Assembly (NCBI GenBank): GCA_003142475.1
Contig: PLMK01000053.1
Span: 1 to 33,195 of the forward strand
Source of the DNA: Ignavibacteriota bacterium
GTDB lineage: Bacteria > Bacteroidota > Ignavibacteria > UBA10030
DNA length: 33,195 nucleotides
Reading direction: 5' to 3'
The notes beneath the pieces were generated by a model. The model ran no database searches and was not told the origin of the DNA. It saw only the letters and a list, made by a program, of their open reading frames with translations. The position numbers and the translations under genes were made by a program. Shown in pieces: positions 1 to 33,195 of this stretch (its first letter is position 1; every line of letters starts with the position of its first letter).

Positions 1-1237
1 CTCTTTGTTCTTCGGTCAGTTTATCAATCGAAATTCCCATTGCTTTAAGCTTAACGCTGGCTACTTCTTGGTCGATCTCTTTAGGTAAAACGTACACTTT
101 ATTGGTCAGTTTTCCTTTATGCTTAACAAAAAATTCCGCTGCTATTGCCTGGTTCGCAAACGACATATCCATTACTTCGGACGGGTGTCCTTCTGCGGCG
201 GCAAGGTTGACAAGACGTCCTTTCGCAAGTAAGAAGACACGTTTGCCATTTTTCAATGTGTATTCTTCGTTGTCCTTCCGTACTTCGCGCTTACTCTTGG
301 AGACTTTTTCGAGATCTGGAATGTTTATTTCGCAATCATAATGTCCTGTGTTACAAATGATTGCCCCATCCTTCATTAATTTGAAATGCCTTTCAACGAT
401 AATATCTTTCACACCCGTGGCAGTCACAAAAATGTCGCCGACTTTTGCAGCATCGTCCATCTTCATCACACGATAACCCTCCAGCGTTGCTTTTAATGCG
501 GCGGTTGGTTTCACTTCTGTAACGATGACATTTGCTCCAAGTCCCTTGGCGCGCAGTGCGACACCTTTACCGCAATGACCGAAACCGGCGATAACGAAAT
601 TTTTCCCGGCTAACAATACGCTCGTTGCACGTAGAATGCCATCGAGGGTCGATTGGCCAGTGCCGTACACGTTGTCGAAGTCCCATTTTGTTTCGGCATC
701 ATTCACAGCAATAACTGGATATTGAAGCGCACCGTCATCTGCCATTGCACGGAGGCGATGCACTCCTGTAGTTGTTTCTTCCGTTCCACCAATGATAGTT
801 GGAATTAATTCCTGATGTTTGTTGTGCACAGTGAAAATGAGATCTGCGCCGTCATCGAGTGTGAGCTGCGGCTTGAACTTCAGCGTCTCTTCAATGCACC
901 AGTAAAATTCTTTCACGTTCATTCCGTGCCAGGCAAAGATACTGATGCCTTCTGCGGCAAGCGCTGCGGCTACGTCATCCTGTGTAGAAAGTGGATTACA
1001 TCCGCTCCAACTGACTTGAGCTCCGGCTGTGGCAAATGTTTTCACAAGCACAGCTGTTTCTTTTGTAACGTGCAGGCATCCGGCAATTTTGTAGCCCTTG
1101 AATGGTTTCGTCTTGCTGTATTTTTTCATCAGTGCCATCAATACCGGCATGCGCGATTCCGCCCACTCGATACGGAGTTTGCCAGCTTTCGCTAATGAAA
1201 GATCTTTTACTTTAAATTTATTTTTTTTTTCGTTCAT
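1..1237 (-). CDS. ahcY: S-adenosylhomocysteine hydrolase, 3' end cut by window edge
   Basis: Adenosylhomocysteinase splits S-adenosylhomocysteine into adenosine and homocysteine, clearing the inhibitory product of SAM-dependent methylation in the cytosol. The reverse frame from the ATG at 1237 is open for 412 codons to the window edge. It shows LTLDDGADLI (about 126-135), VNDAETKWDFDN then YGTGQS (about 178-196), and the NAD-binding glycine motif GFGHCGKG (218-225) followed by VIVTEVKP. The visible C-terminus (KLTEEQR) matches the last part of the family, so perhaps 10-20 residues lie outside the window. It is 81 bases downstream of metK on the same strand, which fits co-transcription of the activated-methyl cycle. 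No convincing ribosome binding site is seen. Codons 3-6 contain a run of ten A. Identification is secure. Confidence 0.97.
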   Translation of the reverse strand, partial: MNEKKNKFKVKDLSLAKAGKLRIEWAESRMPVLMALMKKYSKTKPFKGYKIAGCLHVTKETAVLVKTFATAGAQVSWSGCNPLSTQDDVAAALAAEGISIFAWHGMNVKEFYWCIEETLKFKPQLTLDDGADLIFTVHNKHQELIPTIIGGTEETTTGVHRLRAMADDGALQYPVIAVNDAETKWDFDNVYGTGQSTLDGILRATSVLLAGKNFVIAGFGHCGKGVALRAKGLGANVIVTEVKPTAALKATLEGYRVMKMDDAAKVGDIFVTATGVKDIIVERHFKLMKDGAIICNTGHYDCEINIPDLEKVSKSKREVRKDNEEYTLKNGKRVFLLAKGRLVNLAAAEGHPSEVMDMSFANQAIAAEFFVKHKGKLTNKVYVLPKEIDQEVASVKLKAMGISIDKLTEEQR

Positions 1238-1318
1238 AGTATTTTTCAAAAAGTTAAATTCCTAATTCGTTAAATAGTTAATTTGTTACTCATTACTTAC
1301 TATTCGCTACTCCCAATT

Positions 1319-2464
1319 TTACTTTACTGCTTTCTGCAAGATTTTCACTAAATCCAAATTTTCCCAAGTGAATTCCTTTTCATTACGACCGAAATGTCCG
1401 TAAGACGCTGTTTTACGATAAATTGGTCGGCGCAGATTAAGTCGCTTGATGATACCGCGCGGTGTTAGATCAATTTCCTTCATCACGAAATCTGAGAGCT
1501 GCGCGTCGGGAATGACGCCAGTACCGAAAGTTTTGATTTGAATGGATACTGGTTCCGAGACACCGATAGCATAGGCAACTTGGATCTGACATTCTGTGGC
1601 AAGTTTTGCTGCGACAATATTTTTTGCAATATGCCTTGCTGCATATGCTGCACTGCGGTCAACTTTTGTTGGATCTTTGCCGGAAAATGCGCCGCCGCCA
1701 TGAGGTGCGCGTCCGCCGTACGTATCGACAACAATTTTACGTCCAGTCAAACCGCTATCACCGTGCGGTCCGCCGACTTCGAATTTGCCTGTAGGGTTAA
1801 TAAAATAGTGTGTTTTGCTGTCAAGCATTTCCGACGGAATTACATTGCGAACGATCAGTTCAATAACATCTTCTTTGATTTTCTTCTGCGTTACTTCCGG
1901 ATCATGTTGTGTAGATACGACAACAGTGTCTACGCGGATCGGTTTTCCGTTGATGTCATATTCAACCGTCACTTGAGATTTTGCATCAGGACGAAGGTAC
2001 GGCATTAACATTGGTTGTTTCTTTCGGACATTCGCTAAACGAAGCACTAACTTGTGCGCAAACATAATAGGTGCAGGCATCAACTCCGGGGTTTCCGATG
2101 ATGCATATCCAAACATCATTCCTTGGTCACCCGCGCCGCCTGTATCAACGCCTTGCGCAATATCCGGCGATTGGGAATGAATAGAAGAGAGGACTGAACA
2201 TGAATCCGCATCGAATCCAACGCCCGCTTTCGTGTAGCCAATGTCGCGGATGACGTTGCGTACAATTTCTTGAACCTCAATATAACCTTTCGTAGTAATC
2301 TCGCCGCCGACGAGAACCATACCGGTTGTTACAAATGTCTCGCATGCGACTCGCGATGTCTTGTCTTGTTCGAGTAGCGCATCGAGCACTGCATCTGAAA
2401 TCTGATCGCAGACTTTATCGGGATGCCCTTCAGATACCGATTCTGATGTAAATAGATTTCTCAT
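1319..2464 (-). CDS. metK: S-adenosylmethionine synthetase
   Basis: MetK makes S-adenosylmethionine from methionine and ATP, releasing phosphate and pyrophosphate; it normally works as a cytosolic tetramer. The 381-residue length is normal. Visible signatures are GHPDK (13-17), the hexapeptide GAGDQG (110-115) that forms the ATP-site loop, and the third-domain stretch with [27 protein letters not shown] and [11 protein letters not shown]. The ATG at 2464 gives the expected N-terminus, [17 protein letters not shown]. It sits 25 bases downstream of the nucleotidyltransferase gene and 81 bases upstream of ahcY, all on the minus strand, so the three probably form one transcription unit. Identification is secure. 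Confidence 0.98.
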
Positions 2465-2489
2465 TCTTTCTCCGTACGTATTTGATTGT

Positions 2490-3464
2490 TTAGTAAAACT
2501 CTAATTCAGATGAATCGCCGATATTAATTCGTTTATAGATGCCGCGCACAATGGCGTTTGTGCCGATTAAAGATTCTTCTAGAAGGGAGTTTACAACTGT
2601 TGCCCCCTCACCGATTATAGAATTACAGATTATAGAATTTTCTATGACTGCATTATCCGCGATCGTTGCATTCGGTCCAATAATTGCGTTGCTCACTTTT
2701 GCTTGCTTTGAAATAAATACCGGTGGTTGAATCACGACACCCTTTATAGGCGCTGGCACAGGCTGAAGCCCGAGAAGATGTTGATTCGTAGAAAGCAGAG
2801 TCTCCGGTTTGCCGCAATCGAACCATCCTTCCACGGGAAAGGTTTTCATCTGTTCTCCGCGTTCAATCATCATCTGCAGTGCATCGGTCAATTGAAACTC
2901 ATCCTTCGTGCGCGCGTTGCTCTTGATCATTTCTTCTAAACATTTCACCAAGAGGAGTGGCTGTGTAATATAATAGAGACCAACAATGGCGAGATTGCTT
3001 TTTGGATTCTCAGGTTTTTCCACTAAATGTGCAATATGCCCATTTATCGTTTCGGCTACTCCAAACCTTCTCGGGTCATCAACATATTTAACACCGATTT
3101 GTGTTTGCCGATTCGCGATCATCAATTTCAGATCGACATCGAAAATCGTATCTCCCAGGATGATCAGAATTGGATTAGTTGAAAATGTGTGCCGTGAAAG
3201 ATAGATAGCATGTCCCAAGCCAAGGCGTTCCTCTTGTTCTACAAAATCAAATTTGATTTTGTAATTATTCAAAGCATATTCTTTGATCATCTCACCAAGA
3301 TATCCGACAACGATCGTGGCTTCATCGAAACCGGCTTCAATAATTTTATCTAAAATATGTCCGATGATCGGTTTCCCGGCTACATTGAGGAGTACTTTAG
3401 GTACGGAGTACGTATGCGGACGGAGTCGGCTGCCAATACCTGCAACGGGGATAATTGCTCTCAT
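2490..3464 (-). CDS. Sugar-phosphate nucleotidyltransferase with left-handed beta-helix tail
   Basis: This is an NDP-sugar pyrophosphorylase-type protein that couples a sugar-1-phosphate to an NTP, usually for surface polysaccharide or nucleotide-sugar synthesis. The N-terminal Rossmann-like domain starts with the nucleotide loop [11 protein letters not shown] (8-18) and [13 protein letters not shown] (22-34), and has the metal-binding aspartate in LGDT (103-106). After about residue 240 come hexapeptide repeats ([30 protein letters not shown]) forming a left-handed beta-helix. The domain order resembles long-form glucose-1-phosphate thymidylyltransferases, but sugar and nucleotide specificity cannot be read from the sequence; UTP- or GTP-using relatives are possible. 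It is the first gene of the minus-strand group with metK and ahcY. Confidence 0.85.
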
Positions 3465-3703
3465 AATCTGTTTTCGTTTTTAATTAAAAAATATATTTAA
3501 AAATACAGAAGAATTCCCTGACAAACAAACTCAATCGTTTTTCTTGTTATAGAATTTACCATGTCCACCATCTATTGAATATTTCAAAAAAACATGTAGC
3601 TTGTTAATAGAGTACGTGAGTATGTTTTAGGAATTTAAGTTAATCCTCAATAATGCTTGCATTCTTCAATCATTCAGTAATTTTATTATCAGGAGCAACT
3701 TTT

Positions 3704-4918
3704 ATGGATATCAGCAAGCTGGCGGCATCAATTGCAGAATCTCCGACTGTGAAACTCAATGCAGAAGCTACACGGCTGCGTGCACAAGGAGAAGCAATAG
3801 TACACTTTGGAATTGGTGAACCAAAGAATAAAGCTCCTATGAATGCAATAGCGAGCGCTGTTGAAAAATTAAATTCAGGTGAAATTAAGTATGCTCCTTC
3901 TGATGGTATACCCTCGTTGAAAAAAGCAATTGTTCAATACACTGAAAAAAATTATGGCAGAACAGTAGAACCTGCCAATGTTATTGTTTCCGACGGTGCA
4001 AAACACTCCATATCCAATTTGCTCTATGCCCTTATTAATCCGGGAGATCAGGTTATTATCTTGGCTCCGTATTGGGTCAGCTATCCGGAAATGGTGAAAA
4101 TGGTCAATGGTGTTCCGATTATCGTCACACCGGCGGACGGCGGTTTTTATCCGAAACTTTCGGAGATTGAAAAAGTAATAACATCATCGACTCGGGCAAT
4201 TATAGTGAACAGTCCGAACAATCCATCGGGAGCAATTTTCCCGGATGAGTTAGTCGGTCAGATTGTTGACCTGTGTGAAAAAAAGAATATTTATCTCTTT
4301 ATGGACGATATCTATCACAAACTTATATTCGACGGCAAAAAGATTGCGCCTGTCTACAATTTTACAAAAAAAGATATTGAGTCAACCAATATTGTTGTCA
4401 TCAACGGTATTTCAAAAACATATGGAATGACAGGATTTCGAATTGGTTGGGTTGTTGCAAACCGAAAGCTTGTAAAGACCATAACAAATATTCAAAGTCA
4501 GACAACCACGTGTAATTCTCCCATCTGTCAGGTGGCAGCAGAAGCGGCACTGACAGGAGATCAGAGTTGTGTTGATGAGCTGGTTGCGACAATACAAAAG
4601 AACCGAGACACAGTGATCCAGGGATTACGGTCTATTCCTGGAGTGAAAGTTGAGAAACCGGAAGGCGCATTCTATTGTTTTCCAGATTTCAGTACACTTA
4701 ACAAAGATTCTATGGCATTGGCGGAATTTTTGTTGAAAAAAGCACTCGTTGTTACCGTGCCTGGTAAGGAGTTCGGTATGGAAGGCCATTTGCGGATCAG
4801 CTTTGCTGGAGCCGCCAGCGAGGTTGCAGATGGAATAGCTCGAATCAAGTGGGCATTAGATCCGAATTCGCCACGCGAAATCCAAATTGGAACTCGCAAA
4901 GTTGTACGCGATTGGTAA
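3704..4918 (+). CDS. Aspartate aminotransferase-type PLP enzyme (class I)
   Basis: A fold-type I, PLP-dependent aminotransferase of 404 residues, most like bacterial aspartate aminotransferases of the Ib group, which interconvert aspartate and oxaloacetate with glutamate and 2-oxoglutarate. Visible motifs are NSPNNPSG (about 169-176), the PLP-contacting aspartate in FMDDIYH (about 200), the Schiff-base lysine in GISKTYGMTG (K238), GFRIGW, and the substrate-carboxylate arginine in LRISFAG near the end. The start at 3704 is preferred over an ATG at 3653 because AGGAG lies at 3691-3695, eight bases upstream, and MDISKLAASI matches family N-termini. PEP carboxykinase follows 61 bases downstream; both handle oxaloacetate. 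Exact substrate range (Asp, or also Tyr/Phe) is not determined. Confidence 0.9.
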   Translation: MDISKLAASIAESPTVKLNAEATRLRAQGEAIVHFGIGEPKNKAPMNAIASAVEKLNSGEIKYAPSDGIPSLKKAIVQYTEKNYGRTVEPANVIVSDGAKHSISNLLYALINPGDQVIILAPYWVSYPEMVKMVNGVPIIVTPADGGFYPKLSEIEKVITSSTRAIIVNSPNNPSGAIFPDELVGQIVDLCEKKNIYLFMDDIYHKLIFDGKKIAPVYNFTKKDIESTNIVVINGISKTYGMTGFRIGWVVANRKLVKTITNIQSQTTTCNSPICQVAAEAALTGDQSCVDELVATIQKNRDTVIQGLRSIPGVKVEKPEGAFYCFPDFSTLNKDSMALAEFLLKKALVVTVPGKEFGMEGHLRISFAGAASEVADGIARIKWALDPNSPREIQIGTRKVVRDW

Positions 4919-4979
4919 GAAACCTTTACCGAAGTATCTTTGTTCTCTTTAATAACATGAACTAATACAGGGATGAATT

Positions 4980-6788
4980 ATGAATATTCCGACATACGTT
5001 AAAAATGAAAAAGCAATTTCCTGGATAAAAGAAATTGCTGCGCTCACAAAACCAGAAAATGTGCACTGGTGCGATGGTTCTCAAGAAGAAAATGAGACTT
5101 TATGTCAAGAACTTGTAAAGTCCGGAACGTTCATAAAACTGAATGAAGAAAAACGACCGAACAGTTTTCTTTGTCGTTCAGATCCCAGTGATGTTGCGCG
5201 TGTTGAAGATCGCACATTTATTTGCAGTGTAAATAAAAGCGATGCCGGCCCAACAAATAATTGGATCAATCCGGTGGAAATGAAAACCACGCTGAAAAAT
5301 CTTTTTAACGGATGTATGCACGGGCGGACAATGTATATCATTCCGTTCAGCATGGGTCCTCTTGGTTCGCATATTGCACATATCGGTATTGAGTTAACGG
5401 ATTCGGCATATGTTGTTGTCAATATGCGCATTATGACAAGGATGGGGAAATCTATATGGGACGTGCTGGGTAGCAATGGTGAATTTGTTCCATGCGTTCA
5501 TTCGGTAGGAGCACCGCTTGAGCCGGGACAGAAGGATGTGCCATGGCCTTGTAACAAAGAAAAATATATTGTCCATTATCCAGAAGAACATGCAATCTGG
5601 TCCTTCGGCAGCGGGTATGGCGGTAATGCTCTGCTGGGAAAAAAATGTTTTGCGCTTCGTATTGCGTCTACCATGGCACGTGAACAAGGATGGATGGCTG
5701 AGCACATGCTCATTATGGGACTCGAATCTCCGCAGGGTGAGAAAACATATATCGCGGGTGCGTTCCCAAGCGCATGCGGCAAGACAAACCTTGCAATGCT
5801 TATTCCACCTCCTGCTTTACAAGGGTGGAAGGTTACGACTGTAGGCGATGACATTGCGTGGATCAAACCAGGTAAAGACGGTCGCCTGTATGCGATCAAT
5901 CCTGAATACGGGTACTTCGGTGTTGCTCCCGGTACTTCTGAAAAAACAAATCCGAATGCGATGGCAACTGCGAGAAAGAATTCTATTTTTACCAATGTCG
6001 CACTCACGCTGGATGGCGATGTATGGTGGGAGGGAATGACCAAGACACCTCCGCCTCAACTGATTGATTGGACTGGCCAGCCATGGACACCGGACTGCGG
6101 ACGCAAGGCGGCACATCCGAATGCGCGCTTTACAACTCCGGCAAATCAATGTCCTTGTATTGATCCAGAATGGGAAAATCCGGACGGTGTGCCGATTGCA
6201 GCATTTATCTTTGGTGGACGTCGCAGTAACACAACACCGCTCGTTTGTCAATCTCTCGATTGGGCGAATGGAGTGTATCTTGCTGCTACGCTCGGTTCAG
6301 AAACTACAGCGGCAGCGGCAGGAAAAGTGGGGCAGGTGCGCCGCGATCCATTTGCAATGCTGCCGTTCTGCGGTTATCACATGGCTGATTATTTTAAGCA
6401 TTGGCTTGAGATGGGGAGAAAAGTTGCGCATCCGCCGCAAATATTTGGAGTCAATTGGTTCCGGGTGGACAACAATGGCAATTTCTTATGGCCTGGGTTC
6501 GGCGATAATATGCGTGTGCTGAAATGGATCGTCGGGCGAGTGAACAGCAAAGCACAAGGTGTTCAAAGCCCGCTCGGCTGGATGCCGCGGTATGAAGATA
6601 TGGACTGGAGCGGAATGGAATTTTCGAGAAAACAATTTGAAGATGTGACGAATATTGATGTGGAGTTGTGGAAGAAAGAAATTCAGCTTCATGAAGAACT
6701 CTTTATGAGTCTTCAGGATAAACTGCCGAAAGAATTGAACTCTCTTCGTGAACAGCTTCTTACTAAATTATCAGGTTCGAAAAAATAA
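4980..6788 (+). CDS. pckG: Phosphoenolpyruvate carboxykinase (GTP)
   Basis: GTP-dependent PEP carboxykinase interconverts oxaloacetate plus GTP with PEP, CO2 and GDP at the gluconeogenic/anaplerotic node. At 602 residues it fits the GTP-type family. Seen are the P-loop FPSACGKTN (262-270) with the reactive cysteine C266, the metal-binding stretch VGDDIAW (288-294), [10 protein letters not shown] (121-130), the substrate-loop region around [21 protein letters not shown] in two pieces (202-222), and FIFGGRRS, the guanine-nucleotide family hallmark. An AGGG lies about 10 bases upstream of the ATG. The gene follows the aspartate aminotransferase and ends 40 bases before a strong hairpin terminator. 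Identification is secure. Confidence 0.97.
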
Positions 6789-6828
6789 AGAGAAATAGAA
6801 GTATCTATCACAGCATACTTAAAACAAT

Positions 6829-6860
6829 AAAGCCGCTTCGTTTTTGGACTAAGCGGCTTT
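6829..6860. terminator. Bidirectional intrinsic terminator between pckG and ferritin
   Basis: Two 10-base arms, AAAGCCGCTT at 6829-6838 and AAGCGGCTTT at 6851-6860, form a perfect stem with a 12-base loop. T-rich sequence follows on the plus strand, and the mirror on the minus strand is also T-rich. The site lies between two convergent genes and should end both transcripts. Confidence 0.9.
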
Positions 6861-6893
6861 TATATTTATCCAAATAACAAGTTTTACACTATG

Positions 6894-7388
6894 TTAATTT
6901 GCCTTACGAGCACCAAGTTGTCGGTCAGCCATAATCAAACTTACAGATGAGTCGCCAATCATCTCCAACATATTAATGATGTCGGTTGCGTTCTTTTCTT
7001 CTTCCACCTGCTCGTTGATGAACCATTGTAGAAAAATCTGCGCGGCATAATCTTTTTCCTTCACCGCTAATTCGTACAGCTTGTTGATGAGTGAAGTCAC
7101 TTTTTGTTCGTGCTTCAGAATTTCTTTAAAGATATCCACAGGAGTTTTAAATTTTGTCGCCGGCTGCGCAATAGCTTTCAGCGTTACCGCGCCGCTGCGA
7201 TCAAACACATATTTGTAAAGCTTCATAGCGTGTCCGGTTTCCTCTTGATATTGCACATGCGTCCAGTTCGCGAAGCCGGAGAGATTCTGTGTTTCAAAAT
7301 GTGCCGACATTGAAAGATACAGATATGCAGAAAAAAGCTCGAAGTTGATTTGCTCATTAATAGCGTCTTGTAAAAGTTTGCTGATCAT
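6894..7388 (-). CDS. ftn: Non-haem ferritin (iron storage)
   Basis: A 164-residue bacterial ferritin (FTN type) that oxidises ferrous iron at a di-iron centre and stores it in a 24-subunit cage in the cytosol. Ferroxidase ligands fall at the same numbers as in E. coli FtnA: E17 (INFELFSAY), E50 and H53 (QEETGHAMK), E94 (KHEQKV), Q127 and E130 (NEQVEEEK). The start at 7388 is chosen over an ATG at 7451 because AAAGGAG precedes it by about five bases and MISKLLQDAI is the family N-terminus. The gene converges on pckG across a shared terminator and diverges from the FmdB-type gene. No Fur or other iron box is obvious upstream. Confidence 0.95.
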   Translation of the reverse strand: MISKLLQDAINEQINFELFSAYLYLSMSAHFETQNLSGFANWTHVQYQEETGHAMKLYKYVFDRSGAVTLKAIAQPATKFKTPVDIFKEILKHEQKVTSLINKLYELAVKEKDYAAQIFLQWFINEQVEEEKNATDIINMLEMIGDSSVSLIMADRQLGARKAN

Positions 7389-7538
7389 GGAGTCTCCTTT
7401 ATTATTGGTAGTGATATTGTCTAAACGATAATGGAATGCATTTGGTTCCACGTCTGATTTATTTCATTTGGAGAATCTCATTGAAATCTTGGTAAATCGT
7501 AGGTATATTTTATTATAATTAAAAGGAAAAGGTAAAAA

Positions 7539-7877
7539 ATGCCAATATATGAATATCGATGTAAATCGTGCGGCTATGAGTTTGAAGAACTTCAATCGAT
7601 AAGAGAAAAGCCTCTAACGATCTGTCCGAAATGCTCCAAGCCCTCTGTAAAACGCTTGCTTTCCAGCGGACCTGCATTAGTTTTTAAGGGAAGCGGGTTT
7701 TATGCGACCGATTATAATAAATCTAAAACATCCTCAAGTTCCAGCAGGAAATCGAAATCGAAACCTGACTCCAAATCTGACTCCAAACCGGATTCTAAGC
7801 AGGAATCCAAACCGGACTCTAAACAGGAATCTAAACCATCCAAAGACACGTCTTCCAGCGCGGATAAAAAGGAATAG
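7539..7877 (+). CDS. FmdB-family zinc-ribbon protein with repetitive hydrophilic tail
   Basis: A 112-residue protein whose first 60 residues are the FmdB/CxxC regulatory-protein zinc ribbon: MPIYEYRCKSCG, with cysteine pairs C8/C11 and C29/C32 and the family ending LLSSGPALVFKGSGFYATDY. Such proteins are widespread and of unclear function; transcriptional regulation was proposed for some. The remaining half is a low-complexity tail of K, P, D, S, Q and E built from six 12-base units (7764-7835). AAGGAAAAGG lies just upstream of the ATG. The gene stands alone, between divergent ferritin and convergent tyrA. Confidence 0.85.
   Translation: MPIYEYRCKSCGYEFEELQSIREKPLTICPKCSKPSVKRLLSSGPALVFKGSGFYATDYNKSKTSSSSSRKSKSKPDSKSDSKPDSKQESKPDSKQESKPSKDTSSSADKKE
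7764..7835 (+). repeat. Six degenerate 12-bp tandem units inside the FmdB-type gene
   Basis: Units beginning at 7764, 7776, 7788, 7800, 7812 and 7824 are variants such as CCTGACTCCAAA, CCGGATTCTAAG and CAGGAATCTAAA. The last four form two 24-base copies that differ at four positions. Each unit encodes four residues of the type PDSK or QESK. The array keeps the frame. Confidence 0.85.
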
Positions 7878-7908
7878 TTGCTTTGACTACAAGAGGGAGT
7901 TATACTGC

Positions 7909-9033
7909 TTAGCGTTTCCCGCTCACATTAAAGCCGGCTCGTTGAAGTATGCACGCGGCTTCATTAGAGACACTGCGATTCTCGAACGAGAGACGGAATG
8001 TTCCGCCGCTTCCTTCCCTCACTTTTAACAGTTCCATATCCTTAATATTAATTTTCTGTTTCGCCAGCGAGGAAGTCAAACGCGCAAGCTCGCCAGGTTT
8101 GTCTTCAACGAAGACAGACAAATCAACGAGCGGCGACATAAATCCTTTCATCGATTGAGGAATGTGCAGCCGCAGATTGCGTGATGTTTTGAACTCCGCC
8201 GAAAGGCGTGCTGGATCGGAATCTACAGTCGCCGCAATTTTTTCTAATTGATTGATGAAAAGCCGAAGTGCTTTGCTGATTTCTTTCTGGTTGGCGGAGA
8301 GAATATCCTTCCACATTCGAAATCGGCTTGATGCAATACGTGTCATATCGCGGAAACCGCCGGCAGCAAGTGAGAGATGATCCGGTGAGTTAGGATGTTG
8401 TTTACCGACAGTGTTCATGAGCGCGATAGCGACAAGCTGCGGAAGATGACTAACAGCGGCTACAATGCTGTCGTGTGTTGCAGGATCAATGTTGAAGATG
8501 CGCGCATCAAGTGATGTAAAAAATTTTGCAATAGTTCGGAGCGATTTAATATTTGTTGTGCGCGTCGGCGTAAGAATGTAAATTGCATTCTGAAACAATA
8601 AAGGATGTGCCGCGTCGATGCCGGAGAATTCCGAACCCGCCATTGGATGACCGCCGATGAAGTTGCCATTGGGAAAAAGTTTTTGAGCTTGCTTAACTAT
8701 TGCTTGCTTCACACTTCCGGTATCGGTAACGATGGCGTGAGGCGTTATATTCTTGGCAACAATAGGCAGAAGTTTTGCAATTGCGAAAACAGGCGCGGCT
8801 ATTATAACGAGATCAGCAGAGCGGACAGCCCGTTCTACTGAACGTTCGGCAATGTCGATTACGTTCCGTTCCAATGCACGTTTGAGAATTTGCGGTTTAT
8901 CAACGCCAATAATATACACGGAAGGAAAACGGTGCTTTATCGCAAGTGCTAGCGATCCGCCGATTAGTCCGACACCGATAATTGTGATGCGCTTATATGG
9001 AAGCGACTTTTGTTCTGCCATCGGTGCGCTCAC
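7909..9033 (-). CDS. tyrA: Prephenate dehydrogenase with C-terminal ACT domain
   Basis: TyrA oxidatively decarboxylates prephenate (or arogenate) to 4-hydroxyphenylpyruvate (or tyrosine) with NAD(P). The 374-residue protein has a Rossmann motif GVGLIGGS at 20-27, a family-typical [16 protein letters not shown] stretch around 140, a helical dimerisation domain, and a C-terminal ACT-like segment starting near [14 protein letters not shown] that probably senses tyrosine. The start is taken as GTG at 9033, which overlaps the aroF stop as GTGA; an in-frame ATG at 9021 is a possible alternative. The overlap implies translational coupling with the DAHP synthase gene upstream. Prephenate against arogenate preference cannot be told. 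Confidence 0.93.
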
Positions 9034-10046
9034 GCAATATTGCGGCTTATGGCTTGAGCAATCATACGAACTTCTTTCATCAATTGCGCAAACTGATCTG
9101 GATAAAGCGACTGCGCCCCATCCGATAATGCGTGGTCGGGATCGTGATGCACTTCTACCATAATGCCATCCGCACCCGCGGCAACAGAAGCGCGCGCCAT
9201 TGGAATCACCTTATCGCGAATGCCAACACCATGTGACGGATCAGCAACGATAGGCAAGTGGCTCTTTTTCTTTATGACCGGAATGGCGCTTATGTCCATA
9301 GTGTTGCGCGTAGCAGTTTCAAATGTTCGAATGCCGCGTTCGCATAGAATAACTTTCTCGTTGCCGCCCGCAAGAATATATTCTGCGGACATCAGCCATT
9401 CTTCAATAGTTGCAGCAGGACCGCGCTTGAGCATAACCGGCTTCGATGCTTTGCCGAGATCTTTCAGAAACATGTAATTTTGCATGTTTCGCGCGCCGAT
9501 CTGTAAAATATCAGCGTACTTTTCCACAAGATCGATTTGGCTCTTGTCCATCACTTCCGTGATGACCTTTAGTTTGTATTCATCTGCCGCTGAACGTAGG
9601 AGTTTTAAACCCTCTTCACCAAGTCCCTGGAAGGAATAAGGCGATGTGCGCGGTTTAAACGCGCCGCCGCGTAATATTTTCGCGCCGGAGTCCTTAACAT
9701 ATTTTGCGATCTTGAAAACTTGTTCCTCAGTTTCAACTGAGCATGGTCCTGCCATGACAATAACTTCCGGCCCGCCGATTTTCACTCCGCCAATATCGAA
9801 CACGGATCCTTCGCGCTTAAATGCACGACTGGCAAGTTTGAACGGTTCGGTAACGCGCACAACCTCTGCCACGCCATCCAGTAGTTCAATCTGCCGGTGG
9901 TCGAACTCTGGGTGAACGCCGATTGCGCCCAAGACCGTATGTTGCACGCCTGTAGAGCGATGTATGTCAAACCCGTGATCATGCAGAACACGGATGATTT
10001 CTTCAATTTGTTTTTCGGATGTACCTGTTTCTAAAACGACAATCAT
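9030..10046 (-). CDS. aroF: 3-deoxy-7-phosphoheptulonate (DAHP) synthase, type I-beta with regulatory domain
   Basis: Condenses PEP and erythrose-4-phosphate, the first step of the shikimate pathway. The 338 residues split into an N-terminal ferredoxin-like domain (about 1-70, [18 protein letters not shown]), as in Thermotoga-type DAHP synthases where it mediates feedback inhibition, and a TIM barrel. Visible are VMAGPCSVE (98-105) with metal ligand C102, [17 protein letters not shown] (125-141), [12 protein letters not shown] and the late metal/substrate motif ADPSHGVG. It is 74 bases downstream of lptB and overlaps tyrA by four bases. The regulatory domain suggests inhibition by Tyr or Phe, which is inference. 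Confidence 0.95.
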
Positions 10047-10120
10047 AATATTTGATGGTTAGTGAAAAGGTGTATAGATAATTGGTTAATTAGTCATTAG
10101 TCACTATTTATTACTCACCG

Positions 10121-11062
10121 CTATTCGTATCTATCTAACTTGAATTTTTCTCCAAGATACAATTTCTTTGCTTCAGGATCGTTGGCAAGATATTCTGCCG
10201 TACCAGATTTTAGAATTTTTCCTTCAAACAGTAAATACGAACGATCCGTTATGGAAAGCGTTTCATGCACGTTGTGATCTGTAATGAGTACACCGATATT
10301 CTTGTTCTTCAATTTGATGACAATCTTCATAATGTCTTCCACGGCAATAGGATCGATGCCGGCAAATGGTTCATCCAATAAAATAAATTTTGGATCAAGT
10401 GCCAGCGCGCGAGCAATCTCCGTCCTGCGACGTTCACCGCCGGAAAGTACATAGCCTTTGCTTGCAGCGATATACGTAAGTCCAAATTCTTCCATCAACC
10501 GATTGCACTTCTCTTCCTGCTCTTCGTGAGTAAGCGATGTGGTCTGCAAAATAGCCATAAGATTATCCCGTACTGATAATCGTCGAAACACAGATGCTTC
10601 TTGCGGTAAATAACTTATTCCGTTCCGTGCTCGTTTGTACATCGGCATTTTAGTGATCTCGGCATCATCCATAAATACTTTGCCTGCGTTTGGCCGAATC
10701 ATTCCGACTATCATATAGAATGTTGTTGTCTTACCAGCACCGTTTGGTCCAAGCAAGCCGACGATTTCTCCCTGCTTGACCTGTATGCTCACTTCATCCA
10801 CCACCGTGCGCTTTTTGTATCGTTTCACTAATCCGTCCGAGCGAAGAATGATTTGAGTAATCGTTGGTGCGGTCACGATGGGTGTTATCGATTGTGGAAC
10901 TGCAATGACAGGAACTTGGTGCGCTTGTTTTGTAATTAATTTTGCTGCGTGGGGCTTCGCTGTTTGCAATCGACGACGTACAGTGATTTTGTTTTTTGTC
11001 GATGCGGCAGATCGCCTTGTTCGCGAAATAGATTTATCGATTCGTTTTGCCATGTTACTCAC
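10121..11062 (-). CDS. lptB: LPS export ABC transporter ATPase LptB with long basic N-terminal extension
   Basis: LptB is the cytoplasmic ATPase that powers LPS extraction from the inner membrane with LptF/LptG. The ABC domain begins near residue 71: Walker A GPNGAGKT (105-112), the Q-loop in [12 protein letters not shown] (151-162), signature LSGGE (206-210), Walker B FILLDEP (226-232) and H-loop H263. [13 protein letters not shown] and the C-terminal YLGEKFKL are typical of LptB. Unusually, about 70 residues precede the ABC core; the first 45 are rich in K and R, then comes a V/P/T/I-rich linker. The GTG at 11062 overlaps ostA by eight bases; an ATG at 11053 is an equally good start and shortens the protein by three residues. 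Partners lptF, lptG and lptD are not in the window. Confidence 0.95.
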
Positions 11063-12335
11063 TAATTATATGTACGCCTTGTCGAATCGGACGATTATCG
11101 TACCACCGGAAGCCGTCCAGATTATAATCCTGTTCGTGCTTACTAATCATTTTCTCAGGAAAATATTGTCCCTGCACGCCGCCGACAATTTTAATACGAT
11201 CCACATCTCCCGTGACAAAATCGATGAAGATACGATCGCCGCTTGATTTGTTTGCGCCGTTCGGTTCTTTATTGTCAAATAAGTAATAGAGACTCGTTGC
11301 GCTCTTCTGCACATCCACTTGTTCCAATTTATTTTCGTGGAAGTACATAGTCAACTCCCTGCCTGTCAATTGGTTGAAACGGTTCGGCAGAGCTGTATCT
11401 ATGCGGGAAATCACCATCGCCCTGTTTTTTACCCACATGCTTCTAAGTCGCTTTTCTTCCATCCGGATACGAATGGAGTCGCCAGTGATCTGATTTTCGT
11501 CGCTCCAGATTATGGGGTGTGTTTGAAGCGCGATGATGTCGTTTTTCACGGAGTATGTTGCTTTGCCGCATCTTGCAGACATATCGCCTTTCACTAAGCG
11601 TACACTATCGATTGCTACAAAGCGCTCTGCGGTGTCTTGAATGGATTGCATCTCGTGGCTGACCACCACCATTGTGTCGATGATACCGCTGGCGGATGTG
11701 TCTATCTTCACTAAGCGCGGCTGTTTTAATACGAGCGTGAATTTTTTCTGCTCGATGTGAACAAGCGAGTCACCATAGATATTGACGCCATTAGCATTTT
11801 CGAAAACATGCACACTGCCGGTCGCAACGGAGCGTGTCTCTGCTTCAAAGTAATTCAATACGTTGCATGTGATGATAGAAGATGTATCCGTTAGTACCAC
11901 GTTGTCCCAAAAAAGAGATCGTTTTTCATCGATAAAATATTTTCCATTTACCGCGGTGAGTAGAGTTTTTCCACGTTCCAGTTCAACCCCGTTTCGTCCT
12001 TCCATCAACCGTTGGTCACCGTAATAGACTCCTTCTTTCGATCGGATAGTAACACTGTCTCGAATGACTTTCACATTGCCGAACAATTCAAGTTTGTTCT
12101 GTGCCATAAATCGAAGTGCCGTATCACACCAGACTTTCACTAATCCGCCCGACACGGGAAATTGATCAAAGTGAACATTGCCTGTAAGCTCGCGGACTTC
12201 TTCACCGTTCACAGGTTTCTTTCCTTTCATTAAATCCGCATGACGCAAATCAATAATGTTGCTTTGTTGAGCATTGGAGCGGCAAATGAATACGAGAAGT
12301 ATGATTTGCAGAAGATATTTTAGACGGCGCTGCAT
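11055..12335 (-). CDS. lptA: Large OstA/LptA-like LPS transport protein
   Basis: A 426-residue periplasmic OstA-domain protein. Residues 1-22 are a signal peptide (hydrophobic [10 protein letters not shown], then CRSNA before QQSN). The rest is beta-rich with repeated strands such as [30 protein letters not shown] and [20 protein letters not shown], the beta-jellyroll pattern of LptA/LptC/LptD-N. It is over twice as long as E. coli LptA, as in OstA-like proteins of Bacteroidota relatives, so two or more jellyroll units are likely. It lies five bases after lptC and overlaps lptB, so its role as the periplasmic LPS bridge rests on both fold and context. It could instead be part of an LptD-like N-terminal region, but no barrel domain is seen. 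Confidence 0.85.
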
Positions 12336-12340
12336 CGTTT

Positions 12341-12877
12341 TTATTTTGTTTGCGATTGGCCTGTTACACGGAATATCCGGTAATTCCTTAAACTCTGATC
12401 TGATTCAAATCCATGCCCCTGCAGTTTATCTTTTACTGAAGTAATTTGGACATATGCCGGAGTATAAATAAGCTGCCGCTGATTATCCCAAAATAATTGT
12501 TCAGTTATCATCTTCGATTTATCACTAGAAGTGACAACGACGTTTTTTCGCGCCTCCAAATTGTTGGTTCCTTCGTCCACGGTTCCTTCGTCACTTGTCA
12601 GTATAGAGGTTTGTCTGCCTTCGCGGTCAAAGAATCGCACTTTCACACCTTGACTCATTTGTGTTTGGCGGTTCAATTCAGTCACGCGAATATATCCTGC
12701 TACGATGATGGCACTAATGCGGCCAGAATCAGATACGACGATAGTACTGTTCCAGCTTTCTTGTTGAGGAAGTTTTCGGCTGTCGTCTGTTGAGATAACC
12801 GCGGGCAGAGTCTTATTTTCACAACCAACAAATGAAAGTGCAACTGCACAGAACATCAAGATGCAGAACGATTTCAT
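12341..12877 (-). CDS. lptC: LptC-like LPS export lipoprotein
   Basis: A 178-residue protein with an N-terminal hydrophobic signal ending in FVGC (C19), a probable lipobox, followed by one OstA/LptC-type beta domain (IIVAGYIRVTELNRQ, VRFFDREGRQTSILTSDEGTVDE in pieces, NNLEARKNVVVTS). LptC takes LPS from LptBFG and hands it to LptA. Its ATG overlaps the kdsD stop as ATGA, and ostA follows five bases later. Sequence identity to LptC is weak in this family, so the call leans partly on gene order. Confidence 0.85.
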   Translation of the reverse strand: MKSFCILMFCAVALSFVGCENKTLPAVISTDDSRKLPQQESWNSTIVVSDSGRISAIIVAGYIRVTELNRQTQMSQGVKVRFFDREGRQTSILTSDEGTVDEGTNNLEARKNVVVTSSDKSKMITEQLFWDNQRQLIYTPAYVQITSVKDKLQGHGFESDQSLRNYRIFRVTGQSQTK

Positions 12878-13860
12878 GTGACGGAGTCTCCACCTAATCC
12901 TGCCTCAACTAAATCATGAAGATGCAATACGCCAATAGGATGCTGGTCGTTGTCCACTACGATCAACTGTGTGATCTTGAATGTCTCCATCACTTTAAGC
13001 GCCTGAGCGGCAAGAATATTCGGGCGGATGGTTTTTGGATTCTCCGTCATCACCTGATGAGCCGAGAGATTTGTAATGTTCGTGGATCTTTGAAGCAGAC
13101 GGCGAAGATCGCCATCTGTAAGGATACCGCATAAAACACCTGCGTTATTAACGACACACGTAGCACCCAATCGTTTGGAACTGATTTCTATAATGGCATC
13201 GGAAAGCGAAACACTTTCTTTGACAACCGGCATATTTGCGCCGGTGATCATCATCATCTCGACTTTTAAGAGCAACCGTTTACCAAGATTACCGCCTGGA
13301 TGGAACATTGCAAAATCTTCTTGCGTGAAGTTGCGCTTTTGTAAAAGCGTGATTGCAAGCGCATCGCCCATTACTAACGCTGCAGTGGTTGAGGAGGTCG
13401 GTGCAAGATCATATGGGCATGCTTCCTCTTTGACGCTCGTGTCGAGAACGATGTCGCATTGTTTGCTGAGGGGTGAGTTAATGTTGCCTGTGATCGCAAT
13501 AATCTTCACACCAAGCTGATGAAAGCTCAGTAAAAGCTGCCACAGGTCTCCCGTATCTCCGCTTTTAGAAATGAAGATAACTACGTCATCCGATGTGACC
13601 ATTCCCAAGTCGCCATGTAAAGCGTCGGAGGGATGCATGAAGGCGGAAGGAGTACCGGTGGAGCTCATTGTTGCAGCAATTTTTCGGGCGATGATGCCGG
13701 ATTTTCCCATTCCTGTTAAGACTACGCGTCCTTTTGCGTTGAATATGAGATCTACTGCTGAGGCGAAGTTTCCGTTAATGCGCGATTCGAGTGCGGCAAC
13801 TGCTTCCGCTTCTATCCGAATAATTTCTTTTCCTTTTTCAATGGCGGCATTTGCATTCAT
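12874..13860 (-). CDS. kdsD: Arabinose-5-phosphate isomerase (SIS plus two CBS domains)
   Basis: Converts ribulose-5-phosphate to arabinose-5-phosphate, the sugar precursor of KDO. The 328-residue length and domain order are those of KdsD: an N-terminal SIS domain with RVVLTGMGKSGIIARKIA and SSTGTPSAFMHPSDALHGDLG, the phosphate-sugar loop FISKSGDTGD, then two CBS motifs (from about 205 with MPVVKESVSLSDAI, and from about 270 with MTENPKTIRPN). It is 12 bases downstream of kdsC and overlaps lptC. Identification is secure by family and by neighbours kdsA and kdsC. Confidence 0.96.
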   Translation of the reverse strand: MNANAAIEKGKEIIRIEAEAVAALESRINGNFASAVDLIFNAKGRVVLTGMGKSGIIARKIAATMSSTGTPSAFMHPSDALHGDLGMVTSDDVVIFISKSGDTGDLWQLLLSFHQLGVKIIAITGNINSPLSKQCDIVLDTSVKEEACPYDLAPTSSTTAALVMGDALAITLLQKRNFTQEDFAMFHPGGNLGKRLLLKVEMMMITGANMPVVKESVSLSDAIIEISSKRLGATCVVNNAGVLCGILTDGDLRRLLQRSTNITNLSAHQVMTENPKTIRPNILAAQALKVMETFKITQLIVVDNDQHPIGVLHLHDLVEAGLGGDSVT

Positions 13861-13872
13861 AGATTTCTCTCG

Positions 13873-14370
13873 TTACCTCTGATTCTTCAAAATCAAATCG
13901 ATGACTTCACGCACAGCGCCGTTACCGCCGCCGTGTGTGCAGACATAATGCGATTGTTTCTTCACAACTGGCACAGCATCTGCTGGTGCAGCAGAAAATC
14001 CGACGCACTTCAGTACCGCAAGATCAAACTCGTCATCACCGATGTAAGCGATGTTTGCATCTGCAAAATTAAATTTTCTTTTTATGGATTCGTATGCATT
14101 TATTTTATTTTCAAAATTCTGATATACTTCTGTGATTCCTAATTCTTCTGCACGTCTTTCTACAATTTTAGATACGCGCCCGGTGATGATACCGACTTGG
14201 ATTCCAGCTCGCTGGAGTTTCACTATGCCGTATCCATCCTGAGCGTTAAATCTCTTAAACTCATCTCCGGAATTGGAAAAATATAATCCACCGTCTGTCA
14301 TCACACCATCCACGTCAAGGAGAAGGAGTTTGATATGCTTTAAATTGATTAGGTTTGCTTTCTTTGCCAT
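13873..14370 (-). CDS. kdsC: KDO-8-phosphate phosphatase (HAD family)
   Basis: Removes phosphate from 3-deoxy-D-manno-octulosonate-8-phosphate to give KDO. At 165 residues it is a cap-less HAD protein of the C0 class, which works as a tetramer. Motifs: nucleophile region LLLDVDGVMTDGG (16-28), motif II in IITGR, the lysine of motif III in NKINAYESIK, and motif IV IGDDEFDL with its acidic residues. The C-terminal HGGGNGAVREVIDLIL is typical of KdsC. It lies 63 bases after kdsA and 12 bases before kdsD. Confidence 0.95.
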   Translation of the reverse strand: MAKKANLINLKHIKLLLLDVDGVMTDGGLYFSNSGDEFKRFNAQDGYGIVKLQRAGIQVGIITGRVSKIVERRAEELGITEVYQNFENKINAYESIKRKFNFADANIAYIGDDEFDLAVLKCVGFSAAPADAVPVVKKQSHYVCTHGGGNGAVREVIDLILKNQR

Positions 14371-14433
14371 AGTCTCTATTTAATTATAGCCACAATCCGA
14401 TTTAAACGACAATTGTTTCATTGAACTTCTCAT

Positions 14434-15270
14434 TCAAAATCCTTTTACCAAATTATCAATCGCTTTTATTTGCTTCACCAATTCTTCAAGCAAATCTAAT
14501 TTTAACTGGCTGGCAGCGTCGCTGAACGCTTCTGCTGGATTCGGATGTGTCTCGATGAAGAGTGCATCGCAACCTACTGCAACACCGGCGCGCGCGATAG
14601 GGAAAATAAATTCAGGTTGACCACCACTCTGATTCTTCGCGCCTCCCGGCAATTGCACAGAGTGCGTAGCATCTAACACCACCGGGTATCCAAATTTTCG
14701 CATTATCGGCAAAGATCGCATATCCACTACAAGATTATGGTAGCCAAAAGTTGTTCCGCGTTCCGTAAGCAGAATTTTGTTGTTGCCTGTAGCGGCAACT
14801 TTTTCTGCGGCAAGGTGCATATCATCCGGCGCAACAAATTGCCCTTTCTTGATATTCACAACTTTACCGGTTCTAGCAGCGGCTTCAAGTAATTCTGTCT
14901 GCCGGCATAAGAAAGCGGGAATTTGTAAAACATCTGCAACTTCAGCGGCGAATTGCGCTTCAGCAGGGGAATGAATGTCAGTGAGAATTGGCACACCGAA
15001 CTCGCGTTTTACTTCCGCAAGAATTTGCAAAGCTTTCTCATCGCCAATCGATGCAAAAGAATTGCCACTCGTGCGATTTGCTTTCCTGTAGGAAGACTTG
15101 AAGATGAACGGTATCTGATGTCGTTTTGTAATCGATCGAATTATCTTTGCCGTTTGAAAAATCATCTCACGGTTTTCAACGACACACGGCCCAGCAATCA
15201 GTACTAAAGGATTATTACCGCCGATGTGAATCTTACCAATAGATACAACTTTCGTATCAGGGATACTCAT
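14434..15270 (-). CDS. kdsA: KDO-8-phosphate synthase, probably metal-dependent class
   Basis: Condenses PEP with arabinose-5-phosphate to give KDO-8-phosphate. The 278 residues include IAGPCVVE (25-32), KSSYRKANRTSGNSF with the KANR motif of KDO8P synthases (59-72), DIHSPAEA, LQIPAFLCRQTELL, KKGQFVAPDD and DATHSVQLPGG. A cysteine (C29) sits where metal-dependent KDO8P synthases such as that of Aquifex have a metal ligand, and where the metal-independent E. coli enzyme has asparagine. First gene of the long minus-strand run; it diverges from ispE across about 120 bases that should hold both promoters. Confidence 0.96.
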   Translation of the reverse strand: MSIPDTKVVSIGKIHIGGNNPLVLIAGPCVVENREMIFQTAKIIRSITKRHQIPFIFKSSYRKANRTSGNSFASIGDEKALQILAEVKREFGVPILTDIHSPAEAQFAAEVADVLQIPAFLCRQTELLEAAARTGKVVNIKKGQFVAPDDMHLAAEKVAATGNNKILLTERGTTFGYHNLVVDMRSLPIMRKFGYPVVLDATHSVQLPGGAKNQSGGQPEFIFPIARAGVAVGCDALFIETHPNPAEAFSDAASQLKLDLLEELVKQIKAIDNLVKGF

Positions 15271-15391
15271 AGTGCATTAACTCGTTTGTTGAAAAACATA
15301 CGAAAAAATGGGGGAACAATCAAAGAAACCAATACCGCTCAATTCCTTGCATATGCCGCCTAATTCTATTATTTTGGAAACGGTTTGTATT

Positions 15392-16255
15392 ATGACACTT
15401 CGAGCGTATGCAAAAATCAATATCGGGCTCAATGTTCTCGGGAAAAGATCGGATGGCTATCACGATCTAGAAACAGTTTTCCACGAGATCGATTGCTTTG
15501 ATGAAATTGAATTGGAACAGCACGACAAAGTAGTGATGACTGCTGATTCTATTCTTGTTCCTATTGATGCATCCAATCTTTGCATTAGTGCCGCAAACCT
15601 CCTGCAAAAAGAAAAGCATATTCAACAGGGGGTGATGATTCATTTGAAAAAGAACATTCCTATCGGCGCCGGACTTGGCGGTGGTAGCAGCGATGCGGCA
15701 GCAGTACTTTGCGGCTTAAACCGATTTTGGAAATTAAAATTATCAAATAATCAATTGCGTACGCTTGCAGCACAGATCGGTTCGGATGTCCCATTTTTCA
15801 TCGATGGTGGAACAGCGTACGCGACGGGACGCGGAGAAATAGTAGAATCTTTTTCTCTGACGATGCCATTTTGGATCGCGGTTGTTACGCCCCTGATTCA
15901 TATTTCTACAACGTGGGCTTACAATCACCTTGTGCCAAATCAAAATGGAAAAGCAAGCGGATTACGAGCCAAGCTCGTGAAGCAGATATCCAATCCTCAA
16001 AAATTGGTATCAATTGCTCTAAATGATTTCGAGCCGTCGGCGTTTCGAACTTATCCCGAACTCATCCGTGTTAAGGAGAAATTGAAAGAGATGGGCGCTG
16101 TGTTCTCATTGATGAGCGGCAGTGGTTCATCGATATACGGCTTTTTTGAAAACGAAAAGAAATCGCTTGCTGCGCTTTCATCATTCCCGAAAAATTATCA
16201 AACTTCGATTACAGCTCCTTCGTTCAAATCGCTCCACCAACTCGAAACCGATTAA
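15392..16255 (+). CDS. ispE: 4-diphosphocytidyl-2-C-methyl-D-erythritol kinase
   Basis: GHMP kinase that phosphorylates CDP-ME in the MEP isoprenoid pathway. The 287-residue protein starting at ATG 15392 begins MTLRAYAKINIGLNVLGKR, the family N-terminus with the catalytic lysine in AKIN. The ATP loop PIGAGLGGGSSDAA is at about 90-103, the catalytic aspartate in IGSDVPFF follows, and the third motif is LMSGSGSSIYG near the C-terminus. An upstream ATG at 15308 would add 28 unrelated residues and is rejected. The TonB receptor gene starts three bases after the stop. Confidence 0.96.
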   Translation: MTLRAYAKINIGLNVLGKRSDGYHDLETVFHEIDCFDEIELEQHDKVVMTADSILVPIDASNLCISAANLLQKEKHIQQGVMIHLKKNIPIGAGLGGGSSDAAAVLCGLNRFWKLKLSNNQLRTLAAQIGSDVPFFIDGGTAYATGRGEIVESFSLTMPFWIAVVTPLIHISTTWAYNHLVPNQNGKASGLRAKLVKQISNPQKLVSIALNDFEPSAFRTYPELIRVKEKLKEMGAVFSLMSGSGSSIYGFFENEKKSLAALSSFPKNYQTSITAPSFKSLHQLETD

Positions 16256-16258
16256 ATC

Positions 16259-18370
16259 TTGAAATTCATTATCCGTATTCTTGCAATTGTCGTTCTTTTA
16301 CTCTTTGTTGCAGCGCTTGTTTTTGCACAGGAGAGTGAAAGAAAAAGATCACGTATCTTACCTCCATCATCTGTAACTAAGGTGGATTCAACAAATTCTA
16401 CCGTCATCTTAGTGTCGCAGAAACATCCATCCTTTGTTGACACACTTAAAAAAGGAATCGATACAGCGTCGTTCGCGCATGCCGATTCTACTATAATAGA
16501 TTCCGTTCGGATTCGTTTTATTCCTGGAATGGGACAAATCGTTGACGGAGTTGATACAACAAATGTGCTGCATCAAAAACAATTCTTATGGAGCGATGCA
16601 AAGTATACAGGAGACTTGCTGTGGAAACTACCCGGATTCTTCTATCGTGATTTGGGTGAAGCGGGCAAGTGGGGAGAACTCAACGCATTTGGCGTTGATG
16701 GACGTGGCATTGGAATTTTGCTAGATGGACGGCCGATGAACGATCCAGTGACCGGCACATATAATCTCTCGGACTTGCCATTGGAATTTATTGACCACAC
16801 TGAGATTCTTTCCGGCTCGACTTCGATCTTGGCGTCCAGCGAAAACGGTGTGGCATTGAATTTTATATCACGTTCGTATAACAGTTTCCGTCCGTTGACG
16901 AAACTCCGATTTGTTCAGGATCCGAAAGGAACGATTCTAACTGATGGTCTCTTTACACAGAATGTTGCTCGCGGATTGAACTTGATGATTAGTTTTACGC
17001 GACAGACTTCCAACGGAAATTATCCTCAAATCGTAAATACAATTATAGTTCCAGCTTTGGATGCATGGAATGTTCGCACACGTCTGCGCTATAATTTTTC
17101 TGATCGTTTAAATATTTCACTTACCGATTTCTACACGAAAGCCAGTAATGGACTTAATGGCGGAGTTGATATATCATCATCAACAAACATTTTCAATGAA
17201 GCAAGTGCTGTTGTCATGAATAATTTTCAGCATGATGATCGTTCGCGACGAGATGAGACACTTTCGGCAATCGCGCGTATATTTTCAGATTCTTCTTCCA
17301 CAACGCAAGCGAGCCTCTATTACAGCACTCTTGAACGAGAATATTGGAATCCACCGGATTATCAAAATGGACATTATCAAAATATAGATGATTCGACCAA
17401 AGCGTCATTCTGGGGAATTCGTTTTCAGCAGTGGCTCTCATTTAATCCTGTGCATCTGACAGTTGGCGGAAATCTTGAGCGCCGGCAGAGTGATTCAACG
17501 CGAACACTTCCATCACATATCGAATCTGAAAAATCTTTGTTTGCACAAGCTGAATTACGATTAATAAATATTTTTATTCCGTCAGTTTCTTTACGCTCAA
17601 CTTCATTAGAAGGCGAAAGTGCTTTCAGCTCTTGTGTCGGAGCAAAATCCGTGCTTTTAGATTGGCTTATGCTCTTTGTCGATGCATCGAAGTATGACAG
17701 ATTCCCGACTATACAGGAACGATATTGGAGAGATTCAACGGTTATTCGTACAAATGGAATTGTTAAAGAACAACATTCTTTTCTTCAAGGCGGTATCAAT
17801 ATAAATGCTGGCTCAAATTTTCAATTAAGTCTTAGTGGTTTTCAACGAACAGTAAAGAACGCGATTGTTTTTGAGCCAACTGTAACGAAGTACGGTTCAT
17901 CTGCCATTGGCATTTCAAATATTAATGAAGTCAAATCGTTGGGACTCAATGGCAGGATCATGTTTTACTGGCATCATTTTGAAATATTCGGCGTGATGAC
18001 GTTGACTCGCTATACGCAAGCAGAGACATTGAAGACGATAACACCGGATCTTATCCTTGCCGGCGAAGTGAGTTATCGTGATAAATTCTTCAAAGAAAAA
18101 CTTGATGTTAAATTTGGTTTACGCTCGAACTTCTATAATCATCAACAAGGTATGCAGTTTGACCCGCAGACTCTTTCATATAGCCAATATAAAACAGACT
18201 TGCTTGGCAGATCAACAACATTCGACCTGTTTATGATTCTCAAGATAGGCGATGCGTACCTTTCTCTTTCGTGCAATAATATTCTGAACGCGGGATATAT
18301 TCTTGCGCCCATTTATCCGATGCCGGGAAGAAATATTCGTTTAGGAGTAAATTGGGTGTTTATGGATTGA
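16259..18370 (+). CDS. TonB-dependent outer membrane receptor
   Basis: A 703-residue outer membrane transporter. Residues 1-23 form a signal peptide (KFIIRILAIVVLLLFVAALVF, cut near FA/QE in two parts), then a low-complexity linker, and a plug domain from about 110: LLWKLPGFFYRDLGEAGKW, FGVDGRGIGILLDGRPMND and LSDLPLEFIDHTEILSG. The rest is amphipathic beta strands ending in a typical last strand (NIRLGVNWVF). The start is a TTG three bases after the ispE stop; no in-frame ATG lies before the signal peptide. The usual N-terminal carboxypeptidase-like domain of Bacteroidota SusC proteins and a clear TonB box are not seen. Substrate unknown. Confidence 0.85.
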   Translation: MKFIIRILAIVVLLLFVAALVFAQESERKRSRILPPSSVTKVDSTNSTVILVSQKHPSFVDTLKKGIDTASFAHADSTIIDSVRIRFIPGMGQIVDGVDTTNVLHQKQFLWSDAKYTGDLLWKLPGFFYRDLGEAGKWGELNAFGVDGRGIGILLDGRPMNDPVTGTYNLSDLPLEFIDHTEILSGSTSILASSENGVALNFISRSYNSFRPLTKLRFVQDPKGTILTDGLFTQNVARGLNLMISFTRQTSNGNYPQIVNTIIVPALDAWNVRTRLRYNFSDRLNISLTDFYTKASNGLNGGVDISSSTNIFNEASAVVMNNFQHDDRSRRDETLSAIARIFSDSSSTTQASLYYSTLEREYWNPPDYQNGHYQNIDDSTKASFWGIRFQQWLSFNPVHLTVGGNLERRQSDSTRTLPSHIESEKSLFAQAELRLINIFIPSVSLRSTSLEGESAFSSCVGAKSVLLDWLMLFVDASKYDRFPTIQERYWRDSTVIRTNGIVKEQHSFLQGGININAGSNFQLSLSGFQRTVKNAIVFEPTVTKYGSSAIGISNINEVKSLGLNGRIMFYWHHFEIFGVMTLTRYTQAETLKTITPDLILAGEVSYRDKFFKEKLDVKFGLRSNFYNHQQGMQFDPQTLSYSQYKTDLLGRSTTFDLFMILKIGDAYLSLSCNNILNAGYILAPIYPMPGRNIRLGVNWVFMD

Positions 18371-18554
18371 AGAAAAAAAATAGCTAAGTATTTGAGATGA
18401 TAAATGGCATCTTTATCAGCTTCACAATTTGAAATCCCAGCTGTTTATTGACTCAATAATCCGACTTCTTCGCTTACCTTGCTTTCCCTTTCACTTTTCC
18501 GTAGTTTTCTTTAGAAAAAGAATTTATTAGCCACAATTACAGTATCCTTATTTC

Positions 18555-19175
18555 TTGACGTTACTCATTAGCATTGTTGGAGGGTATCTTTTTGGTTCCA
18601 TCCCAACGGCGTTTCTCATAGTCCGTCGAAGGACTGGCATTGATATCCGCAAGAATGGCAGTGGAAATGTTGGCGCCTTCAATTCATATGAGATAACGCA
18701 ATCGAAAAAAATCGGCATCATTGTCGGTGTGTTAGATGGGGTAAAAGGATTTATCGTGGCATTTATAGCCGGTCAGTTTCTTGTCGGCTCATTTTGGAAT
18801 CAGTCGGCGGCATTGTGCGGCGCGCTCATTGGTCATAATTATCCGGTGTGGCTTCGGTTCCGAGGCGGAAGAGGTTTGGCACCGGCGGCAGGCGGAATGT
18901 TTGCAATTGGTATCAGCTATATAATTGTGTGGTGTACAACGTGGGCTGTTGCGTTTGTATGCGTAAAGAATATCTTGAAAGCGAATATCGTTGCTATTAT
19001 TCTTGCGCCAATTATTCTGCTTATAATTCCATCAGCCTGGATTGAGGCGGTAATGGTACGCAATATTTCTGCAACTGATTACCGGATATTTTCGTTTATC
19101 ATGAGTTGCATCCATTTGCTTAGCCATTCGCGGTCGTTAAAAGAAATAATTCAACATAAATATTCTGTCACCTAA
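18555..19175 (+). CDS. plsY: PlsY-family acyl-phosphate:glycerol-3-phosphate acyltransferase
   Basis: A 206-residue multi-span membrane protein that transfers an acyl chain from acyl-phosphate to glycerol-3-phosphate, the first step of phospholipid synthesis. Family motifs are [13 protein letters not shown] (10-22), [10 protein letters not shown] (34-43) and [15 protein letters not shown] (93-107). The first motif normally continues with a conserved arginine (NxxR); here the sequence is [10 protein letters not shown], so it is a divergent member. The start is TTG at 18555, as a stop at 18528-18530 leaves no ATG upstream and the N-terminus aligns with the family. htrA begins 29 bases downstream. 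Confidence 0.85.
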
Positions 19176-19204
19176 TTTTTGTTTTCTAATTTTGAGGTTC
19201 ATTT

Positions 19205-20425
19205 ATGAATAACCCCTACTTACGTTTCTTCATCATCTTAACTGTGACATTGTTTCTCGGTTTTGGTATCGGATATATCGTAAAACCATCCGGTGTTAAA
19301 TCAGCGAATGCTGCCGATACAACTTTTGACCAGGCATTTTCGCAGGCATCGCGCTCGCTTAATAAAGCGGGGCAGGACGAAGATCCACTTCATTTATCGC
19401 GGCAAAACGCTATCACACGCGCAGTGGCGAAAATCAGTCCGGCGGTTGTCGGTATCAATGTCATTGCTGTACAACAAGTGACTGTGCGTGATCCATTCGC
19501 AGGATTTTTTAACGATCCATTCTTCAAACCATTCTTTGGAGATCGCACGTATAAACAAGAAGTGAAAGAACTCGGCTCTGGATTTATCATTTCACCTGAT
19601 GGATACATCGTGACAAACGACCACGTCGCAGGCAACGCGACAGATGTAACGATCACAATTTCTGGTGGCAAGCAGATGAAAGCAAAAGTTGTCGGTTCTG
19701 ATGCGGCGACAGATATCTGTTTGTTGAAAGTTGACGGCAAAGACCTTCCGTTCGTTACAATCGGCAATTCAGACGAAGTAATAATTGGTGAGTGGACGAT
19801 AGCGTTTGGTAATCCCTTTGGCTTATTTGAAATTAACGATAAACCGACCGTCACGGTAGGTGTCATCAGCGCAACAGGTATGAAGTTAGGTCAATTAGAA
19901 AATCGGTACTATCGCGACATGATTGAAACGGATGCAGCGATTAACGGCGGTAACAGCGGTGGACCGCTCGTTAATAGCAACGGAGAAGTTATTGGAATGA
20001 ATACACTCATCTTCACTGCAGGACAGACCAGTACATACATCGGATACGGTTTTGCTATTCCCATAAACAAAATTAAAAAAGTTGTAACCGATTTGAAAAA
20101 GAAAGGAAAAATTTCGCGCGATATCACTGCCGGATTTGACGTCCAACCTGTGGATGCACGCATTGCCCAATATCTTGGGATGAAACAGGCACAGGGTGTT
20201 ATTGTGAGCGACATACATCCTGGTGGACCGGCTGTAGCTGCCGGATTAAAAATCGGCGACGTTGTTCTCGAAGTCAATGGCGAGAAAGTAAATTCTGATA
20301 ATGATATTCTTGCTATAATGATCGAATCCAGTCCTGGTGATTATCTAAAATTCAAAGTGTTACGTGAACATAAAACGATCGATATATCTCTGAAATTAGA
20401 AGCTACACAGAAGGAACGAAAATGA
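19205..20425 (+). CDS. htrA: HtrA/Deg-family serine protease with one PDZ domain
   Basis: A periplasmic trypsin-like quality-control protease of 406 residues. An N-terminal membrane anchor or signal (about 8-26), then the protease domain with catalytic H140 (TNDHV), D170 (ATDICLL) and S251 (GGNSGGPL), then a single PDZ domain (about 300-395: GVIVSDIHPGGPAVAAGLKIGD). One PDZ and a possible uncleaved anchor resemble DegS-like architecture, though a role in sigma-factor signalling cannot be inferred. The histidine motif has D where most members have N. The stop overlaps the purB start as ATGA, so the two are translationally coupled. Confidence 0.95.
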   Translation: MNNPYLRFFIILTVTLFLGFGIGYIVKPSGVKSANAADTTFDQAFSQASRSLNKAGQDEDPLHLSRQNAITRAVAKISPAVVGINVIAVQQVTVRDPFAGFFNDPFFKPFFGDRTYKQEVKELGSGFIISPDGYIVTNDHVAGNATDVTITISGGKQMKAKVVGSDAATDICLLKVDGKDLPFVTIGNSDEVIIGEWTIAFGNPFGLFEINDKPTVTVGVISATGMKLGQLENRYYRDMIETDAAINGGNSGGPLVNSNGEVIGMNTLIFTAGQTSTYIGYGFAIPINKIKKVVTDLKKKGKISRDITAGFDVQPVDARIAQYLGMKQAQGVIVSDIHPGGPAVAAGLKIGDVVLEVNGEKVNSDNDILAIMIESSPGDYLKFKVLREHKTIDISLKLEATQKERK

Positions 20426-21717
20426 TAGAACGATATACACGCCCCGCGATGGGAAAAATTTGGGAAGATGAAAATAAATTTCGCATTTGGTTGGAAATAG
20501 AAACACTGGCGTGCGAGGCCCAGTCTGAACTGGGAATTATTCCAAGGGAAGTAGTAAAAAAAATTCGGAAAAAAGGAAATTTCAATGTTGCTCGCATTCT
20601 CGAGATCGAACAGGAAGTGAAGCACGACGTCATCGCGTTCCTGACGAACGTTGGAGAATATGTCGGTCCGGATTCCCGCTTCATTCATCTTGGGATGACA
20701 TCATCGGATATATTAGATACGGCACTTGCGGTGCAGATGAAACAATCTGGTGGGTTGTTGATAAAAGGATTGGAAGAATTGAAAGACGTTCTTTCGCGGC
20801 GGGCAAAGGAATTCAAACACACTGTCATGATTGGCAGAACGCATGGCATCCACGCAGAACCGATTACCTTCGGATTAAAATTAGCACTTTGGTATGCAGA
20901 AACGGAACGTAATATTGAACGATTGAATGCCGCACTGAAAACAATATCTATCGGAAAAATATCCGGTGCTGTTGGTACATACCAACATCTTGATCCATCT
21001 GTGGAACGGTATGTATGTAAAAAACTCGGCCTGCAGCCGGCATCTATTTCTACGCAAGTCCTTCAGCGCGATCGTCACGCAGAATTCATGAATACACTTG
21101 CTGTCTGCGGCTGTTCTTTAGAAAAGTTCGCTACAGAAATTCGGCATCTCCAAAAAACCGAGGTGCGTGAAGCAGAGGAATTTTTTTCAAAGGGACAAAA
21201 AGGTTCTTCGGCAATGCCGCATAAACGTAATCCGATTGTATGCGAACGCATCGCTGGGTTAGCACGTGTGCTTCGCTCCAATGCACTTGCAGCAATGGAG
21301 AATGTTGCGTTATGGCATGAACGAGACATTTCGCATTCATCGGTTGAGCGTATCATCATTCCAGATAGCTGTATCATTTTGGATTTCATCCTTGCCGATA
21401 TGACAAAAATCATCGACAAACTACTTGTCTATCCAGAACATATGACTCGCAATCTCAATGCTACACATGGATTGATCTTTTCACAAGAAGTGTTGCTTGC
21501 GTTGACCAAAAAGGGCATGAAGCGTGAAGATGCTTATCGTGTGGTACAGGAGCAGGCAATGAAAGTGTGGAAAGAAGAAAAAGAATTCAAAGCGTTGCTT
21601 CTTGGCAGCGAAGAAGTAATGAAAATTTTATCACCAAAAGAACTCAATGAACTGTTCGATCCGAAAAGAAGCTTGAAACATATCGAATACATTTTTGAAC
21701 AGGTAGGAATTCATTAA
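20422..21717 (+). CDS. purB: Adenylosuccinate lyase
   Basis: Catalyses two steps of purine synthesis: release of fumarate from SAICAR and from adenylosuccinate. The 431 residues show the family signature GSSAMPHKRNP (261-271) with the catalytic serine loop, the general-acid histidine in GRTHGIHAEP (138-147), and TSSDILDTALA (93-103). The short 430-residue form is that of many bacteria, shorter than the E. coli 456-residue form. It overlaps htrA by four bases; nadE follows after 111 bases. Confidence 0.96.
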   Translation: MIERYTRPAMGKIWEDENKFRIWLEIETLACEAQSELGIIPREVVKKIRKKGNFNVARILEIEQEVKHDVIAFLTNVGEYVGPDSRFIHLGMTSSDILDTALAVQMKQSGGLLIKGLEELKDVLSRRAKEFKHTVMIGRTHGIHAEPITFGLKLALWYAETERNIERLNAALKTISIGKISGAVGTYQHLDPSVERYVCKKLGLQPASISTQVLQRDRHAEFMNTLAVCGCSLEKFATEIRHLQKTEVREAEEFFSKGQKGSSAMPHKRNPIVCERIAGLARVLRSNALAAMENVALWHERDISHSSVERIIIPDSCIILDFILADMTKIIDKLLVYPEHMTRNLNATHGLIFSQEVLLALTKKGMKREDAYRVVQEQAMKVWKEEKEFKALLLGSEEVMKILSPKELNELFDPKRSLKHIEYIFEQVGIH

Positions 21718-21828
21718 GGTAAATCATGCTCGGGCAGGCTGTTCTTTATCGGCATAGTGGAATGAATAGATTCAAGTGGAAGGTGTCGATAGGCGTTTCT
21801 GGAGAGAATTTTATAGTAAAGGTTAAAC

Positions 21829-22674
21829 ATGGAAACATCGCAACGAGCAAATAGAGCAGATCTCAAACTCAACACGAAGATTGTTCGGGACCTGCTCGTC
21901 AGATTCATTAAAGACCAAACAACGAATGCCGGATTCACAAAAGCGGTTATCGGCATTTCCGGTGGTGTTGATTCGGCTGTATCAGCGGCACTTGCGGCAG
22001 AAGCGCTTGGCAAAGAAAATGTTCTCGGCGTGATGATACCGTACCGCACAAGCAATCCGAAAAGTGTTGCAGATGCAAAATTAGTAATTCAGGCAACTGG
22101 CATTCGATCAGAATTAGTTGATATCAGTAAGATGGTAGACGGGTATTGTGAGGATAATAAAATTGCTGATCCACTTCGCCGTGGCAATGTCATGGCGCGT
22201 ATGCGGATGATTGTGCTCTACGATCTTTCTGCACGGGAAAAAGCGCTCGTCATCGGCACAAGCAACAAAACAGAAATTTTAGTTGGATATGGAACGCAGC
22301 ATGGCGATCTTGCAAGTGCTATCAATCCACTGGGTGATCTTTACAAATCGCAGATCTGGCAGCTTGCTGAAGCAATTGGAGTTCCGAAACCAGTGATCGA
22401 GAAAGCACCTTCAGCAGATCTATGGGAAGGACAAACCGATGAAAAAGAAATGGGCGTCACTTATGCCAAACTCGATGCATTGTTATATGAGATGATTGAC
22501 GAACGGCATTCCGATGAAGAATTAGTGAAGATGGAATTTGACCCGTCGCTCATCAAAAGGATTCGGGTAGTGATTCAAAAAAATCAGTTCAAACGCCGTC
22601 CACCGGTGATCGCAAAAGTTTCCTACCGCACCGTTAATGTTGACTTCCGCTATGTGAGAGATTGGGGAATATAA
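21829..22674 (+). CDS. nadE: NAD+ synthase, ammonia-dependent form
   Basis: Amidates nicotinic acid adenine dinucleotide to NAD with ATP. The 281-residue protein is only the synthetase domain, with no N-terminal glutaminase (nitrilase) domain, so ammonia is the expected nitrogen donor. The PP-loop SGGVDS is at 44-49, followed by VMIPYRTSNPKSVADA, IGTSNKTEILVGYGTQHGD in two parts, and INPLGDLYKSQIWQLA and APSADLWEGQTDE. The gene ends one base before rsmI, so these two are co-translated. Confidence 0.96.
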   Translation: METSQRANRADLKLNTKIVRDLLVRFIKDQTTNAGFTKAVIGISGGVDSAVSAALAAEALGKENVLGVMIPYRTSNPKSVADAKLVIQATGIRSELVDISKMVDGYCEDNKIADPLRRGNVMARMRMIVLYDLSAREKALVIGTSNKTEILVGYGTQHGDLASAINPLGDLYKSQIWQLAEAIGVPKPVIEKAPSADLWEGQTDEKEMGVTYAKLDALLYEMIDERHSDEELVKMEFDPSLIKRIRVVIQKNQFKRRPPVIAKVSYRTVNVDFRYVRDWGI

Positions 22675-22675
22675 A

Positions 22676-23392
22676 ATGCCAGAGTCCATTCTCAACGGTA
22701 CTCTTTACTTAGTTGCTACACCGATAGGCAATTTAGAAGATATAACTTACCGGGCTGTAAAAGTACTAGCGTCGGTCGATCTCATTGCTGCCGAGGATAC
22801 GCGTAAGACAAAAATTCTGCTTGATCATTATAATATCAGCAAACCGATGATGAGCTATTATAGCTACAACGAACAGGCGCGCGCGCCGCAATTGATCGAG
22901 AAATTGCTCACAGGCCAATCTGTTGCGCTTGTTTCAGATGCCGGAACGCCGGGAATTTCCGATCCGGCATTTCATGTTGTTCAACAAGCATTGAAAAATG
23001 GAATACCTCTTATTCCCATTCCTGGGCCAACCGCGTTTATTTCAGCTCTTATTACCAGTGGTTTGCCAACAGATCGCTTTGTATTTGAAGGATTTTTACC
23101 ATTGAAAAAGGGACGCAAGACGAAGTTTGAATCATTGAAATCAGAATCTCGCACAATTATTATTTACGAATCACCGCATCGCATTATCAAAACACTCACC
23201 GATATTCAAACATATCTTGGAACCCGTCATGTTGTTGTTGCTCGCGAGTTAACGAAAAAATTTGAAGAGATCGTACGTGGGAACATCCAATCCGTTATTT
23301 CTGAGATCGGTAAAAAGCAGCCTCGCGGTGAATATGTCGTTGTCATTCAAGGTGCATCTGGCGAAGCAAGAAGTCACGAAACAGAAGAATGA
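22676..23392 (+). CDS. rsmI: 16S rRNA C1402 2'-O-methyltransferase
   Basis: SAM-dependent methyltransferase of the tetrapyrrole-methylase fold that modifies C1402 of 16S rRNA. The 238 residues show LVATPIGNLEDITYRA, IAAEDTRKTKILLDHY, LVSDAGTPGISDPA, PIPGPTAFISAL, FEGFLPLKKGRK and YESPHRI, all signatures of RsmI. The C-terminal small domain of E. coli RsmI is absent, as in other 230-residue forms. It is the last gene of the plus-strand run and is followed by 340 bases without a gene. Confidence 0.95.
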   Translation: MPESILNGTLYLVATPIGNLEDITYRAVKVLASVDLIAAEDTRKTKILLDHYNISKPMMSYYSYNEQARAPQLIEKLLTGQSVALVSDAGTPGISDPAFHVVQQALKNGIPLIPIPGPTAFISALITSGLPTDRFVFEGFLPLKKGRKTKFESLKSESRTIIIYESPHRIIKTLTDIQTYLGTRHVVVARELTKKFEEIVRGNIQSVISEIGKKQPRGEYVVVIQGASGEARSHETEE

Positions 23393-23486
23393 CCTTTCTC
23401 ACATTTTGCCTCCTTCGTTAAACTTTACTACACCATCAAACTTATAATTTGAGATTAAAAAACACTTTTCTTAAAAAGATTGAGAG

Positions 23487-23525
23487 TGCAATATCTGCAC
23501 CCAAGTGCAAAGTTTGCATGGTGCA
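23487..23525 (+). promoter_or_regulatory. Five TGCA motifs spaced 7-10 bases apart (possible operator)
   Basis: TGCA occurs at 23487, 23496, 23506, 23515 and 23522, that is at steps of 9, 10, 9 and 7 bases, close to one helical turn. Two pairs form short palindromes such as GTGCA-5-TGCAC. This could be a protein-binding array upstream of the lipoprotein gene, or chance in AT-rich DNA. No regulator is identified. Confidence 0.3.
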
Positions 23526-23718
23526 AAATACAATTTCGTGTTTTTATCACGTTATGCTCACATTTCTTACGGCACCAAACTTGCAAGATATCCCGTGATG
23601 TTTTATGCATACACCAATACTCTTGTTTTCAAAAAAATGGAAAGAATTTCATTAAACTTCTTTTTCTTTTTTATGTCCAAATTTATATTAGTAAAAAAAT
23701 AAAACACTTTAGCTAAAC

Positions 23719-23728
23719 AAAGGAGGGG
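23719..23728 (+). promoter_or_regulatory. Near-perfect Shine-Dalgarno sequence
   Basis: AAAGGAGGGG lies six to eight bases before the ATG at 23733. It is the strongest ribosome binding site in the window, where many genes have weak ones, and it suggests high translation of the lipoprotein and fixes its start. Confidence 0.85.
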
Positions 23729-23732
23729 TACA

Positions 23733-24689
23733 ATGAGGAGCTATTATTTTATTTCAGGAACAATCCTATTATTCTTATTGGGCATATTAGGATGTGAAAA
23801 GTCATCAAACCTGTCAACTCAACCCGACACAATCATACCAGTCGCAACTCAAGATCAGACTGCCATAGGAAGTGTTATTGCGCAGGATCCACTTTTTACT
23901 ACAGATGCAAATGCATTAAGTGATGCTGTTCCTTCGCTGGCAAAGACGAGTACCGCAATTATTCCGCGTGGGTGGGGACGGAAAATTGAGAATGCTTCCC
24001 GCACTGTAACGTATAACCATGTGGATGATTCCACAGTCATTGCCACTGTTGTTAACACTCTTACTGGACAAGTATGGATCCGTGTTAAAGAAACATCCAA
24101 GGATACTTTAATTTATAAACCATTGGCCGAAACAATTACCCATAAAGTAGAGTTTCGTCAAACTTCAATTGCAGGTTTTGATTCTCTTCGGAACTGGAAG
24201 ATGGTTGCTGTTTCCGGTGTGCAGGGCGGAACAGCCAATAATGGGATGTTAATTCAGAATGTGACACTCTTTATCAATGATGATACTGTGAGTGTAATCA
24301 ATCCGTTGGATTCACTGTTCCAGTTTGCAAATAAAAATGTGTATAACAGACGCTGGGGTATCCGGGAATTGAAACCGAATTTTGCTACGCAATTCAAAGT
24401 ACAGGTAACAGTAAAGAGTACAGACCCTGATAGCGATGTTGTTGTAGCTCACCGTCCACTCTGGTTTAACACCGGATGTGCGTACGGCCGTGCGTCAATG
24501 AAATTGCTGAGTTCAGTTTCCAATGGTGACGGCACTTTCACGAGAGTATATGAGAATGATTGGAAATGGCAAAGCGCATTTGCTGGAAGATATTCGGTGT
24601 ACGTCAGCGCCATTACGCGACAGTCCATTTATGATGATCAGGCAGCGTTTTCTTCCAATGTATGGGCACTTCCCTATGTTGTAGAATGA
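23733..24689 (+). CDS. Putative lipoprotein of unknown function
   Basis: A 318-residue protein I do not recognise. The first 20 residues are a signal sequence ending in a lipobox, LGILGC (C21 is the lipidation site), followed by a serine-rich linker (EKSSNLSTQPD). The mature part is beta-strand-rich, with alternating hydrophobic segments such as SRTVTYNHVDDSTVIATVVN, GQVWIRVKE and FKVQVTVKSTDPDSDVVVA, and aromatic residues near the end (ENDWKWQSAFAGRYSVYVS). The pattern suggests an Ig-like or beta-sandwich surface or periplasmic protein. It stands alone, with its own long leader, a very strong ribosome binding site and a terminator. Confidence 0.75.
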   Translation: MRSYYFISGTILLFLLGILGCEKSSNLSTQPDTIIPVATQDQTAIGSVIAQDPLFTTDANALSDAVPSLAKTSTAIIPRGWGRKIENASRTVTYNHVDDSTVIATVVNTLTGQVWIRVKETSKDTLIYKPLAETITHKVEFRQTSIAGFDSLRNWKMVAVSGVQGGTANNGMLIQNVTLFINDDTVSVINPLDSLFQFANKNVYNRRWGIRELKPNFATQFKVQVTVKSTDPDSDVVVAHRPLWFNTGCAYGRASMKLLSSVSNGDGTFTRVYENDWKWQSAFAGRYSVYVSAITRQSIYDDQAAFSSNVWALPYVVE

Positions 24690-24734
24690 ATAAGGGAGCC
24701 ATCCCGCAATAACTGAAGAAGTTGTCAAGGAATG

Positions 24735-24769
24735 CAAAGCCCTCGGTTGAAGTTCAATCGAGGGCTTTG
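24735..24769. terminator. Bidirectional hairpin terminator between lipoprotein and glycosylase genes
   Basis: Two 16-base arms (24735-24750 and 24754-24769) pair throughout with one G-T wobble around a three-base loop; the core is AAAGCCCTCG against CGAGGGCTTT. It lies between two convergent genes. The T tract is short on either side, so efficiency may rest on the very stable stem. Confidence 0.85.
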
Positions 24770-24782
24770 TCGTTGGTAATAC

Positions 24783-25727
24783 TTAGAATGGAAACTCGTG
24801 ATCGTACCAATGCTTTGTCATTTCTAACCAAAAGAAAAGTCCACGCCATTTTCCGTACTGCATATATCTTCGTTCGATTGTGCGGTCACTCACTATCCTT
24901 CCTTGATGATACAATTCATAATACTTTGCCCGTACCCATGAATCAAGTCCAAGATAGTCGTACCTGCCGAGCAGTTTTAAAATGTTTCCAGCCGAGTACG
25001 CGCCAACACCCTTGATGGAACGAAGTTCTTTAAAGAGTGCTTCTGTTGTTAGTTCAGATGCTCGCAAGCATTCAATATCTAATTTGCCACTTGCAACTTT
25101 TTTAGCGAATTCCAAAAGGAACGGAGAACGGTAACCAGCCTTAATATCCTTTCGCAGGAACTGATCTGTTGTGCCGGCAAGAGCTTCCGGGGAGGGAAAT
25201 GATTTATTTAAATTGTCGAATGTTTTGCCAAGTTTTCCAACAAGATTATTGACCATTATTTCGGTAAGCGCCCAACTGCAATTTGTTGTGCAAACCATTT
25301 TCACAACATCTTCAAAAACCGATGGCGCGCGAAGCATGCGTCCTGCTTTTGCCTTCGCAATCCAACGATGTTCCGGGTAACGTCGAGTTTCGCGATAGAA
25401 ATCAGAAAATCCTTCTGTCAATCGCAAACACGATGCAATTTGACGAATGACTTCGTTACGGTGAGCAGAAGTCAGTAATACGGAACTGTGTACTTTGATG
25501 TTAAGTTTCAAATTCTTATGATCTGATATTTGACAGAGGACGAGCGAACTGTCAGTCAAGGCAAGAACTCGTTTTAATGAACGGTGTTCTTTATCTACAC
25601 TGAACGGTAATAAAGAACACCAGCCATGACTGTTCACTGTTCGCCAGAAGTCGAAATCCTTTGGTGTATCCAGTGTGATTATCGTAGTTTTCAAATCATA
25701 ATTTCCTTTGATTGATACAGCGTTCAT
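24783..25727 (-). CDS. HhH-GPD superfamily DNA glycosylase
   Basis: A 314-residue base-excision repair glycosylase. The helix-hairpin-helix is RSIKGVGAYSAGNILKLLG (about 236-254), followed by the catalytic aspartate in YLGLDSW (D262). No iron-sulphur cysteine cluster follows, so it is closer to the AlkA/OGG1-type branch than to Nth/MutY. The N-terminal third (DFDFWRTVNSHGWCSLLPF) resembles the extra domain of 3-methyladenine or 8-oxoguanine glycosylases. Substrate (alkylated or oxidised base) cannot be told. It is a single gene, convergent with the lipoprotein gene. Confidence 0.85.
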   Translation of the reverse strand: MNAVSIKGNYDLKTTIITLDTPKDFDFWRTVNSHGWCSLLPFSVDKEHRSLKRVLALTDSSLVLCQISDHKNLKLNIKVHSSVLLTSAHRNEVIRQIASCLRLTEGFSDFYRETRRYPEHRWIAKAKAGRMLRAPSVFEDVVKMVCTTNCSWALTEIMVNNLVGKLGKTFDNLNKSFPSPEALAGTTDQFLRKDIKAGYRSPFLLEFAKKVASGKLDIECLRASELTTEALFKELRSIKGVGAYSAGNILKLLGRYDYLGLDSWVRAKYYELYHQGRIVSDRTIERRYMQYGKWRGLFFWLEMTKHWYDHEFPF

Positions 25728-25847
25728 TTAAATGTAGCATCCGAACAATCGAGATGCAAAATTACATATGAATTGCATTTCCGCTAATCCTTTCCGAATA
25801 TTCAGAAGAAATTCACAATTATAATGGCAAAGGATTTATTTTATTGA

Positions 25848-26618
25848 ATGCATCTTCACTATAATGCATATGGCTCGGAATCGTTACCAGTTCTCATTAT
25901 ACTTCATGGATTATTAGGTTCATCAGATAATTGGCACTCAATCGCTCAAAGATTAAGTGAACACTTCCATACATTTGCACTTGATGCGCGAAATCATGGC
26001 CGCTCGCCACATAGTGATCATTTCAATTATCAAGTGATGGCAGAAGATGTGGCAGAGTTTATGACACAGCATCGCATTTCTTCGGCTTCGCTGATGGGGC
26101 ATTCCATGGGCGGAAAAACTGCTGCGTTGACGGCGCTGCTCCATCCGGAACTTGTTGATAAATTGATTGTTGTAGATATCGCGCCGAGATCATACAAAGC
26201 GCATCATGATCAAGTTTTTAACGTATTGACTTCTCTCGATTTGAATGCCTTTGAATATCGGAAAGATATTGATGCAGCGCTTGCTTTAAAGATTCCTGAT
26301 GCGCCGGTACGGCATTTTTTAATGAAAAATCTTACGCGCGATGAGTCCGGCGGTTTTCGATGGAAGATGAATCTTGAAGTTATAGAAAAGAATTATGTTC
26401 GGATCAATGAAGAGCTTCCTCGAGATCATCAATTTCATGGTCCGACACTTTTTATCCGTGGCAGTAAATCGGGCTATATTCAAATGGATGACTTGCCGGT
26501 AATAAGCCAGCTTTTTCCGAAAGCAGAACTTGTGACCGTCAAAAATGCAAGTCATTGGATTCATGTCGATGCGCCGGAGGAACTTACTCATATAATGTTA
26601 GATTTCTTGTCATTCTAA
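25848..26618 (+). CDS. Alpha/beta hydrolase, YbfF-like esterase
   Basis: A 256-residue alpha/beta-hydrolase fold protein with no signal peptide. Oxyanion region LHGLLGSSDNWHSIA (19-33), DARNHGRSPHS (46-56), nucleophile elbow GHSMGG (S86), and D110 in VVDIAP, the unusual acid position described for E. coli YbfF, with H236 in ASHWIHVDAPEEL as the base. YbfF-like proteins act on short acyl esters or acyl-CoA; the real substrate is unknown. The predicted triad S86, D110, H236 is complete. A weak start context precedes the ATG. Confidence 0.88.
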   Translation: MHLHYNAYGSESLPVLIILHGLLGSSDNWHSIAQRLSEHFHTFALDARNHGRSPHSDHFNYQVMAEDVAEFMTQHRISSASLMGHSMGGKTAALTALLHPELVDKLIVVDIAPRSYKAHHDQVFNVLTSLDLNAFEYRKDIDAALALKIPDAPVRHFLMKNLTRDESGGFRWKMNLEVIEKNYVRINEELPRDHQFHGPTLFIRGSKSGYIQMDDLPVISQLFPKAELVTVKNASHWIHVDAPEELTHIMLDFLSF

Positions 26619-26746
26619 TTGTTATTCGGTAGCTTGCCAGCGCAACTTTTTGTACGATTTTTCCGTTATATGAACAATCTATGACACTTCAATATCTTTT
26701 TTTAAATTCTTTCCTATCAACATATGCACAAATTCAAGGGGATTCT

Positions 26747-29509
26747 ATGAGAACTTTTTTGTTGTTCGGTTTGGTCCTTTTTGCTGTATCGGTTTTCCCT
26801 CTTCTATTGGTAGCGCAAAAACAGACTCCGAAGAATGAAGCACCCGAAATTGATATTCCTTACAAAAAATTCGTACTTGAGAACGGCCTTACATTACTCG
26901 TGCATGAAGATCATAAAGCGCCTATAGTTGCAGTCAACGTCTGGTATCATGTTGGATCGAAAAATGAGAAAGAAAGGCGCACGGGTTTCGCGCATTTGTT
27001 TGAACATTTGATGTTCAACGGAAGTGAAAATTATGACGATGACTATTTTCAGGTGATGGAACGCGTCGGTGCGACCGATCTCAACGGCACTACAAGTGAA
27101 GATCGCACAAATTATTTCCAAAATATTCCGACAAACGCAATTGATCTTGCATTGTGGATGGAATCAGACCGAATGGGACATTTGGTTGGCGCCATCAATC
27201 AGAAAAAATTAGATGAACAGCGCGGCGTTGTGCAAAACGAAAAACGGCAGGGCGAGAATGAGCCATATGCTGTTTCTGAAGAACTGATTACGAAGGCGAC
27301 TTGGCCGGCAGAGCATCCGTACGCGCATACCGTCATCGGTTCGATGGAAGATTTGAATGCGGCATCGCTTGATGACGTGAAGGAATGGTTCAAAACGTAC
27401 TATGGCGCAGCGAATGCAGTAATAGTTGTTGCAGGAGATATCGATGCGAACACGGCACTGGAAAAAGTGAAGAAATATTTTGGCGATATTCCATCCGGAC
27501 CGCCAGTGGCACATTTCAATTTATGGACTGCGAAGCGAACCGGGGAACAACGGCAGATTGCACAAGATCGTGTGCCTCAAGCACGTATTTATAAAGTATG
27601 GAACATTCCGCAATGGGGGACGGCAGAATTTCAATACTTAAAACTTTTAACTAATGTCCTTGCTTCCGGAAAAATATCGCGTCTCTACAAACGTCTTGTG
27701 TATGACGACCAGATTGCGACAAACGTAAACTCGTATCTTGATGAAAGAGAAATTGCGAGTCAATTATATATTGAAGCTACGGCAAAACCTGGTGATGATT
27801 TGAAAAAAGTCGAAACCGCTCTGGATGAAGAACTTGCAAAGCTCATCAAGTTCGGTCCGACAGAAAAAGAACTTGAGCGTGTCAAGACTCAATATGTTGC
27901 AAGATTTGTTCGCGGCATCGAACGTATCGGTGGATTCGGCGGTAAATCCGACATTCTTGCAATGAATCAAGTGTATGGCGGCTCGCCCGATTTTTATAAG
28001 ACGACATTAAGGCAAATCCAAAATGCAACCGTGAAAGATTTGCACAATGCAGCAAAGCAGTGGCTCTCCGACGGTGTTTATGTATTGGAAATATATACGT
28101 TTCCAAATTATTCCGAATCTAAAACGGATACAGTTGTTCGCAAAACATTGCCTAAAACCGGAGAGGCTTCGGAAGCGAAATTTCCAAAACTCGAGCGCAC
28201 GGTTTTGTCCAATGGACTGAAAGTGATTCTTGCTGAACGGAAATCCGTACCGGTTGTCAACTTCAATTTATTATTTGATGCGGGATATGCCGCAGACCAA
28301 TTTGCTTCTCCCGGCACAGCAAACCTTGCAATGAATATGATGGACGAAGGAACGACGACACGCAATGCTTTGCAGATCAGCGAAGAGCTGGCGATGCTTG
28401 GTGCGAACCTGGGCACAGGATCGAATCTTGATATGTCCACTGTTTCTCTTTCTGCGCTCAAAGCAAACCTGGATGCGTCGCTTGCTATCTATGCAGATGT
28501 CGTGTTGAAACCGTCTTTCCCGAAGGAAGATTTTGACCGCTTGCAGAAACAGACAATTGCTAGCATTCAGCGGGAAAAAACGCAGCCCGTACAAATGGGA
28601 TTGCGTGTGCTGCCGAAATTATTATACGGAACTGATCACGCGTATAGTACTCCACTCACTGGTTCCGGTTCTGAAGAAACAGTAGCGAAGATGACACGCG
28701 ATGATATAGTGAAATTCTATCAGACGTGGATCAAACCGAACATTGCAACGATGATTGTTGTCGGCGATATTACAATGAACGATTTGAAGCCGCGGTTAGA
28801 AAAGTTATTCGGCGGTTGGAAAGTTGCAGAAGTGCCGAAGAAGAATCTGGCAGCAGTTACTCTGCCGGCTAAATCGAGCGTGTACATCTTGGATAAACCC
28901 GGAGCGCAGCAGTCAATTATTTTTCCAACAAATGTAACGGTACGGAAGAATGATCCGGATGCAATTGCTATTGAAGCGATGAATACAATCTTAGGCGGTG
29001 CTTTTACCTCGCGCATTAATATGAATTTGCGCGAAGATAAACATTGGTCATACGGTTCTGGCAGTTTCGTGTTTGATGCACGCGGACAGCAGCCGTTCAT
29101 TGCCTATGGTATTGTGCAGACGGACAAGACAAAAGAATCGATGATGGAATTGAACAAGGAACTTCGCGACATTCTTGGTCCACATTCAGCTACTGCCGAT
29201 GAATTGGCGAAAGTGCAGAGCAACATGACGCTTGAGCTTCCCGGTTCCTGGGAAACCAATAACGCAGTTATCGGTTCTATTGCCGAGATGGTTCGTTTCG
29301 ATTACAGCGACGATTACTTTGAAACGTTTGTCAAGAAAATCAAAAGTTTAAATCTTGATAATATCACAAACGCGGCAAAAAAAGTTGTGTATCCGGACAA
29401 CTTGGTTTGGGTAGTAGTCGGTGATCGTTCAAAGATCGAAGCAGGTATCCGCGAGCTTGGTTATGGAGAAGTGAAGCTGATTGACAGTAATGGAAATGTG
29501 ATTCAATAG
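26747..29509 (+). CDS. Secreted M16-family zinc metallopeptidase (two domains)
   Basis: A 920-residue processing-peptidase-like protein. An N-terminal signal peptide (RTFLLFGLVLFAVSVFPLLL, then VAQ) directs it to the periplasm. The first M16 unit has the inverted zinc motif HLFEH (83-87) and the distal glutamate in VVQNEKR (E165). The second unit from about 480 (VILAERKSVPVVNFNLLFDAG in pieces) has no HxxEH and is the usual inactive partner half. The start at 26747 is chosen over an ATG at 26681 because AAGGGGA lies seven bases upstream and the signal peptide begins there. Such enzymes degrade peptides or process secreted proteins; the substrate is unknown. Followed by an intrinsic terminator. 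Confidence 0.94.
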   Translation: MRTFLLFGLVLFAVSVFPLLLVAQKQTPKNEAPEIDIPYKKFVLENGLTLLVHEDHKAPIVAVNVWYHVGSKNEKERRTGFAHLFEHLMFNGSENYDDDYFQVMERVGATDLNGTTSEDRTNYFQNIPTNAIDLALWMESDRMGHLVGAINQKKLDEQRGVVQNEKRQGENEPYAVSEELITKATWPAEHPYAHTVIGSMEDLNAASLDDVKEWFKTYYGAANAVIVVAGDIDANTALEKVKKYFGDIPSGPPVAHFNLWTAKRTGEQRQIAQDRVPQARIYKVWNIPQWGTAEFQYLKLLTNVLASGKISRLYKRLVYDDQIATNVNSYLDEREIASQLYIEATAKPGDDLKKVETALDEELAKLIKFGPTEKELERVKTQYVARFVRGIERIGGFGGKSDILAMNQVYGGSPDFYKTTLRQIQNATVKDLHNAAKQWLSDGVYVLEIYTFPNYSESKTDTVVRKTLPKTGEASEAKFPKLERTVLSNGLKVILAERKSVPVVNFNLLFDAGYAADQFASPGTANLAMNMMDEGTTTRNALQISEELAMLGANLGTGSNLDMSTVSLSALKANLDASLAIYADVVLKPSFPKEDFDRLQKQTIASIQREKTQPVQMGLRVLPKLLYGTDHAYSTPLTGSGSEETVAKMTRDDIVKFYQTWIKPNIATMIVVGDITMNDLKPRLEKLFGGWKVAEVPKKNLAAVTLPAKSSVYILDKPGAQQSIIFPTNVTVRKNDPDAIAIEAMNTILGGAFTSRINMNLREDKHWSYGSGSFVFDARGQQPFIAYGIVQTDKTKESMMELNKELRDILGPHSATADELAKVQSNMTLELPGSWETNNAVIGSIAEMVRFDYSDDYFETFVKKIKSLNLDNITNAAKKVVYPDNLVWVVVGDRSKIEAGIRELGYGEVKLIDSNGNVIQ

Positions 29510-29539
29510 CTGTGAGTATCAGTTATCAACAAAGGTATG

Positions 29540-29570
29540 ACCCGTGTTGAGAAATCTGCACGGGTTTTTT
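29540..29570 (+). terminator. Intrinsic terminator after the M16 peptidase gene
   Basis: ACCCGTG at 29540-29546 pairs with CACGGGT at 29559-29565 around a 12-base loop, and six T follow directly. It lies 30 bases after the stop codon and just before the convergent flavoprotein gene end. Confidence 0.85.
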
Positions 29571-29573
29571 ATT

Positions 29574-30740
29574 CTATACCGCTTGTCCCGCCGCCCATCC
29601 GGATGACCACGCCCACTGAAAATTGAAACCTCCAAGCCAACCGGTAACATCAATCACTTCTCCAATGAAATAAAGTCCCGTTACTTTCTTCGATTCCAAG
29701 GTCTTTGAAGAAAGCTCGTCAGTATCGATGCCGCCGACCGTCACTTCGGCTTTTGGGAAGCCTTCGGTTCCTGATGGTGTAATCTGCCAGTCACTTAAAT
29801 GTCGAGCAAGTTCTTTTAGTTCAATAAGTGAATATTGATTCATCGGATTTGAACCACCCCGTAGTTCCAGCCAGACTTTTACAAAACGCGAAGGAAGAAA
29901 TTGCTCCAGAATAGTTGCGAGCTGTTTCTTGCTCGGATGATCTTCTTTCAACGCATCAAGAATATTAATACCGGGAAGAAGGTTGACAGAAATGGAATCT
30001 CCGGGATTCCAGTAAGATGAAATCTGTAAGATGGCTGGACCGCTTAAACCCCGATGCGTTAAAAGCATATTTTCACGAAAGGATATTTTATTGCATCGAA
30101 CTTCTGCATCAATCGAAATGCCGCTGAGATCTTTGAAGCCCTCAAAATCCTTAGAATGAAAGGTGAGTGGCACGAGACCTGGTTTTGGTGAAACGATATT
30201 GATGCCGAATTGGTCAGCAATCCTGAGACCGTAATTTGTTGCGCCCAACTTTTGAATCGAGAGTCCGCCGGTAGCGATAACAAGTGAAGAAGCTTCCAGT
30301 GGCATGTGATCTGTTAATAGATGAAAAGATGTGTCTTTTTCGATGCGGAGTATATGTATGCAAGTCTGGATTTCAACATTCGCTTTTCGGCATTCTTCCA
30401 ATAACATTTGAATAATTTGTTCTGCACTGCCATCACAAAATAATTGTCCATGTTCTCTTTCGTGATACTGAATGCTGTATTTTTCTATTAGTGCGATAAA
30501 ATTTGCTGGAGCAAACCTGGCAAGTGCTGATTTACAGAAGTGAGGATTCTGTGAGATGAAGTTCGACGCATTTACACTTCTGTTTGTGAAGTTGCACCGA
30601 CCACCACCGGAGATGCGAATTTTCTCGCCGATCTTCTTATTATGATCTAAAACAAGGACGGAGCGTCCTCGCTTGCCAGCCTCGATAGCGCACATCAATC
30701 CTGCTGCGCCTGCACCAATAATAATGACGTCTGTTTTCAT
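29574..30740 (-). CDS. HI0933/YhiN-family FAD-dependent oxidoreductase
   Basis: A 388-residue flavoprotein of the HI0933 (BaiN/YhiN) family, whose function is mostly unknown. FAD-binding motif DVIIIGAGAAGLMCAIEAGKRG at the N-terminus in two parts, then the family signature KKIGEKIRISGGGRCNFTN in pieces, LVIATGG, THRGLSGPAILQISSYW and the C-terminal LYFIGEVIDVTGWLGGFNFQWAWSSG. The start is placed at ATG 30740 (MKTDVIIIGAG); an ATG at 30842 would add 34 unrelated residues before the FAD motif. It runs convergent to the M16 gene and marks the last typical chromosomal gene before the accessory right end. Confidence 0.9.
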   Translation of the reverse strand: MKTDVIIIGAGAAGLMCAIEAGKRGRSVLVLDHNKKIGEKIRISGGGRCNFTNRSVNASNFISQNPHFCKSALARFAPANFIALIEKYSIQYHEREHGQLFCDGSAEQIIQMLLEECRKANVEIQTCIHILRIEKDTSFHLLTDHMPLEASSLVIATGGLSIQKLGATNYGLRIADQFGINIVSPKPGLVPLTFHSKDFEGFKDLSGISIDAEVRCNKISFRENMLLTHRGLSGPAILQISSYWNPGDSISVNLLPGINILDALKEDHPSKKQLATILEQFLPSRFVKVWLELRGGSNPMNQYSLIELKELARHLSDWQITPSGTEGFPKAEVTVGGIDTDELSSKTLESKKVTGLYFIGEVIDVTGWLGGFNFQWAWSSGWAAGQAV

Positions 30741-30950
30741 CAGTGCTTTCAATATCGATGAAATTCTTTTATCCAGCAAATCAAATGGCTGCAGACAAGC
30801 AAAGAGTTTGGTATTGCATCTCAGGAAAAGCGTTGTTACCATAACGGTGGTTTTGATGTACGCAGTAAGTTGTACCCGTTGGGAGTTCGGGATTCAGCTT
30901 TACCTCCGTTAGAAATTCAAAAAAAGAATAAAAGTTCATAAAGGACTTCA

Positions 30951-30962
30951 TCTAGCGGGGAG
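30951..30962 (+). repeat. Left copy of 12-bp inverted repeat
   Basis: TCTAGCGGGGAG, exact reverse complement of CTCCCCGCTAGA at 33140-33151. It is followed closely by GTTAC (30968-30972). Its partner lies within the attC-like sequence after the last gene. Confidence 0.5.
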
Positions 30963-30985
30963 AGTGCGTTACAAGAAATCTCGAG

Positions 30986-31027
30986 AAGCCTGCAAGGGGA
31001 AATGAATTTTCCGGTTGGAGGCTTTTT
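30986..31027 (+). terminator. Terminator-like hairpin without an upstream gene
   Basis: AAGCCT (30986-30991) pairs with AGGCTT (31019-31024). The inner part pairs as CAA/TTG and GGAAA/TTTCC around a five-base loop, with a G-G mismatch and a 2x2 internal loop. Five T (31023-31027) follow on the plus strand. No plus-strand gene lies in the 240 bases before it. Confidence 0.5.
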
Positions 31028-31106
31028 CTATTAATAACAAACCAAAGAATACTCTCAATATATCGTCCTCTTTTAAAAAATACAGACTATGTTTATCTAA
31101 TTACAT

Positions 31107-31113
31107 GTTAGGG
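31107..31113 (+). other. GTTAGG-type heptamer, candidate cassette boundary 1
   Basis: GTTAGGG, one base from the integron R' consensus GTTRRRY, 30 bases before the start of the next gene. Read together with the heptamers at 31753, 32147 and 33127. Confidence 0.35.
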
Positions 31114-31143
31114 CGCACTTACAATTTGAACATTTGGTGATTA

Positions 31144-31734
31144 ATGCCAATTCGGAATAAAATACCTATTGCAATTCTTATCAGTACTCTCATGGTTACT
31201 GCCTCAATTGGCTATGCTTATCAAGTTGATACAACTGCCTCCGAAGATATTAAACCTAAGGAAGTTCAACCCAGTTTGTATAGATTGAGTATTGGCATTG
31301 GTGTGGGGACATTAGACGATGGAGAAGCAGCTTCCTTTACCTATAGCTTTAATGATCAGTGTATATTACTCCGATTCGTCCAAACAAGCGAATTCAACAT
31401 GTTTGGTCCAAAACCAGATGAGAGCATTTGGGACATCAGTGTGTTGTATGGTTGTTCTGCACGATGGGGTAATTGGTACAGTTCAGTAGGAACTGGTATT
31501 GGGTTAGTCCACTCAGTTCAGCGGGGAAAACTTTTACGGAGGTCCGATGAGTTCCTTGGATCAGATGAATATGAAAGCATCGAGCGTTCGGTAGTAGGCT
31601 TGTCTATTCAAGTTGAAATATCTGAGGCACCATTTCCATTTATGGGTTTGGCCATCATTGGGTTTGCAAATATCAATGGTGTTCGCAGTTATGCTGGATT
31701 AACGCTTTGTTTGCAATTTGGTAAACTCCGTTAA
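31144..31734 (+). CDS. Putative secreted beta-barrel protein, unknown function
   Basis: A 196-residue protein I do not recognise. Residues 1-25 look like a signal peptide (basic MPIRNK, hydrophobic IPIAILISTLMVTASIG, then YA before YQVD). The mature part alternates hydrophobic and polar residues in segments such as YRLSIGIGVGTL, SFTYSFNDQCILLRFVQ, WYSSVGTGIGLVHSV and SYAGLTLCLQFGKLR, with many glycines, as in small outer membrane barrels. The end is a plausible last strand. No strong ribosome binding site is seen. It lies between GTTAGGG (31107) and GCCTAAC (31753), as a cassette gene would. Confidence 0.65.
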   Translation: MPIRNKIPIAILISTLMVTASIGYAYQVDTTASEDIKPKEVQPSLYRLSIGIGVGTLDDGEAASFTYSFNDQCILLRFVQTSEFNMFGPKPDESIWDISVLYGCSARWGNWYSSVGTGIGLVHSVQRGKLLRRSDEFLGSDEYESIERSVVGLSIQVEISEAPFPFMGLAIIGFANINGVRSYAGLTLCLQFGKLR

Positions 31735-31752
31735 CGGTATTTCAGTAGTGCT

Positions 31753-31759
31753 GCCTAAC
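31753..31759 (+). other. GCCTAAC heptamer (R''-like)
   Basis: Exact match to the integron R'' consensus RYYYAAC, 18 bases after the stop codon of the preceding gene, and exact reverse complement of GTTAGGC at 32147-32153. Confidence 0.4.
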
Positions 31760-31902
31760 CAAATATTCATAGAAAAAGCTCCTTGAAAAAATGTGAGTGA
31801 ATGACATTGGCAGCTTCCTTGTGATCTTGACTCGTGCGTTATACGGGATTCCACGGGAATATGTATGGATCTCAAAGTACTGTTCAGATTCGAGAGAAGT
31901 AG

Positions 31903-31991
31903 AAAGTCATAGGGAGAAGTATCTGGTTAACGATATTCTTCTGATGGGAAGATATCTAGATGCTCCTATCCTCTCCTTCTCCTATGACTTT
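31903..31991. repeat. Long nested imperfect hairpin with single bulged bases
   Basis: AAAGTCATAGGGAGAAG (31903-31919) pairs with CTTCTCCTATGACTTT (31976-31991): 16 pairs with one extra G on the left arm. Nested inside, GATATTCTTC (31932-31941) pairs with GAAGATATC (31948-31956): nine pairs with one extra T on the left arm and a six-base loop. Bulged bases on one arm only are the shape expected of attC single-strand folds, but an RNA structure is also possible. Confidence 0.65.
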
Positions 31992-32146
31992 GCCAATGAT
32001 TAAGGATACGAAAATTATTGTCACAGACTCAACATACGAGGCGCTCAAGCTCGGTTTGCAACGATTCAGTACAAGATTGAAAGTGTAGTGAATGAACTAT
32101 AGAAGAGGAAACACGCTTCGCGTGATACAATTACAGGGCTCCGCCT

Positions 32147-32153
32147 GTTAGGC
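32147..32153 (+). other. GTTAGGC heptamer (R'-like), candidate cassette boundary 2
   Basis: Exact match to the R' consensus GTTRRRY, preceded by CCGCCT and 37 bases before the ATG of the next gene. The upstream CGCCTGTTAGG is close to the reverse complement of CTAACCAGGCG found after the last gene. Confidence 0.45.
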
Positions 32154-32190
32154 TGCAATAATATTTATCATTTAAGAAAGAGTATTGATA

Positions 32191-33117
32191 ATGGAAATAA
32201 TTAATTATGGCCAGAAATTAGAAAAAGTAATTGTTAATAACCAAAATCCGTATGATCTGTATGCATCTAACGACAAAGACTCTACAAATCTTATATATTA
32301 TAAATTAGTTCCCAATAATAACCCTCTCGGGGTTTTAGTGTTGCTTCCAGACGGGGGTGAAAGTATAGAAGATGTAATGAAACAAATTTCATTGCACAAA
32401 CTTGCTGTTGAAAAAGATATATTGGTAATTATTCCATTAATTAATGGGGGAACTAATACTCATTATCCAGAACATAAATTTCTCGACACCATTTTTCAAC
32501 AAATAGTTAAACAATATAGAATTCCCAAAAATAAGTTTATTCTTGGAGGATTTTCATCAGGAGCAATGGTGTCATTAACATATACAGAAAGAGCTAAAAT
32601 GAATGTCGATAGTACATTTATTAACCCTTTAGCCGTTTTTGGAATTGACCCACCTCTTGATCATACGCATATATGGAACCGATGTAAAAGAGATATTGAA
32701 AGATACTTTTCTACACCTGCAGTTCAGGAAGGCAGATGGATCATGAATAGTTACGTTAAAGAATTCGGAGGTTCGCCTGAAGAATTTCCAGAAAATTATA
32801 TAAAGTATTCTGTCTATTCCCATAGCGAAAAAGATGGAGGCAATGCACAGTATTTAAAAAACACACCTATTCGATTATACACGGAGCCCGGCATTATTTG
32901 GCAGATGGAAAATATGCACCGCGACTTATATGACATAAATTGTACTGACATCTCCGCAATGATAAATTTGTTACAATTAAAAGGGAATAAAGAGGCGGAA
33001 CTAATTGTAACACAAGACAAAGGCATAAGATTAAATGGACGAAAACACCCACATTCATGGTCTATCATGGACTCTGAAGATTGTTTAATCTGGATTTTTA
33101 AACAACTAAGAAAATGA
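32191..33117 (+). CDS. Putative alpha/beta serine hydrolase, specificity unknown
   Basis: A 308-residue cytosolic-looking protein (no signal peptide), notably rich in N, I, K and Y and more AT-rich than the core genes. Residues 46-54 (LGVLVLLPDGG) resemble a hydrolase first strand and oxyanion loop, and ILGGFSSGAMVSLTY holds a nucleophile elbow GFSSG with S122. A histidine pair near the C-terminus (KHPHSW, H286/H288) could supply the base; the acid may be in YTEPG or SEKDGG. The fold recalls dienelactone hydrolase or esterase D relatives, but I cannot assign a family. The ATG at 32191 is preferred to a TTG at 32185. The gene is followed after nine bases by AGCTAAC. Confidence 0.7.
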   Translation: MEIINYGQKLEKVIVNNQNPYDLYASNDKDSTNLIYYKLVPNNNPLGVLVLLPDGGESIEDVMKQISLHKLAVEKDILVIIPLINGGTNTHYPEHKFLDTIFQQIVKQYRIPKNKFILGGFSSGAMVSLTYTERAKMNVDSTFINPLAVFGIDPPLDHTHIWNRCKRDIERYFSTPAVQEGRWIMNSYVKEFGGSPEEFPENYIKYSVYSHSEKDGGNAQYLKNTPIRLYTEPGIIWQMENMHRDLYDINCTDISAMINLLQLKGNKEAELIVTQDKGIRLNGRKHPHSWSIMDSEDCLIWIFKQLRK

Positions 33118-33126
33118 AAATATTGT

Positions 33127-33188
33127 AGCTAACCAGGCGCTCCCCGCTAGAAAACATCAGGGCAGGCAAGCTGACAGCCGGAGGCCTG
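33127..33188 (+). other. attC-like imperfect inverted repeat after the last gene
   Basis: AGCTAAC (33127-33133), one base off RYYYAAC, is followed at once by CAGGCGCTCC (33134-33143), which pairs with GGAGGCCTG (33180-33188) in nine base pairs with one extra G on the left arm. The expected closing GTTRRRY would fall beyond the window, so the site cannot be completed. Confidence 0.4.
33140..33151 (-). repeat. Right copy of 12-bp inverted repeat
   Basis: CTCCCCGCTAGA, reverse complement of TCTAGCGGGGAG at 30951-30962. It lies inside the attC-like sequence following the hydrolase gene. Confidence 0.5.
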
Positions 33189-33195
33189 AGAATGA

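Follow-up and report, generated by a model that had tools for sequence, protein, structure and literature searches.

Two genes lie on the same strand at the right end of the contig analysed here, each between a pair of short heptamers, and an earlier note on this DNA had read them as the possible start of a cluster of chromosomal integron cassettes. Are they integron cassettes and, if so, at what kind of site does their cluster begin when no integrase gene is in view? The window (the whole stretch of DNA analysed, 33,195 nt) is the entire contig C66 of a 3.58-Mb genome in 81 contigs (G000; other genomes and contigs are likewise numbered with G and C), and its right end at 33195 falls inside an attC-like site. 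Our preferred reading, which we consider likely, is that positions 31056–33195 are the visible part of an integron cassette cluster at an attI that has no intI of its own, that such orphan sites derive from former integrons, and that an IntI acts on them in trans.

Two cassettes at the end of the window

All four heptamers were confirmed by direct reading: GTTAGGG at 31107–31113, 30 bases 5′ of the ATG at 31144; GCCTAAC at 31753–31759, 18 bases 3′ of the stop codon at 31734; GTTAGGC at 32147–32153, 37 bases 5′ of the ATG at 32191; and AGCTAAC at 33127–33133, 9 bases 3′ of the stop codon at 33117. By number they are not above chance, GTTRGGC being present five times in the window where shuffled sequence predicts 4.0, and heptamer counts alone were rejected as evidence. 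What gives them significance is their context in the rest of the genome. The stretches 32069–32160 and 33129–33194 resemble other stretches of G000 at 85–94%.

The genome has a family of attC sites. A 20-base attC arm pattern, allowing up to three mismatches, matched 71 times in G000 and never in the reversed control, with 35 of the 71 matches on contigs C61, C62, C78 and C49; an 18-base arm pattern gave 78 matches, many of them in dense arrays, and again none in the control. Across the 35 sites for which both arms were found, 199 of 210 L″/L′ cells were Watson–Crick pairs, compared with at most 192 in 5000 permutations, the better of two registers being taken for observed and permuted arms alike. 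Four pairs were altered on both sides in a ten-site alignment, and none of 500 shuffles was as good. The family thus met the criterion of an imperfect palindrome, R″-L″...L′-R′, with compensating changes. Furthermore, in 62 array cassettes from G000 and G004 the cassette start is complementary to the flank of the attC belonging to that cassette (mean 6.6 of 8; 4.0 when permuted, 0 of 5000 permutations), as expected for circularising units. A covariance model built from 10 array sites (R1) had 121 matches in 39 mostly attC-bearing loci and a single match in 24 other loci. We regard the attC sites of this genome as real.

The same genome encodes a full-length integrase. The gene at C49:5624–6562 scores 446 bits with TIGR02249 (cut-off 265) over residues 7–318 of 319 and is the sole gene of G000 above the cut-off; an IntI above the cut-off was found in 17 of the 61 genomes searched, own genome included, that is, in 16 of 60 relatives. 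The best solved structure for the C49 protein is chain 2a3v, named site-specific recombinase IntI4 (286 bits over the whole chain), which we take to be from Vibrio cholerae. Cassettes stand to the left of this intI on the opposite strand, as in a canonical integron. The earlier remark that no integrase is in view holds for the whole of C66, which has no TIGR02249 match, and the intI gene and further attC sites that it had proposed to look for are both present elsewhere in the genome.

The first unit carries a gene at 31144..31734 (+ strand) for a protein of 196 aa with a signal-peptide-like start, as judged by eye, and without a Pfam family (no match up to E=1). At the amino acid level it matches, at 52%, a cassette gene in G004:C6 that is flanked by an attC arm on both sides, and the start of the cassette, GTTAGGGC, also stands before that homologue. 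Its putative attC spans 31753..32153 (+ strand), with R″ at 31753–31759, L″ (GGCGCT) at 32040–32045 and R′ at 32147–32153. That this intergenic site is unusually long had been recognised before and held against it; we read it as an attC whose R″ and L″ boxes are separated by an insert of about 275 bases (approximately 31762–32036). The end of the insert and the next attC arm recur at G004:C1:16761–16944, and a shorter version of the insert is present in G004:C1.

The second gene (32191..33117, + strand, 308 aa) encodes a probable alpha/beta hydrolase, an assignment based on an Abhydrolase_2 match (E 0.0013) whose 19 bits fall short of the gathering cut-off, 23. At the amino acid level it matches, at 30% over 300 residues, a G000 cassette gene, C77:88183, which lies beside another orphan attI. 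It is followed by the 5′ part of an attC, cut by the contig end (33127..33195, + strand) and assigned by DNA similarity: 87% to the attC at G000:C3:8673–8739 and 85–87% to attCs at G000:C35 and C77.

The covariance-model search that the earlier note had put forward as a check did not detect an attC in the window. R1 gave only two weak matches there (8–9 bits, E 0.5–0.9), neither at the proposed attC sites, likely because one of these is interrupted by about 275 bases and the other is cut by the contig end. The order and direction of gene and attC fit the cassette layout in both units, with one attC interrupted and one cut. When their ends were joined as a circular junction, both units scored 12, a score reached by 0.6% of random GTTA/TAAC pairs, and one cross pair scored 13. 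We read both units as integron gene cassettes, with no intact attC in the window; clusters such as those on G000:C11 and C39 have two or more attC sites, a CALIN being defined by at least two attC without intI nearby.

The left edge of the cluster

To the left of the cassettes stands a host gene for an HI0933-like flavoprotein of the aminoacetone oxidase family (29574..30739, − strand; TIGR00275, 412 bits), which is kept in G001, G003, G004 and G005. Conservation between the window and G004 ends in the start region of this gene, the homology with G004:C16 reaching to 30813. There begins a multi-copy intergenic element (30812..31036, + strand), predicted to fold strongly as RNA (z −2.95 and −3.64) and with a terminator-like end. 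Copies, some of them partial, are present in G000:C46 (two), G000:C55, G004:C1 and G003:C30, and both in the window and at G004:C1 the element stands 5′ of the attI-like site. It had no match in Rfam, and the window as a whole had none at gathering score, with one sub-threshold match at 32048–32159. A T9SS sorting domain was also detected, from which a lineage of Bacteroidota type, or in a neighbouring phylum, is merely inferred.

The site at which the cluster begins resembles an attI, of a type that we call C (31056..31110, + strand, left limit approximate). Its core at 31082–31103 fits a 22-base pattern with three mismatches, and the stretch aligned with G001:C141 extends about 26 bases to the left of this core. 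The crossover GTTA lies at 31107–31110 within the heptamer GTTAGGG, which continues into the first bases of cassette 1. Position 31107, read as the boundary noted earlier as off consensus, is not an attC end; it is the crossover of this attI-like site, which explains why no attC precedes it, and indeed no attC arm was found in the 3.2 kb upstream.

Within G000 the core pattern (up to three mismatches) had eight matches, and all eight mark the left edge of a cassette cluster, on the strand of the cassettes. Seven have 0–1 mismatches and the window's has three, a tolerance at which the reversed pattern gave three chance matches in the genome. Scored with a profile from 20 other sites, the window site being held out, it reached 39.6 bits and ranked 20th of 26 type-C sites; reversed loci had no profile match at 12 bits or more. 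By this score we class it as one of the weaker type-C copies. Among 32 genomes of the family, the type-C core with up to two mismatches was found only in the six genomes of this genus (24 matches, three of them not counted as sites; reversed control, three).

The identification as attI rests on an alignment with an attI that does have an integrase beside it. In G018, from the same family and another genus, the sequence adjacent to intI keeps the register of the orphan sites without a gap, and the alignment, judged by eye, takes in the palindrome and a second repeat upstream. This attI scores 28.9 bits with the profile, in which it was not used, and the G018 intI that anchors the identification carries one in-frame TGA. 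Two further attI types are found beside intact intI, type A at G000:C49 and G001:C29 and type B at G001:C56 and G004:C7, and both also have orphans (type A at G000:C59 and G004:C8:66 kb, type B at G000:C6 and C24). An orphan attI should be the direct 5′ neighbour of the first cassette, with the crossover in G^TTR, and this criterion was met. We thus identify the left edge of the cluster as an attI by sequence match, in the absence of binding or cutting data.

In its core, the first reading of this locus as the start of a chromosomal cassette cluster holds, with corrections. The genome does have an intI and many attC sites, and carries a complete integron with a large array; the array next to intI is on C49, and the window cluster starts at a separate attI-like site. 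The 2.5 kb upstream of the window attI showed no similarity to intI, so that this attI is not beside an intI, and the locus is not a complete integron, its attI and attC being apart from the intI on C49.

Orphan attI sites and the exchange of cassettes

We counted 30 orphan attI sites in six species of the genus, 12 of them in G000 (nine of type C, two of type B and one of type A). The core pattern had given 33 matches in the six genomes, of which 24 were taken. The other nine, all with 2–3 mismatches, were omitted without individual examination (G001:C54 and C116; G003:C29, C60 and C65; G002:C129; G005:C93; G004:C1:138012 and C1:199657), and six sites were added (G000:C43, G004:C6, G000:C6, C24 and C59, and G004:C8:66k). 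An attC arm follows on the same strand within 3.2 kb downstream, or within the shorter stretch available, at 27 of the 30 sites, leaving three without an arm within reach; in the controls, an arm was found on the opposite strand at one of 30 sites and upstream at one of 30. Moreover, where the arm could be read (14 orphan sites), the start of the first cassette complements its own attC (mean 6.9 of 8, perfect in 10 of the 14, 0 of 20000 permutations).

Could these sites be passive relics, unused today, whose cassettes changed only under the action of a local intI that later decayed? Remnants of such genes do exist. Truncated, antisense intI stubs stand directly upstream of attI at G001:C92, G003:C117, G004:C15, G005:C41 and G004:C8:65.7k, with further stubs recognised by DNA similarity at G003:C55 and C90, so that the sites would be either former integrons or copies of an intI-less module. 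We considered whether intI had been truncated by recombination at a G^TT inside the gene, and rejected this; the breakpoints are concentrated in one portion of intI, but their flanks lack the expected core.

Decay alone does not account well for what followed the loss. In G003, four sites (C117, C55 and two on C90) have one stub junction in common and similar sequence to its left, which argues that an intI-less module was copied after intI had been lost. The 324 bases that end at the crossover are 99% identical between G003:C55 and one of the C90 sites, and the 300 bases to its right are at the level of shuffled sequence. Against use in trans, this genome has orphan sites and no full IntI was found in it. 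The one orthologous pair with a truncation in common, G001:C92 and G003:C117, is embedded in 3.7 kb of host flank at 84.6%, with intI truncated at the same place by alignment, yet right of the crossover the two are no more alike than shuffled sequence, so that different cassettes follow the same truncation. A second pair, G000:C3 and G004:C9 (2 kb of host flank at 82%), is weaker evidence, as the identity right of the crossover, 0.58, just exceeds the highest value from shuffles, 0.55.

Cassettes are also common to different loci. The first cassette at the orphan site G004:C9 has a counterpart in the main array of the same genome, G004:C7, with 93.5% identity over 601 bases, a further point against relics. 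A cassette on G000:C39 is 88% identical to one behind a type-A orphan in G004:C8, and one on G000:C11 matches one in G001:C50 at 99.2% identity over 1053 bases, with host flanks at 74–79%; compared with G001, the C11 cluster lies within an 8.2-kb variable block and is not a clean insertion of attI plus cassettes. We infer from these cases that cassettes travel among orphan sites, main arrays and species. A last point against relics is the state of the cores in G000, seven of the eight found by pattern having 0–1 mismatches although at none of the eight sites was anything similar to intI found within 2.5 kb upstream (1.7 kb at C35). We consider it unlikely, if not to be dismissed, that all orphan sites are relics.

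We therefore return to orphan attI sites used by an integrase in trans. The intI genes of former integrons would have been cut back to a stub or lost, leaving an orphan attI, and at least one such intI-less attI module would then have been copied within a genome, as in G003. IntI from elsewhere in the cell would act in trans, recombining the folded attC of circular cassettes with the G^TTA of the orphan attI, and the chromosome would thereby have several entry points for cassettes and not one. The comparisons establish the cassettes, the attC sites, the attI identity, the loss of integrase, the differing cassettes at related sites and the one cassette common to an orphan site and a main array. 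The simplest mechanism is that the orphan attI are still joined to attC hairpins by IntI produced at another locus. This is inferred and not proven, there being no binding or recombination data, and since sequence alone was examined we rate this step, as part of the preferred reading, as likely and no more. Exchanges at most loci may predate the loss of the local integrase, which limits the case for use in trans. Whether the system amounts to a distributed integron, in which one integrase serves a dozen or more dispersed attI sites and intI-less attI modules multiply on their own, we regard as evenly balanced.

Another possibility is that IntI inserted the cassettes off target at ordinary G^TT sites (attG), the common left edge being incidental. 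Such insertion is a known route (PMC12444791), and CALINs, which are common, have three proposed origins of which off-target insertion is one, next to intI loss and rearrangement (PMC8618304). Against this, the left edges have a 22-base core and upstream bases in common, in register with an intI-adjacent attI, and three attI types recur as orphans. A bare attG as the source of the common left edge was rejected after the comparison with G018. Off-target insertion is already contradicted at 12 sites of G000 (nine of type C, two of type B, one of type A), and is a very improbable explanation. We find it scarcely credible, too, that assembly or binning split one large array and that the dispersal is only apparent. 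G000 is indeed in 81 contigs, several of which end inside an attC (L141, L172, L174 and L177), but the clusters on C11, C35, C39, C43, C54 and C77 are internal to contigs of 70–211 kb, and in G004, with about 20 contigs, the orphan sites are on contigs of 344–732 kb. Finally, chance heptamers around two ordinary genes, suggested by counts that are as expected and by an attC model that finds nothing in the window, are already contradicted by the likeness to the genome-wide attC, the gene homologues in other cassettes and the attI-like left edge, and can practically be ruled out.

Relation to known integrons

Compared with the sedentary chromosomal integron, for example the Vibrio superintegron, G000 is alike in its TIGR02249 integrase, its attI, its long and similar attC sites and the single direction of its cassettes, and differs in that 12 more attI-like sites, each lacking a local intI, carry cassettes besides the main array. 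Insertion at attG places cassettes outside the integron platform, whereas the target here is attI-like and not a bare G^TT.

Xanthomonas has dispersed CALINs, in which cassettes are clustered at a distance from intI and at more than one place in the chromosome, as in G000 (PMC12444791). In contrast, 12 clusters of G000 start at an attI-like site of defined type; the Xanthomonas paper contains five uses of the term attI, none of them at a dispersed CALIN. At the Xanthomonas ilvD locus, the same paper describes an integron that is kept although most intI genes have frameshifts, stops or large deletions (PMC12444791). The retention of an integron with inactivated intI is as seen here, but here many loci per genome are concerned, with three attI types and with cassettes common to several loci. 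Complex class 1 integrons such as SGI1 are also a case of two attI with cassettes in a single genome, the second attI lying with the first within one 15-kb element (PMC7056807), whereas here a dozen attI are spread across the chromosome.

Among the matches listed in our literature search, no description of attI sites dispersed over the chromosome was found, nor is an attI at dispersed clusters described in the accessible portions of PMC9024848, PMC12444791, PMC9668308, PMC10127599, PMC8618304, PMC7056807 and PMC8946536. IntegronFinder does not detect attI outside class 1 (PMC9024848), so that such sites could be missed elsewhere. If use in trans is true, the view of an integron as a single platform with a single point of entry would be incomplete, and tools that ignore attI outside class 1 would overlook such sites. 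If a distributed integron is true as well, cassettes would enter and be expressed beside many host genes and not behind a single promoter.

The cases in this genus suggest a fourth route to CALINs, the spread of intI-less attI modules that still exchange cassettes. Within G000, a core scan of 22 of its own loci found no attI at C55, C68, C8, C74, C3 (left end) and C43:174051, and an intI stub stands at the C74 cluster; the known C35 site was missed as well, which shows that this was not an exhaustive scan. Off-target insertion may still apply to clusters without a recognised attI. The left edge could be read as an attI in 12 of the 18 dispersed clusters looked at in G000, which makes the origins of CALINs separable locus by locus.

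Repeated and inverted sequences in the window

Upstream of the window's attI-like site (31056-31110) lies a multi-copy intergenic element (30812-31036), with further copies, some of them incomplete, on contigs C46 (two copies) and C55 of the same genome and in two congeneric relatives (G004:C1 and G003:C30). As RNA it is predicted to fold strongly (z -2.95 and -3.64), and its end resembles a terminator. No Rfam family matched the element; it could represent a small RNA not yet described. A long inverted repeat (GTCATAGG...CCTATGAC, 31895-32010), whose predicted fold was ordinary (z -1.3), lies within the insert interrupting the window's first attC. A shorter form of this insert is present on G004:C1, at an attC-like position.

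Unusual attI-like sites and recombinase genes

On G003:C90, two attI-like sites lie in the same direction on a single contig, 3.3 kb apart (locus L185, 5176 and 8437); no attC arm was found within the 3.2 kb following the first. At C43:164149 (L131, 6150), an attI scoring 18.2 bits against the type-C profile still has a cassette behind it, and this site looks like the product of a deletion between its own two direct repeats. On C49, a duplicate of the final 35 codons of intI (L016, 6828-6932; 97% residue identity) lies downstream of the intact gene, some 260 bases away. On C24, a tyrosine-recombinase-like gene distinct from intI (L173, 2-727; Phage_int_SAM_1, 43 bits), incomplete at the contig end, is divergent from an orphan type-B attI ∼430 bases away and occupies the expected intI position.

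Defence-like cassette genes

The scan for defence families covered five proteins only. Cassettes on C11 (L129, 6036-6746) and C49 (at 2253) encode TIR-domain proteins similar to ThsB or SAVED-TIR defence effectors, and an array cassette on C61 carries an HNH domain resembling that of type IV restriction enzymes.
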